From NCBI RefSeq assembly GCF_900103475.1, contig NZ_FNHG01000004.1, forward strand, positions 124,001-188,000: a DNA stretch of 64,000 nucleotides, read 5' to 3'. The translations under genes were made by a program, and so were the position numbers. This DNA comes from Maricaulis salignorans. Lineage in GTDB: Bacteria; Pseudomonadota; Alphaproteobacteria; Caulobacterales; Maricaulaceae. Positions 1 to 64,000 of this stretch are shown piece after piece (the first letter of the stretch is position 1; each line of letters begins with the position of its first letter). The notes beneath the pieces are model-generated. The model did not search any database. It saw only the letters and a list, made by a program, of their open reading frames with translations, and was not told the origin of the DNA.

Positions 1-662
1 CGTTCGCTCCGCCCCTCGCGGACATCGGCAACGCTATTGCGCATGCGCAAGACCGGCGCCAACCCGATCCGGACCTGGAAGAAAACACCCGCCGCGATCG
101 CCGCGGCGAAGCCAAGCAGCAAGACACCCGAGGTAATGGCGAAATTGCGCACATCGCGATCGGCGGGCCGGCGATCCTCACCGGCCATCATGATGACGAC
201 ATCGTCGCGGTCCGGCAGCAGCACAGCCTGGGCAACCACGCGCAGGGGCTCACCGGCGGGCCCCTTGGCGCGTCCGGTGACAATTTGTCCTGGCGAGGCC
301 TGGGCCCGGTTGCGCAGGCCCTGTGAGGCCGCGAGCGTTTCGTCCCACAGGGAGCGCGAGACGATGAGGATACTGTCCTCACCACTCTGCGCGGTATCGA
401 CGATTTGCCAGTAACGACCTGAGAAAACACGGCCATAGGCGGGATCGGATGGACGCCGTGCCAGCGCGACCGCGCCCTCGGCGTCGGTCTCGGCCGCTGC
501 GACCAGCGCGCCGACGATACTGGTCAGCCGGTCATCCAGCGTGCGGATGACCGAGCGTTGATAGAGCGTACTCAATGCGATCGCGCCAACCAGCAGCAAT
601 GCCAGCGCCCAGGCCGCCGCGCCGGCGAACAGCCGGAAGGCAAGGGAGACGCGCGAGGTCAC
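1..662 (-). CDS. Sensor histidine kinase, N-terminal part (PhoQ-like)
   Basis: This is the first 220 codons of a membrane histidine kinase that runs off the left edge. It would pair with the response regulator just upstream: the GTG start shares four bases with that gene's TGA, indicating translational coupling. Visible are a first transmembrane segment at about residues 8-28 (LFAGAAAWALALLLVGAIAL), a periplasmic sensor region of about 130 residues, and a second membrane segment near residue 180 (ITSGVLLLGFAAAIAAGVFF). The HAMP, HisKA and ATPase domains lie outside the window. The sensor region resembles that of PhoQ-type kinases in alphaproteobacteria; the signal sensed cannot be read from sequence. 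Confidence 0.8.
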   Translation of the reverse strand, partial: MTSRVSLAFRLFAGAAAWALALLLVGAIALSTLYQRSVIRTLDDRLTSIVGALVAAAETDAEGAVALARRPSDPAYGRVFSGRYWQIVDTAQSGEDSILIVSRSLWDETLAASQGLRNRAQASPGQIVTGRAKGPAGEPLRVVAQAVLLPDRDDVVIMMAGEDRRPADRDVRNFAITSGVLLLGFAAAIAAGVFFQVRIGLAPVLRMRNSVADVREGRSE

Positions 663-1336
663 GAGACGGGTGGGGTCACCGGTTCGACCAGGCGATAACC
701 GAGACCGCGAACCGTTTCGATCCGGTCCTGGCCGATTTTCTTGCGCAGACGACCGACAAAGACCTCGATCGTATTGCTGTCGCGGTCGAAATCCTGGTCA
801 TAGATATGCTCGACCAGTTCAGTGCGCGAAATGACACGGTCCTGGTGGTGGGCGAGATAGCTCAGCATGCGGAATTCATGCGAGGTCACCTTCACCGGGC
901 TGCCTTCAATGAAGACACGCGCGCCGCGCGTATCGATCGACAGGCCACCACATTCAATCGTCGAGGTCGAATGACCGGCCGCGCGCCGGGTCAAGGCCCG
1001 CAGCCGCGCCAGCAATTCCTCGGTATGGAAAGGCTTGGTCAGGTAATCATCGGCACCGGCGTCGAAGCCGGCGACTTTTTCGCTCCAGCGATCGCGCGCC
1101 GTCAGGATCAGGACCGGGAAATCGCGGCCATCACTGCGCCAGCGTTCCAGAACGCTCACACCATCCAGCTTGGGCAGGCCAAGATCGAGGACGACCACAT
1201 CATAGGGCTCGGTATCGCCAAGGAAATGACCGTCCTCGCCATCCAGGGCGGTATCGACGGCATAACCGGTATCCTCGAGCGCCCGGCAGAGCTGGCGATT
1301 GAGATCAGGATCATCTTCAATAATCAGAGCGCGCAT
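659..1336 (-). CDS. OmpR/PhoP-family two-component response regulator
   Basis: A 225-residue regulator with an N-terminal receiver domain and a C-terminal winged-helix DNA-binding domain. The acidic pocket is E7-D8-D9, the predicted phosphorylation site is D51 (VVVLDLGLPKLDG), and the switch lysine lies in LTKPFHTEELLARL. The C-terminal part (TSHEFRMLSYLAHHQDRVIS, then EVFVGRLRKKI) is the Trans_reg_C fold. It overlaps the downstream kinase by four bases, so the two are a cognate pair. A PepSY protein lies 8 bp upstream, an arrangement common for PhoPQ-like systems in alphaproteobacteria. Length is normal for the family. Confidence 0.95.
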   Translation of the reverse strand: MRALIIEDDPDLNRQLCRALEDTGYAVDTALDGEDGHFLGDTEPYDVVVLDLGLPKLDGVSVLERWRSDGRDFPVLILTARDRWSEKVAGFDAGADDYLTKPFHTEELLARLRALTRRAAGHSTSTIECGGLSIDTRGARVFIEGSPVKVTSHEFRMLSYLAHHQDRVISRTELVEHIYDQDFDRDSNTIEVFVGRLRKKIGQDRIETVRGLGYRLVEPVTPPVS

Positions 1337-1344
1337 GATTTTTC

Positions 1345-1686
1345 CTATCGTTCCGACAGTATAGCGCCCGTGCGGGCGTCTGCCACTACATCGATCCGGC
1401 GGCCGTCGGCGGTCAGGATCTTGACGATATAGCGCGGCTGGTTGCCGCGCACGAGTTCAGCGTCAAGCACTTCCGCATTGGGGTAAAGCCGCCGCACATC
1501 GCCGATCACACGGATCGCCGGCACCAGATTGCCCTGCTCGCGCTGCACCCGGGCTTCGCCCGGCGTATAGCGATCACGCACATCGCGGCCCTGGGTCCAC
1601 TCCAGACTTTCGGCCTCGGCCTGCGTTACAGCCGGCACGCCGAGGGCGGTGAAGGCTGCAGCAATTATGATCAGTGTTCTCAACAT
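1345..1686 (-). CDS. Secreted PepSY-domain protein
   Basis: A 113-residue protein with an N-terminal signal peptide (MLRTLIIIAAAFTALG..TQAEA) and one PepSY-like domain ending in RRIDVVADARTGAILSER, which matches the family's typical final strand and turn. PepSY proteins are periplasmic or cell-surface modules proposed to modulate peptidases or sensor kinases. It starts the three-gene set PepSY, response regulator, histidine kinase, with 8 bp before the regulator, so a role in signal input is plausible but inferred. Confidence 0.75.
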   Translation of the reverse strand: MLRTLIIIAAAFTALGVPAVTQAEAESLEWTQGRDVRDRYTPGEARVQREQGNLVPAIRVIGDVRRLYPNAEVLDAELVRGNQPRYIVKILTADGRRIDVVADARTGAILSER

Positions 1687-1756
1687 GGCACTCTATGTGA
1701 CGCAGCCGCCCTGAACCCGGGCTGAACGACTGCCTTATCCTGCACTCATCTTCGAA

Positions 1757-2659
1757 CTACAGGCCCTTGCGCGGATCATAGCCCGAAGCGGGCGTCCAGG
1801 TCTGCAAAAACGCACGCAGCGCCTCATCCTGTGCCGGCAGGGCGACGACGAGGCGGACGATCTGATCGCCGCGCTTGCCCTTGCCACTCGCAAAACCCTT
1901 GCCACGCAGCCGCAGCAGGCTGCCACTGCTCGAGCCCGGCGGCACTTGCAGAAAGACGGGCCCGTCTATGGTCGGCACCCGCACCTTGGCGCCGAGCACG
2001 GCTTCGCTCAGCGTCACCGGAAGTTCCAGCCGGACATCATCGCCATCGCGGGAAAAATGCCGGTGGTCGGCAATCCTGATTTCGATCAGCGCATCGCCAG
2101 CCTGGCCGCCACCCGGCGGTGTTTCGCCCTGGCCGCGCAGGCGCAGGACCTGGCCGTCGGCAGCGCCGGAGGGCACGGCCACTTCAACCGCCCGGCCGCC
2201 GGGCAGTTTCACCCGGTGCTTGCCGCCACTGGCGGCGGCGAGAAAATCAATCGTCAGGATCTGGCGCACATCGGCTCCCTTGCGCGGTGCCTCGCGGGCC
2301 TGGGCACCGAAATCGGTGAACAGATCCGAGAAGATATCGTCGAAACCGCGATTATTCTGCCGCGTCTGGCGGAAATTGAACGGACCGCGCGCGCCGCCGC
2401 CCATGCCGGCCCCCATGCCCTGCCCCGCCCCCATGCCGGGTCCGAAACCGGCGCGCTGGCCGGCATCATATTCGGCACGTTTTTTCGGGTCCGACAGGAG
2501 TTTGAAGGCCTGGGAGACATTCTTGAAACGCTCCTCGGCCGCCTTGTTGTCGGGATTGGCGTCAGGATGCAGCGCCTTGGCCAGCTTGCGATAGGCCTTG
2601 CGGATCTCGTCCGCCGTCGCTGTCTTCGCGACACCAAGGATTTGATAAGGATCGTCCAT
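1757..2659 (-). CDS. DnaJ/CbpA-type J-domain co-chaperone
   Basis: About 300 residues. The N-terminal J domain (DPYQILGVAKTATADEIRKA) carries the HPD motif in ALHPDANPDN needed to stimulate DnaK. A Gly/Met-rich linker (GPGMGAGQGMGAGMGGG) follows, then a DnaJ C-terminal substrate-binding region (about residues 110-290). There is no CxxCxGxG zinc finger, so this is a CbpA-like (type II) member and not canonical DnaJ. The ATG at 2659 fits the usual MDDPYQ.. start; a GTG two codons upstream is possible. It lies 97 bp downstream of the last GTA gene on the same strand and could be co-transcribed with it. Confidence 0.9.
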   Translation of the reverse strand: MDDPYQILGVAKTATADEIRKAYRKLAKALHPDANPDNKAAEERFKNVSQAFKLLSDPKKRAEYDAGQRAGFGPGMGAGQGMGAGMGGGARGPFNFRQTRQNNRGFDDIFSDLFTDFGAQAREAPRKGADVRQILTIDFLAAASGGKHRVKLPGGRAVEVAVPSGAADGQVLRLRGQGETPPGGGQAGDALIEIRIADHRHFSRDGDDVRLELPVTLSEAVLGAKVRVPTIDGPVFLQVPPGSSSGSLLRLRGKGFASGKGKRGDQIVRLVVALPAQDEALRAFLQTWTPASGYDPRKGL

Positions 2660-2724
2660 GCCCACGCCATCAGCTCATATCAGGCTTCATGTAAGGGGCT
2701 TTGCCGCAGATCGCAAAGCCCGGC

Positions 2725-5700
2725 TCACAGGAGCAGGTTGCAACGCGTCCAGCGGCCCGGTCCGGTCTGAGCGGAGATTTGCGCGACGCGTAATTCCAGC
2801 GCTTCCGGCAGGCTGCCGAGCAGCGTCGTCAGACCGGCCTCGGTGAGCGACCATTCAGGCTCCGCTGTCTCCACGCCGAGCACGGCGACATCGCCGAGCA
2901 GGATCTCCAGACGGTAGGCCTGCGCCGTCTCGCCGAGCGGCACCTCGGCGGCACGCCAGTCATCGCCGCTGACCCGCGCCCGGCGTATCCAGCTCACCGT
3001 CACACTCCCGTCCACACGTTGCGCCCGCACATGCACCGGCGCCAACGGCCATAGATCGCGCTGCTCGCCGGTCACGTCCAGAGCGCCAGCCTGACCATCA
3101 TCGGCCGCCAGCCCCGCCGCCACGGCGCGGACCTCGACAGCATTTCCGAACTCATGCTCGAGCAGGGGCAACACGGTGAGCGCTTCATCCAGCACGACGC
3201 AGACGGCGCCAGCCAGCGCGCCGTCCGGTCGGGTGCCGCCCTGTCCGCGCAGCAGGCCCGAGAGGCGATAGCGCCGCTCGCCCGTCAGCTCGGCATCAGC
3301 GAATTGAATCACTTCCCATTCATCACCGCCCTGCGAGACCGCCAGCCGGTTGGCGCCATTGAGCACCGCCTCGCGCGTCAGGCTGGCCAGTTCGCCGCCA
3401 GAGAGTTCGATCTCGACGCTCGCCGCTTCATCCCAATAGCCCACCGGGCCCGATGCCAGATCACCGAGCAGAACGCCGATCCGTGCCGGACGGCGCAATT
3501 GGCAACGCAGATCCCGGCCGCCATCACCGGTTTCAACAAAGACATCGAGCGCGCCGGGCCAGGGGTCGGCAAAACCGGCCAGCAGGACACCGCCGCGCGG
3601 GCCGGCTTCGTGGCCATCGAGCGGCAGGTCGAGGGCGATTACCTGCGGCCGGGCCGGCGGCGGCATGGACGCACCGGCCCCGGCGGTCGAGCCCTGCCAG
3701 ACCCCGGCCCGAAGCCGCGGCGGTCGCAATCCGGCCTGACGCGCTGCCCCGCCCTCAAGCGATTCGGCTCGCCACAGCGCGCCGTCCAGCGTGACCGCAT
3801 CACCGGCCTCCAGCGCCAGCAATGATGGCGGCACATGCAGGGCCAGCCGTGCCGGACGCGCCTCGATCTCGGCCAGCGCCTGCCCGCACCAATTGCGGGC
3901 CAGATGCGGATCCGCCAGCACCGGTGCCGAAAGTCCCACCGCCTGCACCGTCTCGTAGAGGCCGCGTGCCACGGCGTGGCCGGGCCGGTAATCGGCGGCA
4001 TCATCAATGAAATCGAGGCTGAGCTCGCGCGGCCTGTCGAACACGGGCGGGTCAAGCCGCTCGGTCGCCGGGCCGCGCTCCGGCTGCACGGGCTCGGCCA
4101 GGATGAGCGGCGCCAGGGGCGCGTCGGCGGAGGCAAAATGCAGCGCCGAGGCTCGCGGCAGGACATCAATCCCGAGCACGTCGAGCAGTGGCTCCAGCGC
4201 CGCGCGCGCCGTCACGGGTTGCGCCACGACATAGCCGGAGACCAGGTCATCCACCGCCGAGACATCAAACGCCTCCAGCCCGGCGTCCGCGCAAATCTCC
4301 GCGATGATCGATGCCACCGGCACCTGCCCGGCCCGCCCGTTGAGCCAATGCCCCAGCGTCCAGTTCGCGCCGTCGGACCAGACATCGCGGCGGGCCGGGA
4401 AATCCGGCCAGGGCCGCGCATCCCAGGCCCAGACATGGATGCGATCGGGCGCCAGCATCGGTGCGTGATAGACGGGCGAGACCGGATTGGCCGCCGCATC
4501 GCCGCTCCAGTGCGCCAGTACGGCTTCCAGATAGCGCCGCTGCACCAGATCATCGCGCGTGCCGCCGGAGAACCAGGGCAAATGACTTTCCGAGCTTTTC
4601 GGGTCGACGAAGACATTGGGCTGATTGGAGCCCTTGTCGACAGCCGGACAGCCCACTTCAGTCAACCAGACCGGCTTGGACATCGCCACCCAGCCGGTCG
4701 CGCTTTCCGCACGCACACCGCCGGGCCGGTCGTGATGCGGCTGGCTCCACCAGCTGACCAGATCCTTGTAGCGCCAGATCCAGTCCTCGCCATGAACGCC
4801 ATCGACAATCGGTGTCCGGATCTGGGCCACGCGATCCGCTTCGCTGGCGTAATACCAGTCGAAACCCTCCCCGGCCGTCATGTTGGATGCGAGATAATCG
4901 CGGTCATGCGGACCTGAGGCGAACGCCGCATCAAGATTCTCCGCGCCGTCGCGCCAGTCGGAGAGCGGCACATACCAGTCGATCGCCACCGCATCGATAT
5001 TGGCATCGCTCCAAAGCGGATCGAGATGGAAGAGCTTTGCCCCGCCGCCGGGCTGATGGCCGGAATACTCCGTCCAGTCGGCCGCATAGGAGATTTGCGT
5101 CGAGGGTCCCAGCAAGGCCCGCGCCTCACCGGCCAGTGCCTTCAGCGCCGTCACGGCGGGATAGCTGCCGCCCGCTCCGCGCACCGTCGTCAGTGCCGCC
5201 AGTTCCGACCCGATCAGGAAACCATCCACCCCGCCGGCGGCCTGCGCCAGCGCCGCACAGTGCAGGATGAAGCGGTTGAGCCCCCATTCAGCCGGACCGG
5301 AATAGCTCACTGACCCGCCCGACACCGTGTAATCGCTGGTGCCCGCCATGCCGAAGAAATCCGCCACCTGCGCCTCGGCGGCCGCGCTCTCATCGACCGT
5401 CCCGTCCAGGCCCGGCGCCGGATGGCAGGTGATGCGTCCGCGCCAGGGAAAGACGGCCTGCTCGGCTGCGCCCCAGGGGTCGGGCCGGCCATTGCCGGCG
5501 GGGATGTCCATCAGGATGAAAGGATAGAGCGTGACGGCAAAGCCGCGCGCCCTGAGCTCGGTGATGGCGGCGATGATGCTGGCATCGTCCGGTGTGCCGC
5601 CATAGACGGGCCGCCCCGCCTCGCCGCTGATCAGATAAGCGGAAGCGCGATCCTCGCCCGCCACCGACCAGACCAGCGGCCGCGTGAGCTTGTCGCGCGT

Positions 5701-6549
5701 CTCGACACCGGGGCGGATCTGGCAGTGGCCGCAGCGCAGATCATCGCCAAACCAGGACACAACCAGCTGCACCGAACGGCAATTGGGCAGATCGCGCTCC
5801 AGATCATCAATCGAGGCGATAAAATCGGAAACACCACGGCCATTATTGCGATTCTCCGCCGTCTCGCGCCCCGGCCCGAGCACGCGCATCACGGCCTCCG
5901 GCGCATAGGCAAATTCGCCCGAACCGGGGATGAGATTGACGCCGGCGACACGGTCCTCCAGCTGCACGCCATCGCGCAGCGGGCGGAAGATTTCGAAGGA
6001 AAGATTGGGGATGCGGTGGCCGAATTCATCCAGCGGCAAATCCTCGAACACGACATAGGCCGTGCCGCGAAAGGCGGGCACATCGCCGCCCTCGACCGCC
6101 TCGATCAAGGCATCGGGCATCTGGTCCTCACTGCCCGGATAAACCCGCATGGCCAGCGCCGATGTGTCGAGCAGGGCGCCATTGGCCCAGACGCGCCCGA
6201 TCCCGGCAATCTCCCCCTCGCACAGCCCGACCGCAAGGCTGATCGAATACGCATAATCCACCTGGCTCGGCCCGCCCTTGCCGCCGGCGGAGGTTTTGGT
6301 GGCATGTTCCAGATAGCGCGAGGCCCAGATCACCTGACCGGCGATGCGCGCCCGCCCCCAGATGCGCGCCATCGGTGCGCCATCAGTCGAGGTCTGGACC
6401 GGGATTTCCGGCAGGCGCGGCCCTTCGCGGCGGCGGCCACCGATCAGCGCGTTGACCGCCAGATTGGCCGCCGCATTGGCCAGTGCCGGCCCGGCGGCCT
6501 GCAGGGCTGAGAGGCCGGCGCGGCCGGCCGTCATCACAAGCTGCGCCAT
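2725..6549 (-). CDS. Gene transfer agent host-specificity protein (g15-like, tail tip)
   Basis: A 1274-residue baseplate/tail-tip protein, the last and largest gene of the GTA head-tail cluster. The start MAQLVMTAGRAG is chosen because its ATG overlaps the upstream stop as ATGA; the frame stays open 44 codons further. The central part (about residues 380-720) is rich in Trp and resembles the TIM-barrel-like domain of RcGTA g15 (for example GFLIGSELAALTTVRGAGG and VWLTEVGCPAVDKGSNQPN). The Phage-tail_3-like region follows. Length is close to the roughly 1300 residues of the family and no frameshift is seen, so the gene looks intact. Function by homology: central fibre/hub recognising the recipient cell. 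Confidence 0.93.
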   Translation of the reverse strand: MAQLVMTAGRAGLSALQAAGPALANAAANLAVNALIGGRRREGPRLPEIPVQTSTDGAPMARIWGRARIAGQVIWASRYLEHATKTSAGGKGGPSQVDYAYSISLAVGLCEGEIAGIGRVWANGALLDTSALAMRVYPGSEDQMPDALIEAVEGGDVPAFRGTAYVVFEDLPLDEFGHRIPNLSFEIFRPLRDGVQLEDRVAGVNLIPGSGEFAYAPEAVMRVLGPGRETAENRNNGRGVSDFIASIDDLERDLPNCRSVQLVVSWFGDDLRCGHCQIRPGVETRDKLTRPLVWSVAGEDRASAYLISGEAGRPVYGGTPDDASIIAAITELRARGFAVTLYPFILMDIPAGNGRPDPWGAAEQAVFPWRGRITCHPAPGLDGTVDESAAAEAQVADFFGMAGTSDYTVSGGSVSYSGPAEWGLNRFILHCAALAQAAGGVDGFLIGSELAALTTVRGAGGSYPAVTALKALAGEARALLGPSTQISYAADWTEYSGHQPGGGAKLFHLDPLWSDANIDAVAIDWYVPLSDWRDGAENLDAAFASGPHDRDYLASNMTAGEGFDWYYASEADRVAQIRTPIVDGVHGEDWIWRYKDLVSWWSQPHHDRPGGVRAESATGWVAMSKPVWLTEVGCPAVDKGSNQPNVFVDPKSSESHLPWFSGGTRDDLVQRRYLEAVLAHWSGDAAANPVSPVYHAPMLAPDRIHVWAWDARPWPDFPARRDVWSDGANWTLGHWLNGRAGQVPVASIIAEICADAGLEAFDVSAVDDLVSGYVVAQPVTARAALEPLLDVLGIDVLPRASALHFASADAPLAPLILAEPVQPERGPATERLDPPVFDRPRELSLDFIDDAADYRPGHAVARGLYETVQAVGLSAPVLADPHLARNWCGQALAEIEARPARLALHVPPSLLALEAGDAVTLDGALWRAESLEGGAARQAGLRPPRLRAGVWQGSTAGAGASMPPPARPQVIALDLPLDGHEAGPRGGVLLAGFADPWPGALDVFVETGDGGRDLRCQLRRPARIGVLLGDLASGPVGYWDEAASVEIELSGGELASLTREAVLNGANRLAVSQGGDEWEVIQFADAELTGERRYRLSGLLRGQGGTRPDGALAGAVCVVLDEALTVLPLLEHEFGNAVEVRAVAAGLAADDGQAGALDVTGEQRDLWPLAPVHVRAQRVDGSVTVSWIRRARVSGDDWRAAEVPLGETAQAYRLEILLGDVAVLGVETAEPEWSLTEAGLTTLLGSLPEALELRVAQISAQTGPGRWTRCNLLL

Positions 6550-6995
6550 CAATGCCCCCTTTGCGGAAAGGCGAAGGCCGCCACCAGCCGCCTCTGCCAC
6601 CAGTGCGACAGCGAGGTCTCGGCCACGGCGCGGCCCCAATAGGCGTGGATGATTCCGGTCGGTCCCGACACGATGGCGCAATGCTTGGCCGGGCCATTCA
6701 GATCCGGCCGGAAGAGCAGGACATCGCCCGGTTTGACGGCGCGGATATCGATCTCGACGAGATGCCGCTGCGCCGCTTCGAGCAGCGTTTCACCGCCGCA
6801 GCGCTCGGCCCAGTCGGGCGTATAGGCGGGCGGCGCCTCCGGCTCATCGCCATAGAGCGAGCGCCAGATACCGCGCACCAGGCCGAGGCAGTCACAGCCC
6901 GCGCCCCGGCAACTGCCCTGATGACGATAAGGCGTGCCGATCCAGCGCCGCGCCTCGACGAGGACGCGGCTACGCAAATTCATTGTCCGTTTCAT
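6549..6995 (-). CDS. GTA NlpC/P60-family cell-wall peptidase (g14-like)
   Basis: A 148-residue NlpC/P60 hydrolase that would cut recipient peptidoglycan during GTA DNA delivery. The nucleophile cysteine lies in GAGCDCLGLVRGIW and the histidine in AKHCAIVSG, followed by IHAYWGRAV, the usual order for this fold. It is translationally coupled on both sides: ATGA overlaps with the upstream g13-like and downstream g15-like genes. RcGTA g14 has the same position and size. Intact by inspection. Confidence 0.93.
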   Translation of the reverse strand: MKRTMNLRSRVLVEARRWIGTPYRHQGSCRGAGCDCLGLVRGIWRSLYGDEPEAPPAYTPDWAERCGGETLLEAAQRHLVEIDIRAVKPGDVLLFRPDLNGPAKHCAIVSGPTGIIHAYWGRAVAETSLSHWWQRRLVAAFAFPQRGH

Positions 6996-7657
6996 GAGTT
7001 CAGTCCTCTCGACCCGCCATCGCGGATCGTTTCGCTGGCGGCCGAGGCCTGCAGCAAATCATTGCCGACCATGTGCGGGAAACCGCGGAATTTGACGGTA
7101 TTGGCGAAGCGGTCACGGCAGGTGGCAAAACGCTGGTCGCAGCCGGTTGCGAAATCCGGATGCTCCGGCGACACCCCGCATCGCCCATCGCCGAGCCGCG
7201 CATCACAGCGCCGGGTGAAGACCCGCCCCGTTTGCCGCTCCAGCCGATGTGCCAGGCCGAGCAATTCGGCCTCGAACCGGCCATCCAGCCGGCGGACCTC
7301 GCCCAGCTCACCGGTCGAAACCAGCACCCGCAATTCGGGATCCGACCAGTCGACCCGCCAGCACTCCACCCGCGCGCCGCCCCACAGCCCCGCTGCCAGA
7401 TCGGCCTCACTCAGCACCGCATCATCGAGCGCTCCGGCGAGATCCGTCTGCGACGGCGCCAGCCCCAGCGCACTCTCGGCCTCAGCCCCGCCAAACCCGC
7501 TGCCGGCGCGGTAGATGAGACCGGCGAATTCGAGATCACGGTCGTGGTCGGTAAAGCCGAACAGGGCGTCATCGGTTCGCGTGACGCGCCAGCACCAGGC
7601 ATGGGTGGTCACGCCGGCATCGAGCGATGCCTGCATGGCAGGAGGGAGATTGAGCAT
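6992..7657 (-). CDS. GTA baseplate hub protein, DUF2163 (g13-like)
   Basis: A 221-residue protein with the DUF2163 N-terminal region (WCWRVTRTDDALFGFTDHDR, a signature of this family) and the BR0599-type C-terminal region with several cysteines (RRCDARLGDGRCG, TGCDQRFATCRDRF). In RcGTA the equivalent protein is a baseplate component that binds an iron-sulphur cluster; the cysteines here are compatible with that. ATGA overlap links it to the g14-like gene. The gap to the preceding g12-like gene is 262 bp and filled by a repeat element, unusual inside this normally compact operon. Confidence 0.92.
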   Translation of the reverse strand: MLNLPPAMQASLDAGVTTHAWCWRVTRTDDALFGFTDHDRDLEFAGLIYRAGSGFGGAEAESALGLAPSQTDLAGALDDAVLSEADLAAGLWGGARVECWRVDWSDPELRVLVSTGELGEVRRLDGRFEAELLGLAHRLERQTGRVFTRRCDARLGDGRCGVSPEHPDFATGCDQRFATCRDRFANTVKFRGFPHMVGNDLLQASAASETIRDGGSRGLNS

Positions 7658-7685
7658 GGGGTTAGACTTTCAATGTCCATTCCTT

Positions 7686-7871
7686 GTCATCCCGGACGGA
7701 TGCCCGGACGCGTCAGCGATCCGGGTGTAGATCCGGGACCCAGACCCGGCATCGCCGATCCAGCTTGGGAAAGGACAAATTTCCACCGCTACGCTGCTGA
7801 CGTATCAAGCGTCGGGCGTCTGGGTCCCTGATCTGCGGCCCGATCAAGTCGGGCCATCCGTCAGGGATGAC
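7686..7871. repeat. MITE-like palindromic repeat (family R1), copy 1
   Basis: A 186-bp element with terminal inverted repeats, left end GTCATCCCGGACGGATGCCC and right end a slightly diverged reverse complement (GGGCCATCCGTCAGGGATGAC). Inner inverted pairs (ATCCGGGACCCAGAC / GTCTGGGTCCCTGAT) make most of it one long imperfect hairpin. Closely related copies are at 17944-17999 and 19458-19645. It fills the space between the g13-like and g12-like genes without breaking either. No transposase is encoded. Confidence 0.85.
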
Positions 7872-7919
7872 AAAGATTTGGTTTGGTAAGAAAAATTTCC
7901 AGCGAGAAAACGCGGGCCG

Positions 7920-8543
7920 TCAGAGCTTCAATTCAATCAGCGGTACGCTCGGTGCGACGCCGGCACCAACGGCGTCGAGGGCGATATCAAGCTGGTCGGT
8001 GTCGAAGCGCACCGGGCAATCGAAGGCGAAACCGGCGGTGATTTCTGCCCCTGTCGCGGGCGGCTCCGCGAAGCTGGCCAGGCCGGTGGCATGATCAACG
8101 GAAACCTCCGCCTCAACACCATCGACGGCGACAATCACCGTGCCCTCGACGGGCTTGGCAATACGGCGCGTCCAGCGCTCACCGCCGCTGGCATAGGACT
8201 TCACCAGCTGGAAATCCGTCGCCACCCCATCGCCGGTCCCGATCCGCTGATCGAGCATGGCGGGCACCTGGGATGGCGCACAGGAGCGGTTATCGATCGG
8301 ATCGCGGAAGCGGAAACCGTGCAGGCGAGCGCGGCGCGCCTCGAAGAAGGCGATCAGCGTATTGAGATCGTCGAGGGATTTGACGCCTGGGCCGGCATCC
8401 CAGCGGCGCACGCTGTCGGCCCAGGGTGCGTTGCGCTCCTCGCGGCCCGACACCAGGGTGACAATCTCGGTGCGACGCTGAGGTCCACCGACGGCACCGA
8501 TTGCGACGGCGAAGGGGAAGCGGATGTCGTGGAAAGCTGTCAT
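7920..8543 (-). CDS. GTA distal tail protein, DUF2460 (g12-like)
   Basis: A 207-residue DUF2460/TIGR02217 protein. The characteristic start (FHDIRFPFAVAIGAVGGPQR) and the motif RFRDPIDNRS, typical of this tail protein family, are both present. In RcGTA it forms the distal tail ring connecting tail tube and baseplate. It overlaps the g11-like gene upstream by ATGA. Length is usual. The stop is followed by the R1 repeat, which separates it from g13. Confidence 0.93.
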   Translation of the reverse strand: MTAFHDIRFPFAVAIGAVGGPQRRTEIVTLVSGREERNAPWADSVRRWDAGPGVKSLDDLNTLIAFFEARRARLHGFRFRDPIDNRSCAPSQVPAMLDQRIGTGDGVATDFQLVKSYASGGERWTRRIAKPVEGTVIVAVDGVEAEVSVDHATGLASFAEPPATGAEITAGFAFDCPVRFDTDQLDIALDAVGAGVAPSVPLIELKL

Positions 8544-9058
8544 AGATAGCGGCTCCCTTTGGCAACGGCGCGGGCCAGGGCGCGGCTGATCCGCGCCTGC
8601 GATTGCTCGACCGTACGGGCATCGCTGCCCGCCCCCAGCGCCAGATTGACGGTGATATTCGGTGCGCCCGCGCCGCCAATGCTTCCGGCGCCCGGCGGCG
8701 TGAAGAGTTCCGGCCCGCGCTCGCCGACCAGATAGGCACCGCCCGGCGTGACCGGTCCGCCCTCGGCGCGGGCGCCGAAGAAGGGCATGTTCGAGAGCGC
8801 CGACTGGATCGCGCCGCTCAGCGGTTTCTCGATCAATTGCTCGGCCGCCAGCCGCGCCATATCGCGCAATATGCTCTCGGTCAGGCGCGAAAAACTCGTC
8901 TCGCCGGAGCGGGCGGCGCGCTCGAAGGCACGCTCGATCGTCTCGCCGGTGCGCTCGAAGGCGGCCTCGATGGCCTGGCTGGCGCGCGCGGCGGGACCAT
9001 CGGCGAGCGCATCGAGGGCTTCGCCGGCTTGTTCGGTCTGGTCGGTCAAATCAGTCAT
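8540..9058 (-). CDS. GTA tail tape measure protein (g11-like)
   Basis: A 172-residue short tape measure protein: an Ala/Glu-rich helical N-terminal half (ALDALADGPAARASQAIEAA), then a Gly/Pro-rich segment with the hallmark PFFGARAEGGPVTPGGAYLV and GERGPELFTP of phage tape measure proteins. The short length agrees with the short tails of GTA particles. ATGA overlaps couple it to the genes on both sides. Family assignment rests on the GERGPELF motif and gene order. Confidence 0.88.
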   Translation of the reverse strand: MTDLTDQTEQAGEALDALADGPAARASQAIEAAFERTGETIERAFERAARSGETSFSRLTESILRDMARLAAEQLIEKPLSGAIQSALSNMPFFGARAEGGPVTPGGAYLVGERGPELFTPPGAGSIGGAGAPNITVNLALGAGSDARTVEQSQARISRALARAVAKGSRYL

Positions 9059-9237
9059 GAGGTCTTGTCCGGATAATCAGCCATCAGGATTTGCAAGGCA
9101 CGCCGGCTCAGCGGCCGGGCGTCATGGCCGCCCACCAGGGCGCGCCATTCGATCAGGCTCAGACGCCAGAATTCCGCCGGCGCAATACCCATCCGTGCCG
9201 CCAGGCGCAGGGCGGCGAGCCAGTCGGGCCGGCTCAT
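9055..9237 (-). CDS. GTA phage tail assembly chaperone (TIGR02216-like)
   Basis: A 60-residue protein with MGIAPAEFWRLSLIEWRALV, the core pattern of the small rcc_..TIGR02216 family that follows g10 in GTA clusters. The family is thought to act in tail assembly together with g10, as translationally linked tail assembly chaperones do in siphoviruses. Four-base overlaps with both neighbours. Assignment rests on size, position and the FWRLS/EW motif. Confidence 0.85.
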   Translation of the reverse strand: MSRPDWLAALRLAARMGIAPAEFWRLSLIEWRALVGGHDARPLSRRALQILMADYPDKTS

Positions 9238-9497
9238 AGCGCTGTCTCGAAACAGGTGGAGATCGCCGAAGCCGCCGCCAGCGGATCGAGCGGTGCGGCG
9301 CGCAAGTCCGCCTCGGTGATGGTTGAGCCACCACCGCGCAACAACACCGCCAGCACGGTGACCAGATTGCGGGCATCAAGCCGGACGCCGTCCTCGAACA
9401 GCGCCTCGATCTCGGCCAGGGCGCCGAGCGTCAGGCATAGCGTGTGCCTCACCCCTCCGATCTCCAGAATGGTTTCGCCGCGAGCAGGATTGGCCAT
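9234..9497 (-). CDS. GTA tail tube chaperone, GTA_gp10 family (g10-like)
   Basis: An 87-residue member of the GTA gp10 (DUF3356) family, with the typical features L-E-I-G-G-V-R-H-T-L-C-L-T-L-G-A-L followed by a helix with EIEALFEDG. The start ATG overlaps the stop of the tail tube gene as TGATG, and its own end overlaps the next small chaperone gene. The predicted role is assisting assembly of tail tube and tape measure. Confidence 0.88.
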   Translation of the reverse strand: MANPARGETILEIGGVRHTLCLTLGALAEIEALFEDGVRLDARNLVTVLAVLLRGGGSTITEADLRAAPLDPLAAASAISTCFETAL

Positions 9498-9913
9498 CAG
9501 ATCGCTCCAAAGCTCAATTGTCCGGCCGAAGCGAGCGTCATCGACCAGGCCGCCTCGCCATCATGGCGTCCGGAATAATCCAGCGCCGCGACGAGGAAAG
9601 CGCCCTCGATCACGCCGAAATCCGGGATGATCAGCTGCCAGTCCCGCGCCGTCTGGTCGAAGAAGGCCTGGCGCACGGCGCCATCGCTGGCCGCATCGAC
9701 AAACACGCCGGCCCCGGAGACAGAACAGGTCTTCACACCCGCCCCCGCCAGCAATTCGCGCCAGCCCTCCGGACTGTCCGCCGTCGTGACATCGACGCTG
9801 CGGGCATTGAGCGAGATGGTTTTCATGCGCAGACCGGCAGCAGCCGCAAAGCTCTGCGGATCGCCGCCATCGCCGATCTTGAGGAGTATGTCCTTGCCGG
9901 ACTGAATGGTCAT
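9497..9913 (-). CDS. GTA major tail tube protein, TP901-1 family (g9-like)
   Basis: A 138-residue major tail protein of the TP901-1 family. MTIQSGKDILLKIGD at the chosen ATG (9913) is the conserved N-terminus; a longer frame reaches back 10 codons but crosses the terminator region. The block AGLRMKTISLNARSVDVTTA and the C-terminal strand ARDWQLIIPDFGVIEG are typical. It would polymerise into the tail tube. It is the first gene of the distal tail block, lying downstream of the DUF4760 gene and its terminator, so it needs read-through or its own promoter. Confidence 0.93.
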   Translation of the reverse strand: MTIQSGKDILLKIGDGGDPQSFAAAAGLRMKTISLNARSVDVTTADSPEGWRELLAGAGVKTCSVSGAGVFVDAASDGAVRQAFFDQTARDWQLIIPDFGVIEGAFLVAALDYSGRHDGEAAWSMTLASAGQLSFGAI

Positions 9914-9943
9914 GGGGTGGGTCCTTTCCTGAAATCCAGGCAC

Positions 9944-9967
9944 AAAAAAACCGCCCCGGGAGGCGGT
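9944..9967 (-). terminator. Rho-independent terminator after the DUF4760 gene
   Basis: Read on the minus strand, a perfect ACCGCC..GGCGGT-type stem with a short CCCGG loop is followed at once by seven T residues. It lies 32 bp beyond the stop of the DUF4760 gene and about 30 bp before the start of the tail tube gene, so it would limit read-through from the head genes into the tail genes. Confidence 0.85.
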
Positions 9968-9999
9968 GAGAAATGTGAGATCGGTTCAGGCGCAAGTGG

Positions 10000-10641
10000 T
10001 CAGAGCAAGCCCTGCTCCTCCTCCGTCGCCCAGCGCCGCACCAGGGATTCATACTCGATGAAAAGCCGCGGCAGCCGGTCACGCTTGCGCTTGGCGCGGA
10101 TATATTCGGCGAAATCCATCCAGTCGAGAATATAGCTTTTGCGCCACCAGCTCTTGATCATCTGCTCGTCGAGTGCGTGCCGCTTCACGCCGATCGCGGT
10201 TGCCTCGTAGTAATTGAACACCTTCTTGATCACGTCCGCCGGCCGGACCTTGCGGTCGCCGATCTTGAGGGGCTTGGCCGCCTCGACCGTATCGGCATCA
10301 AGCGACCTGTTGTCACTCGAGGCTTTCAGCGCACGCCTGACCCGGCGGAATTCCTCGAACATCTGGATCAGATCCCCGTCACGCGTCTGCACGGCGATGT
10401 GCTGGAAGGAATTGGCCAGTCGCGCAGCCCGGTAGGAGAGACGATAGCCGTAGAGGGCCGCAAAAAATGAAACGATCAGGACTTCGAGCACCATGACATC
10501 ATAGCGCGCATTGCCCAGCTGCCCCCAGTATTTGACGGTCAGGATCGTGCCGGCGAGGCTGAGCATGAGCAGCCAGCCCATCCAGACGAGATGGAAACGG
10601 CGATCATAGATCCGGGTCCAGATATTCCCAGCCAAATGCAA
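10000..10641 (-). CDS. DUF4760-like membrane protein inserted in the GTA cluster
   Basis: 213 residues. Two membrane segments at the N-terminus (about residues 18-36 and 48-66: MGWLLMLSLAGTILTV and VLEVLIVSFFAALYGY), then a basic helical cytoplasmic part with repeated Trp/Tyr/Arg residues (KSWWRKSYILDWMDFAEYI). This resembles DUF4760-type proteins. No start ATG is present; TTG codons at 10641 or 10635 serve, and GGGGAG lies six bases before the second. It is not a standard GTA gene. It sits between the g8-like and g9-like genes and has its own terminator, suggesting a cargo gene. Function unknown. Confidence 0.65.
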   Translation of the reverse strand: MHLAGNIWTRIYDRRFHLVWMGWLLMLSLAGTILTVKYWGQLGNARYDVMVLEVLIVSFFAALYGYRLSYRAARLANSFQHIAVQTRDGDLIQMFEEFRRVRRALKASSDNRSLDADTVEAAKPLKIGDRKVRPADVIKKVFNYYEATAIGVKRHALDEQMIKSWWRKSYILDWMDFAEYIRAKRKRDRLPRLFIEYESLVRRWATEEEQGLL

Positions 10642-10692
10642 CTCCCCACGGCAACATCACAACCTTAGACTGGGAAAAGGGCGGACGGCAAC

Positions 10693-10718
10693 AAAAAAGG
10701 GCCCCGAAACGGGGCCCC
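10693..10718 (-). terminator. Rho-independent terminator
   Basis: On the minus strand a GGGCCCCG-AAA-type hairpin (8-bp GC stem, three-base loop) is followed by TTTTTT. It closes the small transcription unit that contains the 19-codon ORF at 10756-10815 and would also stop transcripts coming from the GTA head genes. Confidence 0.88.
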
Positions 10719-10755
10719 GATAAACGCGGTGGCAAAGGCAGACAGATGAGGCAGC

Positions 10756-10815
10756 CTAACGGCTCGTGCCTTCAATCCGGCTCGTGCCCTCGATATTCGT
10801 TTGGCAAAATTTCAT
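10756..10815 (-). CDS. Possible 19-residue peptide with tandem repeat
   Basis: A mini-ORF reading MKFCQTNIEGTSRIEGTSR. It is preceded eight bases upstream by a strong GGAGG, and its stop is about 40 bp before a strong terminator. The last 12 residues are a perfect tandem IEGTSR duplication while the DNA of the two copies differs at two third-codon positions (ATC/ATT and GAG/GAA), hinting at selection on the peptide. The Shine-Dalgarno is half of a small hairpin (CTCCG TTGAAT CGGAG) that could gate translation. It could instead be a small RNA. No family recognised. Confidence 0.4.
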   Translation of the reverse strand: MKFCQTNIEGTSRIEGTSR

Positions 10816-10820
10816 CTCAT

Positions 10821-11119
10821 CCCCCTCCGATTCAACGGAGCTAACAAAATCACTGGTTGGGCATTATGGCAAGAACACTCGCCATACCGACGAAAGCTCC
10901 TAGCCCAGTTTCACCCAGACGTCCATACGCCAGATTGGTTGAGAAGCCGTTATCAGACAGGTCTCAGCCCGCAGCGCTGTTACAAGGTAACATAGGCAGG
11001 ATTCACGTCAATTGTAAGGTCGCCGCGCCTGTTCCTTGCGTTAAATTCACGTCATCTTGGAACGCCCCGGAGCCCCCAGCCTCAACGCCCTCCCCGCTCC
11101 AACGCACGACGCTTGGCCC
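10821..11119. other. AT-richer intergenic stretch within the GTA cluster
   Basis: About 300 bp between the g8-like gene and the 19-codon ORF with no convincing gene. It is visibly less GC-rich than its surroundings. It holds a direct repeat ATTCACGTCA at about 11000-11009 and 11046-11055 and a weak minus-strand promoter candidate (TTGCCA, 17-bp gap, TTTTGT, around 10845-10875) for the mini-gene. A 64-codon plus-strand open frame beginning with TTG at 10801 has no ribosome-binding site and is not called. Confidence 0.5.
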
Positions 11120-11527
11120 CTACCCCACCCGCCCCATCACCGCCCGGAGCCGAATAAGCCCGCGCTTCACCCGCCGGTCCCGCGTCGCGAAGACATCGCT
11201 ATAGGCCGGCGCCAGCAGAACCAGCGTCCACGGTTCGGGCAATACCGGGTCGAGCCCGCGCAGGGCTTCGCGCAGCTGGCCGGTGATGGCGTGGGGATCG
11301 CCGTCGCGGCACCAGATTTCCAGCGTCAGCCGGTGTTCGATCAGCGTCACATCATCGGCATCGCGCGCCAGGGTTTCACTGCGGCCCCAGCTGGCATGCG
11401 GGTAAGCGGCGCTGCGCGAACGTTCAGAAAATAGCCGCACCGGATCGCCGAGCACGGCCTGCACGGCGGCGTCGGCGAGCATCGCTGCGGTCAGCGCCGC
11501 GATCAGATCGGCCTCGGGCGCGCTCAT
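11120..11527 (-). CDS. GTA tail terminator, DUF3168 (g8-like)
   Basis: A 135-residue DUF3168 protein. Features: an alpha-helical start (SAPEADLIAALTAAMLADAA), VQAVLGDPVRLF, then a strand with HASWGRSETLARD and the family's LTLEIWCRDGDPHAITGQLR. The start ATG shares ATGA with the stop of the head-tail connector gene. The role by homology is to complete the tail and join it to the head. It directly follows g6, so there is no room for g7. Confidence 0.9.
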   Translation of the reverse strand: MSAPEADLIAALTAAMLADAAVQAVLGDPVRLFSERSRSAAYPHASWGRSETLARDADDVTLIEHRLTLEIWCRDGDPHAITGQLREALRGLDPVLPEPWTLVLLAPAYSDVFATRDRRVKRGLIRLRAVMGRVG

Positions 11528-12102
11528 AGCGAGATCCTCCACCATGGGCTGAGCAGCGCCTTGACCGAGGCCGGCATGCCGGCATCGAGCCCGCCCTCAT
11601 ACATCGCCTCGACCAGCTGGCCGATGGCTTCGACCACGGGTGCGGGCACGTCGTCGGGATCGTCGCCATAGCCACAGGTGAAACGGATCTCGATGCCGGC
11701 AATGTTGCGGCCCGGCTCGGGAAAATGACCGTTGGGACGCAGCGCCAGACGGCCCGGCTCGGAAGCCGTGTCGATGAAGAAATCCGCCGGATCATGGCTC
11801 ATCGGCGTGTCATCGGCGTCATAGGTGGTGATGGCGTCGATGGAAATCAGTGGCGGTTTGGGCAGTTTGAACTGGGTGCCGAAGGCGCACAGACGCCCAT
11901 CGCCATCCCAGGCATCGCGCCGCTCCAGCCAGGTCTGGGAGAGACAGGCACGGCCCGTATCCCCCTCGACACGCTGGCGCGCGCTTCGTATCAGATGCGT
12001 CAGACGCGCATCCTGGCTGGTGTCGGCGATACGCAGACGCGCCCTGGCCTGCTCAAGCGAGAGCGGCTCGGCCGCCGGCGGCGTGACGAGGGAGAGAGAC
12101 AT
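11524..12102 (-). CDS. GTA head-tail connector protein (g6-like, phiE125 gp8 family)
   Basis: A 192-residue head-tail connector. MSLSLVTPPAAEPLSLEQAR followed by LRIADTSQDARLTHLIRSAR is typical of the phiE125 gp8/gp6-like connector family, and FTCGYGDDPDDVPAPVVEAI near the C-terminus is its second hallmark. The start ATG (12102) is the reverse of a CATG whose other strand starts the divergent gene at 12101. In RcGTA this protein binds beneath the portal; the usual g7 adaptor that should follow is absent. Confidence 0.9.
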   Translation of the reverse strand: MSLSLVTPPAAEPLSLEQARARLRIADTSQDARLTHLIRSARQRVEGDTGRACLSQTWLERRDAWDGDGRLCAFGTQFKLPKPPLISIDAITTYDADDTPMSHDPADFFIDTASEPGRLALRPNGHFPEPGRNIAGIEIRFTCGYGDDPDDVPAPVVEAIGQLVEAMYEGGLDAGMPASVKALLSPWWRISL

Positions 12103-12301
12103 GACGGACTCCGGTTCAAGCGAAAATGATCGTGGACGCTTCACGCGCCAGGTGCGGCTCTATGGCGGCGCCGCGGCGGCCTGTGCGGCGCTGGGAAGCG
12201 TGCAGATGACCTTCGGCTTTCCCGGCTGGAGCTTTTCATTTGTGCTGGCGCTGATCTTCACGGTCAGCACCTTCATCGCCTGGGTGAGAAGCCGCGCATG
12301 A
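12101..12301 (+). CDS. Small membrane protein embedded opposite to the GTA operon
   Basis: 66 residues, beginning MTDSGSSENDRGRFTRQVRL, then two hydrophobic segments (about residues 21-37 and 42-61). A GAGGGAGAGAGAC purine run supplies the ribosome-binding site. The start codon forms CATG with the oppositely oriented g6-like start, and the stop overlaps the next gene as GCATGA. It is the first of a two-gene plus-strand unit inserted between the g5-like and g6-like genes. No family recognised; membrane role unknown. Confidence 0.65.
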   Translation: MTDSGSSENDRGRFTRQVRLYGGAAAACAALGSVQMTFGFPGWSFSFVLALIFTVSTFIAWVRSRA

Positions 12302-12654
12302 CAACGCCCGGCCCCGGCCGCCTCAATGCGTTACAGGCCTGGGTCGTGGCCTTTGCCCTGTGCGGACTGCCGGCCATCGCGCTGGCCTGGGGTCTGGTAT
12401 TCTCCGGTTTCACGGCCGCCGGCCTGATCGATCCGCCGATGATGGAAGCGAAATCCGTCGTGCTGGTCTGGCTGATCCCGGGCCTGGTCGGCACGGCCAT
12501 CTGGATGCGGCCGGTGGAGAATTATATCCGCCGGGTTTTCTTCGACCTGCCCAGCGTCGAGACGACCTACGGCACCGCCCACGGCGATGCCGTGAGCGAT
12601 GCCGCGGAGGCAGCGCTGATCGAGGCTGTGCAGCGGGAGATGGGGCGCCCCTAG
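12298..12654 (+). CDS. Membrane protein of unknown function, second gene of the embedded pair
   Basis: 118 residues with two membrane segments (about residues 13-38, AWVVAFALCGLPAIALAW.., and 55-70, LVWLIPGLVGTAIWM), then a short cytoplasmic helix. It overlaps the preceding small membrane gene by four bases, so the two are co-translated. Its TAG stop and the TAG of the capsid gene overlap in the same CTAG. It lies where GTA clusters usually have no gene. No family recognised. It could be a membrane-active cargo gene; this is speculation. Confidence 0.65.
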   Translation: MTTPGPGRLNALQAWVVAFALCGLPAIALAWGLVFSGFTAAGLIDPPMMEAKSVVLVWLIPGLVGTAIWMRPVENYIRRVFFDLPSVETTYGTAHGDAVSDAAEAALIEAVQREMGRP

Positions 12655-13868
12655 CTCACCCCGAACTTCAACAGCTTGATCGCCGCGAAATCCTGCACCC
12701 CGCCGCCGACACGCTTGGTGGTGTAGAAGAGCACATAGGGCTTGGCCGAATAGGGGTCGCGCAGGACTTCGACGCCCTGGCGGTCGAGCACGAGATAGCC
12801 CTTGGCGAAATCACCGAAGGCAATCGAGAAGCTGTCGGAACCAATGTCCGGCATGTCCTCGGCCTCGGTGACCGGATAGCCGAGCAGGGTCGAGCTGCCG
12901 CCCTCGGACAGCGAGGGCTGCCAGAGATAATTGCCGTCGGCATCCTTGAAGCGGCGCACGGCGGAGACGGTGCGCCGGTTCATCACGAAACGGCCCGCGG
13001 CGCGATAGCCGGTCTTGGGAGCATAGATCAGATCGATCAACGCATCGGCCGGATCGCCGGCATCAAAAGCGCCATCCGTCCCGGTCGGCACATAGCCGAT
13101 CTCGCCCCAGCTTTCCGTGCCATCAAGCGCCTTGGTATAGCTCAAAAAGCCCTTGGGCTTGTCACTGCCGTCACCGGAGACGAAGGCCGCGCTCTCCTGC
13201 ACCGCGAAGACATCGCGCACTTCCTCGGCCAGCCATTGATCGACATCGACCATGGCATCATCGAGCAATTGCTGCGTCGCCGCCGGCATGGCGTAGAGCT
13301 CGGTGCAGGGGAAATCGAGCAGGTCCAGGCTCGGCGCCCCGGTTTCGGGCCGCGCCGCCGTCTCCGTCACCCAGCCCGAAGCGGCCCCGCCGCGCGAGAC
13401 CGGTTTGCGAAAGACAGGAGCAGACGTCTGGCGCACCGAGGCGATAGCGCGGATGGGCGAGGCCTCGATCAGCAGCCGGTCAATGCGCGCCTCGGTCTCG
13501 GCCGGCACGACATACCCGCCGTCGCTATTGGAACCGGCGCTGAGCGACTTGGCCTCCGCCAGCCCGGCCAGATCGCCGCGCCGCATATAGCGCGACCAGG
13601 CCGCGCTCTCCGCCGAACCATTTGTCCCCGACAGGCCGGGACGCGCCTCGCCGAGCAGGAGCCGGTCGAGGGCGGATTTCTGGTCGGTCAGCGCGGCATC
13701 AATGCGCGCGACTTTCTCGTCGAGCAGGATATCGGCCGACGCCTTGGCCTCGATCTCGCCGAGGCGCTGGTCATTGGCCTGTTTGAAGGCCTCGAAAGCG
13801 GCCAGCACTTCGCCGAGCGCGGCCCGGGTTTCGCCGGTAACCGGGCTCATCTTGGTTTCCTTGGTCAT
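12651..13868 (-). CDS. GTA major capsid protein, HK97 family (g5-like)
   Basis: 405 residues. The first 110 residues are helical and charged (RAALGEVLAAFEAFKQANDQ) and correspond to the scaffolding-like delta region removed by the protease. The HK97 fold follows: LSAGSNSDGGYVVPAETEAR, then FRKPVSRGGAASGWVTE, the P-domain region ELYAMPAATQQLLDDAMVDV and the E-loop/A-domain, ending in YVLFYTTKRVGGGV. It is 15 bp downstream of the prohead protease gene. Length is as in RcGTA g5. Intact. Confidence 0.96.
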   Translation of the reverse strand: MTKETKMSPVTGETRAALGEVLAAFEAFKQANDQRLGEIEAKASADILLDEKVARIDAALTDQKSALDRLLLGEARPGLSGTNGSAESAAWSRYMRRGDLAGLAEAKSLSAGSNSDGGYVVPAETEARIDRLLIEASPIRAIASVRQTSAPVFRKPVSRGGAASGWVTETAARPETGAPSLDLLDFPCTELYAMPAATQQLLDDAMVDVDQWLAEEVRDVFAVQESAAFVSGDGSDKPKGFLSYTKALDGTESWGEIGYVPTGTDGAFDAGDPADALIDLIYAPKTGYRAAGRFVMNRRTVSAVRRFKDADGNYLWQPSLSEGGSSTLLGYPVTEAEDMPDIGSDSFSIAFGDFAKGYLVLDRQGVEVLRDPYSAKPYVLFYTTKRVGGGVQDFAAIKLLKFGVS

Positions 13869-13883
13869 GATGATCCTTGTGTC

Positions 13884-14312
13884 TCAGGCCGCGATGGCCG
13901 GTTGGGGAAGGAGCCGCAGACGGGCCTGCGGCAGCATCGGGAAGGTCACGATCGAGACCTCCCACAGATCCAGTTCAATCAGCTCGCGCCCGCGCGGGGC
14001 ACGGCCGGAAAAACGTTTGGTCCGAAAGCCGATCGAGAGCCCGTCAATCGCCCCGGACCGGACCAGCGACAGGGCGGTACGCCCGCGCGGCCCTTCGGCC
14101 AGGATCTCGCCGCGGACATAGAGCCCGCGCCGGTCCTCGCGCAGCTCACGCCAGACCCCGATGGGTTCGGACGCTTCGTGCTGGAACAGCATCGGTACAT
14201 TTCGTCTGTCACGCAGGCTCGCCGCGAACGCGCCGTGGCGCACGACATCGCCGGCCAGGTCAGCGAGATCAAACACGCTGGCATGACCCTCGATCAGCAG
14301 GGTTTGGGGCAT
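13884..14312 (-). CDS. GTA prohead protease (g4-like, HK97/S78 family)
   Basis: A 142-residue capsid maturation protease. The catalytic histidine lies in MLFQHEASEPIGVW and the serine in DGLSIGFRTKR, both in the normal spacing for the HK97 prohead protease family. The C-terminus (ELIELDLWEVSIVTFPMLPQ) matches the family's last strand and helix. The start MPQTLLIEGHASVF is chosen because the frame further upstream is repeat DNA. It immediately precedes the capsid gene. Confidence 0.93.
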   Translation of the reverse strand: MPQTLLIEGHASVFDLADLAGDVVRHGAFAASLRDRRNVPMLFQHEASEPIGVWRELREDRRGLYVRGEILAEGPRGRTALSLVRSGAIDGLSIGFRTKRFSGRAPRGRELIELDLWEVSIVTFPMLPQARLRLLPQPAIAA

Positions 14313-14339
14313 GGTGGGCCTCGTTGAATTTGAAAACTT

Positions 14340-14545
14340 CAAAACAAGCCCGCCTTCTCCCACGGGGAGAAGGCGGGGCTGTGCTCTATGAACTTCACCA
14401 TCTCCGCCCCCTTCGGGGGCACCTCGTCCATCAAGGAAGAGGAGGGTGTGTGAATGGGCACAGGGTGAAAATTGCAAACGCCCTCCCTCCCCTTGATGGG
14501 GAGGGTCCGGCGAAGCCGGGGGTGAGGTGGCAGCGCCAACGCCCG
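14340..14545. repeat. Cluster of palindromic repeats (family R2)
   Basis: A 200-bp gap between the prohead protease and the g3.5-like gene filled by REP-like palindromes. The first is GCCTTCTCCCACGGGGAGAAGGC; the second joins CCCTCCCCTTGATGGGGAGGG to TCCGGCGAAGCCGGGGGT. A related unit (CTTCTCCCCATGGGAGAAGG with TCCAGCCTTCGGCCA) is at 17855-17906. Similar units are scattered in many alphaproteobacterial genomes. There is no gene here, and they may form processing or attenuation hairpins in the GTA transcript. Confidence 0.75.
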
Positions 14546-14565
14546 TTGGTATTGCCTGACGCCCC

Positions 14566-14805
14566 CTACTCCTCCATCCGCCGTTCGATCCGCACCAGGC
14601 TCTCGCGGGCGAGGCGAACCTCGGCCTCCAGCCCGGCCATACGTTCGGCCAGCGCGCTCTGGCGGGCATTATCGCGTTCGAGCTGGTCGAGCCGCTCACC
14701 AACCCGGCCGAACCAGACCAGGGCGCCGGAAGTTTGCAGCACCAGGGCGAGCACGACGCCGAGCGTCACCTGGCGCTGGAGATGCCAGTCGCGGCTATCC
14801 GTCAT
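14566..14805 (-). CDS. Small GTA protein (g3.5-like) with membrane segment and coiled coil
   Basis: 79 residues: a short basic N-terminus, a single membrane segment (about residues 14-33, VTLGVVLALVLQTSGALVWF) and a heptad-like coiled coil (RLDQLERDNARQSALAERMA continuing to the end). The small gene between portal and protease in RcGTA has the same size and place. The start overlaps the portal stop as ATGA. Function unknown; the coiled coil suggests self-association at the membrane. Confidence 0.75.
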   Translation of the reverse strand: MTDSRDWHLQRQVTLGVVLALVLQTSGALVWFGRVGERLDQLERDNARQSALAERMAGLEAEVRLARESLVRIERRMEE

Positions 14806-15854
14806 TGGTCCAGCTCCTTGAGGCCAGGCACGCCGCTCTCATCGGCTTCGATCACCAGATCGGGCCCGAACCAGGGCCGCAGCCAGACGGCGAGCGCGCG
14901 GGCCATTTTGCGCGTCAGCGGCGAGACGGTCTGACGCCAGAAGGCGAGGTTCGCCTCGCGGTAATTGGCATAGGTATTGTCGCCGGGCAGGCCGAGCAGA
15001 AGCGGCGGCACGCCAAAGGCGAGCGCGATCTCGCGCGCCGCCTCGCGCCGCGCCTGGGTGAAATCCATATCCGCGGGCGATAATGCCATTGGTTTCCAGT
15101 CGAGCCCGCCCTCGAGCAACATCGGCCGGCCGGCATTGGCGGGACCGCCATGATCCTCGGCGAGCTGGTGTTTGATGCGGTTGAACTGATCCTCGCTCAT
15201 GCGGCCATCGCCGCCATTGAAGACCAGCGCCCCGGACGGCCGCGCCGCATTGTCGAGCAAAGCCTTGGCCCATTCGCCGCCGGCATTGTGCAAATCGAGG
15301 GCGCGAGCCGCCGCCTGGATCGGCGAGAGGCCGTAATAATCATCGCCGGGATGGAACAGCTTGATGTGGAAAACCGGCGCCCGGCCGCTCACCGGGTCTC
15401 GCTCGAAACGGCGTTTGCGGCCATCGACCGAATATTCCCATCCCTGCGGCCAGCCTCGCGGTCCGGGCAATACACGCAGGCGATCCGGGCGCAGCACAAA
15501 GAGTTCGCGCGGCTCCCCCTCCAGGCTGGCGAGCTCGAGATAGGCATTTCCGGCCAATTGTAGAAAACCGTAGAAACTTTCCCACAGCTCGGGGCCGGAC
15601 TGGTCGGGATTGGGCTGGTCGATCAATCTCTGCGCCGCCGCATTGGAGGCTTTGAGCGGCACCGCAGCCGCGGCCTCGGCGATCAGACGCACACAGCGAT
15701 GGGTGATGGCATTGCGCTCATAGCCCTCGCGCATCAGGGCCGGAATATCGCGCGGCGACCAGGCGGCGCGCGCCGCAAACTGCAGGGCAATCAACCCCGG
15801 CGGCACGGACGCCTTCTCCTCCCGGCCAATCAGCCGGCTGAACCAGTTGGGCAT
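14802..15854 (-). CDS. GTA portal protein (g3-like, HK97 family)
   Basis: A 350-residue phage portal protein. MPNWFSRLIGREEKA is the typical start, with AAGGA seven bases before the ATG. YGLSPIQAAARALDLHN and NYREANLAFWRQTVSPLTRK are signature portal motifs, and IALAFGVPPLLLGLPGDNTY is the canonical family block. It would form the dodecameric DNA channel of the GTA head. Shorter than many phage portals but as expected for GTAs. Intact. Confidence 0.95.
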   Translation of the reverse strand: MPNWFSRLIGREEKASVPPGLIALQFAARAAWSPRDIPALMREGYERNAITHRCVRLIAEAAAAVPLKASNAAAQRLIDQPNPDQSGPELWESFYGFLQLAGNAYLELASLEGEPRELFVLRPDRLRVLPGPRGWPQGWEYSVDGRKRRFERDPVSGRAPVFHIKLFHPGDDYYGLSPIQAAARALDLHNAGGEWAKALLDNAARPSGALVFNGGDGRMSEDQFNRIKHQLAEDHGGPANAGRPMLLEGGLDWKPMALSPADMDFTQARREAAREIALAFGVPPLLLGLPGDNTYANYREANLAFWRQTVSPLTRKMARALAVWLRPWFGPDLVIEADESGVPGLKELDQ

Positions 15855-15894
15855 GGTGGGATCCTTTTCGGATGGATTGAATTTCATTCAATGG

Positions 15895-15937
15895 AACGCC
15901 CACTGCCCGCGGCCTTGATCCGGGGGCAGTGGGCGTT
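15895..15937. repeat. Perfect 14-bp inverted repeat between terminase and portal genes
   Basis: AACGCCCACTGCCC (15895-15908) and its exact reverse complement (15924-15937) with a 15-base loop. There is no T-tract on the minus strand, so it is more likely an mRNA hairpin than a terminator. A second small palindrome, ATTGAAT TTC ATTCAAT, follows at 15877-15893. Both sit in the 100-bp leader of the portal gene. Confidence 0.7.
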
Positions 15938-15956
15938 GGTGTTTGTCTGGGAGCCC

Positions 15957-17285
15957 CTAAAGCCGCCGCAACCTCGGCCCGGCCCGCGTCTCCAGCAGCA
16001 AATCCGTCACCGCCCAGACCAGCGCATCGACGCGGTCCGGACTGGTGCGTGGCCCTTCGGGCGCGCCAAAGGCACACATCTGATCCTCCAGCGCCGCAAA
16101 GCGCCCGGCATGAAACACCCGCCCCGCCGCATAGAGCGCGGCGACGGGTTCGGCGCGGACATGCTTGCCGCGGCTGGCATGCACCAGCCGCACCGGCAAT
16201 CCACTCGACGCCGCCTGCAACACCGAACGCACCATTTCGCCGCCCTGATTGGCCTCGGCAACCAGGCCGTCGGCCTCAAATGCCTCAAAGCTTTCCGCCA
16301 CAACGCGGGCCCAGTCGGCCGGCATGGCGGGGCCGAAAGAGCGGTCCGCGAGCACCCAGGCGCGGCGCGATGCGCCCTCGCCCGCTGCGCCGGCAATCAC
16401 GATGCCGCACTCATCCGAGCGCGCCCCGCCGGTGGCCGGCGGATCAACGGCAACGATGATGCGGTCCAGATCAGGCGCCTTGGCACAAATCGCCGCCTCG
16501 ATATCAGCGCGCCGCCACAGGGCACCGGCCGGGTCATCGATCAGCACACCCTCAATCTCCTGCCGCCCCAGCGCCGAGCCGCCATAGGCCGCCTGCATGG
16601 CGGCGAGAAAGCCCGGTGCCAGATTGGCGGCATTGTGCGAAGTCGGCTGATGCGTCGCCAAGACACCGGGCGCCTTCATCAAGGCTTTCAGCGCCGGGAT
16701 GGGGCGCGGCGTGGTCGAGAGCATCAGGCGCGGCTGGTCGCCCAGCCGCAGCCCCATGCGCAAGGTATCGAGCGTCTTTTGCGGCTCGGCCCAGGCGGCA
16801 AATTCATCGCCCCAGCCGAGCTCGAATTGCGGCCCGCGCAGCCCGTCGGGATCTTCGGCCGAAAAGGCATGGGCTTCCGCCCCGTTCGGCCAGACCAGCC
16901 GCTTGCGCGAGACTTCATAGCGCGGCCGTTCACCCGGCCGGCCGATATTGGCCAGGCCCGAAGGCCCGTCAATCATCACCTCGCGCACATCATTGAAGGT
17001 CGGCCCCACCAGCGCGATGCGTCGCGCGCCGCGTTTGACCTGGTCGCGCACCCATTCAGCACCCGCACGCGTCTTGCCCGCCCCGCGCCCGCCGAGGAAA
17101 AGCCAGATCAGCCAATCGCCGGCGGGCGGGAGCTGGGCGTTTGTGCCCGTACCGCGAAAATCATGGTCGAGTTCGACCAGCTGGTTTTCCGTCGCCGCTT
17201 CCAGCATCACAACCCTCTGCTCGGGCGGGCAGTTCAGGAATGTATCGACGTCGAAGATCGGCGCGCAGGAGTTCGACTTCGGCAT
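15957..17285 (-). CDS. GTA terminase large subunit / packaging ATPase (g2-like)
   Basis: 442 residues. The ATPase domain has Walker A in FLGGRGAGKTRAGAEW (about residues 63-78) and a Walker B/catalytic acid in LGWGDEFAAW. The nuclease domain starts at DRIIVAVDPPATGGARSDEC with the metal-binding aspartate, and the final acidic residue is in RTSPDRVDALVWA. It would pump host DNA fragments into the GTA head. The ATG at 17285 lies inside the g1-like gene (125-bp overlap); a later in-frame ATG at 17207 would reduce the overlap to 47 bp. Confidence 0.95.
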   Translation of the reverse strand: MPKSNSCAPIFDVDTFLNCPPEQRVVMLEAATENQLVELDHDFRGTGTNAQLPPAGDWLIWLFLGGRGAGKTRAGAEWVRDQVKRGARRIALVGPTFNDVREVMIDGPSGLANIGRPGERPRYEVSRKRLVWPNGAEAHAFSAEDPDGLRGPQFELGWGDEFAAWAEPQKTLDTLRMGLRLGDQPRLMLSTTPRPIPALKALMKAPGVLATHQPTSHNAANLAPGFLAAMQAAYGGSALGRQEIEGVLIDDPAGALWRRADIEAAICAKAPDLDRIIVAVDPPATGGARSDECGIVIAGAAGEGASRRAWVLADRSFGPAMPADWARVVAESFEAFEADGLVAEANQGGEMVRSVLQAASSGLPVRLVHASRGKHVRAEPVAALYAAGRVFHAGRFAALEDQMCAFGAPEGPRTSPDRVDALVWAVTDLLLETRAGPRLRRL

Positions 17286-17700
17286 CGCTCAACTTCGCCT
17301 CCTTGTTCTCGCCCGGCCGGGCGGTGTTTCGGGTTTCCATCATCGCGGTCCTTTCCTCATGTTCGGCCCGGCGCAGCGCGACATAGGCATTGGCGATTTT
17401 CGTCGCGACCGCAGGGTCGCCGACCAGGTATTCAGCCTCCGCCTCCAGCCGCCGGCGCCGCAGGGCCTCCTCGCGCACCTCAGCCATTTTCGCGTCCGGG
17501 AGCGCGCGCAAACGGGCCTCGGCCCGGTACACGGTGTGGCGCTTGCCCCCCACACGCTCGGCAATCACCCCCGCCGGCGTGCCGGCGCGGTATTGCAGGA
17601 TATGTGGATACCAGGCCGCAGCATCGCGCCGCGGCGTCTTCGCCGTCTGGGGCCTCTCGGCCGGTTCGGCGTGTCCTGTTTTGTCGGGATTTTTGGTCAT
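17161..17700 (-). CDS. Probable GTA small terminase / packaging regulator (g1-like)
   Basis: 179 residues if begun at ATG 17700. A helix-turn-helix-like N-terminal part (AAWYPHILQYRAGTPAGVIA followed by ERVGGKRHTVYRAEARLRAL) would bind DNA, and a long charged helical part follows (EVREEALRRRRLEAEAEYLV). The C-terminal tail ENKEAKLSDAEVELLRADLR is like that of g1 proteins. It is first in the cluster, immediately before and overlapping the large terminase. No strong ribosome-binding site is seen, so the start is uncertain. Called mostly from position and the HTH-like pattern. Confidence 0.65.
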   Translation of the reverse strand: MTKNPDKTGHAEPAERPQTAKTPRRDAAAWYPHILQYRAGTPAGVIAERVGGKRHTVYRAEARLRALPDAKMAEVREEALRRRRLEAEAEYLVGDPAVATKIANAYVALRRAEHEERTAMMETRNTARPGENKEAKLSDAEVELLRADLRRRYIPELPARAEGCDAGSGDGKPAGRTRP

Positions 17701-17854
17701 GCCGGATATTAGGCGGATGACTGTTCCGGTCGGATTGCCTGCCGGATTTTTCGCGCAAGGGTGCTCAGGCGTTGGGGAAATTTCTTGCGGCGGCGTGGAT
17801 AGCAGCGCGGTTATCCCCGTAAATGGGGTGGTTTGGGGGAGTGGAAATTGCTGG

Positions 17855-17906
17855 CACCACCCCTCATCCAGCCTTCGGCCACCTTCTCCCCATGGGAGAA
17901 GGACGG
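17855..17906. repeat. Palindromic repeat, family R2
   Basis: Two adjacent palindromes, TCCAGCCTTCGGCCA and CTTCTCCCCATGGGAGAAGG, preceded by CACCACCCCTCA. The same modules occur in the repeat cluster at 14340-14545. It lies 155 bp upstream of the g1-like start, in what should be the GTA promoter region. Confidence 0.7.
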
Positions 17907-17943
17907 GCGTTGCGCGCCTTTCTCTATTCAAACCATATATTTT

Positions 17944-17999
17944 GTCATCCCGGACGGATGCCCGGATCGCTACGCGTCCGGGCATCCGTCCGGGATGAC
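17944..17999. repeat. R1 repeat, short internally deleted copy (copy 2)
   Basis: 56 bp consisting of the two perfect 20-bp ends (GTCATCCCGGACGGATGCCC and its exact reverse complement) with only about 16 bases between them. It looks like the 186-188-bp copies with the interior removed, and would form an almost perfect hairpin. Confidence 0.85.
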
Positions 18000-18068
18000 A
18001 AGCGTTTTGAATTTTATACAAAAATTTTTCAATGAAGATAGAAGCCCCACTCCCCCCATCCCTCAACC

Positions 18069-18183
18069 CAGGCGCCGCACCCCGCCCTAAAAACCATGCC
18101 AGAATCCGGCCAGGGTGGGATCGGAAATTCAGGCGATCTTATAGATGCTTGGCTTGTGGGAATGGGTGCCTGTCACCATTTAT
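18069..18183. repeat. Hairpin element R3, deleted copy with type-2 end
   Basis: The left part (CCCTAAAAACCATGCCAGAA, then TCCGGCCAG) matches the left flank of the R3 hairpins at 54.1 and 55.0 kb. The central hairpin is missing. The right part (TTATAGATGCTTGGC, then AATGGGTGCCTGTCACCATT) matches the right end of the 54.04-54.36 kb copy. It borders the gene at 18249 on the left. Confidence 0.75.
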
Positions 18184-18248
18184 TCCAGCAGGTATACAAC
18201 TTGACGTCGCCACGCTTCCAATATTCAAACGCGGCAGGAGGGAATTTC

Positions 18249-19349
18249 ATGAAGCTGAATCTCGCTATTGTCGCCGGCGTCGCTTGCTGGGCTCTGTCGA
18301 GTACTGCGCAAGCCTGCTCACTGGTGCGCCAACAGCCGCAACACCGGCCATTCTACGCTCATTTGGTGTCGACCGCTGCATCCATTGAGCTCATGCGAGT
18401 GGAATATGTAGCGGTCGGCACGGTCGAAGACCTAAGCGGTTTGGAGTCCCTACACCCTCGTACCTCCAGGGCTCGAGTAACCACCCGATTTACCAGTGTG
18501 GAAGCCGTCAAGGGCAGTGCGGGCACATTCGAGTTCACTTTCACCGATGGCGCTTCGGCGCAAGAATGGGACGAGTTGCTAGCATCCCCACCAGAGGTGG
18601 CGCGCCACGACAACCATCAAGATCCACGCTTCTGGACTGTTTTCGACGTGTACGACACGGAGGTCACCCCCGCGTGCGAAATCGTCTATCCCGGTTTTGT
18701 GGCAGGCGATCTCTATGTGGTATTTCGCGATGAAGCTGGAACTCCACTGAACATGTTTGAAATGTATGGGCGTAACTTCGCGCACATCGAAGATCCAGAG
18801 AATGATGTCTGGCTGCAGGCACTTCGTTCGCTTGCCTCCGCTGATGCGCCGGAGCGGGGTCGCAGCGTTACCGTTGAGGAATATCTGCGAGGCTACGAAG
18901 ACGCGGCTCTTCATGAAATCGAAGCGTGCAGTCGCTGGCGTATTGGCCGGAACACGCCTTTGTCTGTGGAACCTGACCTCCATCTCGACGAGCCAATTGA
19001 CCGGGCGGATCGTGACGCCGAGCTACCGCCGGGACGCTATTGGGCAACGGGCCTAGTTTACGGTGATGACCCTCGTACGTGCATGGAACTTGACGAAAAC
19101 GATGAGCCCGTAAGCAACCGCTGCCCGGCCACGATCCCGGAGCAATGCACACCCGACCAATCCTATCTTCTGCTGCCTGCTGCAAAGTACACGCTGACAG
19201 AGGACACCACACAGTATTACTGGGCAGTAGGCCTCCCCGTATCAAACGAAGGCATCGTCGATTTGACGGATCACCAGACAGAAGTCGAACTCACCGGCAA
19301 CCTCACACCTCACATAGACGAGGTTCGCTCGTGGCTCTACGGCGACTAA
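18249..19349 (+). CDS. Secreted protein of unknown function in a repeat-flanked cassette
   Basis: 366 residues from the ATG that follows GGCAGGAGGGAATTTC, a very good ribosome-binding site. A signal peptide (MKLNLAIVAGVACWALSSTA, cleavage near AQA-C) leads into a mature protein with at least ten cysteines, including TPACEIVYPGFVAGDLYVVF, the latter similar to phrases in secreted proteins that carry netrin-like folds. Codon use is less GC-biased than in neighbours (TTG, CTA, CGT). Inverted type-2 ends lie on both sides (18161-18181 and 19396-19410) and R1 repeats lie outside them, so it looks acquired. Function unknown. Confidence 0.75.
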   Translation: MKLNLAIVAGVACWALSSTAQACSLVRQQPQHRPFYAHLVSTAASIELMRVEYVAVGTVEDLSGLESLHPRTSRARVTTRFTSVEAVKGSAGTFEFTFTDGASAQEWDELLASPPEVARHDNHQDPRFWTVFDVYDTEVTPACEIVYPGFVAGDLYVVFRDEAGTPLNMFEMYGRNFAHIEDPENDVWLQALRSLASADAPERGRSVTVEEYLRGYEDAALHEIEACSRWRIGRNTPLSVEPDLHLDEPIDRADRDAELPPGRYWATGLVYGDDPRTCMELDENDEPVSNRCPATIPEQCTPDQSYLLLPAAKYTLTEDTTQYYWAVGLPVSNEGIVDLTDHQTEVELTGNLTPHIDEVRSWLYGD

Positions 19350-19395
19350 CCACAAGACGCCGCTTTTCACCTTCCTGACCAGCGCCCGCAGATAG

Positions 19396-19410
19396 ATGGT
19401 GACAGGCACC
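19396..19410. repeat. Type-2 cassette end, inverted
   Basis: ATGGTGACAGGCACC, the reverse complement of the end at 18163-18177, placed 47 bp after the stop of the 18249-19349 gene. The pair brackets that gene as inverted repeats. Confidence 0.75.
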
Positions 19411-19457
19411 ACTTCTTCCCAGGAATTAGTTGGGACAGATCTAAAAGTCTCACCCTT

Positions 19458-19645
19458 GTCATCCCGGACGGATGCCCGGACGCGTCAGCGATCCGGGCGT
19501 AGATCCGGGACCCAGACGCCCGACGCTTGGCAAGTTTCGTGTCAGGCCGGCGAATTTTTTATCGTCCAGCCTAGATGAATTCGCGATGGTGGGTCTGGGT
19601 CCCGGATCTGCGCCCCGCCTGCGCGGGGCATCCGTCCGGGATGAC
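19458..19645. repeat. MITE-like palindromic repeat (family R1), copy 3
   Basis: 188 bp with perfect 20-bp terminal inverted repeats (GTCATCCCGGACGGATGCCC at the left). Inner inverted segments (ATCCGGGACCCAGAC against GTCTGGGTCCCGGAT) extend the hairpin. It lies between the cassette gene and ycgN; no gene is disrupted. Confidence 0.88.
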
Positions 19646-19693
19646 ACGCGTTTTGATTTATTGAAGAAAATACGGCGCGGGAAAAGCGCAAAT

Positions 19694-20152
19694 CTACTCC
19701 TCCTCATCCCCCTCGCCCGGCCACTCGACAATCCGGTCCTCCCAGTCCTCTGGATCCACCTCATCCTCGGAAATCACCTGGTTGCGGATCGACATCCCCG
19801 CTTCATGCACGCTCATCGGATCGCCCGACACCAGCGGGTGCCAGTCATAGAGGTCCTTGCCTTCGCCAATCAGGCGGTAGGCGCAGGTCTGGGGCATCCA
19901 TTCCAGTTCGGTGACGTTTCTCGGGGTCAGGATGACGCAGTCGGGGACGCGTTGCTTGCGGTTGGTGTAGTCGCCGCAGCGGCAGGTATCGGCGTTGAAC
20001 AGGCGGCAGGTGACGTCGGTGTGCAGGCGCAGGCCTGAATCCTCGTCTTCCAGCTGGATCAGGCAGCATTTGCCGCAGCCATCGCACAGGGATTCCCATT
20101 CGGGCTTGCTCAATTGCGACAATGTTTTCGTTTTCCAGAAGGGCTGTGTCAT
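19694..20152 (-). CDS. ycgN: YcgN-family cysteine-cluster protein (UPF0260)
   Basis: 152 residues with the family's cysteine pattern: [16 protein letters not shown] near the N-terminus, [17 protein letters not shown] in the middle, and [20 protein letters not shown] further on. The family belongs to the zinc/iron-chelating cysteine-cluster proteins (CxxxCxxCC) of unknown precise function. Length is normal. It is a single gene, transcribed away from the penicillin-binding protein gene. Confidence 0.92.
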
Positions 20153-20243
20153 GTCTATCGCCTGAATTTGGCCCAGTTTCCCGGGCCTAGGATTGCAGCA
20201 GACCGGCGTGTTAGGGCAGGTCTGGATTTTGGGTGGCTATAGC

Positions 20244-22229
20244 ATGTTCAACGAGCCGTATCGCGCCGATCACATGATGGAACGCGAACAGAGACAGCGG
20301 CGCACGCTGATCATTGGTGCCAGTGTCACCGGTGCCAGCCTGCTCGGCATGCTGATTGCGGCATTGCTGGTGTGGGACTGGGCCTTTCATGATTTGCCCC
20401 CCGCGCCGGCTTCGGCGGCGGAATTATGGTCGGTGCGGCTGGAGCCTTCGGTGACGGTGCTCGACACGCATGGCGATGTGCTCGCCGTGCGCGGACCGCT
20501 CTATGCGCGCGCCATTTCGCTCGATGCCCTGCCGCCCTATCTGCCGCAGGCCTTTCTGGCGATCGAGGACCAGCGCTTTTACGAGCATGGCGGGGTGGAT
20601 TATCGCGGCGTGGCGCGGGCGCTGTGGACCAATCTGCGCGCCGGGCGCTCGGTGCAGGGCGGCTCGACCATCACCATGCAGCTGGTCAAGAATCTGATCC
20701 TGACGCCGGACCGGCTCTTGCGGCGCAAGCTGCAGGAGGTTCGTCTCGCCTGGGCGCTGGAGGAGAATCTCACCAAGACCGAAATCCTCGAGCTCTATCT
20801 CAACCGCATCTATCTCGGTGCCCGCGCCTTTGGCGTCGAGGCGGCCGCGCATCGCTATTTCTCCAAACCCGCCAGTGAGCTGACCCTGGCCGAGGCGGCG
20901 ATGCTGGCAGCCTTGCCCAAGGCGCCCTCGCGGCTGGATCCGACGGTCAATCTGGCCGCCGCCCAGGCGCGCGCCGAACAAGTGCTGGCCGCGATGCTCG
21001 AGGCCGGTTTCATCAGTGCTGAAGAGCATGGCGAGGCGATCGCCAATCCCGGCGTGCCGGTGGCCGCCAGCCTCGATCCGCAGGCCGGTCTGACTTGGGG
21101 TTATGTGTTTGACTATGCGGTGCTGGAAGCCGCCCGGCTGGTGCCCGACGACATACCCGACCTGGTGATCCGCACGACGATTGATCCGGACCTCACCCTG
21201 GCGGCACGGGAAAGCATTGCCGGCGTGCTCGATAGCGACGGCGCCGCGGTCAATGCCAGCGAGGCGGCGATTGTCCTGCTGGCGCCGGACGGGGCGATCC
21301 GCGCCTTTGCCGGCGGCCGCGATTACGGCATCAGCCAGTTCAACCGCGCCATCCAGGCCCAGCGCCAGCCCGGCTCGGCCTTCAAGCCGATCGTGTTTAC
21401 CGCGGCGCTGGAAGCCGGTTACGACCCCTCCTCGGCGGTGTGGGATGAGCCGGTCGATCTGGAAGGCTGGGAGCCGCAGAATTTCGCCGGCGGATTTCGC
21501 GGTCTGGTGACCCTGCAGGAAGCCCTGCGGCGCTCGATCAATACGGTCGCGGCCCAGGTCGCCAGTGATGTCGGGCTGGGGCGGATTGTCGAGACCGGTC
21601 ACCGGATGGGCATCCGCTCGACACTGCCGGAATTGCCAGCCATTGCGCTCGGGGCCGCCGAAGTCAATCTGCTCGAGCTGACGGCGGCCTATTCGGTCTT
21701 CCCGCGCGATGGCCAGCGCTTTGATCCCTGGTTCATCGAACGCATCACCAATTCGCGTGGCGACGTGTTGTACGAACATGCCGAGACGACGCCGGTCCGC
21801 GCGCTCGCGCCCGAGATTGCCCGGCCGATGTCCACCATGTTGCAGGATGTGGTCATATCGGGCACCGGCCGGCGTGCCATCCTGGCCGGCGGCCGCGGCG
21901 TTGGCGGCAAGACCGGCACCAGCCAGTCCTTCCGCGATGCCTGGTTCATCGGCTTCACCGCCGATTACACGGCCGGCGTCTGGGTCGGCAATGATGATGA
22001 CAGTCCGATGAGCAATGTCACCGGCGGCGGTCTGCCGGCGACGATCTGGCAGCGCTATATGACACGCGTCCACCAGGGCATTGCGGTCCACGCCCTCAGC
22101 GCCCCGGCGCCGCGCTCACGCTCGGAACGCGAGGAAAGGCTGGCCGCCTTTTATTCCGACCTGTCCGATGCTTTCGACGCATTGCTCGCCGATCCATCCT
22201 CCGGCGCCGGCGATCCCAGGGAGCGCTGA
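20244..22229 (+). CDS. Bifunctional penicillin-binding protein, class A (PBP1-type)
   Basis: 661 residues. One N-terminal membrane anchor (about residues 22-44). The glycosyltransferase 51 domain has catalytic E108 in AIEDQRFYEHGG plus the GGSTITMQLVKN motif. The transpeptidase domain has S378-x-x-K381 (RQPGSAFKP), S431-x-N433 and K556-T-G. It polymerises and cross-links peptidoglycan in the periplasm. A frame extends upstream with a TTG at 20193, but MFNEPYRADH at 20244 is the more likely start. Its last 79 bases overlap the converging channel gene. No regulatory (LpoA/B docking) domain is evident. Confidence 0.94.
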   Translation: MFNEPYRADHMMEREQRQRRTLIIGASVTGASLLGMLIAALLVWDWAFHDLPPAPASAAELWSVRLEPSVTVLDTHGDVLAVRGPLYARAISLDALPPYLPQAFLAIEDQRFYEHGGVDYRGVARALWTNLRAGRSVQGGSTITMQLVKNLILTPDRLLRRKLQEVRLAWALEENLTKTEILELYLNRIYLGARAFGVEAAAHRYFSKPASELTLAEAAMLAALPKAPSRLDPTVNLAAAQARAEQVLAAMLEAGFISAEEHGEAIANPGVPVAASLDPQAGLTWGYVFDYAVLEAARLVPDDIPDLVIRTTIDPDLTLAARESIAGVLDSDGAAVNASEAAIVLLAPDGAIRAFAGGRDYGISQFNRAIQAQRQPGSAFKPIVFTAALEAGYDPSSAVWDEPVDLEGWEPQNFAGGFRGLVTLQEALRRSINTVAAQVASDVGLGRIVETGHRMGIRSTLPELPAIALGAAEVNLLELTAAYSVFPRDGQRFDPWFIERITNSRGDVLYEHAETTPVRALAPEIARPMSTMLQDVVISGTGRRAILAGGRGVGGKTGTSQSFRDAWFIGFTADYTAGVWVGNDDDSPMSNVTGGGLPATIWQRYMTRVHQGIAVHALSAPAPRSRSEREERLAAFYSDLSDAFDALLADPSSGAGDPRER

Positions 22230-23032
22230 ACCAGAGCCGCCAGCTGCGCGATCTCACCGCGCAATCCGGCGATCTCGCTCTGCAGCTCGATCACATCCTC
22301 GCCGACCTCGGCATCGCGCTCCTCTTCCGCGTCGAAATGCTTTGACTGCAGGCTGTCGACGATGATGGCGATGAAGAGGTTGAGGATGGCGAAACTGGTC
22401 AGGACGATGAAAACCAGGAAAAACGCCCAGGCCCAGGGATGGAATTCCATCACCGGCAGCGCCAGATCCGTCGCCCAACCCTCCAGTGTCATCACCTGGA
22501 AGAGCGAGAAGGCGCTGTCCCCCAGCGTCCCGAAGCGATCCGGATTGGTCAGCGAGAAGAGTTTGGTCGCCATCACGGCGGAGACGTAAAACATCAGGGC
22601 GAGCACGGCGATCACCGCGCCCATGCCGGGAATCGCATTGAGCAGGGCTTCGATCACCTTGCGCATTTGCGGCATCACCGAGAAGAGGCGGAAGGCGCGC
22701 AGGATCCGCAAGGAGCGCAGGACCGAAAAACTGCCCGCCATCGGCACGACGGAGACCAGGATCACGACCAGGTCGAACCAGTTCCAGCCGGAGGTGAAAA
22801 AGCGCAGCCGATAGGCGATCAGTTTGAGAAAAAGCTCGACCAGGAAGACCGCGACGACAATCCGGTCAATCAAGGGCAGGATCGCGGTAAACCAGGGCGG
22901 GTCGAACGGCAGGGTGACCAGACCCAGGGTGGCGGCGTTCAGCAGGATCACCGCCATGATCGAATTTCGGAAGCCGGCGCTTTCTACAAAAGCGGTCAGC
23001 CGCGCGCGAACGCCGTGAGAAGTCGATGTCAT
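22151..23032 (-). CDS. Single-domain voltage-gated cation channel (BacNav/BacCav type)
   Basis: 293 residues with six membrane segments in one domain, so it would form a homotetramer. The S4 voltage sensor has arginines R106, R109, R112 and R115 at three-residue spacing (RSLRILRAFR). The pore filter is T182-L-E-G-W-A-T-D. After S6 (VFIVLTSFAILNLFIAIIVD) comes a C-terminal coiled coil (VIELQSEIAGLRGEIAQLAA), typical of bacterial sodium channels. The glycine after the filter glutamate replaces the serine of most bacterial sodium channels, which may shift selectivity toward calcium. The 3' end overlaps the opposing PBP gene by 79 bp. Confidence 0.93.
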   Translation of the reverse strand: MTSTSHGVRARLTAFVESAGFRNSIMAVILLNAATLGLVTLPFDPPWFTAILPLIDRIVVAVFLVELFLKLIAYRLRFFTSGWNWFDLVVILVSVVPMAGSFSVLRSLRILRAFRLFSVMPQMRKVIEALLNAIPGMGAVIAVLALMFYVSAVMATKLFSLTNPDRFGTLGDSAFSLFQVMTLEGWATDLALPVMEFHPWAWAFFLVFIVLTSFAILNLFIAIIVDSLQSKHFDAEEERDAEVGEDVIELQSEIAGLRGEIAQLAALVQRSLGSPAPEDGSASNASKASDRSE

Positions 23033-23418
23033 AGCGCCACCCGATTGCTGCCTTCTGGTAACGCCCCCGGGGGCGCTGTCAACTGTGATTTGAGCCTGTT
23101 ACCACAGCCGGGATTGATCAGCTACGGGCACAGAACCGGGCCAATTCCGTCGCTGCATAAAAAATACACCACCCCTTCGGCGAACCGCCCTCGCGCATCA
23201 CAAGCGCAAAAATTACGGCCAACTCCGCGCGAAAAATGATCTTAACCCGCTAATTTCGCGCAATCTTTTCTCGTCACGCCCCGCGACGAGCTTGAACCAT
23301 TAACGGGTCTGTCCGCGCCGGCACCGGGGCTGGCGACCCGGCCAGCAATCGCCATTAGGTGGCCCTTAACAACAAACTGTCCCTATTGAAGACCTCGAAG
23401 GGCAGGGGCTCATCCTTT
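23033..23418. other. Divergent intergenic region before the GGDEF-EAL gene
   Basis: About 385 bp between the divergent channel and diguanylate cyclase/phosphodiesterase genes, with no convincing ORF. It is AT-richer than average and contains several TTAA words (TTAACCCGC near 23232, TTAACGGG near 23298 and the pair at 23355-23369). It probably holds promoters for both genes. Confidence 0.5.
23355..23369 (+). promoter_or_regulatory. CtrA-like box, one mismatch
   Basis: TTAG-GTGGCCC-TTAA, followed by C, fits the CtrA consensus TTAA-N7-TTAA at seven of eight positions. It lies 50 bp before the preferred start of the GGDEF-EAL gene. Predicted from the motif only. Confidence 0.4.
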
Positions 23419-25440
23419 ATGGCAGGCAGGCAAACAATTCGCGGTGACCAGGTCTCCGGCGCCCCCCGGCCCGCCTCGGGCAGGATGGACCGGGAGATGG
23501 CCATCGCCTTCCGCCCGGTCGTACGCGGCTTCCTGATCGCGCTCTGTCTGTATTACAGCCTGCTCACACTATCCTATCTCATCTTCCCGCCGACCGATTA
23601 CCCCATGTGGGAATATGCCGGGATGCTGGTGCTGATCGGTGGCTCGGCCGCGGCGTCCGGCGTGATGCACCACACCAGCCGCAGGGCTTGCCGGCGCATC
23701 ATGATCGAGCTGTACAGCCTCGCGGCCAGCGCGATTGTGCTGGTCAATGTCATGGTCGTAATGGCGTTGCATTTCCAGGCCGAGAACCTGATCTACTTCA
23801 TCCTGGCGATGCCGGTTTTCGCGACAGCCTGCGTCAGCATGCGCAGCATGATCCCCAGCGTCGTTGTCACGGTTGCCACGATGATGATTTTCATCAGTAT
23901 CAAGGTTCCCGACATGCTGGTGCAGTATCTCTTCCTCGCCATGGCCGCGGGATTCGCCGCCATTGGCATGGCCACCCTGATGCGTGGCACAGTGCGCCGG
24001 GCGGTCCATGCGCGGCTCGAGGCCGATGAGAACCGGGCCCTGGCCGAAGCGCAGACATCGAAGGCCGAGACCCTCGCCCACCAGGCTCGTGAGCTGGCCG
24101 AACACGACTCGCTGACCGGTCTGGCGAACCGTTTCAGCTTCTTCAACGCCTTCGGCACCGCGCTCGCGAGCAATCGATCAGGCAGTTCGGTGACCGTGCT
24201 GGCCTTGGTCGATCTGGACGGCTTCAAACCCATTAATGACACTTATGGTCATTCCGCCGGCGACATGCTGCTCGGTTCTGTGGCGAAGCGCATCAAGGCC
24301 GCCGTCCCGCGGCGCAGCACGGTCGCGCGCCTTGGTGGCGACGAGTTTGCCATTCTGGTGCGCCGCGACCTGCTCCGGACCAGTGTCGAGCAGTTCGGCC
24401 GCGCGCTATGCGAGGCCATCGGGCAACCATACACACTCGACTCCGTCACCGCCAATCTCACCGCTTCGATTGGCCTGGTCGAGTGTGAGCACGGCACGCT
24501 GTCGATCCGGCAATTGATGGAGCGTGGCGATTACGCTCTGGACCAGGCGAAGAAGACCGCGCGCGGCGAAGCCATCCTGTTCACGCCGCGCCATGAACGC
24601 GAAATGCAGAGCATGGGCCAGGTTGACCAGGCCTTGCGTGCCGCCGATCTGGAGACAGAACTTCAGGTCTTCCTGCAACCGCAATTCGACCTCGAGCTCA
24701 ACCGGACCTACGGGTTCGAAGCCCTGGCCCGCTGGAATAGCGCCACCCTGGGACCGGTGAGTCCCGAACAGTTCATCCGCGTTGCCGAAACCTCGGGCCT
24801 GATCCGGAAAATCACCCAGATCCTGTTGCGCAAGACACTGCATCTGGTGACGAGTTGGCCGGAGCACCTCCACGTCTCCTTCAATCTGTCCGGTCATGAC
24901 CTGATGTCACCCGTCTCGGTCAGCGACATCCTCGACCTGGTCAAACAGAGCGGAATCGACCCGGCCCGTATCGAGTTCGAGATCACTGAAACGGCAATGA
25001 TGTCGGATATCGACCAGGCCCGCCGTTCGATTGAGCGCATCGCGGCCCTCGGCTGCCGACTCGCGCTCGATGATTTCGGTTCCGGCTATTCCAGCTTCAG
25101 CTATCTGCACCAATTGCCCGTCAGCAAGATCAAGATTGACCGCTCCTTCGTCGTCCCACTGTTGAAGGACGCATCGGCGAGCAAGATCATCCAGACCATC
25201 ATCAATCTGGGCCGGTCCCTCGATCTGGATTGCGTTGTCGAGGGGGTCGAATCCATCGCCGAGCTGGACATACTCAAGGGCATGCACGCGCGTTTTATCC
25301 AGGGCTATATCTTTGGCAAGCCAATGGAGGCCAAGGGCGTTCTTCCCTATCTCGCGGCCGAGGCCCGCGCCACCGACCGTCCCGCGCAAGCGGCGCCGGC
25401 CAAACTCTCCATCGTCAAACGCCCAATCCGCAAGGCCTGA
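23419..25440 (+). CDS. Membrane GGDEF-EAL protein (cyclic-di-GMP turnover)
   Basis: 673 residues from ATG 23419; a start at 23485 (MDREMAIAF) is also possible. Six membrane segments fill the first 200 residues, then a short linker helix. The GGDEF domain has the intact ARLGGDEFAIL site and the DLDGFKPINDTYGHSAGD metal/substrate motif but no RxxD inhibitory site. The EAL domain keeps FEALARW, the Asn of SFNLSGHDL, EITETAMM, DDFGSGYSSF, IKIDRSFV and the Glu of VVEGVES, so phosphodiesterase activity is plausible. It would make and/or degrade cyclic-di-GMP at the inner membrane. A CtrA-like box lies upstream, consistent with cell-cycle control. Confidence 0.94.
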   Translation: MAGRQTIRGDQVSGAPRPASGRMDREMAIAFRPVVRGFLIALCLYYSLLTLSYLIFPPTDYPMWEYAGMLVLIGGSAAASGVMHHTSRRACRRIMIELYSLAASAIVLVNVMVVMALHFQAENLIYFILAMPVFATACVSMRSMIPSVVVTVATMMIFISIKVPDMLVQYLFLAMAAGFAAIGMATLMRGTVRRAVHARLEADENRALAEAQTSKAETLAHQARELAEHDSLTGLANRFSFFNAFGTALASNRSGSSVTVLALVDLDGFKPINDTYGHSAGDMLLGSVAKRIKAAVPRRSTVARLGGDEFAILVRRDLLRTSVEQFGRALCEAIGQPYTLDSVTANLTASIGLVECEHGTLSIRQLMERGDYALDQAKKTARGEAILFTPRHEREMQSMGQVDQALRAADLETELQVFLQPQFDLELNRTYGFEALARWNSATLGPVSPEQFIRVAETSGLIRKITQILLRKTLHLVTSWPEHLHVSFNLSGHDLMSPVSVSDILDLVKQSGIDPARIEFEITETAMMSDIDQARRSIERIAALGCRLALDDFGSGYSSFSYLHQLPVSKIKIDRSFVVPLLKDASASKIIQTIINLGRSLDLDCVVEGVESIAELDILKGMHARFIQGYIFGKPMEAKGVLPYLAAEARATDRPAQAAPAKLSIVKRPIRKA

Positions 25441-25501
25441 GCCAGAAGCGCCAGCTGGCACCGGCAAGCATTTGTTAGGGCCGCAGCAGCACACTGCCCC
25501 C

Positions 25502-25888
25502 ATGCACCTCAGTCACACCCTCATCCTGACCATACTGGCTTGCGGCCTGACCGCGGCACCCGCCCGCGCCGGTGACAGATTGACCGGCTGGACCCGGGTC
25601 GGCTCGGTTTATGAGCGTGTCAGCCTGACAGAAGGCAATCAGGCCATGTGCGCTTCCCTGTGCGATGAGCAATCACAATGCCGTTCATGGGTCTGGACCC
25701 CGCCGGGACTGGAGGGCGTCGACGGCCAGTGCACCCTGCTGGCATCGACACCGGCACCCCGGCGCGCACCACAGCGAGTTACAGGCCTTGCCAGCGATAT
25801 CGCGGCACAGATCGAGGCCGCCAGCGAACGTCGCCCGAGCGCGCGCGAAATCGCCGCCTTGCAGGCGACCCTGCCCGGTCCACACTGA
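25502..25888 (+). CDS. Small secreted PAN/apple-like protein
   Basis: 128 residues with a signal peptide (MHLSHTLILTILACGLTAAP, cleavage after ARA). The mature part has ..GWTRVGSVYERVSLTEGNQA followed by C-x3-C-x5-C and a later C (MCASLCDEQSQCRSWVWTPP), which resembles the PAN/apple fold used in binding proteins or carbohydrates. It begins 61 bp after the GGDEF-EAL gene on the same strand and may be in its operon. Function unknown. Confidence 0.7.
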   Translation: MHLSHTLILTILACGLTAAPARAGDRLTGWTRVGSVYERVSLTEGNQAMCASLCDEQSQCRSWVWTPPGLEGVDGQCTLLASTPAPRRAPQRVTGLASDIAAQIEAASERRPSAREIAALQATLPGPH

Positions 25889-25998
25889 CATGCAGCCTCC
25901 GACCTGCACAATTTGATCGGTCGCGAACAGGATTCTTTTACCTACCGCTGGCATCATCACCCTGGACCATCCGGCAACGACACCGAAAGAGTATGTTC

Positions 25999-27081
25999 AT
26001 GGCCGTCATCAGCAAGTTGAACAGCCTGCTCGAATTGGCGAAAGAGCGCTCCAGTGATCGCCGTCGCACCCTGCTGCGCGAGGTCACCGACATGTTTTTT
26101 GACGAGCCGCCGGAACGCGATACGCCGGTCTCGCAGGAGTTTGATGACGTGCTCAGCGCGCTGGCGGAACAAACCGCACAGGGCGCGCGCGCCGAACTCG
26201 CCGAGCGTTTTGCCGATACCCCGCTGGCGCCTCGCGGCATGCTGCTCAAGCTTGCGCGTGACGCGATCGAAGTCGCTGCACCGATACTGGCGCGCTCGAC
26301 CGCATTGAGCGAAGCGGAACTCCTGTCGATCGCCGAGCAGGGCGCACAGCCGCAGCTCAAAGCAATCTCCCAGCGCGAACTGGTTTCCGAACGCCTGTCC
26401 GATACGATCGTCCGCCGCGGCGATGACGAAACCGTCGCCGTCCTGATCCGCAATGATGGTGCCCAATTATCGCGCGCCAGCTTCGAGACGGTTGCCGAAC
26501 GGGCCGAGCACTCAAGAATTCTCCAGGCTCCAGTGGTCAACCGCAAGGACACCCCGGCCGATCTGCTCGGCGATTTGATGCTGACGGTGGAAAATCATCT
26601 GCGCGATCACATCCTCGAGCGCTTTGACGGCATGGAGCCGGCGCTGGTCGAACAGGCGCTTGCCGCCTCCCACGCCCGGCTCAGCGAACGCATGAGCCAG
26701 GACCAGGATGTCGAGGAAGCCGAGAAATTCGTTCGCGGGATGGCGGTGCGCAAAATGCTCAATGGCGGCCTGCTGGCCCGCTTGCTGCGCGAACGAGAAA
26801 TGACGCGCTTCCACGTCGCGTTTGCGGAAATGACCGGGGTCGACCGCGTCGCGGCCCGCCGCGCCATCGACCAGGAATGCATCGACCCGCTGGCCCTGAT
26901 CTGCCGCTCGGCCGGATTCGACAAGGCCCTGTTCGTGACCCTCGCGGTCTTGCGCAGTAATGCCACTGAGGACGCCTTCCGGGACGCCAAGGAACTCGGT
27001 CTGCTCTATGACCGGATCACGGTCGAAGACGCAGCGCGCGCCATGCGCTTCTGGCGCATGCGCCGGGATGTCGCCGCCTAG
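25999..27081 (+). CDS. DUF2336 protein (first of two)
   Basis: 360 residues, almost entirely helical. The family pattern is seen in MFFDEPPERDTPVSQEFDDV and FADTPLAPRGMLLKLARDAI in the first part, SQRELVSERLSDTIVRRGDD in the middle, and CRSAGFDKALFVTLAVLR near the end. DUF2336 proteins are found in Caulobacterales and Rhizobiales and have HEAT-like helical repeats; their role is unknown. ATG 25999 is preferred because GAAAGAG lies eight bases upstream (another ATG at 25993 is too close). A paralogue is at 47543-48634. Confidence 0.85.
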   Translation: MAVISKLNSLLELAKERSSDRRRTLLREVTDMFFDEPPERDTPVSQEFDDVLSALAEQTAQGARAELAERFADTPLAPRGMLLKLARDAIEVAAPILARSTALSEAELLSIAEQGAQPQLKAISQRELVSERLSDTIVRRGDDETVAVLIRNDGAQLSRASFETVAERAEHSRILQAPVVNRKDTPADLLGDLMLTVENHLRDHILERFDGMEPALVEQALAASHARLSERMSQDQDVEEAEKFVRGMAVRKMLNGGLLARLLREREMTRFHVAFAEMTGVDRVAARRAIDQECIDPLALICRSAGFDKALFVTLAVLRSNATEDAFRDAKELGLLYDRITVEDAARAMRFWRMRRDVAA

Positions 27082-27168
27082 AGGCGGGACAGGACGGTCC
27101 CAAATCCCTGCCATACCGGGTGCCGGCGCGTGTTAGGCTGAGCCTCATCCGCAATCAGGGAAACATGC

Positions 27169-28113
27169 ATGGACACCCCGCTCGACCGCTTCACTCAACT
27201 TGCTGCCAGCCTGCGCGATACCAAGCCCCGGCCCGACCAGCAGGCCGCCGCCTTCGCGGCGGTCGCGCTTGTCCATGCCGAACACCCCGCCACAAAGCTT
27301 GTTGCAGCCACCCGGACACATCATGAAAGCTTGAAGGCGGCGCTGGGCAGCTTCCAGGCTCCCAACGGCTCGATGCGCTGGGTCTATGCGGCGATGCTGG
27401 CAGCACACGGCGTCGACACCGGACATTTCCTCGGCGCCCGCGAAGCCTTGCGGCAGGCGTGCGCGGCCTCGAAGACAGGCCGCTTGCATGCCGGCGGCGC
27501 CCGCGCGGCGCTCATCCTCAGCCTCGGTGAAGCCGGCCCCGATGTGGTGGACGCCTTTTACGCCATGAAGCGGGCCCTCCGCCCGCCCTGGTGGCGTTCG
27601 GATGATTCCGTCACCGATACATTCGCCGCCGCACACGTGCTCGCTGGGAGCCGACCAGAGACGGTCGTCGACGCCCGGGCCCATGCCGAGGCCGTATTCG
27701 GCGCAGACCGCGGCACCCGGGGATACCGGCGCGATGGCGCCCGTCAATGCGTTCTGCTCGGCCAGGCACCGGAGATCGTGCTGTCGCGCTTTATCGCGCT
27801 TGAGGATGCGCGGCGCGCCGACCGTTTCCTGCGCGGACGCAGTGATCGCTCAATGACAATGGAATGGGCGGTCGCCGGCCGCACACCGGCAGATCTGACC
27901 CGGATTTCCGACATGACGCGGACGATGCCGAAACCGCTGACATCGATCGGCTTTTGCCGCACCCGGTTGGCCAGCCTGATCGCGTTTGACGACCAGGCCC
28001 GCAATCCGGCCGGCAGCGCCAGCGCGCTCGCCGCCGTGATCGCGGCCCAGGCGGCGATGATTGCCGCAATCACCGCGAGCAGTGTTGCCGCGACGTCAGC
28101 GGCCAGCAATTAG
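27169..28113 (+). CDS. DUF4003-like protein
   Basis: 314 residues, helical, opening with MDTPLDRFTQLAASL. Phrases such as WVYAAMLAAHGVDTGHFLGA and FYAMKRALRPPWWRSDDSVT (a PWW..D motif) resemble DUF4003, a family of bacterial proteins of unknown function. The C-terminal 40 residues are an Ala-rich hydrophobic helix (SALAAVIAAQAAMIAAITAS), possibly a membrane tail. The ribosome-binding site is AGGGAA. It follows the DUF2336 gene by 87 bp on the same strand. Confidence 0.55.
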   Translation: MDTPLDRFTQLAASLRDTKPRPDQQAAAFAAVALVHAEHPATKLVAATRTHHESLKAALGSFQAPNGSMRWVYAAMLAAHGVDTGHFLGAREALRQACAASKTGRLHAGGARAALILSLGEAGPDVVDAFYAMKRALRPPWWRSDDSVTDTFAAAHVLAGSRPETVVDARAHAEAVFGADRGTRGYRRDGARQCVLLGQAPEIVLSRFIALEDARRADRFLRGRSDRSMTMEWAVAGRTPADLTRISDMTRTMPKPLTSIGFCRTRLASLIAFDDQARNPAGSASALAAVIAAQAAMIAAITASSVAATSAASN

Positions 28114-28171
28114 ACCAGCGGACAGGATTGGCGAGGCCGCACGCCCGGCCCGGGAAAGCAGCGGGCTTCGA

Positions 28172-29341
28172 TCAGGTTGAGCTGGCGTCGACGGCGGTTG
28201 GCGGCGAAAACAGCTCGGCGCCCTGTTCGAGATAGATCGAACTGGACGGGAAGGCGAAATCCGTTCCGGCCTCTTCGACAATGGTCTTGATCGTGAAGGC
28301 GAGTTCTTCCTTCAGTGCCAGCCACTCGCCCCAATTAGTCGTCCGGGTGAAGCAGTAGAGCATGAAATCGATCGAGGACGGGCCGAAGCTGTCCACACGC
28401 ATGAAGGTCGACACCTCCGGTGCCTGGGCATAGCCGGGATGTGTGGTGACATAGTCGAGCACGCGGTCACGTATGGTCTTGAGTTGTTCAACCGTCGTGT
28501 CATAGCGCACGCTGATGATCCAATAGGTCCGGCGGTGCGACATGCGTGAGAAATTCGTCACCGCCTGATCCGACAATTTCGAGTTGGGCACATAAACCGG
28601 CCCCTTGTCGAACCGGCGGACAACGGTAGAGCGGAAATTGATCTCCTCGACTGTGCCTTCGACAACGCCATCAACCTTGATCCAGTCGCCCGGCAGGAAG
28701 CGCTTCTCCGCCAGGATGAGCAGGCCGGCGATCAGGTTCTTGAACAAGTCCTGCGCACCCAGGCCAACGGCCACACCGAACAGGCCCAGCCCGGCAATGA
28801 TGCCGCCAACGGGAATATCCCAGATCTGCAGGACTGCCGCAGCGCCGACGATGATGAAAAGGATCCGCATCGCCTTGGTCAACCAGTCGAGCATCACCGG
28901 CGTGAGCGCATTCTCCAGCGCCCGCATCAGATGAATAAACGGATCGACCGCATTGTGCAGCGCCCAGAAAATGCCGATCGCCACCAGGGAGGGGATGATC
29001 CGGTCGGCCTCGGAAAGGTCCGCGCCTCCGGTTCCCGCCTCGAGAATCTTGACCGCGAAGAAGAGCGAGATGATGATCGGCAGAAGCTTCAACGGCCCGG
29101 CAAGCGCGTCAACGACAGCATCATCAACGCCATTCTCGGTCTTCTGTGCCATGCGTTTGAGCACGGTAAGCAAGGTTCTCGCGAGCACGGATCGCAAGGT
29201 AATCCCGAGCACGACAATAATGATCGCGCTCACCCCATGTCCGACACTGACCCCCAGAAACGAGGTCTGCCAGACCCCGGCCGCCTGAGCCCATAATTCG
29301 CCGGTATGGGCAAGGAAGCCGGTATCGTCCTGGACGCGCAT
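28172..29341 (-). CDS. MscS-family mechanosensitive ion channel
   Basis: 389 residues with four or five membrane segments and the MscS core. The pore-lining TM3 region is GGIIAGLGLFGVAVGLGAQD followed by LFKNLIAGLLILAEK; the beta domain then has RFLPGDWIKVDGVVEGTVEE and IRFRS-like NFRSTVVRRFDKGPVYVPNS. It opens under membrane tension to release solutes. The ATG at 29341 overlaps the prfC stop by one base (TGATG), so it is likely co-translated with prfC. Confidence 0.93.
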   Translation of the reverse strand: MRVQDDTGFLAHTGELWAQAAGVWQTSFLGVSVGHGVSAIIIVVLGITLRSVLARTLLTVLKRMAQKTENGVDDAVVDALAGPLKLLPIIISLFFAVKILEAGTGGADLSEADRIIPSLVAIGIFWALHNAVDPFIHLMRALENALTPVMLDWLTKAMRILFIIVGAAAVLQIWDIPVGGIIAGLGLFGVAVGLGAQDLFKNLIAGLLILAEKRFLPGDWIKVDGVVEGTVEEINFRSTVVRRFDKGPVYVPNSKLSDQAVTNFSRMSHRRTYWIISVRYDTTVEQLKTIRDRVLDYVTTHPGYAQAPEVSTFMRVDSFGPSSIDFMLYCFTRTTNWGEWLALKEELAFTIKTIVEEAGTDFAFPSSSIYLEQGAELFSPPTAVDASST

Positions 29342-30948
29342 CAGTTCGCCCTTTCCCTGACATGGTGGAAGATCAACTCGGGAAATTTCTCCTGCGAGTA
29401 GGAAACTTCCCAATTGCTCTTGGCCAGAAAGACCGGGTTGCCGTCGATATCGACGGCCATGGCCGATTTGTGCCGGTCGGCAAACAGATCGATCTGCTCT
29501 TCTGTCCCGCCAAGCCAGCGCGCCGTTTCATAGGGGGCTGCCTCGAACGTCACTTCAAGGCCGTATTCGGCCGCGACGCGTTCGCGCATCACATCGATCT
29601 GCAGGGCGCCGACTGCGCCCACAATGAAGTCGCCGCCGAGCACGGGGCGGAAGAGCTGGGTGACCCCCTCCTCGGCCAGGCTTTCGAGCGCCTTCTTGAG
29701 ATGTTTCGCCTTGAGCGGATCGGCCAGCCGCGCACGGCGCAGGATTTCAGGTGCGAAATTCGGGATGCCCGAGAAGCGCAGCTTGCCGCTTTCCGACAGG
29801 CTGTCGCCAACGCGCAAGGTACCGTGATTGGGCACGCCCATCACATCGCCGGCAAAGGCCTCATCAGCAATTTCGCGATCCTGGGCGAAGAAGAGGATGG
29901 GCGAGGAGACGGTCAATTGCTTGCCGCCTTCGGTTTTCAGCTTCATGCCGCGGCGGAACTTGCCCGAACACAGGCGCACGAAGGCGACGCGGTCGCGGTG
30001 ATTGGCGTCCATATTCGCCTGCACCTTGAAGACAAAGCCCGAGACTTCCTTGTCACCGGGCTCGACCTGGGTGGATTGACCATTGATCTGCACCGGCATG
30101 GGCGCGGGTCCTGGAATCTTGTCCGCCAGCCCGTCGAGCAATTCGCGCACGCCGAAGCCGCGCAGCGCCGAGCCGAAGAAGACCGGCGTCATATGGCCCT
30201 CCAGGAAGCTTTGTGGATTGAAGGTCGGGCAGAGCTCCCGCGCCACCTCGGCGCCGTCGCGAGCCTCCTCGATTTCCGCATCCGACAGCAACTCACGGAT
30301 TTCCGGCCCCTCGAGCGAAAGGCGTTCCGATGCCGCTTCGCGATCATGCTCGACACCCGGGCGCTGATAGAGCACCAGTTCATCGCTCACCAGGTCAACC
30401 ACGCCCTTGAAGCGCTGGCCGGACCCGACCGGCCACTGCATCGGCACGGCATCAAGCGCGAGCTTGTCCTGGATATCCTGCAGCAAATCGACCGGATCGA
30501 GCGCCTCGCGGTCCATCTTGTTGATCAGGGTGACAATCGGGATGTCACGCAGGCGGCAGACCTCGACCAGTTTCAGCGTCCGTGGCTCAACGCCCTTGGC
30601 GGCATCGAGCACCATGATGGCGCTGTCGGCAGCGGTCAGCGTTCGATACGTATCCTCGGAAAAGTCTTCGTGACCGGGCGTGTCGAGCAGGTTGAAGAGC
30701 AAGCCGCGATGTTCGAAGGTCATTACCGAGGCGGAGACGGAAATCCCGCGCTCCTGCTCGATCTTCATCCAGTCGGAACGGGTGCGGCGGTTTTCGCCGC
30801 GTGCGCGGACCTGCCCCGCCATGCGGATGGCACCGGCCGCCAAGAGCATGGTCTCGGTCAGCGTGGTCTTGCCGGCGTCAGGATGTGAGATGATGGCGAA
30901 GCTGCGGCGACGCGCCCATTCCGGCGCATCAATCGTCGGAGAAGTCAT
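29341..30948 (-). CDS. prfC: Peptide chain release factor 3
   Basis: 535 residues, a translational GTPase that recycles RF1/RF2 from the ribosome. The G1 loop is SHPDAGKTTLTE, G3 is DTPGHEDFSEDTYR, and G4 is NKMDRE. The RF3-specific C-terminal domain (for example FEAAPYETARWLGGTEEQID) is complete. Length matches the family (about 530 residues). The downstream MscS gene overlaps the stop codon. Confidence 0.96.
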   Translation of the reverse strand: MTSPTIDAPEWARRRSFAIISHPDAGKTTLTETMLLAAGAIRMAGQVRARGENRRTRSDWMKIEQERGISVSASVMTFEHRGLLFNLLDTPGHEDFSEDTYRTLTAADSAIMVLDAAKGVEPRTLKLVEVCRLRDIPIVTLINKMDREALDPVDLLQDIQDKLALDAVPMQWPVGSGQRFKGVVDLVSDELVLYQRPGVEHDREAASERLSLEGPEIRELLSDAEIEEARDGAEVARELCPTFNPQSFLEGHMTPVFFGSALRGFGVRELLDGLADKIPGPAPMPVQINGQSTQVEPGDKEVSGFVFKVQANMDANHRDRVAFVRLCSGKFRRGMKLKTEGGKQLTVSSPILFFAQDREIADEAFAGDVMGVPNHGTLRVGDSLSESGKLRFSGIPNFAPEILRRARLADPLKAKHLKKALESLAEEGVTQLFRPVLGGDFIVGAVGALQIDVMRERVAAEYGLEVTFEAAPYETARWLGGTEEQIDLFADRHKSAMAVDIDGNPVFLAKSNWEVSYSQEKFPELIFHHVRERAN

Positions 30949-30988
30949 GAACTGGCCCGCTGAGAGTGCAAGCCCCGAACTAGCCCGA

Positions 30989-31402
30989 TCAGTATGCGCT
31001 GTGCAAGTTTTCCGTCACCCGATGCCAGACTTCCTCATTGATAACCTCCGGGTCCAGCGCGCCATCCTTCTGACGCTTCCAGAGATAGGTCAGGATGATC
31101 ATGGGCACGTTGGCAAAGCGCAGACCGACATCATCGGGACCGGTCGCACCGGCCGGGCGGACGCCAAGCACCGCATTGGCACCCGGTGCGCGGTAGGCGA
31201 TCAGGGCTGCAAGGTGTTTGGTCCGGTCCGGCTTGTTGGTCGCCATCAGGGGGTCAACAAACAGCGCCTCGCGCAGTAGCAGCGTGAGGTGCCCGGTGGT
31301 CAGCGTCTCGAACTGGGCCGCCGGCAAGGGAATGGTGCCGTCCTGGAGGACAGAGACCAGGTCCCCCAGGTCAAAAACGGTTTCGTTGAACAAGAACAGC
31401 AT
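30989..31402 (-). CDS. Conserved-looking protein of unknown function
   Basis: 137 residues beginning MLFLFNETVFDLGDLVSVLQ. There is no signal peptide or membrane segment. A GGGGAT run precedes the chosen ATG by eight bases; the frame extends 13 codons further up without a better start. The mixed composition and normal codon use suggest a real cytosolic protein. It lies between DUF1491 and prfC on the same strand with 54 and 40 bp gaps, so it may be in their operon. No family recognised. Confidence 0.65.
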   Translation of the reverse strand: MLFLFNETVFDLGDLVSVLQDGTIPLPAAQFETLTTGHLTLLLREALFVDPLMATNKPDRTKHLAALIAYRAPGANAVLGVRPAGATGPDDVGLRFANVPMIILTYLWKRQKDGALDPEVINEEVWHRVTENLHSAY

Positions 31403-31456
31403 CGAAGATCCCCGCGAGCTCCCACAATTCCTCAGTCCCACTCTAGGGCCGGGTCG

Positions 31457-31798
31457 TTAAGAATCCTCCACCGGCTCGGTCAGAAAATGGCGGCCCCGCC
31501 GATCCTCGATCTCGATCACCCAGATATCCGGATCGCCATCGGCCCGGCGTTGGCAATAGGCGTCGATCTCGGCCTCCGCGAGTGGCGCCCGGGCATGGCG
31601 GGTCCAGATCCGCTCCCCGTTTTCGTCCCGCGCCGGGACAAAAAGCTCTGCCTGCCCGGTCAGGTTTGCCACTTTGACGAGTACAGCCCCCGCATCTTCG
31701 TCTCCATGGCGAATCACATAAGCGGCGGCCAACGCCGATTCAGCCCTTCGCAACAAGGCATCCACCCAGAATTTTGTCTTCAGTTGAATCATTTTCAT
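31457..31798 (-). CDS. DUF1491 family protein
   Basis: 113 residues. LKTKFWVDALLRRAESALAA, then VIRHGDEDAGAVLVKVANLT and the Asp/Ile-rich end DPDIWVIEIEDRRGRHFL are the DUF1491 pattern found across alphaproteobacteria, function unknown. Starts at 31798 or 31792 are equally possible; neither has a clear ribosome-binding site. A perfect CtrA-type box lies 19 bp upstream, shared with the divergent gene. Confidence 0.87.
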   Translation of the reverse strand: MKMIQLKTKFWVDALLRRAESALAAAYVIRHGDEDAGAVLVKVANLTGQAELFVPARDENGERIWTRHARAPLAEAEIDAYCQRRADGDPDIWVIEIEDRRGRHFLTEPVEDS

Positions 31799-31816
31799 TG
31801 CTGGCCGCTGAATTGC

Positions 31817-31831
31817 TTAATAACGTATTAA
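31817..31831. promoter_or_regulatory. Perfect CtrA-type box TTAA-N7-TTAA
   Basis: TTAA-TAACGTA-TTAA followed by C, an exact match to the CtrA consensus, in the 52-bp gap between the divergent DUF1491 gene and the BcsB-like gene. It is only 19-20 bp from either start, closer than is usual for activation, so repression or control of a nearby start is as likely. Motif evidence only. Confidence 0.55.
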
Positions 31832-31850
31832 CGGGGTAAGGGAGCGTTTT

Positions 31851-33545
31851 ATGTTGGTACGAGTTGCGTTGGTTGCGATGGCACTTTGTGCGTCGGCGGC
31901 AGGTCAGGTGCTGGGTCAGAGGATTCAGGACGACCCGTCTTCCGCCACAGTGAACCAGAATACCGGGGACCAGAACACCGCAGAGGGCGTCCGGATCGAA
32001 GAGCGCACGCTCGCCGATCTCGAAACCGGGATGGATGCCTTTGTTCTCTCCTCCAGCCAGGCGCGGACTCGCATCCGTTTTTACCTGCCACCCAATACCT
32101 ATAGCTCGGAAGCCTGGCTTCGCCTCGCCGCCCGCCCTGCGAGCGATAGCTCGAATGGCCGAATCCAGGTCGCTATCAATGGTGGCGAGCCCATCATCAT
32201 CCGGCCACAGCCGCGCTCGATTGAAGCACGCTTTGCGCTCTTCTCGGCTGACATCCAGCCTGGCGAGAATGTCCTTGAAGTCTCCTATGCCACCGATACC
32301 GCCACAACGGGCTGGATTGTCGACGCCCGCCGGTCGCAATTGCGGCTCACCCTGGAACAGGACAGCCCGATCGCCTCGCTGCACGAGCTGGAACTGGCGC
32401 TGGCCGCCGACTTCGCCGCCCCACGCCGCATCGCCCTCGTCACCGATATCAGCCGCGAGCGGGCCACGCTCGAAAGTCTCGTCGCCCAGGGCGTCGCCCT
32501 GCGCGCTGGCAGCGTACCGCTGTTCGGCGGCGATGAAACCAATGCTGACCTGATCATCCGGATTGCCGAGAACGACCGTCTGAACGAGACAGACCGCACC
32601 ATCCTGCGCACGGGCAATCGCAGCCAGGGGCCTGAAATCGCATTCAGCGCCGGCTCCGCACCACGCCTGATCATTACCGGTCGAAATATCGACGAAGCCG
32701 TCGCCGCCGCACGCCTGTTTGCCGCGCGTTCCTTCGAGGGTTATGGCCGCAGCTTCGTTGCCGCCGATGCCATTACGGCGCAACGCCTTGGCCGCCCCCA
32801 GGTTCGCGATGCCCGCCACCTGAGCGCCAATGCAGACTTGCGCACCCTGGCCGCTTCCGGCCTGCCCTTCAGTGCTGACCAGGGATCGCGCACGGCTGTC
32901 CAGTTCACCACGCGCACACGCGCCGACCGGTTTGGTGCGCTCTCTGTGCTGGCTCGCGGCGCGCTCGTGAGCGGTGAAGCCTGGCTGTATGCCTGGTATG
33001 GCGAGGCGCATGACCATGCTCCGGCCAATCACAATCTGCTCATTATCGGCCCGGGCAGCAGCAGTATCGCGGCCCTCGGGCGCAGCGCTCCCGCCGAGTT
33101 TGGCGCCGCAATGCGCGCCGCCGAACGCAGCCGTGGCCAACGCGGGCTGATGCGCCTGGCCGCCGCTGCCTATGCCGACGAAACACACACGCCTGCGACG
33201 CCGGAAGACGGGCGCAGTATCGGCGTTGCATCACTGTTCCGCGATGCCGAACAGACCGGCCGCTGGATCGGCACGCTGACATCGCCGGAACTGTCCTCCT
33301 TTGAATCGGCCAGCCGCAGCCTGGCGCGGTCGAATCTGTGGCACGCGCTGGAAGGCCGTGCCGCCGTGTGGAGCGTTCGCGGTGTCACCCCGCTCGATTA
33401 CAGCGTCTCGGCACCAGGCCTGCGCGAGCGGGTACAGGAGTTCGCACTCGACCACACACGCGATGCGGCCTTCATGCTTTTCGGGATTGCCTTCATCATG
33501 CTGATCCGGGGCATCTGGCGCCGCCGCCGCGTTCACGCGTCGTAA
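31851..33545 (+). CDS. Periplasmic tail-anchored protein with BcsB-like architecture
   Basis: 564 residues with a signal peptide (first 20 residues) and a single membrane helix at the C-terminus (AAFMLFGIAFIMLIRGIW) followed by a basic tail. The middle contains a beta-sandwich-like segment (TRIRFYLPPNTYSSEAWLRL, VAINGGEPIIIRP) then an alternating alpha/beta part. This order resembles the cellulose synthase accessory protein BcsB, but no bcsA or other polysaccharide gene is adjacent. Ribosome-binding site GGGAG, six bases before ATG. Possibly a polysaccharide or envelope factor; not assigned. Confidence 0.6.
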   Translation: MLVRVALVAMALCASAAGQVLGQRIQDDPSSATVNQNTGDQNTAEGVRIEERTLADLETGMDAFVLSSSQARTRIRFYLPPNTYSSEAWLRLAARPASDSSNGRIQVAINGGEPIIIRPQPRSIEARFALFSADIQPGENVLEVSYATDTATTGWIVDARRSQLRLTLEQDSPIASLHELELALAADFAAPRRIALVTDISRERATLESLVAQGVALRAGSVPLFGGDETNADLIIRIAENDRLNETDRTILRTGNRSQGPEIAFSAGSAPRLIITGRNIDEAVAAARLFAARSFEGYGRSFVAADAITAQRLGRPQVRDARHLSANADLRTLAASGLPFSADQGSRTAVQFTTRTRADRFGALSVLARGALVSGEAWLYAWYGEAHDHAPANHNLLIIGPGSSSIAALGRSAPAEFGAAMRAAERSRGQRGLMRLAAAAYADETHTPATPEDGRSIGVASLFRDAEQTGRWIGTLTSPELSSFESASRSLARSNLWHALEGRAAVWSVRGVTPLDYSVSAPGLRERVQEFALDHTRDAAFMLFGIAFIMLIRGIWRRRRVHAS

Positions 33546-33591
33546 AACTTGCCGTGTTAGCGTCATTTCTTCGAAGTTTCGGGGAAATGAG

Positions 33592-34494
33592 ATGCGCTGT
33601 GCCTTCCATGCCTTGGCCTTGGGCCTGTTCGGCCTGACCGCCGCAGCCGGCGCCCAGGATGCCGATCTGATTTTCGGCGAGCGCACCGCAGCCCTGGCCA
33701 TGGACGCCCATTGCGACCTGTTCACCGACCGCCAACGCGCCGCCCTCGACGCCGCACGGCTCCAGGCGCGAGGCGCCCTCCTGCGTAGCGGCATCGCCCC
33801 CGTTCAGATCCAGGCCTATGGCGATGAGATCGCTGCCGAGGCGCGGAGCCGGACTTGCGGATCCTCCGAGGTCCGGGCGATGCGTGACCGCGTGCTGACC
33901 GCCTTCGACGGCTATCTGCGCGTCGGCAATATGACCTTTCCGGGCATCGCATTTTCCTGGTTCGCCAATCGCCAGATTCTGACCGACGAGCCGGTCTGGG
34001 CCCTGCTCCAGGATACCGGCCGCATTCGTGTCGGGATAAGCCGGGTTGAAGGCGATATCAGCTTCACAATCGCCCTGCCCAATGGCGGCAACTACATTTC
34101 GGCCGTCCTGGTGATGCGCAACACCCAAAGCGCGCCCGACCTTTACGACCCGACAATGGGCGGCATGTTTGCCGGACCTGCCAATGCCAGCTGGGCTCAA
34201 TGGACCCCACCGGAATATGCGCGGCAGCTCGTCTGGGCCAGCGATCAGATGAATGGGCAAGCGGCGGATGCCCTGGCGGGCGCACCGCAGGGCCATGTTT
34301 TCCGCTTCCCCCCTTCGGTGGTGCAGCAACTCGGCCGGCTCGACCCGCGCGAAACAGCCCGGATCGACCTGATGGACCGCAATGGTGAGCGGGTCGCATC
34401 CGATTATTTCGAGATTGGTGATTTCGCCGCTGCGGTCGCTTTCCTGCGCGCCGCGATCAGCGACACATCACAGATTGAGCTTCCAGAAAGCTAG
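33592..34494 (+). CDS. Secreted protein of unknown function
   Basis: 300 residues with a signal peptide (MRCAFHALALGLFGLTAAAG, cleavage near GAQ-DA). Mature part: a helical N-terminal segment with two cysteines (MDAHCDLF, SRTCGSSE) and a beta-rich part with FPGIAFSWFANRQIL and FTIALPNGGNYISAVLVMRN. GGGGAAATGAG precedes the ATG. It follows the BcsB-like gene by 46 bp on the same strand, so the two probably form one envelope operon. No family recognised. Confidence 0.7.
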   Translation: MRCAFHALALGLFGLTAAAGAQDADLIFGERTAALAMDAHCDLFTDRQRAALDAARLQARGALLRSGIAPVQIQAYGDEIAAEARSRTCGSSEVRAMRDRVLTAFDGYLRVGNMTFPGIAFSWFANRQILTDEPVWALLQDTGRIRVGISRVEGDISFTIALPNGGNYISAVLVMRNTQSAPDLYDPTMGGMFAGPANASWAQWTPPEYARQLVWASDQMNGQAADALAGAPQGHVFRFPPSVVQQLGRLDPRETARIDLMDRNGERVASDYFEIGDFAAAVAFLRAAISDTSQIELPES

Positions 34495-34504
34495 GAGGCG
34501 GCGT

Positions 34505-36235
34505 TCAGCCAGCGGTCGCTACCAGGGACTGGGACGCTTCCTGGGCGCGCTCGATCTGCTGGTGCACGTCCAGCCGGCGCAGCGTATCCACCTGCCCCAT
34601 CGCCTGGACCAGAACCGGCAGTGTCACCGTGATCGTCGTCCCGACGCCCTTGGCGCTGGCGATCGACATCGTGCCACCGTGCAGGCCTGCCAGCGCGCGA
34701 ACCAGGGACAGACCAAGGCCGGTGCCACGGGTATCGACTTCGCGGGCACTGGACGCCTGACGATAAGGCTGGCCCAGCCGGGCTGCCTCATGCGGGTCGA
34801 TCCCGACGCCGCTATCGCCCACTGCCAGCACCAGATCGGCGCCTGAAGCCCGTGCCATCACAACAACCGCGCCGCCTTCCGGCGTGAACTTCACCGCATT
34901 GGACAGCAGGTTCAGCATGATCTGGCGCAAGGCCTTGCGATCTGCATTCACCAGAATGGGTTGATCACCCGTTTCGACCGAAAGCGACAATCCCGCCTCT
35001 TCGGCCTGCAGGCGCATCATCTTGACGCTCAGCCCGACCACTTCGGATATGTCGAAATTTTCGCGCGAAAGATCATAGCTGTCGGCCTCGATCTTCGACA
35101 TGTCGAGCACATCGCCAATCAATTCCATCAAGTGCTGGCCGCTCTCATGGATCAGGTCTGCATATTCGGCATAGCGCGCCGGCATTGGCCCGAAGAGGCG
35201 CGCCTTCATGACATCGGAAAAGCCGATGATCGCATTGAGCGGCGTGCGCAATTCATGACTGACGGAGGCGAGGAATTGCGACTTGGCGCGCGCCTCTTCA
35301 AGCGCGATGGCACGCGCTTCCTCGGCTTCGCGCAAGGCGTTCTCGGTCTCGACGCTGTGATCACGGGCGATCACAGACACTGAGCCGCCCTCGATCGGGC
35401 GTGCGTCAAACTTGACGCGTTCAGGATTGCCCTGCCCGCCGCGAATACTCAAAAGATCGGACAGTGGCCGTGCGGCGGCGCGGCGGGCCGCGCGGGCCAG
35501 TTCGGAGCGATCCTCATCGTCAAAGCCGAGATCGGCGATCGGGAGATTGGTCAGTTCGCGCGGCAGACCCGGTGAAAGCTCGCGCAGCCCCCTGGAGACG
35601 GCGAGGATATTGCCGTCATTATCACAGGCAAGAATAGCCGCCGGTGCCGCATCAAAGGCCCGCCCCCGGACGCGGCCATGTTCGGCTTCGCGGTTTGCCA
35701 CATCATTGGCGCGGATCGACCGGATCGCGGCGCAGGCAAAGCCATAGGCAATCACCAGCACGACGCCGAGTATAAAGGGAAGATGATATTCGACCGCATT
35801 CGGCTGCGGGCGGATGAATTCGGTAAGTTGCAGACCGGTGATGATCACAGCGGCCAGGCCGGACATTGCGCCCGCCTTGACGATCGCATCCCGATCACCG
35901 CCCGCAGCGGCCATCGCCGGCGCCAGCAGGAAGGCGAGCACGCCAGTCCCCGTCACGCCGCCACCCGACAGCGCCACGATGGCCGCCAGCGATGTCCACA
36001 GCATGGCGAGCAGGAAGCGTTCAAAAGAACGGTCAAGACGGGGTGCGAGCACAAGCCCGGCAATGGCGGGAAATGCCACGCCCAGGAAGCCGGCAATTTT
36101 CAGCCATAACGGCCCATCGAGGATCGGCCAGATTTGCGGCAGGGCTGCAGCGACCGTTCCAATCCAGACAAGATTGGTAACGGGACCACCGCGGCGCGCG
36201 ATCCAAGCAGCTATGTCTCGTTCAGGTTTCTGCAT
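34505..36235 (-). CDS. Membrane sensor histidine kinase of PleC/DivJ type (possibly DivJ)
   Basis: 576 residues. Six hydrophobic segments in the first 180 residues, a PAS-like domain (FDAAPAAILACDNDGNILAV), a short coiled coil, then HisKA with the H-box SVSHELRTPLNAIIGFSD and the downstream LFGPMPARYAEYADLIHESG typical of PleC/DivJ kinases. The ATPase domain has NLLSNAVKFTPEGG (N box), GDSGVGI (G1) and GTGLGLSLV (G2). All key residues are present. Overall layout and length resemble Caulobacter DivJ, a DivK kinase at the stalked pole; the orthology is inferred. Confidence 0.88.
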   Translation of the reverse strand: MQKPERDIAAWIARRGGPVTNLVWIGTVAAALPQIWPILDGPLWLKIAGFLGVAFPAIAGLVLAPRLDRSFERFLLAMLWTSLAAIVALSGGGVTGTGVLAFLLAPAMAAAGGDRDAIVKAGAMSGLAAVIITGLQLTEFIRPQPNAVEYHLPFILGVVLVIAYGFACAAIRSIRANDVANREAEHGRVRGRAFDAAPAAILACDNDGNILAVSRGLRELSPGLPRELTNLPIADLGFDDEDRSELARAARRAAARPLSDLLSIRGGQGNPERVKFDARPIEGGSVSVIARDHSVETENALREAEEARAIALEEARAKSQFLASVSHELRTPLNAIIGFSDVMKARLFGPMPARYAEYADLIHESGQHLMELIGDVLDMSKIEADSYDLSRENFDISEVVGLSVKMMRLQAEEAGLSLSVETGDQPILVNADRKALRQIMLNLLSNAVKFTPEGGAVVVMARASGADLVLAVGDSGVGIDPHEAARLGQPYRQASSAREVDTRGTGLGLSLVRALAGLHGGTMSIASAKGVGTTITVTLPVLVQAMGQVDTLRRLDVHQQIERAQEASQSLVATAG

Positions 36236-36429
36236 TTTTTCCCGTTGCGACTCAGCGCAAACCTCACGCCGTAATCTTTGCCTCCGACGTTAACAAATAC
36301 TGAATCTTAAACTTATCCCGTTTACCGTTTCAGGCTGGAAAGCCTGTCTCAAATCTATGCATTTCAAGGCTTGGAGAGCGGGCGCGTCCGGGGCACACTG
36401 TCGGTTCACAGGGTTACGGAGGCTACCCG

Positions 36430-37440
36430 ATGTTGATATCCATCCTTGCAGCGCTTGCTCTGACGACCGCGCTTGATGGTGACGGACAGGATGCCGTCAC
36501 GGCTCAGCCCCCGGTGTTGCAGCTGGACGCGGTCGAGCCTGCACCGGCTGATCCGCTCCGCACCGCGGCCGGAGATTATGCAGCTTTCCACGGCGTCGTG
36601 GCGGATCTGCGCTCGGCACCGATCGGATCCGGCGCGGATCTCGATTCCGCGATGGATCGCCTGACGGCCTATTATGTTCATGACCGGCTGGTGCGGGCCT
36701 GGATTGCCTATACGGCGATGATTGCCGCCCAGCATCCCGAATATCTCGACGATGTCCGGGAGCTGGCCGATTATTACGGTGCCCAGGCCGCGATGTCGGG
36801 CCTGCTCTATGATCCGACCTATGCGATCAGCTTCACCCATGCCGATACCGCCGAGGCCTCGGTGGTTGACGCGCTCGAGCGCGACAGCGCCGGCATTCGT
36901 GAAGTCAGTGACCGTTACCGCGCGGCCGCCTACGACCTGCAGGCGACGCGCTGGGCCCAGGCGCGGGCCGGAGATCGCCGGGTGCGCCTCTCCGCGCTCG
37001 AAAATGCCGGCTCCGCACCAAGTGTACCCCTGAGCAATGAATTCCTCCTCTCGCTCGATACCGGGCTGGACGGCGTGGTCCCAGCGTCAGCCCTTTATGA
37101 CCATCCGGAAATCGCGCGCATGGGTGCCTACGCCACGCCGCAGTTAACGCTGACCGTCGGCGATGCCGCGATTGATCCCGACCGCGACCGTATCGGGCGC
37201 ATCCTCTCGGTTGCCGCCCTGCAGGCGATCTCCAATGATCCGAGCCAGTCTAGCGAGCTGGTCAACGCCCTGCTCTCCGACCCGGTCGTCGAGCGCTGCC
37301 TCACATGGGCCCGGCTGGATTTGCAACAATGCGTCGCGGCCGGCCATTTCAAGTATGAAGACAGCTTCTGCATTGCCGAGCACGCCCTGCTTGATGTCAG
37401 CCGCTGCCTCGGCGTTTCCGCCGCGACCGGCACCGACTGA
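36430..37440 (+). CDS. Secreted protein of unknown function
   Basis: 336 residues, preceded by GGAGG. A weak signal peptide (MLISILAALALTTALDG) leads to a helical protein rich in Ala, Asp and Tyr with SAMDRLTAYYVHDRLVRAWI and MIAAQHPEYLDDVRELADYY, and a C-terminal part with four cysteines (VERCLTWARLDLQQCVAAGH, FCIAEHALLDVSRCLG). The regular Cys spacing suggests two disulphides. It reads away from the divergent kinase gene. No known domain recognised; likely a periplasmic protein restricted to related genera. Confidence 0.72.
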   Translation: MLISILAALALTTALDGDGQDAVTAQPPVLQLDAVEPAPADPLRTAAGDYAAFHGVVADLRSAPIGSGADLDSAMDRLTAYYVHDRLVRAWIAYTAMIAAQHPEYLDDVRELADYYGAQAAMSGLLYDPTYAISFTHADTAEASVVDALERDSAGIREVSDRYRAAAYDLQATRWAQARAGDRRVRLSALENAGSAPSVPLSNEFLLSLDTGLDGVVPASALYDHPEIARMGAYATPQLTLTVGDAAIDPDRDRIGRILSVAALQAISNDPSQSSELVNALLSDPVVERCLTWARLDLQQCVAAGHFKYEDSFCIAEHALLDVSRCLGVSAATGTD

Positions 37441-37646
37441 GGCACCGCCCTCAGACCGTTAATGATTAACAAAAAGTGTACCGAACAGAGACACGATCAA
37501 ATTTTAGATAAAAACCTTGCTCCAGTTTCGCACGCTGTTTCCGCTAAACCCCGGAATCGCGTGCAATAGCTGAAAACCTGCCCTAGCCTCGATCCTGCAA
37601 TGAATGCCGGTACACCCCGGCAAGAAATATGGTGTGAGGTAGGTCG

Positions 37647-37916
37647 ATGATGTTTTTTATACGTGCTGCGTTCTGGCTGGCGATTGTGTCAGTCTTCGTC
37701 CCGCGAGACTTTGCGGGCGATCCCATGGACCTGTCCTTCGATACCGCCTCGACACGCATTGATGCGGGTCAGGCCGTGGATAGCTGGTGCGTCGAGCGCG
37801 AGGCGCTCTGCGAAGCCGGGTCCGAAGCGGTCGAGCTCGGAGGCTTTCTTGCGGGCTTCGCCGCGACCCGACTCGAGACTGCGATCGAAGACCGCCAGCA
37901 GACCTCCAAGTCCTGA
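37647..37916 (+). CDS. DUF5330-like small protein
   Basis: 89 residues with an N-terminal hydrophobic segment (MMFFIRAAFWLAIVSVFVPR), then an acidic helix with two cysteines (SWCVEREALCEAGSEAVELG). This short layout matches the DUF5330 family of alphaproteobacteria, of unknown function. The ATG has GAGGTAGGTCG in front. The 206-bp gap upstream is AT-rich (TTAATGATTAAC at about 37459) and probably contains its promoter. Confidence 0.65.
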   Translation: MMFFIRAAFWLAIVSVFVPRDFAGDPMDLSFDTASTRIDAGQAVDSWCVEREALCEAGSEAVELGGFLAGFAATRLETAIEDRQQTSKS

Positions 37917-38002
37917 TATCCCTGCCATGTCCGATCGCGGTGCGGCGCTGACCGCATCTACGGCTTGATCCTGTCCGCCGCGCGCCTTAACTCGTCGCTG
38001 TG

Positions 38003-38422
38003 ATGACACAAACACCCATCCAGATTGAAATCGAGGAGCTGGTCGAGGAATTCGATCTGCTGGACGATTGGGAACAGCGCTATCGCTATCTCATCGATAT
38101 GGGCAAGGCACTGCCGCCCCTGCCCGATGACCAGCGCACCGAAGCGAGCCGGGTTCAGGGCTGCGTCAGCCAGGTCTGGCTGATTGTCGAGCCCGCTGAC
38201 GATGGCAGCCTGATCTTTCACGCTGACAGTGACGCCCATATCGTGCGCGGCCTTGCCGCACTCCTGCTGCGCCTCTACTCCGGACGCAGCCGGCAGGACA
38301 TTCTCTCGGTCGATGCGCGAGAAGTCCTGGCGCGGATCGGCCTGTCCGAACACCTCTCCCCACAACGCTCCAATGGTCTGGCCTCGATGATCGGCCGGAT
38401 CCGGGCCGCGGCAGAAGCCTAG
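38003..38422 (+). CDS. sufE: Cysteine desulfuration protein SufE
   Basis: 139 residues. LVEEFDLLDDWEQRYRYLID and the sulphur-accepting cysteine in SRVQGCVSQVWL are the SufE hallmarks; the C-terminal helix includes LSPQRSNGLASMIGRIRAAA. SufE takes the persulphide from SufS and passes it to the SufBCD scaffold for Fe-S cluster assembly. No other suf gene is nearby. The ATG at 38003 is preceded by an in-frame GTG that could also start translation. Its stop overlaps the converging DUF6456-like gene in CTAG. Confidence 0.94.
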   Translation: MTQTPIQIEIEELVEEFDLLDDWEQRYRYLIDMGKALPPLPDDQRTEASRVQGCVSQVWLIVEPADDGSLIFHADSDAHIVRGLAALLLRLYSGRSRQDILSVDAREVLARIGLSEHLSPQRSNGLASMIGRIRAAAEA

Positions 38423-39141
38423 ACATTCAGGCCATAGTGCCGGGCCAATTGCTGGAGCGCCAGCTTCAGCACGGTCTTGCCGGAGCGCTGCGCCCAGCCG
38501 AAACGGCGTTCGACGGCCGCGAGGCTTTCCTCACGTATACACACCGCCACGACCAGCTGGTCCATGCCACTGCCCAGGGCATCGAGAGCATCCATCACGC
38601 GGTCCTTCGCGGCGATGGCCGCCAGCGAGGCCGACTCCGGCCCGCCGTGCCAGCCGGTCTGGCGGATTTCTGCCGCCAACGACCAGTTGCGCGTGGTGTG
38701 CTGGCGCAGGCTTGAGCGCGCATAGTCGGTGCAGAAACGCTCTGCGGCGGCGCGCTCTTGCGGTTCCAGTTGCACGGCCCAGCGCCCCGGCACATCCTCG
38801 CGAATATTGGTCCGGACCCGCTCCAGCCGGCCGCTCACCCCGAGGATTTCGCGATCATCCATGATGCGGTGCTGGGCCGCAAAACTGCCAGCCACGCCCC
38901 GTTTGATGGCCGCCCGTCCCGACTGGCCCAGTTCGATCCCATCGCGTGTCTGCTCGAGCATGCCGCTGGCCAGGGCCTGGCGCAGCTGGCCGGCATCGAG
39001 CCGCGCCAGGGGCCGGCGGCGTCGATCCCCGCCTGCGAACACGCCATAGCCACCGCCAGTGATACAGGGCCCCAGGGCCGCCCCCTGGCGTGACAGGCAG
39101 AGCAACCAGCGCGGAAGCGACCGGTCCTGCGCGGCGGGCAT
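38419..39141 (-). CDS. DUF6456-like putative DNA-binding protein
   Basis: 240 residues. The C-terminal half (RDRVMDALDALGSGMDQLVV style: KDRVMDALDALGSG, then SLAAVERRFGWAQRSGKTVL) is the DUF6456/helix-turn-helix-like pattern found in Caulobacterales; the Trp-containing GW..R motif resembles replication or cell-cycle accessory proteins. The ATG at 39141 overlaps the stop of the DnaA-like gene as TGATG, so the two are co-translated. The function is unknown; a chromosome-linked regulatory role is inferred. Confidence 0.72.
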   Translation of the reverse strand: MPAAQDRSLPRWLLCLSRQGAALGPCITGGGYGVFAGGDRRRRPLARLDAGQLRQALASGMLEQTRDGIELGQSGRAAIKRGVAGSFAAQHRIMDDREILGVSGRLERVRTNIREDVPGRWAVQLEPQERAAAERFCTDYARSSLRQHTTRNWSLAAEIRQTGWHGGPESASLAAIAAKDRVMDALDALGSGMDQLVVAVCIREESLAAVERRFGWAQRSGKTVLKLALQQLARHYGLNV

Positions 39142-39482
39142 CAGTCCGGCTCCCCGGGACATGGCGCGGCCCGCAGGCAGGCTTCCAGCGCGTCCATATA
39201 CTGATCGAAGCCACGGTCATCGCGCTGATCCTCGATACGGTGACAGGCATGCGCCGCGGTCGAGCGATCACGGCCGAAGGCCTGGGCGACCCGGGTCAGG
39301 GATAATTCAAAGGCGACATGGGCGAGATACATCGCGGCCTGACGGGCAAAGGCGGCCTCGCGCGAACGCCGGGTCGGCGCCTCGAGGTCGTCCTGCGTCA
39401 CGCCAAAGGCATAGGCGACAGCACTCTGGGCCAGGCGGGCCCGGGCGGCATCGCTGCCGGTTCTGGTCATTGCTTGCGTCAT
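39141..39482 (-). CDS. Stand-alone DnaA domain IV-like DNA-binding protein
   Basis: 113 residues. RQAAMYLAHVAFELSLTRVA then FGRDRSTAAHACHRIED is the DnaA domain IV signature (helix-turn-helix plus the D-x-S/T-A-x-x-H DnaA-box reading motif). The AAA+ ATPase and other DnaA domains are absent. ATG 39482 follows GGGAG by six bases; an ATG 14 codons earlier is possible. It may bind DnaA boxes and modulate replication initiation or act as a transcription factor; this is inference. Confidence 0.87.
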   Translation of the reverse strand: MTQAMTRTGSDAARARLAQSAVAYAFGVTQDDLEAPTRRSREAAFARQAAMYLAHVAFELSLTRVAQAFGRDRSTAAHACHRIEDQRDDRGFDQYMDALEACLRAAPCPGEPD

Positions 39483-39589
39483 CTTGCGCTCCCGGTGTTC
39501 ACGAACCGGGACGCCATCCATCACGTCCCGGCCCGCCCATGCTAGGAGGGCTACACCCAGGCGGGGATAATATTCCTATTTGTGGCGCA

Positions 39590-39631
39590 ATGGAAGAGCG
39601 CGCAACCCTTGCGTGTCGCGCGCTCTCTTCG
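39590..39631 (-). terminator. Hairpin after the antiporter operon
   Basis: On the minus strand a long stem GAAGAGAGCGCGC..GCGCGCTCTTCC with a loop of about 14 bases lies 20-60 bp beyond the last antiporter gene. The U-tract is weak (CCATTG), so it is a probable rather than certain terminator. Confidence 0.5.
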
Positions 39632-39651
39632 ACTAGTACTCGATTGAAATA

Positions 39652-41364
39652 TCAGGTCGAAAAATACGCAATGATCAAGACGACTGCGAGCAATGCACTG
39701 GTCCAGATCGCGAGGACGCCACTGGGGATATCTCGGCTCAGGGCCCCAATAGGACTGAATACCTGATACAGCCGACCGCCAATTCCGCTCATCAAACGGC
39801 CCCAGGCATTACCCGCAGAGGCCGAAAGCCGATCGAGCATCAACCAGGTCCAGCGGGCCAGCCCGTCGCCCAGGCGGCGATAGACCCAGTCGGTATCGAG
39901 ATTGACCGAACGCTTCTCTTCGGGATAGGCGCCGATCCGCAGCAAGACCGCGAAGGCGAAAATCGCCCCCATCAAGAGCTGCATCTGGCCGACAACATGG
40001 TCGAATGTATAGGGCTCATAGATCGAGTTCTGATACGGCAGAAGATCGTAGAGCTTGCCGTAATTGATACCGAGATAGACGCAGAGCAGCGCCCCCAGCC
40101 CCATCGCCATCAACATGTTGACCGGCGCTTCACGGACGCGATGGCCCCGGTCATGGCTGAAGAAGGCGAAGAACGGGATCTTGATCCCCGAATGTTCGAG
40201 CACCCCGGCAGAGGCAAAGACAAGGACAAGCCAGATCAGCCAGTTTCCGTCCTGGGCGACGGCCGCCAGGATCATGGATTTGGCGACAAAGCCCGAGAAG
40301 AGCGGGAAGGCCGAGATCGAGGCCGAGCCCACCAGGCAGAACACGGTCGTTGCCGGCATGGACTTGAACAGACCGCCCAGTTCCGACGCCTTGGCCGTAC
40401 CGACCCGGTGCAGGACCGCGCCCATGCTCATGAACAGGAGGCCCTTGTAGAGGATGTGCACGAAGGCGTGCGCCGCAGCCCCGTTGATCGCCAGTTCCGT
40501 ACCGATCCCGATACCGACCACCATGAAACCGAGCTGGTTGTTGAGCGAATAGGCCAACACCTTGCGCAGATCATTCTCCACTACGGCGAAGAAGACCGGG
40601 AAGATCGTCATGATGGCGCCGATATAGATCAGGCTGTCTTCGCCCGCGAAACCACGCGCCAGGGCGTAAACCGCCATCTTGGTGGTAAAGGCAGAAAGAA
40701 TGACCGTGCCCACCACCGTCGCCTTGGGATAGGCGTCCTGCAGCCAGTTGTGCAGGAAGGGGAAGGCGCACTTGATGCCAAAGGCGATGAAGATCAGGAA
40801 ACCGCCCGGCGTGTCCAGGCCAATATTATCGAAGGCCCAGCTTCCGGTCTCGCCGGCATGGATCACTGCACCGGTCAGCAGCAGGACGCCGGACAGGACA
40901 TGGATCGCCAGATAGCGCAGCCCCGCCTTGGTGGCAGCCCGGTTGCGGGCGCTCCAGATCAGGAAGACCGAGGAGATTGCCGTCACTTCCCAGAACAGGA
41001 AGAGCGTCATCAGATCGCCGGCAAACACCGCGCCGAGTGCGCCACCGGCATAGATCAGCCCGGCGGCATCGGTCACACGGTCCTTCTCATGCAGGCCGTA
41101 GAGCCCGTTGAGAAAGGCGGCGATGATGAAGATCAGGCTCCAGATGCGGCTGATCTCGTCATAGCGCAGGGTTTCAAGGGTGAAACCACCGAACTCGATG
41201 ACACCATAGGTTCCGATTTCCAGATTGAACCAGCACAGCCCGGCCAAGACCGGCGCGAACAGGGCCAGGCCCTTGCGCACAGTATTATTCGGGACAACCG
41301 CTGCAATCAGCCCGGCGATAATGATCGGCAGGGCTGGCGAGATATTGGCGAACAACTCACTCAT
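39652..41364 (-). CDS. Mrp-type antiporter subunit, ND5/MrpD-like (third)
   Basis: 570 residues with about 14 membrane segments in the first 480 residues. The conserved glutamate lies in LMTLFLFWEVTAISS, the proton-path lysine in SAFTTKMAVYAL and the second in HILYKGLLFMSMGA. The C-terminal extension (about residues 480-570) is more like the ND5/MrpA family than MrpD, which could supply the missing MrpA N-terminal antiporter domain. It is last in the operon and overlaps the preceding small gene by 8 bp. Confidence 0.9.
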   Translation of the reverse strand: MSELFANISPALPIIIAGLIAAVVPNNTVRKGLALFAPVLAGLCWFNLEIGTYGVIEFGGFTLETLRYDEISRIWSLIFIIAAFLNGLYGLHEKDRVTDAAGLIYAGGALGAVFAGDLMTLFLFWEVTAISSVFLIWSARNRAATKAGLRYLAIHVLSGVLLLTGAVIHAGETGSWAFDNIGLDTPGGFLIFIAFGIKCAFPFLHNWLQDAYPKATVVGTVILSAFTTKMAVYALARGFAGEDSLIYIGAIMTIFPVFFAVVENDLRKVLAYSLNNQLGFMVVGIGIGTELAINGAAAHAFVHILYKGLLFMSMGAVLHRVGTAKASELGGLFKSMPATTVFCLVGSASISAFPLFSGFVAKSMILAAVAQDGNWLIWLVLVFASAGVLEHSGIKIPFFAFFSHDRGHRVREAPVNMLMAMGLGALLCVYLGINYGKLYDLLPYQNSIYEPYTFDHVVGQMQLLMGAIFAFAVLLRIGAYPEEKRSVNLDTDWVYRRLGDGLARWTWLMLDRLSASAGNAWGRLMSGIGGRLYQVFSPIGALSRDIPSGVLAIWTSALLAVVLIIAYFST

Positions 41365-41662
41365 CGCCAGCCTCCCCGTCCCAGTAGTTTTCGGCGCGGC
41401 CCAGGAATTGGCGGATCACGAACCAGCCTCCCATGACCGCGGCCACAAAGCTGATAAAGCCAGCCAGCACGTAGAAGCCGGGGGTCTGGGCGAAGTCGAG
41501 ATATTCATGGCGCGGGTGGAAGAAATCCACCGCGCCCAGCGCGACCACCACAAGACCCAGCACCCAGACAACGCTGGACGCGAGCCATTTGGACTCAAGC
41601 CAGAGGAAAGGCCGTGCGATCGGATGGACCAGATCATCTTTTTTGGCGGGCTTCTGGCTCAT
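41357..41662 (-). CDS. Small two-helix membrane protein of the antiporter operon
   Basis: 101 residues with two membrane segments (about residues 28-47, ASSVVWVLGLVVVALGAV, and 62-83, PGFYVLAGFISFVAAVMGGW) and an acidic C-terminus (GRAENYWDGEAGDE). It overlaps both neighbours (ATGA with the upstream antiporter subunit, 8 bp with the downstream), which strongly indicates that it belongs to the same complex. It is not one of the canonical Mrp A-G subunits. Confidence 0.8.
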   Translation of the reverse strand: MSQKPAKKDDLVHPIARPFLWLESKWLASSVVWVLGLVVVALGAVDFFHPRHEYLDFAQTPGFYVLAGFISFVAAVMGGWFVIRQFLGRAENYWDGEAGDE

Positions 41663-43137
41663 AGCACTGTCTCGACAATCGCGACCGGCTCAAACACGGG
41701 CAGGAGGTAATCCCGCAGCGGGCCGATCAGGAAGAACAGGATGATGACGCCGGCAGCCGTGATCACTGGCGGCAGGATCACCAGCATGGGTGCCGGTTTC
41801 TTCAGCTTGGCCTCTTCAGGCGGCTCGAAATAAGCCCGCGCCGAAAGCGGCAGGAGATAGGCGATATTGAGCAGGGAGGAGGCGATCAGCGCCGTTGCGA
41901 GAACGACCTGGCCCGCCTCGAAAGTGCCCTGCATCAGGAAGAGTTTGGGCCACATCCCGGCCAGTGGCGGCAGGCCGATAATCGACAGGGCCCCCACGGT
42001 ATAGGCACCGAACAACCACGGCATATGCCGGCCAAGGCCGCGCATTTGCGAGATATTGGTCTTCTTGGTCGCCGTATAGATCGCACCGGCGCTCATGAAG
42101 AGCGTGATCTTGGCCCAGGCATGCATGACGATCTGCAAGGCACCGCCCAGCATGGCCAGGGGAGAGCCCAGCATCACCGCCAGGGTGACATAGGAGAGCT
42201 GGCTGATGGTCGAATAGGCCAGCCGTGCCTTGAGATTATCCTTGGTCAGGGCAATCAGCGAGGCAAGAACGATCGAGCCGGCCGCGATCCAGGCCAGCGG
42301 CTGGGAGGTCGGGGTGGCCGCGATCAGTGCAGGGCCGAAGATATAGGTGCCCACCTTGAGCATCGCGAAGACGCCGGCCTTCACGACGGCAACCGCGTGC
42401 AGGAAAGCGGAAACCGGCGTCGGCGCCACCATGGCATTGGGCAACCAGGCATGGACCGGCATCAGCGCCGCCTTGCCGATCCCGAAGGCAAACATGACCA
42501 GCAGGATGCCGGCAATCATCGGCGTGACATCGTTCAGCGCGAGCAGGCCACCGGCAACGAAATTGGTCGAACCGGCCAGGAATTGCGTCGCGATGATGGC
42601 AGGCAGGAGCAGGCCGATCGAGGTGCCGAGCAGAATGGTCAGATAGATGCGGCCGCCGCGCCGCGCTGCGGCATCGCCCTTATGGGTCACCAGCGGATAG
42701 GTCGACAGGGTGAGCACTTCGTAGAAGACGAACATCGTCAACAGATTGCCCGACAATGCGACGCCCATCGCGCCAGCGATGGCGATACAGAAACAGACAT
42801 AGAAACGCGTCTGGTTCTTCTCGTTATTGCCGCGCATATAGCCGATTGAATACAGCGAATTGACCAGCCACAGCCCGCTCGCCACCGCGGCGAACAGGGC
42901 ACCGAGCGGCTCGAGCTTGAAGGCCAGCTCCAGCCCGGGCGCTATCGATGCCAGGATCAGAGTCGGCTGGCTGGGCGCAATCTCGACGAGATAGGCGATA
43001 TTGAGGGCCAGCAGGACGCCGGAGACCAGGGTCGCACCCTCGCGCCAATTGGGGCGATTGCCCAGCAGCGCCACCATGACGCCGCCAAGGGCGGGAATGG
43101 CCAGGGCCAGGGCCAGGGCGAGTTCGGGAGTCCACAT
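41659..43137 (-). CDS. Mrp antiporter subunit D-like (second)
   Basis: 492 residues with about 14 membrane segments. Conserved charged residues for proton transfer: Glu in LTMFVFYEVLTLSTY, His/Trp in LMPVHAWLPNAMVAPTPVSA, Lys in VKAGVFAMLKVGTY and in IVMHAWAKITLFMSAGA. This is the MrpD/NuoM-NuoN family that moves protons in exchange for sodium or potassium. It follows the first D-like gene by only 3 bp. Confidence 0.92.
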   Translation of the reverse strand: MWTPELALALALAIPALGGVMVALLGNRPNWREGATLVSGVLLALNIAYLVEIAPSQPTLILASIAPGLELAFKLEPLGALFAAVASGLWLVNSLYSIGYMRGNNEKNQTRFYVCFCIAIAGAMGVALSGNLLTMFVFYEVLTLSTYPLVTHKGDAAARRGGRIYLTILLGTSIGLLLPAIIATQFLAGSTNFVAGGLLALNDVTPMIAGILLVMFAFGIGKAALMPVHAWLPNAMVAPTPVSAFLHAVAVVKAGVFAMLKVGTYIFGPALIAATPTSQPLAWIAAGSIVLASLIALTKDNLKARLAYSTISQLSYVTLAVMLGSPLAMLGGALQIVMHAWAKITLFMSAGAIYTATKKTNISQMRGLGRHMPWLFGAYTVGALSIIGLPPLAGMWPKLFLMQGTFEAGQVVLATALIASSLLNIAYLLPLSARAYFEPPEEAKLKKPAPMLVILPPVITAAGVIILFFLIGPLRDYLLPVFEPVAIVETVL

Positions 43138-43140
43138 GAT

Positions 43141-44664
43141 CTAGCGCCCTCCCATTACGGCTTCGGCTGCGGCATTCGCCAGATGGACCAGCGGATCCGC
43201 ATTGAAGAAGAAATACACATTGGCCAGGGCCAGGATCGACATTGGAACCACAACCGCCCAGGGCGCGGTGCTGGCCGCAATAGCCTTGCCCTGGTGGCTT
43301 GGCGGCTCTTCCATCCAGATCGCCATCAACATCCGGCCGACATAGACCAGTGCCAGCAGCGATGAGGCGATCAACGCCGCAACCGCCCACCACCAGTCGC
43401 GGTCGAGCGCGGCGAGGATGAGATACCATTTCGAGGTGAAGCCGACCGTCAACGGCACGCCGACCAGCGACAGACCGGAAATCGTGAAGGCACTGGCGGA
43501 AACCGGCATCGTGCGCCCAAGCCCGTTGAGGCTGGCGATGCTGCGAACGCCGAATTTGAGGGCGAAGGCGCCAAGCGCCATGAAGAGCGCGCCCTTCATC
43601 ATTGCATGGTTCATCAGATGCAGCATACCGGCCGACAGGCCCGCCTTCGTGCCCATGCCGAGGCCGAGCATCATATAGCCGACCTGGGCGACCGAGGAAT
43701 AAGCCAGCACGCGCCGCGGATCGGTCTGGAAGATCGCCTGTGCCGAGGCCACGATCATGCCGACCGTGCCAAGCACCGCGAATATCCAGGTGAAGGAGGC
43801 CGCCACGAAGGTGACTTCCGGATGGAAAATCGAGAACAGGAAGCGGATCAGAACGTAAAAGGCCACTTTCGTCGCGGTCGAGGCGAGGAAGGCGGTGACG
43901 AAGTTCGGCGCGAAGGCATAGGCATTCGGCAGCCAGACATGCAGCGGGAACATCGCCGCTTTCAGCCCGAGGCCGACGACAATGAAGGCAAAGGCCGCTT
44001 CGGTGACGCGGCTATGGCCATCCTCCGCCAGCACGCGCGCGATATCGACCATGTTGAGCGTGCCGGTCGCCATGTAGAGGAAACCGACGCCGATCACGAA
44101 GAAGGTCGCGCCGATCGTGCCGAGGATGAGGTAATTATACGAAGCCGTCAGCGCCCGGCGATCCTTGCCGCCGCCCATCGCGACAAGCGCATAGGTCGAG
44201 AGCGACGAGACTTCCAGGAACACGAAGACATTGAAGGCATCGCCGGTGATCGTGACGCCCAACAGACCCGTAAAACAAACCAGGAAGGCGGAATAGAACA
44301 TCGGCTGTTTGCCGGGCTCGATCTCGTCGGCCACGCTGGGCAGGGCGTAGATCGTGCAGAGCAGGCCGACAAAGCCGACCAGAAGCAGGATGGGAACATT
44401 GAGGGCATCGACGCGGTATTCAATGCCGAGCGGCGGAGCCCAGCCACCGAGATGATAGCTGACGCTGCCAGCCTGAGAGACTTCGCCAAGCAGGACCAGC
44501 GCGAGAATCGCGACCAGGAAGGCGGCGAGAAGGGAAATCGCCCAGGCTATCCGCCCGCTCGGCATCAGCGCGGCAATCGGCGCCAAAATCAGCGGTATGA
44601 CAACCAGCAGAACTGGTGCATGCGCGGCAATTCCCGCAGGCAGGAGATGAGCCAGAATATCCAT
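43141..44664 (-). CDS. mrpD: Mrp antiporter subunit D-like (first)
   Basis: 507 residues with about 14 membrane segments. Glu in FNVFVFLEVSSLSTYALVAM, the FPLHVWLPNAYAFAPNFVTA block, Lys in STATKVAFYVLI and in HAMMKGALFMALGA are the conserved ion/proton-path residues of the MrpD family. It begins at the position where the mrpC gene ends (shared base, TGATG), the normal C-D order of Mrp operons, so this copy is the best candidate for true MrpD. Confidence 0.92.
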   Translation of the reverse strand: MDILAHLLPAGIAAHAPVLLVVIPLILAPIAALMPSGRIAWAISLLAAFLVAILALVLLGEVSQAGSVSYHLGGWAPPLGIEYRVDALNVPILLLVGFVGLLCTIYALPSVADEIEPGKQPMFYSAFLVCFTGLLGVTITGDAFNVFVFLEVSSLSTYALVAMGGGKDRRALTASYNYLILGTIGATFFVIGVGFLYMATGTLNMVDIARVLAEDGHSRVTEAAFAFIVVGLGLKAAMFPLHVWLPNAYAFAPNFVTAFLASTATKVAFYVLIRFLFSIFHPEVTFVAASFTWIFAVLGTVGMIVASAQAIFQTDPRRVLAYSSVAQVGYMMLGLGMGTKAGLSAGMLHLMNHAMMKGALFMALGAFALKFGVRSIASLNGLGRTMPVSASAFTISGLSLVGVPLTVGFTSKWYLILAALDRDWWWAVAALIASSLLALVYVGRMLMAIWMEEPPSHQGKAIAASTAPWAVVVPMSILALANVYFFFNADPLVHLANAAAEAVMGGR

Positions 44665-45089
44665 TACCCAGCCGCTCCCGTATCACGCGAATAGTCCGCC
44701 GCGTTCAGCGCTTCGTCCTCGATGGAGCCATAGGCCTCGCGAATTCGCACCACCAGGGCGAGCCCGACGGCGAGGGTTGCGACGCCGACGACGATCGCGG
44801 TGAGGATCAGCACATGTGGCAGCGGGTTGGAATAAAGCACCGCCTCGGCCGCACCATGACCGGCGGCCGCAGCGCCATGATCGTCGCCATGCGCGTCAGC
44901 GATGATCGGCGGCTGGCCACCAAACACTTTCGCAAGCGTGATGTAGAGCAGGAAGACCGAGGTCTGGAACAGGGAAAGCCCGACCAGACGTTTGACCAGA
45001 TTGCCGGTTGCGAACACGACATAAAGCCCCGTCATCATCAGGATGATGATCGGGATATAGTTGAAACGTTCCAGGAGGATATCAAGCAT
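44664..45089 (-). CDS. mrpC: Cation/proton antiporter subunit C (NuoK-like)
   Basis: 141 residues with three membrane segments (IIILMMTGLYVVFATGNLVK; LVGLSLFQTSVFLLYITLAK; HVLILTAIVVGVATLAVGLA), matching MrpC/NuoK. A His/Asp-rich loop (ADAHGDDHGAAAAGHGAAEA) between helices two and three is longer than usual. Adjacent to MrpB (1-bp gap) and MrpD (overlap) in the canonical order. Confidence 0.93.
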   Translation of the reverse strand: MLDILLERFNYIPIIILMMTGLYVVFATGNLVKRLVGLSLFQTSVFLLYITLAKVFGGQPPIIADAHGDDHGAAAAGHGAAEAVLYSNPLPHVLILTAIVVGVATLAVGLALVVRIREAYGSIEDEALNAADYSRDTGAAG

Positions 45090-45090
45090 T

Positions 45091-45549
45091 TTACCAGTCC
45101 TCGTCCGGCAGGTCCGGGATCCGTCCGGCGAAGGCGTAGAAAATCGCCAGCATCACCGATGAGACCGTGAACAGGACGCCAAGCTCGATCAGCAGAATGC
45201 CGTAATGCTGTCCGGTATGATGGCTCTGATCAGGGTGCAAGGCGTCGTAATCGAGAAAATTGACCGGCTCGCCGGCACCATTCATCAGCAGGGTCGCAAC
45301 CCCGACGCCGGCGAACAGCAGAACGCCGGCGGCCATCAGATAACGCACGGCCGCCGGGGGGACGGCGCGGCGCGCCTCTTCCATCCCGAAGATCAACGCG
45401 TAGAGGATGACACCAACGGCAACGATCACGCCAGCCTGGAAGCCGCCACCCGGACCGAAATCACCGTGGAATTGCACGTAAAAACCAAACACCACGATGA
45501 TCGGAATCAGGAGTTTGGAAACAACGCGGAGGATCAGGTGCGGGCTCAT
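45091..45549 (-). CDS. mrpB: Na+/H+ antiporter subunit B (MnhB domain)
   Basis: 152 residues. LRVVSKLLIPIIVVFGFYVQ followed by FHGDFGPGGGFQAGVIVAVG is the diagnostic MnhB/MrpB motif (H-G-D-x-x-P-G-G-G-F-Q). Four membrane segments. Its start shares ATGA with the preceding DUF4040 gene. It is a membrane subunit of the antiporter complex. Confidence 0.95.
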   Translation of the reverse strand: MSPHLILRVVSKLLIPIIVVFGFYVQFHGDFGPGGGFQAGVIVAVGVILYALIFGMEEARRAVPPAAVRYLMAAGVLLFAGVGVATLLMNGAGEPVNFLDYDALHPDQSHHTGQHYGILLIELGVLFTVSSVMLAIFYAFAGRIPDLPDEDW

Positions 45550-46184
45550 GATGCGCCCTCCTCTTTGACCGGCTTGGCCGGCTTGCCAGCCTTGGGTGCC
45601 CGGGCAGCGGGAGCCGCCTTGGCCGCAGGCTTGCCCTTCGGTTCACGCTTGCGGCCACCAAAGCCGAGCAGAAGGATCACACCGAGTCCGGCCGTGAAGA
45701 TCACGACAGTCTCGCCGAGCGTATCGAAGCCGCGATAGCTGGACAGCACCGCCGTCACGATATTCGGGACTGCGATGTCATGGGGTGTCTGCTCGAGATA
45801 GTCGCGGCCGACATAGGCATTGGCAACTGACTCCGCGTCGCCATAGACCGGCATATCGGGCACGGCGTAGAGCAGCGCGGCCCCTGCTGCGACGACCACA
45901 GCCAGTGCGGCCCAATGGCGCTGCGGCTTGCTGGGTTCGGCTTCACGCGCCGTCAGCAGCATCGCCGCCAGCAGCAATACGGTAGAAATCCCGGCGCCAA
46001 CGGCGGCCTCTGTGAAGGCGACATCAACCGCATCGAGCGAGACAAACCAGGCCGCGCAAAGCAGGCTGTAGACGCCCATCAGCATCACGACCGCGAACAG
46101 ATTGCGCAGGCGGACAATGGCGAAGGCAACCGCCAGGAGCATGCCGATCAGGGCATAGTCGAGATATTGGGTCAGATCGGTCAT
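45546..46184 (-). CDS. DUF4040/MbhD-E-like antiporter subunit (MrpA C-terminal equivalent)
   Basis: 212 residues. The first 80 residues are three membrane segments of the DUF4040 type (YALIGMLLAVAFAIVRLRNL; FTEAAVGAGISTVLLLAAML), a later pair resembles MbhE (PHDIAVPNIVTAVLSSYRGF; DTLGETVVIFTAGLGVILLL), and the C-terminus is a basic Ala/Lys/Pro-rich tail. Together it corresponds to the C-terminal part of MrpA as a separate gene. It overlaps both neighbours by ATGA. Confidence 0.88.
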   Translation of the reverse strand: MTDLTQYLDYALIGMLLAVAFAIVRLRNLFAVVMLMGVYSLLCAAWFVSLDAVDVAFTEAAVGAGISTVLLLAAMLLTAREAEPSKPQRHWAALAVVVAAGAALLYAVPDMPVYGDAESVANAYVGRDYLEQTPHDIAVPNIVTAVLSSYRGFDTLGETVVIFTAGLGVILLLGFGGRKREPKGKPAAKAAPAARAPKAGKPAKPVKEEGAS

Positions 46185-46552
46185 GCCTTGCCCTCCTCAT
46201 CGGCCAGATCGCGCGGATGCGACGGCTTGAAGTGCGCCAGGTCCGGCTTGTGGCCGGCCCGATGGGCGGCATTGGCGACGGCATGGGTCGCGGTCGGACT
46301 GGTCAGGAAGAGCAGAAGGCCGACGAGGGCGAGCTTGGCCATGGTCTGCCAGTCTCCCGCCTGCAGGATCAGACCGAGGATGACCAGTTCGGCACCGAGC
46401 GTGTCGGTGACACCCGCTGCATGCATGCGCGTATAGAAATCGGGCAGACGGATAACGCCGATCGCGCCGGCCAGAACGAAAACCAGGCCTGCCGACATCG
46501 ACGCGACACTGATAGCAAATAACAGATGATGCCAGATCTCGGCGCCGCTCAT
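46181..46552 (-). CDS. mrpG: Monovalent cation/proton antiporter subunit G
   Basis: 123 residues. VLAGAIGVIRLPDFYTRMHA, then AGVTDTLGAELVILGLIL are the MnhG/MrpG signatures. Three membrane segments plus a basic, His-containing cytoplasmic tail (ANAAHRAGHKPDLAHFKPSH). It is translationally coupled to the F and DUF4040 genes. Confidence 0.94.
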   Translation of the reverse strand: MSGAEIWHHLLFAISVASMSAGLVFVLAGAIGVIRLPDFYTRMHAAGVTDTLGAELVILGLILQAGDWQTMAKLALVGLLLFLTSPTATHAVANAAHRAGHKPDLAHFKPSHPRDLADEEGKA

Positions 46553-46866
46553 GCCTCGTCCTCCCCGTCGACGGCCCGTCTCAGGGACATCTGGGCCAGG
46601 GAGATCTCCAGCGAGCGATAGCGGAAGAATTTGAGGATCGCGATGGTCGCGACGAAATTGATCAGGGCATAGAGCATGGCGATGTCGATCGCATCCTGGC
46701 GCCCGGACAAGGCACTGAACACAAGCAGGAAAAGGATGGTTTTGGTGCCGAAGGAATTGGCCGCCAGGACGCGGTCATACAGCGTCGGCCCGGCAAACAG
46801 GCGCGCCAGCATAATCGCCATGGCGCAGGCCATGCCCAGCGCCATGATGAAATTGAACATGTCCAT
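46549..46866 (-). CDS. mrpF: Monovalent cation/proton antiporter subunit F
   Basis: 105 residues with three membrane segments. LARLFAGPTLYDRVLAANSF (G-P-T-x-x-D-R) is the MrpF motif, followed by a DAIDIAMLYALINFVATIAI helix with the conserved aspartate and then a basic tail. It shares one base with MrpE (TGATG) and four with MrpG. Confidence 0.94.
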   Translation of the reverse strand: MDMFNFIMALGMACAMAIMLARLFAGPTLYDRVLAANSFGTKTILFLLVFSALSGRQDAIDIAMLYALINFVATIAILKFFRYRSLEISLAQMSLRRAVDGEDEA

Positions 46867-47369
46867 CAGAGCACCTTCCGTTTGCCATCGGATGCCAGAT
46901 CCGAACGCGCGCCCATCTCGGCGAAACCGGCCGGATCGGTGAAGCTGGTATCGAGGGCGTGAATCAGGAACCCGTCTTCCTCGACATCAATCGTCACGGT
47001 GCCGGGGGTCAGGGTGATGGAATTGGCGAAAACGGCGTGACCCAGCCCGGAGCGTTGCTCGGCTGGAACGCGGACCAGTCGCGGCTCGACGTCGATTTCC
47101 GGCTTCATCACCAGCTTCACAACCGCCAGATTGGCCGCCAGGATTTCGCGGCCCAGCCAGATCCAGTACATCGCAAGCGGCAAGGCCGGCAGGATCGGAA
47201 CGGTCTCGCGATCAAGGATCCGCATCCGCGCAGTCAACGCGACCGTTGCCACCACGCTCAACACGCCAAAACCGATGACCAGAGGATAATCGCCCGACAG
47301 CGTGTACTGACCCGAAAGCGTCAGCCAGAGCAGGACAAGTACGGCCGTCAAACCGACGCTATAGGTCAT
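46866..47369 (-). CDS. mrpE: Na+/H+ antiporter subunit E
   Basis: 167 residues, the first gene of the operon. Two membrane segments (VLVLLWLTLSGQYTLSG; YPLVIGFGVLSVVATVAL), then the MrpE cytoplasmic part with LAANLAVVKLVMKPEIDVEP and FANSITLTPGTVTIDVEEDG, which is the diagnostic motif. ATG 47369 follows GGGGAG by seven bases. The promoter should lie in the gap before the DUF2336 gene end at 47543. Confidence 0.94.
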   Translation of the reverse strand: MTYSVGLTAVLVLLWLTLSGQYTLSGDYPLVIGFGVLSVVATVALTARMRILDRETVPILPALPLAMYWIWLGREILAANLAVVKLVMKPEIDVEPRLVRVPAEQRSGLGHAVFANSITLTPGTVTIDVEEDGFLIHALDTSFTDPAGFAEMGARSDLASDGKRKVL

Positions 47370-47542
47370 GAAAACTCCCCGCACGCATTTGCCTTAGCCC
47401 CGGGTTTTAACCCGAGATTCCGGCCTTGGCCAGACAAGCCGGGCGGCAATCGCAGATCATCGCCCATGCGCGAAGACGACGGCGGGATTTCGCCTGTGAC
47501 GCGAAATATCGGGTGGGACTTGCAAGGCTTGCGCAACGCGCC

Positions 47543-48634
47543 TCAGCGCTTGTCGCCATCCTCGACCGAGAGGTTCCAGTAGCGCAGGACAGTCTGGGCC
47601 TTCTCCACCGACAGGCTGTCATGAACCTTGCGCGCCAGCTCGACCGATTCATCCTGGACATGGCGGCCAAGGCCAGTCCACAAACCGTGAAAACTGGGCC
47701 ATTTCAGCCCCGTCGCCTTACACAGGATGGCCAGCGGTTCGCCCGCCATATCATCCATCATCCGCAAGAGCAGCCGCTTGTGAATGGCCGCGAGGGTGGC
47801 GATTTCCTCGACGATCACCGCTTGCCCGCCCTCGGCGGCAAACGCATCGATCGCCCCTTCGAGCGAACCATAGGGGCTCAGCTCGGCGGCCTCGCGATTG
47901 CGTTGACGCCGGTCAATATAGCGCAGGACGCGCGTGACCAGCGGGTCATCCCCGTCTTCCGCAGAGACCATCGGAAAGATGTCTTCGGTTGAATCGATCA
48001 GGATGGTGCGGTCGACCGCAAAACGTTCGAGAATCTGGACGCGCTCTGGATGCTCGCAATCCCAGAACAGGCGGAAAGCCTGGGACGGCCGCAATTCGGG
48101 ACGCCGGATCAACAGGCGCGCATAGCGCATCTCGTCCTGCGCCGCCCCGACCAGGCGATCCAGGGTCGGCGCGGCCAGGGCGGTAGTCTGGTTCTTCAGC
48201 ACACATTCGACCACCGGAGCCTCGCCGGCAGCGACCAGGGCTGCTGAAATGATCTCGCTGATATTCTCGCGCCGTGCGATCGCCATGCGATGCTGCAGAC
48301 TTCCGGACTGGACGATCTCGAGCAGATCGAAATCGGTCAGCGCCCGGGATTCCTCGAGGATTGGCTGGGCAATTTCATACCGGTCGCAGGCGAGAACGCG
48401 CAGGAGTCGGCCCGGCGCCTCGAGCAAACCGGCCAGTCGGCGTGCGCAACGCTGCCGTACGGGCACATCGCTGGCTCGGAGGATATCATACAGGAGATCA
48501 GCCACGATCCAGCGTTCGCGGGGCGTCAGGCGGCTCGATGGCAGACCGACAATATCGGTCAGCCGGCGCGCCAGCACATTGCGCGCGCGCCGCGGCGCTT
48601 CATCGATCAGCTCAAAGGGTTCGGCATTTGCCAT
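47543..48634 (-). CDS. DUF2336 protein (second)
   Basis: 363 residues, all helical. Family pattern: LTDIVGLPSSRLTPRERWIV, then ILRASDVPVRQRCARRLAGL, SGSLQHRMAIARRENISEII, and CKATGLKWPSFHGLWTGLGR near the C-terminus. It is a diverged paralogue of the protein at 25999-27081. ATG 48634 (MANAEPFELIDEAP) is preferred; a frame extends 13 codons further. It lies upstream of, and on the same strand as, the antiporter operon with a gap of 173 bp. Role unknown. Confidence 0.83.
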   Translation of the reverse strand: MANAEPFELIDEAPRRARNVLARRLTDIVGLPSSRLTPRERWIVADLLYDILRASDVPVRQRCARRLAGLLEAPGRLLRVLACDRYEIAQPILEESRALTDFDLLEIVQSGSLQHRMAIARRENISEIISAALVAAGEAPVVECVLKNQTTALAAPTLDRLVGAAQDEMRYARLLIRRPELRPSQAFRLFWDCEHPERVQILERFAVDRTILIDSTEDIFPMVSAEDGDDPLVTRVLRYIDRRQRNREAAELSPYGSLEGAIDAFAAEGGQAVIVEEIATLAAIHKRLLLRMMDDMAGEPLAILCKATGLKWPSFHGLWTGLGRHVQDESVELARKVHDSLSVEKAQTVLRYWNLSVEDGDKR

Positions 48635-48997
48635 CCCGACCGGTCCATTCCATCTCGTGTCCGGCTCCACCATGGCCCGGTCGTGTTAATGAATAGTGCT
48701 CTGGCAGGCGCTGGCCAGCTTGACATTGCAGGTGCGAAGGCAGACCTTCACAACCATGAACATGACCAAACACCGGCTTCCAACTTCTTACAGGGCGTGT
48801 CCGATCGCGGGCATCTGACCCTCGGCCCGGTCGCGTCGCGCCCCGGTCGAGGGGTATAGGCTGGCGTTTCGCAATGCGCTTCAAGCATTGCCGATGACCC
48901 GGCCCGATACGCGGCACATCTTCCACAAAACAATTATCCGACCGTAGCGACGCCCAAGGCGCGCGTGCGGCCCTGATGCTCAAGAGGAGGTCAGCCA
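48635..48997. other. Divergent intergenic region, no gene seen
   Basis: About 360 bp between the divergent DUF2336 and rnk genes. Reading frames here lack ribosome-binding sites and normal codon use. Only the AGAGGAGG at about 48983-48990, belonging to the rnk gene, is a clear signal. Promoters of both genes are expected here. Confidence 0.5.
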
Positions 48998-49450
48998 ATG
49001 GCTCCCGCCACAAAACGTAAACTCAAGCCTGCCATCACCTTGACCCGTTCCGATCATGAACGCTTGTGGAGACTGGCCGAATCCCTGCCCGACACCGCCG
49101 CCAATGTTGCCGAGCCGCTGCTCGTCGAGCTCGATCGGGCTCGCGTCGTCGCCGACAACAAGCTCGCCGCGAAAACCGTGCGCATGGGCTCGACCCTGTG
49201 CTTCACCAGCGAGCTGGGCGAGGACAAGACCGTCACCCTGGTCTTCCCGGGCGAAGCGGATATTGCCGCCAACAAGATCTCGATCCTCACCCCGATCGGG
49301 GCCGCCCTGATCGGCCTGTCCGCAGGGCAGACGATTGACTGGACCGCACGGGACGGGCGCGTACGCCGCCTCACCGTGAAGAGCGTCACCCAGCCCGGCG
49401 AGGCCGTCAGCGCCCCGGATGCGGCCGTCGCGGCGGCGCAGGCATCGTGA
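48998..49450 (+). CDS. rnk: Nucleoside diphosphate kinase regulator-type protein (GreA/B C-terminal fold)
   Basis: 150 residues. The first 50 residues are a short helix pair (ITLTRSDHERLWRLAESLPD) as in Rnk, followed by the GreA/GreB C-terminal FKBP-like domain: VRMGSTLCFTSELGEDKTVT, then VFPGEADIAANKISILTPIG and ALIGLSAGQTIDWTARDGRV. There is no long coiled coil, so it is Rnk-like and not a transcript-cleavage factor. Rnk binds RNA polymerase and influences nucleotide kinase levels in other bacteria. Strong AGGAGG seven bases before the ATG. Confidence 0.9.
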   Translation: MAPATKRKLKPAITLTRSDHERLWRLAESLPDTAANVAEPLLVELDRARVVADNKLAAKTVRMGSTLCFTSELGEDKTVTLVFPGEADIAANKISILTPIGAALIGLSAGQTIDWTARDGRVRRLTVKSVTQPGEAVSAPDAAVAAAQAS

Positions 49451-49597
49451 ACGCGCCCGGACGGGCGGGGTATCCAGCGGCGCGCCCGCCCTCGCTGATG
49501 GATACCCCGCCCGCCATTTTATTCGCGCTTTCAACGCGCAACCGCCTGCACTAACCTCCCCGCTTCGCCATCCGGCGACTTGTCTGGGGAGACACTC

Positions 49598-50272
49598 ATG
49601 AAAAAATTGATTGCCGAATTCATCGGCACATTCGCACTCGTGCTGTTCGGTTGCGGTGCCGCCGTGCTGGCCGGTGCAGAAATTGGCCAGTTGGGCATCG
49701 CCCTCGCCTTCGGCCTCGCCATCGTCGCCATGGCCTATGGCATCGGCCCGATTTCCGGTTGCCACGTCAATCCGGCCGTCAGTTTCGGTGTCTTTCTCGC
49801 CGGGCGGATGGAGATGAAGGACATGCTCGGCTATTGGGTCGCGCAAACATTTGGTGCCATTGCGGCTGCGGCCCTGCTGATGTTCCTGCTGTCCAATAGC
49901 GCGGGCGGTTTTGCCGGCAATCTCGGGCAGAATGGCTGGGGACCGGGTTATCTCGGGGAATATTCCATGGTCGCCGCCCTCGTGTTCGAGATCGTGATGA
50001 CCTTCCTCTTCGTCGTCGTCATTCTCGGCGTTACCGGACCGGGTGGCGATGCCGCCCTCGCCGGGCTCGCGATCGGCCTGACCCTGGCCGTGATCCACAT
50101 CACCGGCATCCAGGTGACCGGTGTTTCGGTTAATCCGGCCCGCTCGATCGGACCGGCCCTGCTCGCCGGCGGCGCCGCCATAGGCCAGCTCTGGCTCTTC
50201 ATCGTCGCGCCCCTGATCGGTGCGGCCCTGGCTGGCTTCGCCGTCAAGATGAAGCTGATCGCCGCAGACTGA
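49598..50272 (+). CDS. aqpZ: Aquaporin Z
   Basis: 224 residues with six membrane segments and two half-helices. Both NPA motifs are present: CHVNPAVSFGVF and VSVNPARSIGPALL. The narrow-filter Phe/His/Arg positions (FIGTFALVLFGCG; HITGIQVTG; NPARS) fit a water-selective channel. ATG 49598 follows GGGGAGACACTC; an in-frame TTG at 49580 is less likely. A perfect hairpin lies after the stop, shared with the converging oxidoreductase gene. Confidence 0.96.
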   Translation: MKKLIAEFIGTFALVLFGCGAAVLAGAEIGQLGIALAFGLAIVAMAYGIGPISGCHVNPAVSFGVFLAGRMEMKDMLGYWVAQTFGAIAAAALLMFLLSNSAGGFAGNLGQNGWGPGYLGEYSMVAALVFEIVMTFLFVVVILGVTGPGGDAALAGLAIGLTLAVIHITGIQVTGVSVNPARSIGPALLAGGAAIGQLWLFIVAPLIGAALAGFAVKMKLIAAD

Positions 50273-50288
50273 TCGCGGCAAACATGAC

Positions 50289-50322
50289 CCGCCAGCCGGC
50301 GCTAAAAAGGCGCCGGCTGGCT
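50289..50322. terminator. Shared hairpin between converging genes
   Basis: GCCAGCCGGCGC, a six-base TAAAAA loop and the exact complement GCGCCGGCTGGC. No T-tract follows on either strand, so if it ends transcription it does so less efficiently; it lies between the stops of aqpZ and the oxidoreductase gene. Confidence 0.55.
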
Positions 50323-50351
50323 GTGGTCAGCGAAGTTTCCAGCCCCCGCCT

Positions 50352-51365
50352 CTAAAACCCTTCAAGCACCAGCTTGCCCTTGGCCTTGCCGCTTTCCAGG
50401 ATTGCATGGGCGCGCTTGAGATTTTCGGCATTGACCAGGCCGAGCGTCTGCGTGGCGGTGGATTTGATCTTGCCGGCATCGAGCAGGGCCGCGACCTCGG
50501 TCAGGATCTCGCCCTGGCGCGCGATATCGGGCGTGGTGAAAAGGGAGCGGGTGAACATCAACTCCCAATGGATCGAGATTGCCTTGGCCTTGAAGGGTCT
50601 GATGTCGAAATGCTCGGGATCATCGATCAGGCCGAAACGGCCCTGCGGCGCGATAAATTCGGAGATTTGCGAGACATAGCTGTCGGAATAATTGGTCGAG
50701 AAGACGAAGGACGGCGCACCAATCCCGAGGGCCTCGATCTGGGCGGCCAAAGGCTGGGAATGGTCGATGGCGTGATGGGCGCCCAGCGATTTGACCCAGG
50801 CTTGCGTCTCCGCCCGTGAGGCGGTGGCGATGACGGTGAGGTCCGTCAGGGCGCGCAAGAGCTGGATCGCGATCGAGCCGACACCGCCGGCGCCGCCAAT
50901 GATGACAATCGCCTTTGCCGCGCCGGGCACCGCATCATTGACGCGCAAGCGGTCGAACAGCATTTCATGCGCCGTCAGCGCGGTCAGTGGCAGGGCCGCC
51001 GCTTCGGCATGGCTCGCCGAGACCGGGGCGCGGCCGACAATGCGGGCATCAACGAGATGATATTCGGCATTGGTGCCGGGCCGGTTGATCGCACCGGCAT
51101 ACCAGACCTGGTCGCCCGGCTTGAAACCGCTGACCTGGTCACCCGCCTCGACGACTTCGCCGACGGCGTCCCAGCCAAGGATTTCCGGCGCATCACCGGC
51201 AGGCGCCCGGGCGGCGCGAATTTTGACGTCAACAGGATTGACGGAGACGGCAGCAACCTTGACCAGAAGGTCATGGCCGCTCGCTGCCGGGCGTTCGATC
51301 TGCAGGTCGATCAGGGATTGCGCATCTTCGATCGGGAGGGATTTCTTGTAGCCGACGGCTTTCAT
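50352..51365 (-). CDS. Zinc-type alcohol dehydrogenase-like quinone oxidoreductase (MDR family)
   Basis: 337 residues from MKAVGYKKSLPIED, the usual family start; ATG 51398, 11 codons earlier, has an equally good ribosome-binding site (AGGAG). Features: GroES-like N-terminal half (VSVNPVDVKIRAARAPAGDA) and NADPH-binding motif VIIGGAGGVGSIAIQLLRAL. No cysteine cluster for structural zinc is seen, so it is of the quinone-reductase type. It would reduce quinones or reactive carbonyls using NADPH. It is divergent from a LysR regulator, which probably controls it. Confidence 0.92.
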   Translation of the reverse strand: MKAVGYKKSLPIEDAQSLIDLQIERPAASGHDLLVKVAAVSVNPVDVKIRAARAPAGDAPEILGWDAVGEVVEAGDQVSGFKPGDQVWYAGAINRPGTNAEYHLVDARIVGRAPVSASHAEAAALPLTALTAHEMLFDRLRVNDAVPGAAKAIVIIGGAGGVGSIAIQLLRALTDLTVIATASRAETQAWVKSLGAHHAIDHSQPLAAQIEALGIGAPSFVFSTNYSDSYVSQISEFIAPQGRFGLIDDPEHFDIRPFKAKAISIHWELMFTRSLFTTPDIARQGEILTEVAALLDAGKIKSTATQTLGLVNAENLKRAHAILESGKAKGKLVLEGF

Positions 51366-51398
51366 GGCGTGTGTCCTTGGGTCCGGGGGGCGGGTCAT

Positions 51399-51495
51399 GG
51401 CGCTCGCTCCTTTTGGTTTGTGAGGATGAGATAACCCCTCGCAAACTTCGGATAAACGACCTAAAACGGAAATAACAATCCGGATAATCCGTATA
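51399..51495. promoter_or_regulatory. Divergent promoter/operator between oxidoreductase and LysR genes
   Basis: A 130-bp AT-rich gap. CCGGATAATCCG (51480-51491) is an inverted repeat with the CGGAT/ATCCG arms one base apart. CGGATAAACGACCTAAAACGG just upstream (51450-51470) repeats the CGGAT word. Such T-N11-A-type dyads are expected for a LysR-type binding site. TATAAT at 51492-51497 overlaps the LysR start codon itself. Confidence 0.5.
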
Positions 51496-52380
51496 ATGCT
51501 CGACAATATCGCCCTATTCCTGCTCATCGTCGAAAAGGGCAGCCTGACCGCCGCCGGCCGCGAGGCCGGGCTGTCGCCGACCACCGTGTCGGAACGGCTC
51601 GCGGCGCTCGAAGCGCATTACGGCGTCGTCCTGCTCAACCGCACGACCCGGGCGATCAGCCTGACCGAAGAAGGCCGCACCCTGATCGAGGGCGCCAAGC
51701 GGGTGCTGGGCGAGGTCGAGGATCTCGACAGCCGGATCCGCTTTGGGGCGCAAAACCTCTCGGGCCCGATCCGCCTCAGCGCGCCCAGTGATCTGGGCCG
51801 CAATCTCGTCTCGGACGCGGTCTCGAGCTTCCTGGCCAAACATCCCGGCATCACGGTCGAGCTCCTGCTGAGCGACAGCTATATCGACATTGTCGGCCAG
51901 GGCATTGATATCGCCGTACGCTTCGGCGAGATCATCGACAGCACGCTGCGCAGCCGGCAGCTCAAGGCCCGGCGACGGGTGATCTGCGCCGCGCCAGCCT
52001 ATATCCAGGCCCATGGCGCGCCGAAGAAACCGGTCGATCTGAAGAGCCATAATTGTCTGCTGATGCGCTTCGGCGGCAATCTCGACAATCTCTGGCGGCT
52101 CAGCGCCAACGGGGTGAAGCAGATCGTCACCGTGCGCGGCGATCGGGTCGCCAATGACGGCGCCCTGGTGCATCAATGGGCCCTCGAGGGCCATGGCATC
52201 GCGCTGAAATCCGAACTCGATATCGCCCCCGACCTCCAGGCCGGCCGCCTCGTCGAACTCCTCCCCGACTACGCCCCGCCCCCCAGCCCGGTCCAGCTCC
52301 TCCTCCCCCCCGGCCGCACCCAGCCCCGCCGCGTCCGCGCGCTGACGGATCATCTGGCGCAGGCGATTGATGGCGCTTGA
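51496..52380 (+). CDS. LysR-family transcriptional regulator
   Basis: 294 residues. The winged helix-turn-helix (LTAAGREAGLSPTTVSERLA) is complete, and the effector-binding domain starts at SGPIRLSAPSDLGRNLVSDA. MLDNIALFLLIVEKGS is typical, but no ribosome-binding site precedes it and TATAAT overlaps the ATG, so this mRNA may be leaderless or start elsewhere. It would regulate itself and the divergent oxidoreductase. The last 19 bases of the gene are the first copy of a 21-bp direct repeat that also marks the far end of the accessory island. Confidence 0.92.
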   Translation: MLDNIALFLLIVEKGSLTAAGREAGLSPTTVSERLAALEAHYGVVLLNRTTRAISLTEEGRTLIEGAKRVLGEVEDLDSRIRFGAQNLSGPIRLSAPSDLGRNLVSDAVSSFLAKHPGITVELLLSDSYIDIVGQGIDIAVRFGEIIDSTLRSRQLKARRRVICAAPAYIQAHGAPKKPVDLKSHNCLLMRFGGNLDNLWRLSANGVKQIVTVRGDRVANDGALVHQWALEGHGIALKSELDIAPDLQAGRLVELLPDYAPPPSPVQLLLPPGRTQPRRVRALTDHLAQAIDGA

Positions 52381-52382
52381 GG
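52362..52382 (+). repeat. Island-flanking direct repeat, left copy
   Basis: A 21-bp sequence starting GGCGATTGATG and ending GCGCTTGAGG, overlapping the LysR stop codon (TGA at 52378-52380). An exact copy is at 56277-56297, and similarity continues for about 25 bp (GGGCGGC, ACATGC). The two copies enclose 3.9 kb of foreign-looking DNA. Confidence 0.85.
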
Positions 52383-52592
52383 AGGGTGGGAGTGGGGGCG
52401 GCAACATGCCCGTCATCGGTTGAAAGGAAAGACTTGCTCAGAAAGTCCGCCCGAGCGCTCAAGGCCCCGCCAGGAATCAACAATGGAAGCCTCGCGCCCG
52501 GTTAGTCAGGCACCCAAGCCCAGGATGAGGAGCATCCAACCATATTGACGTTTGGAATCCATACCTCGCTCCTTACCTATTCTTCGTCCGCG
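52383..52592. other. Left end of the accessory island, no gene
   Basis: 210 bp with no ORF of quality. It contains GGCACCCAAG at about 52510, which on the minus strand reads CTTGGGTGCCTGAC, close to half of the type-2 cassette end and perhaps a decayed copy. Confidence 0.45.
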
Positions 52593-52886
52593 AAAAAACG
52601 GGGACACTCACCACTTCGTGCCGCGAGAATCCCGTCCAGCAAACCGGCCCGAGCGGCCAGGCCCCGCCTTGAAAACCATGCCTGCATCCGGCCAGACTGG
52701 ACTTGTCTCGTCAAGGGTCCTGACCGCGCAGCGGCGCTCCCGCGCCCTTGACGAGACACGTCCAGTCTGGCGCCCTGCTTGGCAAGGGTTTCAGGGATGG
52801 CTCTACCCGGCGCGGACGCGTTTTGAAGGAGATCGCGGCTCTCAAGAATTTCGGTGCTGGAAAATGGCGTGTGTCCCCGTTTTTTT
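52593..52886. repeat. Hairpin element R3, copy A (type-1 ends)
   Basis: About 294 bp. Left end AAAAAACGGGGACACTCACC, right end the inverted GTGTGTCCCCGTTTTTTT. Core hairpin arms at 52692-52717 and 52745-52770 (26 bases, one mismatch) with a loop of 27 bases. It is almost identical to copy C (54984-55277), including length and the outer GGTGCTGGAAAATGGC segment. It may be expressed as a structured RNA or act as DNA; it has no ORF with a ribosome-binding site. Confidence 0.85.
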
Positions 52887-53041
52887 GCGGGAGCGGTAAG
52901 GGGGCGTGGCGTTTGGCGCGGCTGGTTTTTTTGGGGAAACCGGATGCGATTTCAGCGGGTTGAAAAAATGTGTGCAACTGGAGATTTTTGGTTGTGCGGG
53001 CGGGAAGTGCGTTTAGGGTGGGGTGGAGATTGGGGGATGGA

Positions 53042-53914
53042 ATGCGGTATTGGGAAAGTCTCATTTTTTTGAACATCGTTATGCTGGGTCTGACCGCCTG
53101 TTCGGGCAGTGACAGCAGCGCGCTTGCGTGCACCGATTGCCCCTCGTTTGTCGAGATTCCCGCTGGCGAGATGATGTTGGGTTCCGAGCCCGGTCCCGAC
53201 GACTCTGATGGCTCGATACTCTCCAGACAGAGCTACTCTATCTCAGCACCGTTCTATGCCTCACGCTATGAAATTACGCACTCAGATTGGCGTGCGTGTC
53301 GGGACGCGGGTGTTTGTCCGGAGTCACGAGTTGGCCTGCGTATCAGATTTTGGGACCGCTTCTTCACACCCGATGAACGTGTGCCAATCACAATGCTCAC
53401 GATGGGTGAGATCCAGCTCTATATCGGGTGGTTGTCTGCCCGGACCGGATTGAATTGCCGCCTGCCGACTGAATTCGAGTGGGAATACATGGCTAGAGCC
53501 GGTTCGACCGACGAATTCCATTTCGGGCCAGCCTCGACCTATCGTGACGCCAACTTTGACGATTTGGCAACTTGCTATCCTGAAGTCCCCGGCGAGCGTT
53601 GCCGACCCGATCCTGCTGCCGACGCGAGGGATTACCGCAATTGGCTCCGGTCCGTCGGGTCATATTCTCCGAATGCGTGGGGCTTGTACGATATTCACGG
53701 GAACGCAAGTGAGCTCACAAGTTCTTGCTCGACCGGGCCAGGTTCGGAGGCGCGCTCTGTAGCGTCAACCGATTGCGAGTATTTTGTCGTACGTGGTGGT
53801 AGTTTTGTCTCACCCGCTAGACTTTCGCGCCTTTCATCGAGGGGCGCACTCGCAAAAGGCACCTTGGATCATGTCTGGTTGGGGTTTCGACTTATCTGTG
53901 ACGCAAAAATTTGA
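53042..53914 (+). CDS. SUMF1/formylglycine-generating-enzyme-fold lipoprotein
   Basis: 290 residues, from ATG 53042 after GGGGG. A lipoprotein signal (FLNIVMLGLTAC, cysteine after LTA). The domain is FGE-sulfatase/SUMF1: FVEIPAGEMMLGSEPG, FYASRYEITHSDWRACRDAG, LPTEFEWEYMARAGS, GLYDIHGNASELTSS and RGGSF..GFRLI. The usual HGNVWEW signature is altered to HGNASELT, and no FGE active-site cysteine pair is evident, so it is likely a binding or structural variant and not an active sulphatase activator. Codon use is AT-richer than neighbours. Its TGA runs straight into the next cassette end (53914). Confidence 0.82.
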   Translation: MRYWESLIFLNIVMLGLTACSGSDSSALACTDCPSFVEIPAGEMMLGSEPGPDDSDGSILSRQSYSISAPFYASRYEITHSDWRACRDAGVCPESRVGLRIRFWDRFFTPDERVPITMLTMGEIQLYIGWLSARTGLNCRLPTEFEWEYMARAGSTDEFHFGPASTYRDANFDDLATCYPEVPGERCRPDPAADARDYRNWLRSVGSYSPNAWGLYDIHGNASELTSSCSTGPGSEARSVASTDCEYFVVRGGSFVSPARLSRLSSRGALAKGTLDHVWLGFRLICDAKI

Positions 53915-53932
53915 AAAACTGGGGACACACGC
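53914..53932. repeat. Type-1 cassette end
   Basis: AAAAACTGGGGACACACGC, the same polarity as the left end of R3 copies A and C and inverted relative to GTGTGTCCCCG at 52869. It begins on the last base of the SUMF1-like gene's stop codon. The following 100 bp (to 54037) contain no gene. Confidence 0.7.
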
Positions 53933-54037
53933 AATTTATCCCTAATAATACCCGCAAGGGTTGTAATTTGAGGGGCGCATGCTAGTCTGACGGCTATGGC
54001 TCGCCAGGCGCGCATCGTACTTCCCGGCTATCCGAAT

Positions 54038-54358
54038 AAATGGTGACAGGCACCAATTCTGACCGCCCGGCCATCCTCGTCGGGATGGATGGGGGCAGAG
54101 CGGCGTGCGGATCAGGCCAGCGCGGGGCCAGAGCCCGCCCTGAAAACCATGCCGGGATCCGGCCAGGCTGGACTTATCGAGTCAAGGGTCCTGACCGCGC
54201 AGCGGCGCTTCGCGCCCTTGACTCGATAAGTCCAGCCTGGCGCCCTGCTTGGCAAGGGTTTCAGGGATCGCTCTGCCGGTGCGGGCCGGGCGGGATGGGG
54301 AATTCGATTGATATTATTGATGCTTGGCCCTCCACAATGGGTGCCTGTCACCATTTAT
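54038..54358. repeat. Hairpin element R3, copy B (type-2 ends)
   Basis: 321 bp. Left end AAATGGTGACAGGCACC, right end AATGGGTGCCTGTCACCATT. Core hairpin arms 54163-54188 and 54215-54240 are perfectly complementary over 26 bases with the same 26-base loop as copy C. The arms differ from copy C at four positions, each compensated on the other side. The right flank TTATTGATGCTTGGC recurs at 18.14 and 55.3 kb. Confidence 0.87.
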
Positions 54359-54406
54359 TTGTGGACGATGACGGGATATTGCACCAGGTATACGGAGATG
54401 CCTGTA

Positions 54407-54790
54407 ATGAATAGGATTTCATTTGTTTTGATTGGCTGTGTCGTTACATTCTTGTCTGGGATATTTTTATTGTCTTTCAAAAATAACGACCCTTACCCTG
54501 TAAGTCTTGAGCAACTGCAGAATTACCGCCGTTTTCACGACTTTGCGGGTCGATCTGTATTGGCGGCAGGTGTGTTGACGTACGATGGCGGCGCATTTTT
54601 CTTGTCAGACGAGATAGATGGACATCACTGGGTTATTGAAATCGACTTGGAAGATGCGGATATGCGCCAGTGCATGTTACAAATGGTTGGAATGAATTTC
54701 GTAATCGTGACTGGAGACTTTTTGGCCAATGCTCGGTTGGAAAATATAGAACAGGTGACTGGCGGAGGGATTGCGTGTTTCGCGAACTGA
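54407..54790 (+). CDS. Small membrane-anchored cassette protein of unknown function
   Basis: 127 residues from ATG 54407 (MNRISFVLIGCVV), which has GGAG nine bases upstream; ATG 54398 is three codons earlier. One N-terminal membrane segment (VLIGCVVTFLSGIFLLSF), then a soluble part with ALLTYDGGAFFLSDE-like YDGGAFFLSDEIDGHHWVIE and a C-terminal ENIEQVTGGGIACF. Clearly AT-rich (about 45% GC) against the 60-65% of the chromosome, so horizontally acquired. Type-2 ends lie on both sides. No family recognised. Confidence 0.7.
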   Translation: MNRISFVLIGCVVTFLSGIFLLSFKNNDPYPVSLEQLQNYRRFHDFAGRSVLAAGVLTYDGGAFFLSDEIDGHHWVIEIDLEDADMRQCMLQMVGMNFVIVTGDFLANARLENIEQVTGGGIACFAN

Positions 54791-54873
54791 GAATTCGGAA
54801 AAATTTGGGACAGGCGGCAAATATTAGTGGTGACAGCTTGGATTCAACCGGGCGGCGCAACGGTCCTGACAGA

Positions 54874-54899
54874 AATGGATGGTGACAGGCACCCATTAA
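54874..54899. repeat. Type-2 cassette end
   Basis: AATGGATGGTGACAGGCACC followed by CATTAA, inverted relative to the end at 54336-54358. It lies 83 bp after the stop of the 54407-54790 gene. The 80 bp to the next element contain no gene. Confidence 0.75.
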
Positions 54900-54983
54900 T
54901 CCGGCCGGTCAGATCGCCACGCGTGCGACCTCCAATGACGCCAATGCCTGGGACAGGCATGTCAATCTGGACCTGCTCTACGG

Positions 54984-55277
54984 AAAAAAAGCGGGGACAC
55001 TCATCATTTCGTGCCGCGAGAATCCAGTCCAGCAAACCGGCCCGAGCGGCCAGGCCCCGCCGTGAAAACCATGCCTGCATCCGGCCAGACTGGACTTGTC
55101 TCGTCAAGGGTCCTGACCGCGCAGCGGCGCTTCGCGCCCTTGACGAGACAAGTCCAGTCTGGCGCCCTGCTTGGCAAGGGTTTCAGGGCTCGCTCTGCCC
55201 GGCGCGGACGCGTTTTGAAGGAGATCGCGCCTTTCAAGAATTTGGGTGCTGGAAAATGGCGTGTGTCCCCGTTTATT
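54984..55277. repeat. Hairpin element R3, copy C (type-1 ends)
   Basis: About 294 bp, nearly identical to copy A. Left end AAAAAAAGCGGGGACACTCA, right end GTGTGTCCCCGTTTATT. Hairpin arms 55085-55110 and 55137-55162 are perfectly complementary over 26 bases. The loop also contains GGCGC TTC GCGCC, an alternative small hairpin. Confidence 0.87.
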
Positions 55278-55290
55278 CTTGTAAGTCGGT

Positions 55291-55337
55291 ATTATTGATA
55301 CTTGGCTTGAAGAAATGGGTGCCTGTCACCATTTATT
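55291..55337. repeat. Type-2 element end, truncated
   Basis: ATTATTGATACTTGGCTTGA followed by AATGGGTGCCTGTCACCATT, the conserved right flank and right end of type-2 elements without the hairpin. It abuts the stop codon of the converging small gene (55340). Confidence 0.75.
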
Positions 55338-55339
55338 CA

Positions 55340-55570
55340 TCAACGCAAACAATGCGGCCATTCTTCGAGCACCCATTGCGATTTCTCGATGCCGAAATCC
55401 TCTTCGCCAACAAGCATTGCTATATCTAGGGTGTCTTGCAATTCATCGCGGTAGGAGACGGTCTCGTCACCCCGAAGGAAGAACACATAGAATCCCTCGG
55501 GCCACTCTTCGATTCGTAAGGTCGTCTTCGTCCCGTTTTTGTAGACTGATGCAGTGTAACCAAGTTTCAT
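55340..55570 (-). CDS. 76-residue cassette protein of unknown function
   Basis: A small, acidic, soluble protein beginning MKLGYTASVYKNGTKTTLRI, with WPEGFYVFFLRGDETVSYRD and a Trp-containing end (EKSQWVLEEWP). The ribosome-binding site GAGG is seven bases before the ATG. The AT-rich codon use is unlike the core genes. Its stop codon directly touches a type-2 cassette end. The size and composition would fit an anti-toxin or an immunity-like protein, but nothing supports this specifically. Confidence 0.6.
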   Translation of the reverse strand: MKLGYTASVYKNGTKTTLRIEEWPEGFYVFFLRGDETVSYRDELQDTLDIAMLVGEEDFGIEKSQWVLEEWPHCLR

Positions 55571-55612
55571 TAATCGTCCTCACGGAATTCATAGCGATGT
55601 TGATCGCCCGGG

Positions 55613-55703
55613 AAAAAACTGGGACACTCACCGTTAAATTTGATGATATGCCCGTTAATTCAGCTGTTTAGAAGCACCAAAATGGTGTGTATCCCCGCTT
55701 TTT
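55613..55703. repeat. Short type-1 element
   Basis: 91 bp bounded by AAAAAACTGGGACACTCACC and the inverted GTGTGTATCCCCGCTTTTT, with only 50 bases between and no R3 hairpin. Either a deleted element or a minimal form. Confidence 0.65.
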
Positions 55704-55737
55704 CCCGCCCATTTTTTCCAACGACTGCAACCCACCG

Positions 55738-56175
55738 CTAATGGCTTTTTCCTAGTCGCAGAATGGACACCGCAGGAACGCTTGCCTGCGCGTCGCCCGA
55801 ACATAACCCCGGCACAACGGCTTGCCCGGAAACCTCAACCAGGACATCGAGTGCATCCTCATTCACGGACCAACGTGCCTGACGAACGTCCTGAACCTGT
55901 TGATCGGTCAACGGGACATTGAGGCAACGCCCGTAGCTCGACCCAGACCCCTGGAATACCAACAAATACTCGCCCGGCCACAACCGAACCGTCACATTTG
56001 ACAGCCAAACCTGAGCACCATTCTCTACGTCGACGCCCCATTCCACAAAATCTTGGTAAGTCTCGATCACCTCATTGTTTTGGCCCATCCTCTGCGCATC
56101 ATTCGAACCCACGCACGCTGTGAGAACCATGGCCAATACGAAAGCGCCTGTTAGTCGAATAACGAGTCCAGTCAT
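55738..56175 (-). CDS. Cassette lipoprotein of unknown function
   Basis: 145 residues from ATG 56175, eight bases after GAGG; the frame continues upstream without a better start. A lipoprotein signal (LTGAFVLAMVLTACVGSND, lipobox LTAC). Mature part: EVIETYQDFVEWGVDVENGA, then a beta-rich region (VWLSNVTVRLWPGEYLLVFQ) and two further cysteines (GRCLNVPLT, PGLCSGDA). No family recognised; outer-membrane or periplasmic anchoring is predicted. Confidence 0.72.
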   Translation of the reverse strand: MTGLVIRLTGAFVLAMVLTACVGSNDAQRMGQNNEVIETYQDFVEWGVDVENGAQVWLSNVTVRLWPGEYLLVFQGSGSSYGRCLNVPLTDQQVQDVRQARWSVNEDALDVLVEVSGQAVVPGLCSGDAQASVPAVSILRLGKSH

Positions 56176-56242
56176 CGACATGCCCTCTGCTGACCATCGG
56201 TCCCATCTAGAGCCGGATTCGCATTCATAGCATCGGAGGAGA

Positions 56243-56262
56243 TGAGTGCCTGTCACCATTTA
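56243..56262. repeat. Type-2 cassette end at the right border of the island
   Basis: TGAGTGCCTGTCACCATTTA followed by a partial tandem GGGTCACCATTT, 14 bp before the right copy of the 21-bp direct repeat. Confidence 0.7.
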
Positions 56263-56276
56263 GGGGTCACCATTTG

Positions 56277-56297
56277 GGCGATTGATGGCGCTTGAGG
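56277..56297 (+). repeat. Island-flanking direct repeat, right copy
   Basis: The exact 21-bp match to 52362-52382 (the LysR gene end). Here it has no reading frame attached and is followed by GGCGGCGGGACATGC, similar to the sequence after the left copy. Confidence 0.85.
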
Positions 56298-56302
56298 GGC
56301 GG

Positions 56303-56424
56303 CGGGACATGCTCCGGCGTCCAGCCGGTGCGTGTCCCGACTTGCTGCGAGCGCGAGTGCCGGTGTTGGTGCATCACCCAAGTCGGGACACGCACCCGTT
56401 TCAGAGAAACGGGATCATGTCCCG
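56303..56424. repeat. Nested palindrome outside the island
   Basis: Three nested or adjacent stems: CGGGACATG (56303-56311) with CATGTCCCG (56416-56424); GGTGCGTGTCCCGACTTG (56327-56344) with its perfect complement at 56379-56396; and CCCGTTTC-AGA-GAAACGGG inside the right arm. It would fold into a branched hairpin of about 120 nt. No ORF. Found next to the island border and the stop of the DoxX-like gene, where it could also serve as terminator. Confidence 0.7.
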
Positions 56425-56450
56425 TGTGCCACGCTAATCGCAGCCGCCCC

Positions 56451-56882
56451 TCACCGCCCCACCATCTTCAGCAACGCGTCCCGGTCCAGCCAGGCCAGCA
56501 CCAGCGACAGTGCGAAGAAGGGCACCGCCATCATGAACAGCATCGGGCTGAACTCATAGCCGCCGCCGGGCGCGAAGGCGACGGGGGCGTTGATGCCGAG
56601 CCAGGGGGAGAGGTGGAAGACGAGGGCGCCGCCGGTGGCCCCGGCGGAGATCAGGGCACCGAGGCCGCGCAGGCGGCCGGTGAAGGTGGCGAGCAGGATG
56701 AGTGCGGCGGCGGCGATTTCGCTGACACCGACGACGAGGCGGATCACCGGCTCGAATAATTCAATGCCCGAATTCGCCGCGATATAGGCGAAGACCGGGT
56801 TGGCGGCGCCGAATTTCTGCACCCCCATGAAAAGCAGGAAGGCGGCGACAAGGATACCGAGGATGGCGGGAAGATATTTCAT
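56451..56882 (-). CDS. DoxX-like membrane protein
   Basis: 143 residues with four membrane segments: LPAILGILVAAFLLFMGVQK, LVVGVSEIAAAALILLATFT, LGALISAGATGGALVFHLSP and LFMMAVPFFALSLVLAWLDR. FMGVQKFGA plus GVSEIAAA is the DoxX/DoxD-like pattern. Role unknown; such proteins are often linked to quinone or redox stress. It reads toward the island and shares its upstream gap with the divergent MFS gene. Confidence 0.85.
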   Translation of the reverse strand: MKYLPAILGILVAAFLLFMGVQKFGAANPVFAYIAANSGIELFEPVIRLVVGVSEIAAAALILLATFTGRLRGLGALISAGATGGALVFHLSPWLGINAPVAFAPGGGYEFSPMLFMMAVPFFALSLVLAWLDRDALLKMVGR

Positions 56883-57012
56883 GTCATTCGCTCCAGACAG
56901 TGCGGAAGAGTTGGGTCATATCGCCCGGGAGTGGTTCGAGAAAACTTGCTTCAAGCCAGCATGTTGCTAGACAGTCCATGATGCCAGTCACATTCACGCA
57001 CCATAACAGTGA

Positions 57013-57018
57013 TATAAT
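57013..57018 (+). promoter_or_regulatory. Candidate -10 element for the MFS gene
   Basis: TATAAT in the 154-bp gap between the divergent DoxX-like and MFS genes, 19 bp before the MFS TTG start. No good -35 at 17 bp, so only tentative. Confidence 0.35.
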
Positions 57019-57036
57019 CGTGATCGCCGTTGCAAC

Positions 57037-58365
57037 TTGATTGAAGCTGTACCCTTGCCCCTGTTCGACACCCTCGCCCGCAACCGGAAGCTCCGGCTTC
57101 CGCCCTTCGGAGCCTATCTGGCATTGGTGGCCTGCTGGTTCTTCAGCTTCGGACTGCAAACCACCCTGTTTCCCGGCGTCATCACCTTCACCCTCGGCGA
57201 AAGCCCGGAAAGGCTGGGCATTGCCCAGGCGGCCCTGACGGCACCGATGATGTTGCTGCTGCCACTGGCCGGCGTCCTGGCCGAACGCCGCGACCGGCGC
57301 GGCATCCTGTTCTACTTCTATATCTTTGCCGGACTGAGCGCGCTGGCCCTGGCCGGCCTGCTCTTCACCGACCGGCTGTCCTATTGGGCGATGGTGGGCT
57401 TTGCCCTGCTGATCGGCGTCGCCGGCGGTTTCGTGATGCCGGCCCGCGACAGCGCCATCAATCCGGTCGTGCGCATCACCGGCCAGACGCGCCATGGCAG
57501 CGTCGACCTGCAACGCGCCGTCGTCCTGACCTCGACGGTGCAATTCGCCTCGCAGATCGCCGGCATGGGGGTTGGCTATTTCGCGGCCTGGACCGGGCCG
57601 GCGGCCTTGTTTGCGCTGCAGGGTTTCGGCCTGATCATGGGCGGTGTCGCCGCCGCCTTCATGCCGCGCCTGGCGTCCAATCGCGGCCGCTCCACCGCCC
57701 ACCCGCTGGCCGATCTGGTCGATGGCTGGCGCGCCGTGGTGCATTCGCCGGTGCTGATGCCGATGACGGCGATCATGGTCGCGATCGGCTTTCTCGTCGT
57801 CGGCGGCGGTTTCCTGGTGCTGATCCCGCTGCTGATCCGCGAGACCTATGGCGGCGGTTTCCAGGAAATTGCCAGCCTGATGGTGTGTTTCTGGCTCGGC
57901 GCCCTGGCGGCCAATATCGCCCTGGTCAAGTTTCGCCAGATCGAGCGGCCGGGCCGCGCCGTGGTGCTGGCACAATGCGTCACCGTGCTGGCGCTCGGGG
58001 CCTTTGCCCTGCCGATGCCTTTGTGGACGCTGTATCTGCTGGTCTTCTTCTGGGGCCTTGGCGCCGGTGTCGCCATTTCGCTGAGCCGTTCGGTGGTACA
58101 GGAACAGGCGCCCCCGGCCAAGCTGGCGCGGGTGATGTCGGTCTATCAGCTTGGCCTGTTCGGCGGCATGCCGGCCGGCGCTGTCATCATGGGTTTTGTT
58201 GTCGGCGCCACCGGGCCACACATTGCCGCGCTGATCCCGATGGGCGGGCTGGCGCTGGTCTTGCTGGTCATAAGCCTCACAACCCCCATATTATCAGTCA
58301 GACGCGGTGGTCATACCATCGTGACCGCAACTGGCGAGGAAATCGACAATGCCCCGGCTGAATGA
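57037..58365 (+). CDS. Major facilitator superfamily transporter
   Basis: 442 residues with 12 membrane segments. The loop between helices two and three has GVLAERRDRRGILFYFY (family motif A-like), and helix five follows AGGFVMPARDSAINPVVRI, as in the enterobactin-exporter/MFS_3 subgroup. No SD sequence and no ATG near the expected N-terminus; TTG at 57037 is used. The last 17 bases overlap msrB. Substrate unknown. Confidence 0.88.
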   Translation: MIEAVPLPLFDTLARNRKLRLPPFGAYLALVACWFFSFGLQTTLFPGVITFTLGESPERLGIAQAALTAPMMLLLPLAGVLAERRDRRGILFYFYIFAGLSALALAGLLFTDRLSYWAMVGFALLIGVAGGFVMPARDSAINPVVRITGQTRHGSVDLQRAVVLTSTVQFASQIAGMGVGYFAAWTGPAALFALQGFGLIMGGVAAAFMPRLASNRGRSTAHPLADLVDGWRAVVHSPVLMPMTAIMVAIGFLVVGGGFLVLIPLLIRETYGGGFQEIASLMVCFWLGALAANIALVKFRQIERPGRAVVLAQCVTVLALGAFALPMPLWTLYLLVFFWGLGAGVAISLSRSVVQEQAPPAKLARVMSVYQLGLFGGMPAGAVIMGFVVGATGPHIAALIPMGGLALVLLVISLTTPILSVRRGGHTIVTATGEEIDNAPAE

Positions 58366-58747
58366 AGCAGAGATTGCGCGCCTGCGCGACGCGCTCGACG
58401 CCACCACCGAGGCCATCGCCTTCGCCGAAGGCACCGAGCCGCCCTTCTCCCACCCGCTCAATGACGAAAAACGGCCCGGGACCTATCATTGCGCCGTCTG
58501 CGGCGAGGCCGCCTTTGCTGCGGCGCATAAATACGAGTCCGGTTCCGGCTGGCCGTCCTTCTGGCAACCGGCCACTCCGGACGCGGTCGAGACCAAGACA
58601 GACTACAAGCTGCGCTATCCGCGCATCGAGATTCACTGCGCCAATTGCGGCGCCCATATGGGCCATGTCTTTTCTGACGGCCCGCCACCGACCGGCCAGC
58701 GCTATTGTACCAATGGCGGCGTGCTGGATTTCAAGCCGGATGCGTAG
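58349..58747 (+). CDS. msrB: Peptide-methionine (R)-S-oxide reductase
   Basis: 132 residues. Zinc cysteine pairs CAVCG and CANCG, the WPSFWQP block and the catalytic cysteine in GQRYCTNGG identify MsrB, which repairs methionine-R-sulphoxide in proteins with thioredoxin. The residue after the catalytic Cys region is NGG and not the more usual NSA/NSV, a minor variant. The start overlaps the MFS gene, with GAGGAAATCGACA as ribosome-binding site, so it is co-translated. Confidence 0.95.
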   Translation: MPRLNEAEIARLRDALDATTEAIAFAEGTEPPFSHPLNDEKRPGTYHCAVCGEAAFAAAHKYESGSGWPSFWQPATPDAVETKTDYKLRYPRIEIHCANCGAHMGHVFSDGPPPTGQRYCTNGGVLDFKPDA

Positions 58748-58794
58748 CAGAACCGGTGGCTAACGCTAAACCAACGGGTAACCAGGGGGGAATA

Positions 58795-61068
58795 ATGACA
58801 TCACATACAACAAGCCAACGGGTGATTCGGATCGGTGCGGGGCTCGTCGCCCTGCTCGCCGCCGCCTGCAGCCCGGAGACTACCATGACCGCCGATAATA
58901 CCACCGCGACGCCGTCCTCTGCCCTGATTGACCGCGCCCGCGGGATCGAGGCGCCAATGGCCGAGCAACGTCCTGTCGAGATTGAACAACTCGGCTTCAC
59001 CCGGATCGATGAATATCAGTGGATCAAGGATGAGAACTGGCAGCAGGTGATGCGCGAGCCCGAAGTGCTCGACGCCGATATCCGCGCCCTGCTCGATGCC
59101 GAAAACGCCTATATCGACACTGTGATGGAGCCGACCGCTGCGCTACAGGAGCAGATTTTCCAGGAGATCCGCGGCCGCATCAAGGAAGACGACAGCTCGG
59201 TGCCCGAGCGTGACGGCAATTACGAATATTTCAGCCGCTACCGCGAAGGTGGCCAATACCCGATCTATTCACGCCGCCCGGTGGATCCGGTCACCGGTGA
59301 AGCCAATGGCGACGAGGAAATCCTGATCGATGGCGATGCCGAAGCGGCCGATTTCGATTATCTCGATTTCGGCGAAGTCGAGCACAGCCCCGACCATCGC
59401 TATCTCGCCTATGCCGTCGATATCCGCGGCTCCGAATATTACGAGGTCCGGATCAAGGACATCGCCACCGGCGCGATCATCTCGACCCTGACGGACGAAT
59501 CCACCGGCGACTTCGTGTGGACGAATGACAGCGAGACCCTCTACTGGATCTGGCGCGACGATAATGGCCGCTCGAGCCGCGTCTACCGTCAGCCGCGCGA
59601 GGGCGGGGTCAGCGAGCTGGTCTATGAAGAACCCGATGCCGGCTTCTTCATCTCGATCGGCCTGTCGGACGGCGAGAATTATGTCGTCATCAATGCCGGC
59701 GGCCACACCTCCAACGAGATCCGCCTGATCGACGCCAATGACTCAAGTGCCGAGCCGGTACTGATCGCCCCGCGTGAGACGAATGTCGAATATTATCTGA
59801 CCGAAGCGCCAGACCGCTTCTACTTCCGCACCAATCTGGACGGTGCTGTCGATTTCAAGATCATGGCGGCGCCGCTGGACAATCCGGGCCGCGAGAACTG
59901 GGTCGATGTGATCGAACACCGCCCCGGCGTGCTCGTCCTCGACCTGATCGGTTTCCAGGACTGGCAAGTGCGCATGGAACGCGAGAACGCCCTGCCGCGT
60001 ATCGTCGTGCGCGAATATGCAACGGGCGCCGAACACCAGATCGATTTCGCCGAGGAAGCCTATTCGCTCGGCGTCTCGGCCGGTTATGAATACGCCGTCG
60101 ATCTGATCCGCTTCTCCTATGAAAGCCCGTCGACGCCGGAAGAGACTTATGATTACAACATGCGCACCCATGAGCGTGTGCTGCGCAAGCGTCAGGAAGT
60201 GCCTTCCGGGCATGATCCGGCCGATTATGTCGTCCGCCGCATCATGGCGCCGGCGTCGGACGGGGCCCAGATCCCGGTCACCGTCCTCTACCATGCCGAC
60301 ACGCCCATCGACGGTTCTGCGCCACTGATGCTGTATGGCTATGGCTCCTACGGCATCACCATCCCGTCCGGGTTCCGCGTCACACCGCTCTCATTGGTCG
60401 ATCGCGGCATGGTCTACGCCGTCGCCCATATCCGCGGCGGCATGGCGGGTGGCTATCAATGGTATCTCGACGGCAAGCTGGAGAATAAGGAGAACACCTT
60501 CTCCGACTTCATCGCAGCCGGCGAGGCCCTGGCCAGCCAGGGCTACACCTCACGCGGCAATATCGTCGCCTATGGCGGATCTGCGGGTGGCCTTCTGGTG
60601 GGCGCAGCGATCAATCTTCAGCCCGACCTGTTTGCCGGCGCCATCGCGGCGGTGCCCTTCGTCGACGTCGTCAACACCATGTCAGACGCCGAATTACCGC
60701 TGACCCCGCCGGAATGGCCTGAATGGGGCAATCCGATCGAGAGCGCCGAAGATTATCAGACGATGATCGCCTACAGCCCCTATGACCAGGTTCGCGAAAT
60801 GGCCTATCCGCATGTCCTCGCGACCGGTGGCCTGACCGATCCGCGCGTTACCTATTGGGAGCCGACCAAATGGGTCGCGCGCCTGCGGGACCGTCGGACC
60901 GATGACGGGCTGACCCTGCTGCGCATGAATATGGGAGCCGGCCATGGCGGCGCCTCGGGCCGGTTTGACAGCCTGCGCGAGACCGCGATGAACTGGGCCT
61001 TCGCCCTGATGACGGTCGGTCTCGCCGACGGTGAAGTCGAGGAAATCGCCGCGGAAGCCCGGCAATAG
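58795..61068 (+). CDS. S9 prolyl oligopeptidase (oligopeptidase B-like), lipoprotein
   Basis: 757 residues. A lipoprotein signal (GLVALLAAACSPET, lipobox LAAAC), the seven-bladed propeller (about residues 80-480) and a C-terminal hydrolase domain. Catalytic serine in AYGGSAGGLLVG, aspartate near GGLTDPRVTYWEP and histidine in GAGHGGASGRF. It cleaves short peptides, here presumably in the periplasm, whereas most oligopeptidase B proteins are cytosolic. GGGGGGAATA precedes the ATG. A strong terminator follows. Confidence 0.94.
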   Translation: MTSHTTSQRVIRIGAGLVALLAAACSPETTMTADNTTATPSSALIDRARGIEAPMAEQRPVEIEQLGFTRIDEYQWIKDENWQQVMREPEVLDADIRALLDAENAYIDTVMEPTAALQEQIFQEIRGRIKEDDSSVPERDGNYEYFSRYREGGQYPIYSRRPVDPVTGEANGDEEILIDGDAEAADFDYLDFGEVEHSPDHRYLAYAVDIRGSEYYEVRIKDIATGAIISTLTDESTGDFVWTNDSETLYWIWRDDNGRSSRVYRQPREGGVSELVYEEPDAGFFISIGLSDGENYVVINAGGHTSNEIRLIDANDSSAEPVLIAPRETNVEYYLTEAPDRFYFRTNLDGAVDFKIMAAPLDNPGRENWVDVIEHRPGVLVLDLIGFQDWQVRMERENALPRIVVREYATGAEHQIDFAEEAYSLGVSAGYEYAVDLIRFSYESPSTPEETYDYNMRTHERVLRKRQEVPSGHDPADYVVRRIMAPASDGAQIPVTVLYHADTPIDGSAPLMLYGYGSYGITIPSGFRVTPLSLVDRGMVYAVAHIRGGMAGGYQWYLDGKLENKENTFSDFIAAGEALASQGYTSRGNIVAYGGSAGGLLVGAAINLQPDLFAGAIAAVPFVDVVNTMSDAELPLTPPEWPEWGNPIESAEDYQTMIAYSPYDQVREMAYPHVLATGGLTDPRVTYWEPTKWVARLRDRRTDDGLTLLRMNMGAGHGGASGRFDSLRETAMNWAFALMTVGLADGEVEEIAAEARQ

Positions 61069-61091
61069 GGGCTTTCGACACTGAACAGAAG

Positions 61092-61124
61092 AGGCCCGGA
61101 TCGATCGATCCGGGCCTTTTTTTT
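61092..61124 (+). terminator. Rho-independent terminator
   Basis: AGGCCCGGAT-CGAT-CGATCCGGGCCT-type near-perfect stem followed by eight T residues on the plus strand, 23 bp after the oligopeptidase stop. Confidence 0.93.
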
Positions 61125-61202
61125 GCGCCTGCCGCGTTGGATCAGGCCCTAGAGATGGCGAGCGGGCAGACGTCGGGCTTGCGGCCCTGCCAGGCACCAG
61201 AA

Positions 61203-61232
61203 TGGCCCGCTGCAAGCAAGCTCGCAGCGGGC
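61203..61232 (-). terminator. Hairpin after the tonB gene
   Basis: GGCCCGCTGC, a 10-base loop and GCAGCGGGCC in the exact complement, 44 bp past the tonB stop on the minus strand. No T-tract, so termination is only probable. Confidence 0.5.
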
Positions 61233-61275
61233 CGGTTCCGGCCGGACGGGGCCATCCGCGACGGCCGGAAAGCGC

Positions 61276-61893
61276 TTATTCGTCGAGGCGGAAGACCAGC
61301 TGCGTGGTCGCACCGCGATACATGACCGGCTGGCCGGCCTCGACCTGTGGATTATACCGCCAGTTCGCCACCGCATTCACCGACGCCCGCTCAAACAGCG
61401 AGCTGGTGCAATCGAGCGAACGGACGTTCGCTGTCCGGCCCTGGGGGGTAATGTCGAACAGGACAGTGCACTGCCCTTCCAGCCGGCGCTCGGCGGCGCG
61501 CGCGGGATAGGATGGCTCCACGCGGACGATGGGAGCCGGGTCGCGCTCGGTCACCACGATGCTTCCGGGTCCGCTAATCTCGGCCCGGGCGATGGTCGGC
61601 ATGACGTATTCCCCCATGGTCACCACCGAGTCGACCGCGCTGGATGCAGTCTCCAGGGCCGGCGGGGCCGGTGGCGGCGCGACGGGGTCGACGATGATCA
61701 GGTCGCGCCCCCGGTCTGGCGGTGTTTCGACGGGCTCGAACTTGATGACGAGGTCGGGTGTATCGGCTTCGACTACCGGATGAACCGGCCCGATATCGAT
61801 CAATTGGCGCATCAACAGGAAAAGCGCGACCGTGATGACGGCCGCGACCGGCATGATCAGTGGCATTCTGAGAGACTGAAAACTGGCTGTCAT
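61276..61893 (-). CDS. Energy transducer TonB
   Basis: 205 residues. One N-terminal membrane anchor (PLIMPVAAVITVALFLLMRQ), a short Pro/Glu-rich periplasmic segment (VDPVAPPPAPPALETA) and the TonB C-terminal domain: PSYPARAAERRLEGQCTVLF, then SVNAVANWRYNPQVEAGQPV and the final strand TTQLVFRLDE. It transmits proton-motive force to outer-membrane receptors. ATG 61893 follows GGAGG by eight bases. ExbB/ExbD are not in the window. It lies 408 bp downstream of the TPR gene, separated by a terminator. Confidence 0.92.
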   Translation of the reverse strand: MTASFQSLRMPLIMPVAAVITVALFLLMRQLIDIGPVHPVVEADTPDLVIKFEPVETPPDRGRDLIIVDPVAPPPAPPALETASSAVDSVVTMGEYVMPTIARAEISGPGSIVVTERDPAPIVRVEPSYPARAAERRLEGQCTVLFDITPQGRTANVRSLDCTSSLFERASVNAVANWRYNPQVEAGQPVMYRGATTQLVFRLDE

Positions 61894-62225
61894 CGGACAG
61901 ACCTCCCCTTGGACAGCGTTCTGGATGGCCCCGACAGACACTGCCTCTCGACCCGCCCTTCGCCCGATGGCGGGAACCGCCGACCAGGGTGAGCGCGTGC
62001 GACGCAGAGCCACAACACAGCCCCGCGCCACGATGAAATCATGATCGGCAGAGAGGGCGAAACAACGGCGGAAGCAGGAAAGATTGTGACCATTGCGGGG
62101 TCATTTGCCGGGTGACGGAGCTGACGTTTGACTGGGCCAGACCGCGAACGCCCCCCGGACGAGCAGGCCCGGCCCGCGCGATGGGCCGGCAAATGCGGCG
62201 GCGGAAGCTTCGAACTGCCGATCAG
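61894..62225. other. Gap upstream of tonB, no gene
   Basis: About 330 bp between the TPR gene terminator and tonB. Frames here have no ribosome-binding site. It should hold the tonB promoter; no iron-box-like palindrome was recognised by eye. Confidence 0.45.
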
Positions 62226-62255
62226 AAAAAACGCCCCGGCCAGAAGCCGGGGCGT
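62226..62255 (-). terminator. Rho-independent terminator of the TPR gene
   Basis: On the minus strand ACGCCCCGGC-TTCT-GCCGGGGCGT-like stem followed by TTTTTT, 45 bp beyond the TPR gene stop. Confidence 0.93.
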
Positions 62256-62301
62256 TGATCAATTCACACTGATGCCAGAACGATCTGACAGTCAGGTCGG
62301 C

Positions 62302-63834
62302 TTAACCCGCTTCATCGCCCTCGCCAGCCTCTTCGGCTGGTGCTGCGGCGGCAGCAAGCTGGGCAATCGACTCGCCGAACTCATTATAGAGATCGGTACA
62401 GCGTGGCGGGACGGTGATGATGATGCGTCCATTCTCGTCCATCGTGCCGAGCAGACGGGCGGTGTTGAGCAAATCATCAACGCCGAACTGACACTCATCG
62501 CGGCGCACCCGTTCACGGATGCGGACACGATCCGCCTCAGCGCGGATCACGCTGTTGATATAGGTGATGTAACCACTCGCGGTGGAGCGCGAGTAAGGAT
62601 AGCGCGTGCCTTCCTGGAAAGCTGCGAGCGCCGACTGCCGGCGATCCAGCTCCAGGCGGACATTGCCCAGAAGCGTCCAGGCCGTACCCGGACGGTCAAG
62701 ACCACCCCGGTTGAGGGCGTCCTCAAAGGCGGTTTCGGCTTCAGAGAGCTGGCGCTCCTGGAACAGGGCCTCCGCCAGTTTCAGATAGTCATTGCCGTCA
62801 CCAGAGAGCTGGGCGACCTGACGGAGCACTGGAATGGCGCGTTCCCATTCGCGGGCCTGACGCCACATATTCGCCAGCAGATTGAGATTGCGCTGGCTGC
62901 GCTCGACCACGCCGGCATTCATCTCACGCTCGAGAATGATGGCACCGCGATAAGGGTATCCGAAATAGCTGTAATACTGGGCGAGCGCCTCGATTTCGCG
63001 CCCCTCAGTGAACATGCCATTGATATACATGATCTTGTTGGCTTCGAACGCGTCTTCTTCGCGATCGACCTGCGCCAGCAGCGAGGCGTAGGACCGCCAA
63101 TTGCTCTTTTCGGCAGGCCAGCGCTGAACCATCTCCTGGACGATTTCCATCTGCTGGGGAACCATCTCGAGTTGCTGGTAATAGAACAGCATCAGGCTGT
63201 AATCGCCGCGTTGGCGGTCGCCGGCCGGGATCATCGCCCAGAAGCGATTGGCCCAGGTCAGACCTTCGCGATAGCGCTCGGCCTGGCCATAGGCCTGGGC
63301 CAGCATGCGAGCGAGCGGCGCATTGACGATTTCGGTACCACCATCGGCCACCGCACGCTCAAGCGAAGCGATGCCGCGGGCATAGTCCTCAATCGTGATG
63401 TAGAGCTGGCCGATATTGATCCGGTAGCTGTTGATCTCGCTGGGGAGCATGGCGCCGGTCGCGATGGCGCCTTCCCAGTCCTGGATCGCCTGGGAGACCC
63501 GATCGGTGTCGTAATAGGCACGGCCGCGCAATTGCAGCGAAACCGCACGCTCATATGGATTGATGCTGGAGTTCGCCAGAGCCCGGTTCAGGGTCGTGAT
63601 CGACGCGGCATATTGTTCCGCCTCCTGTTGCGCCAAAGCTTCCTGGACGATCTCCCCGATCGCCGCCGAGAAGACCCGGTCCGCAGCATTCTGATCGGAT
63701 TGTTCATCCGAACGGCGCTCGCGTCTTTGCGCATCCGCTGGCGCGAACACACCGCCGGTCAGCGACACGGCGATCGCGAGCATGGCAAGCTTGCGGGTTA
63801 CCCCAGTCAGATCGAAACCGCTAAAACGGATCAT
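62302..63834 (-). CDS. Periplasmic TPR-repeat protein linked to TonB
   Basis: 510 residues. A signal peptide (LAMLAIAVSLTGGVFAPADA, cleavage after ADAQ), then about nine tetratricopeptide-like helix pairs (for example SLQLRGRAYYDTDRVSQAIQ and YLKLAEALFQERQLSEAETA). C-terminal part with two cysteines (RDECQFGVDDLL, PPRCTDLY) and an Ala/Glu tail. AAGGAG is six bases before ATG 63834. In Caulobacterales such a TPR protein commonly lies beside tonB/exbBD and is thought to help the transport machinery. Confidence 0.85.
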   Translation of the reverse strand: MIRFSGFDLTGVTRKLAMLAIAVSLTGGVFAPADAQRRERRSDEQSDQNAADRVFSAAIGEIVQEALAQQEAEQYAASITTLNRALANSSINPYERAVSLQLRGRAYYDTDRVSQAIQDWEGAIATGAMLPSEINSYRINIGQLYITIEDYARGIASLERAVADGGTEIVNAPLARMLAQAYGQAERYREGLTWANRFWAMIPAGDRQRGDYSLMLFYYQQLEMVPQQMEIVQEMVQRWPAEKSNWRSYASLLAQVDREEDAFEANKIMYINGMFTEGREIEALAQYYSYFGYPYRGAIILEREMNAGVVERSQRNLNLLANMWRQAREWERAIPVLRQVAQLSGDGNDYLKLAEALFQERQLSEAETAFEDALNRGGLDRPGTAWTLLGNVRLELDRRQSALAAFQEGTRYPYSRSTASGYITYINSVIRAEADRVRIRERVRRDECQFGVDDLLNTARLLGTMDENGRIIITVPPRCTDLYNEFGESIAQLAAAAAPAEEAGEGDEAG

Positions 63835-63932
63835 CGATGGCTCCTTCATACCAGTCCCGCTCCCCTGGACAGGCTTTCACAAACTGTCTGGGTGGCCCCG
63901 TTCCGGCGCACACCCGCTCCCGCAGTCGTCAA

Positions 63933-63961
63933 TGGATGAGCGTGGTGGGCCACGCTCATCC
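63933..63961 (-). terminator. Hairpin after the gene at the right edge
   Basis: GGATGAGCGTGG and its complement CCACGCTCATCC with a five-base loop, 12 bp beyond the stop at 63974 on the minus strand. No T-tract, so either an attenuator or an RNA-stabilising hairpin between that gene and the TPR gene. Confidence 0.6.
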
Positions 63962-63973
63962 ATCGCCGTATTC

Positions 63974-64000
63974 CTATTGCGAAATGCGGAATTCGAATTG
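63974..64000 (-). CDS. Last eight codons of a further gene (possibly a second TonB)
   Basis: The minus strand reads ..QFEFRISQ and TAG at 63974. A Q-F-x-F-R ending resembles the last beta strand of TonB C-terminal domains, which fits the neighbourhood, but eight residues are too few to be certain. The rest is outside the window. Confidence 0.4.
   Translation of the reverse strand, partial: QFEFRISQ

Follow-up and report, generated by a model that had tools for sequence, protein, structure and literature searches.

The window, a stretch of 64,000 nucleotides from Maricaulis salignorans (assembly GCF_900103475.1, contig NZ_FNHG01000004.1, positions 124,001 to 188,000 of the forward strand), carries on its minus strand an intact open reading frame (22151..23032) that starts with ATG and encodes a one-domain voltage-gated cation channel of 293 aa. 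Residues 21-231 match the Pfam family Ion_trans (2.2e-42), the only such match in the genome, and the best one-domain matches in the PDB are NavMs (5hvx, 2.8e-66) and constructs of NavAb. The top-scoring NavAb entry is 9uc3, the S178G mutant, which ranks first among the NavAb entries by coincidence (PMC12919392). The first-pass annotation had placed a bacterial voltage-gated channel here, with four S4 arginines and a C-terminal coiled coil, and this description held up. Arginines R106, R109, R112 and R115 of the voltage sensor (22688..22717, minus strand) occupy every third residue, with spacing identical to that of NavMs. The C-terminal stretch V247-L272 (22217..22294, minus strand) comprises four heptads with the a/d pairs V-L, I-L, I-L and V-S, and it is by this heptad pattern only that we judge it to be coiled-coil-like; a helix spans residues 201-271 in an AlphaFold2 model (13 rows; mean pLDDT 58.6, pTM 0.36) of too low confidence for use or for a search. 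The protein contains no cysteine, and Q179 (22496..22498, minus strand), which aligns with Gln172 of NavAb, is kept. By its one-domain Ion_trans build, S4 arginines and C-terminal heptads, the channel fits the NavAb-like BacNav type. The gene is an ordinary one of a known kind; its filter is unusual, conserved and testable.

The selectivity filter reads T182-L-E-G-W-A-T-D189 (22466..22489, minus strand), beginning at T182 with a glycine after the filter glutamate, as had been annotated. Numbering follows the CavMr paper (T = position 1), which puts T188 at position 7 and D189 at position 8; L192 (22457..22459, minus strand), at position 11, aligns with Arg185 of NavAb. Since the filter is TLEGWATD and not the TLESWSM (Ser4, Met7) of NavAb-like channels, the protein is a divergent variant rather than a typical NavAb-like member. 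It has the glycine at position 4 that is a trait of CavMr and lacks the acid at position 7 that is a trait of the AnclNav/CavMr group; the CavMr filter is 183-TLEGWVD-189, its aspartate being position 7 (PMC7041947). When aligned with NavMs, D189 lies opposite Gly and T188 opposite Met. Beyond the Trp, human Cav3 domain I and the short Gly4 filters (TLEGWAD, TLEGWPD) are shorter by one residue; the HMMER alignment with Cav3 domain I bridges this difference with a one-residue gap and pairs D189 with the Cav aspartate. HMMER and MAFFT both set the gap such that the position-8 acid faces the Asp of Cav and short filters, and the gapped alignment could equate the acid seen here with the position-7 acid of CavMr and Cav3.

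A shared chromosomal slot

The channel gene is convergent with a gene for a bifunctional penicillin-binding protein (PBP1; Transgly and Transpeptidase domains) on the plus strand (20193..22229), the 3' end of which overlaps that of the channel by 79 bp and which marks the orthologous slot. The common gene order is YcgN-like, PBP1, channel, DUF2336. PBP1 and YcgN adjoin the channel at all five named Maricaulis loci, at all three loci of a sister genus (g8) and at five of six Ser4 loci of the family; at the sixth (L111), neither gene was found on a contig that stops ~2.5 kb beyond the channel. At five further loci, of which four belong to families f2 and f4 and one is an LFDGW channel of the own family, the pair was never beside the channel, and DUF2336 was not found adjoining it at L106, L110 or L111. 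Since the Gly4 and Ser4 channels of the family occupy the same slot, they are orthologs by position. A GGDEF-EAL gene adjoins the channel in the window and at L102-L104, but not at L105 or L109, and a role shared with it was dropped.

Filter states within Maricaulaceae

Ion_trans matches occur in 65 of the 137 family genomes. The channel was present in all 19 Maricaulis genomes examined, and its filter is TLEGWA[TS][DE] in each of the 19 distinct sequences. The sister genus g8 has TLEGWAM[DE] in six of eight genomes; one of the other two is without a match and one has only a weaker, different channel. All 25 distinct sequences from the other genera of the family, including Oceanicaulis, Glycocaulis and Alkalicaulis, have Ser4 and Met7 (TLESWSM in 24, TPESWSM in one). 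These orthologs carry Ser4, Ser6, Met7 and Arg11, with Gly8 in 23 of 25; the Maricaulis residues at positions 4, 6, 7, 8 and 11 are Gly, Ala, Thr/Ser, Asp/Glu and an uncharged one. The position of NavAb Arg185 is Arg in 25/25 Ser4 relatives and 6/6 g8 channels; in Maricaulis it is Arg in 0/19 and N, I, L or M in all 19, although some Maricaulis channels have an Arg three residues further on (PVR). With TLEGWAM[DE] and Arg11 kept, g8 is, as its filter letters suggest, the intermediate.

The net charge over positions 4-16 differs in the same manner: it is 0 in 24 Ser4 sequences and +1 in one, -1 in all six g8 sequences, and -1 (6), -2 (12) or -3 (1) in Maricaulis. Group-specific columns make up 5 of 17 within residues 182-198 versus 12 of 200 elsewhere (Fisher p 0.006), a count that is descriptive only, since the stretch was picked because it differs. 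Orthologs of the three filter states at this one locus are about 60-67% identical, and whole channels of the 16 Maricaulis genomes scored are 64-72% identical to the window's protein. This last range bears on the possibility that the channel is decaying or non-functional with a relaxed filter, which we regard as very improbable: several filter letters differ and no other such channel exists in the genome, but the filter type is kept in 19/19 Maricaulis genomes while the whole proteins diverge, the frame is open, and the four S4 arginines and the heptads are retained.

Ancestry of the channel

Trees were built with the filter columns masked, as a 134-row quick tree and a 90-row careful tree, neither of which included CavMr or NavPp, and the two concur on the placement of Maricaulaceae. 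In the 90-row tree, the nine Maricaulis rows form a clade (support 100/99), as do the 12 rows of Maricaulis plus g8 (99/91); the Ser4 Maricaulaceae (9 rows, 99/97) are sister to these, giving a family clade of 21 rows (100/96; 9 Ser4 and 12 Gly4); support drops to 93/86 where this clade joins the one that contains NavMs. Phylogeny and gene order together make the Maricaulis channel the ortholog of those with the TLESWSM filter in Oceanicaulis, Glycocaulis and Alkalicaulis. A grouping with CavMr-like channels is not supported, as the nearest kin outside the Gly4 clade, in a tree without CavMr, are these same-locus orthologs. The first-pass annotation had held that a tree position among sodium-selective channels sharing its filter would tell against calcium; the channel does lie among sodium-type channels, but their filter differs.

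A clade uniting Maricaulis and g8 with the 11 Gly4 rows of short filter was rejected by the AU test (p 9.7e-10; no CavMr or NavPp rows). A CavMr-type origin, which the string TLEGW had suggested, is disfavored by this test, the tree and gene order, the tree being one without CavMr and NavPp. There is no sign that the pore was exchanged with a Gly4 channel from elsewhere: by mean identity, the voltage sensor and the pore (without the filter), compared as separate halves, are each nearest to the family's own channels. The AU test also rejected a single clade for all 28 full-length rows that combine Gly4 with acid 8 (p 2.6e-6), so the trait has changed several times; the starred branches of the 90-row tree imply at least six changes for full-length Gly4 with acid 8. 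Outgroup rows within the order carry both Ser4 and Gly4. A clade of all 40 TLESW-Met rows was rejected (p 6.7e-58), which excludes that this filter arose once in a group free of other filters, and does not tell the direction between Ser4 and Gly4.

Gly4 occurs together with an acid in other channels as well. Among 198 distinct full-length Gly4 or Ser4 filters collected, Asp or Glu at position 7 or 8 was found in 70/70 with Gly4 and 0/128 with Ser4; of two further filters with Asp4, one has the acid. Of 26 short Gly4 filters, 22 have it; the others are TMEGWN-G (three) and TTEGWP-T (one). These counts comprise related sequences gathered by similarity to the channel plus the TLEGWA pattern; they lack independence and do not amount to an unbiased census. 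In the 134-row tree, the acid accompanies 57 of 60 Gly4 rows and none of 61 Ser4 rows across 13 Gly4/Ser4 changes; independent pairs on well-supported branches agree in direction in 6/6 cases (p 0.03, full-length rows), or 5.8/6 on average when all rows are used. The rest of the order and class contains further variants, among them TMDGWR[FNMG]E, TLDGWSGE, TLEGWTGD (Ciceribacter), TLEGWTDG, TLEGWSEN and LFDGWAGE.

Discussion

The choice of calcium over sodium by a pore is an old question, and the glycine at position 4 has given conflicting answers. The PCa/PNa of CavMr, above 200, falls to 11.9 with G4S and to 7.7 with G4D (PMC7041947), and the 'beacon' scheme ties Gly at this position to calcium selectivity in one-domain channels (PMC10120453). 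The first-pass annotation's prediction that the Maricaulis channel is calcium-permeable is plausible. However, Gly4 alone is not sufficient in NavAb: S178G (LivAb) stays at a PCa/PNa of <0.05 in Table 1 of its report (<0.01 in the discussion) with a PLi/PNa of 2.18 (PMC12919392), which does not fit the 'beacon' scheme on the NavAb backbone. The further claim that D189 favors calcium by analogy with CavMr is not supported. D189 is position 8, and CavMr-D7M retains a PCa/PNa of 144 and so its selectivity (PMC7041947), which weakens any analogy drawn from the acid. The comparison with CavMr was half right, and the interest of the channel grows through its orthologs.

A stronger argument for calcium than the Gly4/D189 analogy is that Met7 and Arg11 are both missing where Gly4 and acid 8 are present. 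In NavAb, Arg185 is reported to hold Gln172, which in turn holds the backbone of Glu177. The closest measured filter that we found is also that of a NavAb mutant, S178G-M181A: M181A has a PCa/PNa of 0.36 and S178G-M181A of 0.47, from <0.05 in both backgrounds (PMC12919392). The discussion of that paper speaks of ~10-fold calcium selectivity for M181A mutants; since the table values stay below 1, we read the effect as raised calcium permeability. Our best reading, which we hold to be probable, is that the Maricaulis channel is a homotetrameric voltage-gated channel of the NavAb lineage that admits Ca2+ with Na+, at a PCa/PNa of at least about 0.3 and possibly above 1. The tetramer would follow by homology, and calcium entry is likely, given that S178G-M181A, the nearest construct with measurements, lets calcium through; a selectivity above 1 may occur but is not implied by that construct. 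Absence of the Ser4 side chain would widen the mouth and expose the ring of Glu residues, the lack of Met7 and Arg11 would loosen the Gln172-Glu177 network, which in NavAb helps keep the pore monovalent-selective, and an acid at 8 without Arg at 11 would make the outer mouth more negative. Upon depolarization, Ca2+ would then enter together with Na+.

This reading draws on the filter type and Arg11 absence in 19/19 sequences, the same-slot TLESWSM orthologs, the NavAb and CavMr mutants and the pairing of Gly4 with an acid. Against it stand the exclusion of calcium by S178G alone, the value below 1 for S178G-M181A, the Ala6 found here where CavMr needed Val6 (V6T is less selective; PMC7041947), and the absence of the disulfide-bearing L6 loop of CavMr. 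The lost stabilizing contacts could instead yield weak or no current; few cells with S178A/S178G-M181A mutants gave current (PMC12919392). We found no electrophysiology of the Maricaulis channel or a close relative in the literature. Searches, which left subscription journals largely uncovered, found nothing on the Maricaulis channel in literature on Maricaulis, Hyphomonadaceae or Alphaproteobacteria with such channels; among the matches listed, those for TLEGWA-, LEGWAT- or TMDGW-type strings were unrelated by title and abstract, and the string TLEGW led to papers on CavMr, NavAb and EukCat. In the accessible text of the published NavAb and CavMr mutant studies we found neither an acid at position 8 nor loss of Arg11, and G182 is absent from that of the NavAb lithium paper.

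A bolder and doubtful extension combines two proposals: that Maricaulis channels are native channels with a PCa/PNa above 1 that arose in a NavAb-like lineage apart from CavMr, stepwise from TLESWSMG...R through TLEGWAM[DE]...R to TLEGWA[TS][DE] without the Arg, all states still living at one locus; and that Gly4 with an acid two or three residues past the filter Trp is a recurrent sodium/calcium switch in one-domain channels. True calcium selectivity (PCa/PNa above 10), with the acid at 8 acting as the aspartate of Cav and CavMr, is unlikely. Gly4 plus an acid is indeed the pattern of CavMr and Cav3 domain I, both aligners set the acid opposite that aspartate, and the charge of -1 to -3 per subunit compares with 0 or +1 in the Ser4 relatives; but S178G-M181A reaches only 0.47, the L6 disulfide loop is missing, and the selectivity of CavMr-D7M suggests that the acid may not be key. 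In addition, filter swaps between CavMr and NavAb gave no detectable current (PMC7041947), so context matters. If calcium-selective, the channel would be a second native bacterial Cav, here inside a sodium lineage; CavMr is called 'the only identified prokaryotic Cav' in PMC12919392 (2026).

Somewhat less probable again is a pore that is still monovalent (Na+, or Li+ over Na+ as in S178G), its filter changes tuning conductance, gating or toxin resistance. Common ancestry with the TLESWSM channels and the S178G values speak for this, but Met7 is absent, and its loss in NavAb raises calcium permeability with or without Gly4. Such a pore most likely describes g8, where Met7 and Arg11 are kept; g8 resembles the S178G mutant plus an acid and may share its lithium/sodium preference. 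We consider improbable a NavPp-like sodium channel in which the additional acid captures Ca2+ at the pore entrance and external calcium blocks rather than passes. Sea water contains about 10 mM Ca2+, which might suffice for such a site in a marine genus. NavPp, with one filter aspartate more than CavMr, passes Na+ and is inhibited by Ca2+; however, it has Asp4, and its D4G mutant turned divalent-selective (PMC7041947).

With three filter states among orthologs at one locus, nature supplies swaps by which this question can be tested. The effect of Gly4 is decisive in CavMr and nil for calcium in NavAb, and the Maricaulis series offers a natural test of the 'beacon' scheme against the NavAb result. 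How a pore shifts its ion preference could emerge from a comparison of the close relatives.

Comparison with known channels

NavMs and NavAb (TLESWSM) resemble the Maricaulis channel in predicted fold, S4, C-terminal heptads, filter length and the P1-helix Gln, and differ in Ser4, Ser6, Met7, Gly8 and Arg11, all of which are replaced in Maricaulis. NsvBa (TLDSWGS) is a known non-selective bacterial channel (PMC7041947). CavMr of Meiothermus ruber (TLEGWVD) shares TLEGW, including the Gly4 that it needs for calcium selectivity (PMC7041947), and differs in having its acid at 7 instead of 8, Val6 instead of Ala6, and an L6 loop extension described as holding a disulfide (PMC10120453), for which the cysteine-free Maricaulis protein has no counterpart. 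Nor does the Maricaulis channel group with short-filter Gly4 channels in the tree, CavMr itself being outside that tree. The NavAb mutants S178G and S178G-M181A share Gly4, and the latter also a small residue in place of Met7; they are artificial, and keep Gly8, Arg11 and Ser6. Domain I of human Cav3.1/3.2 (TLEGWVD) likewise has TLEGW followed by an aspartate, but in a four-domain protein with one residue fewer from the Trp to the next helix in the alignment.

Genes adjoining the channel

The channel gene and that of a penicillin-binding protein lie tail to tail and overlap by 79 bp (22151-22229). Comparable overlaps of 55-67 bp were read from open-frame coordinates at seven loci of related channels (L102-L106, L108, and L110), and the two genes are separate at L107 (Glycocaulis profundi) and L109. 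Adjoining the channel and divergent from it is a GGDEF-EAL (c-di-GMP) gene (23359-25440), which has a counterpart at the same place in L102-L104 (43-44% identity) and is absent beside the channel in L105 and L109, a distribution that is due to insertion or loss inside Maricaulis.

Neighboring one-domain channel genes were observed at L184 (both on the minus strand; filters TLEGWAEN and TFDDWIEA) and, in the same orientation, at L293 (TMEGWP-D and TTEGWP-T), and further same-orientation pairs adjoin at G849:C62, G905:C135, and G984:C391 (genome:contig). Filters were read for the L184 and L293 pairs, and it is on these that the difference within pairs is based. Paired genes of this kind could give rise to hetero-tetramers, which would represent a possible step towards multi-domain channels.

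Filter variation among related channels

A large channel group in coded family f2, of the same order as Maricaulis, carries the filter TMDGWR[FNMG]E (L192, L193, L195, L196, L198-L204, and others), in which Asp occupies the ring position and is followed by Gly4, Arg6, and Glu8 (T = 1). A literature search with this string and its kin returned no channel paper among the 15 matches listed.

AnclNav, which contains CavMr, is treated as one distinct channel group in the literature (PMC7041947). On our filter-masked, 90-row tree, channels with Gly4 and a filter one residue shorter after Trp (L182, L185, L186, L242, L244, L247, and L267) were scattered at several places among TLESWSM channels rather than forming one group, some forks being weak. 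This scatter, in a tree built without CavMr and with those weak forks, appears at odds with a single distinct AnclNav.

Four channels (L277, L278, L279, and L281) have the full-length filter TFESWATA, with Ser4 and no acidic residue, and form one lineage nested in a clade with TFEDWTD filters. By its sequence and placement, this lineage may represent a reverse filter switch inside that clade, whose TFEDWTD filters are, by letters, like that of NavPp.
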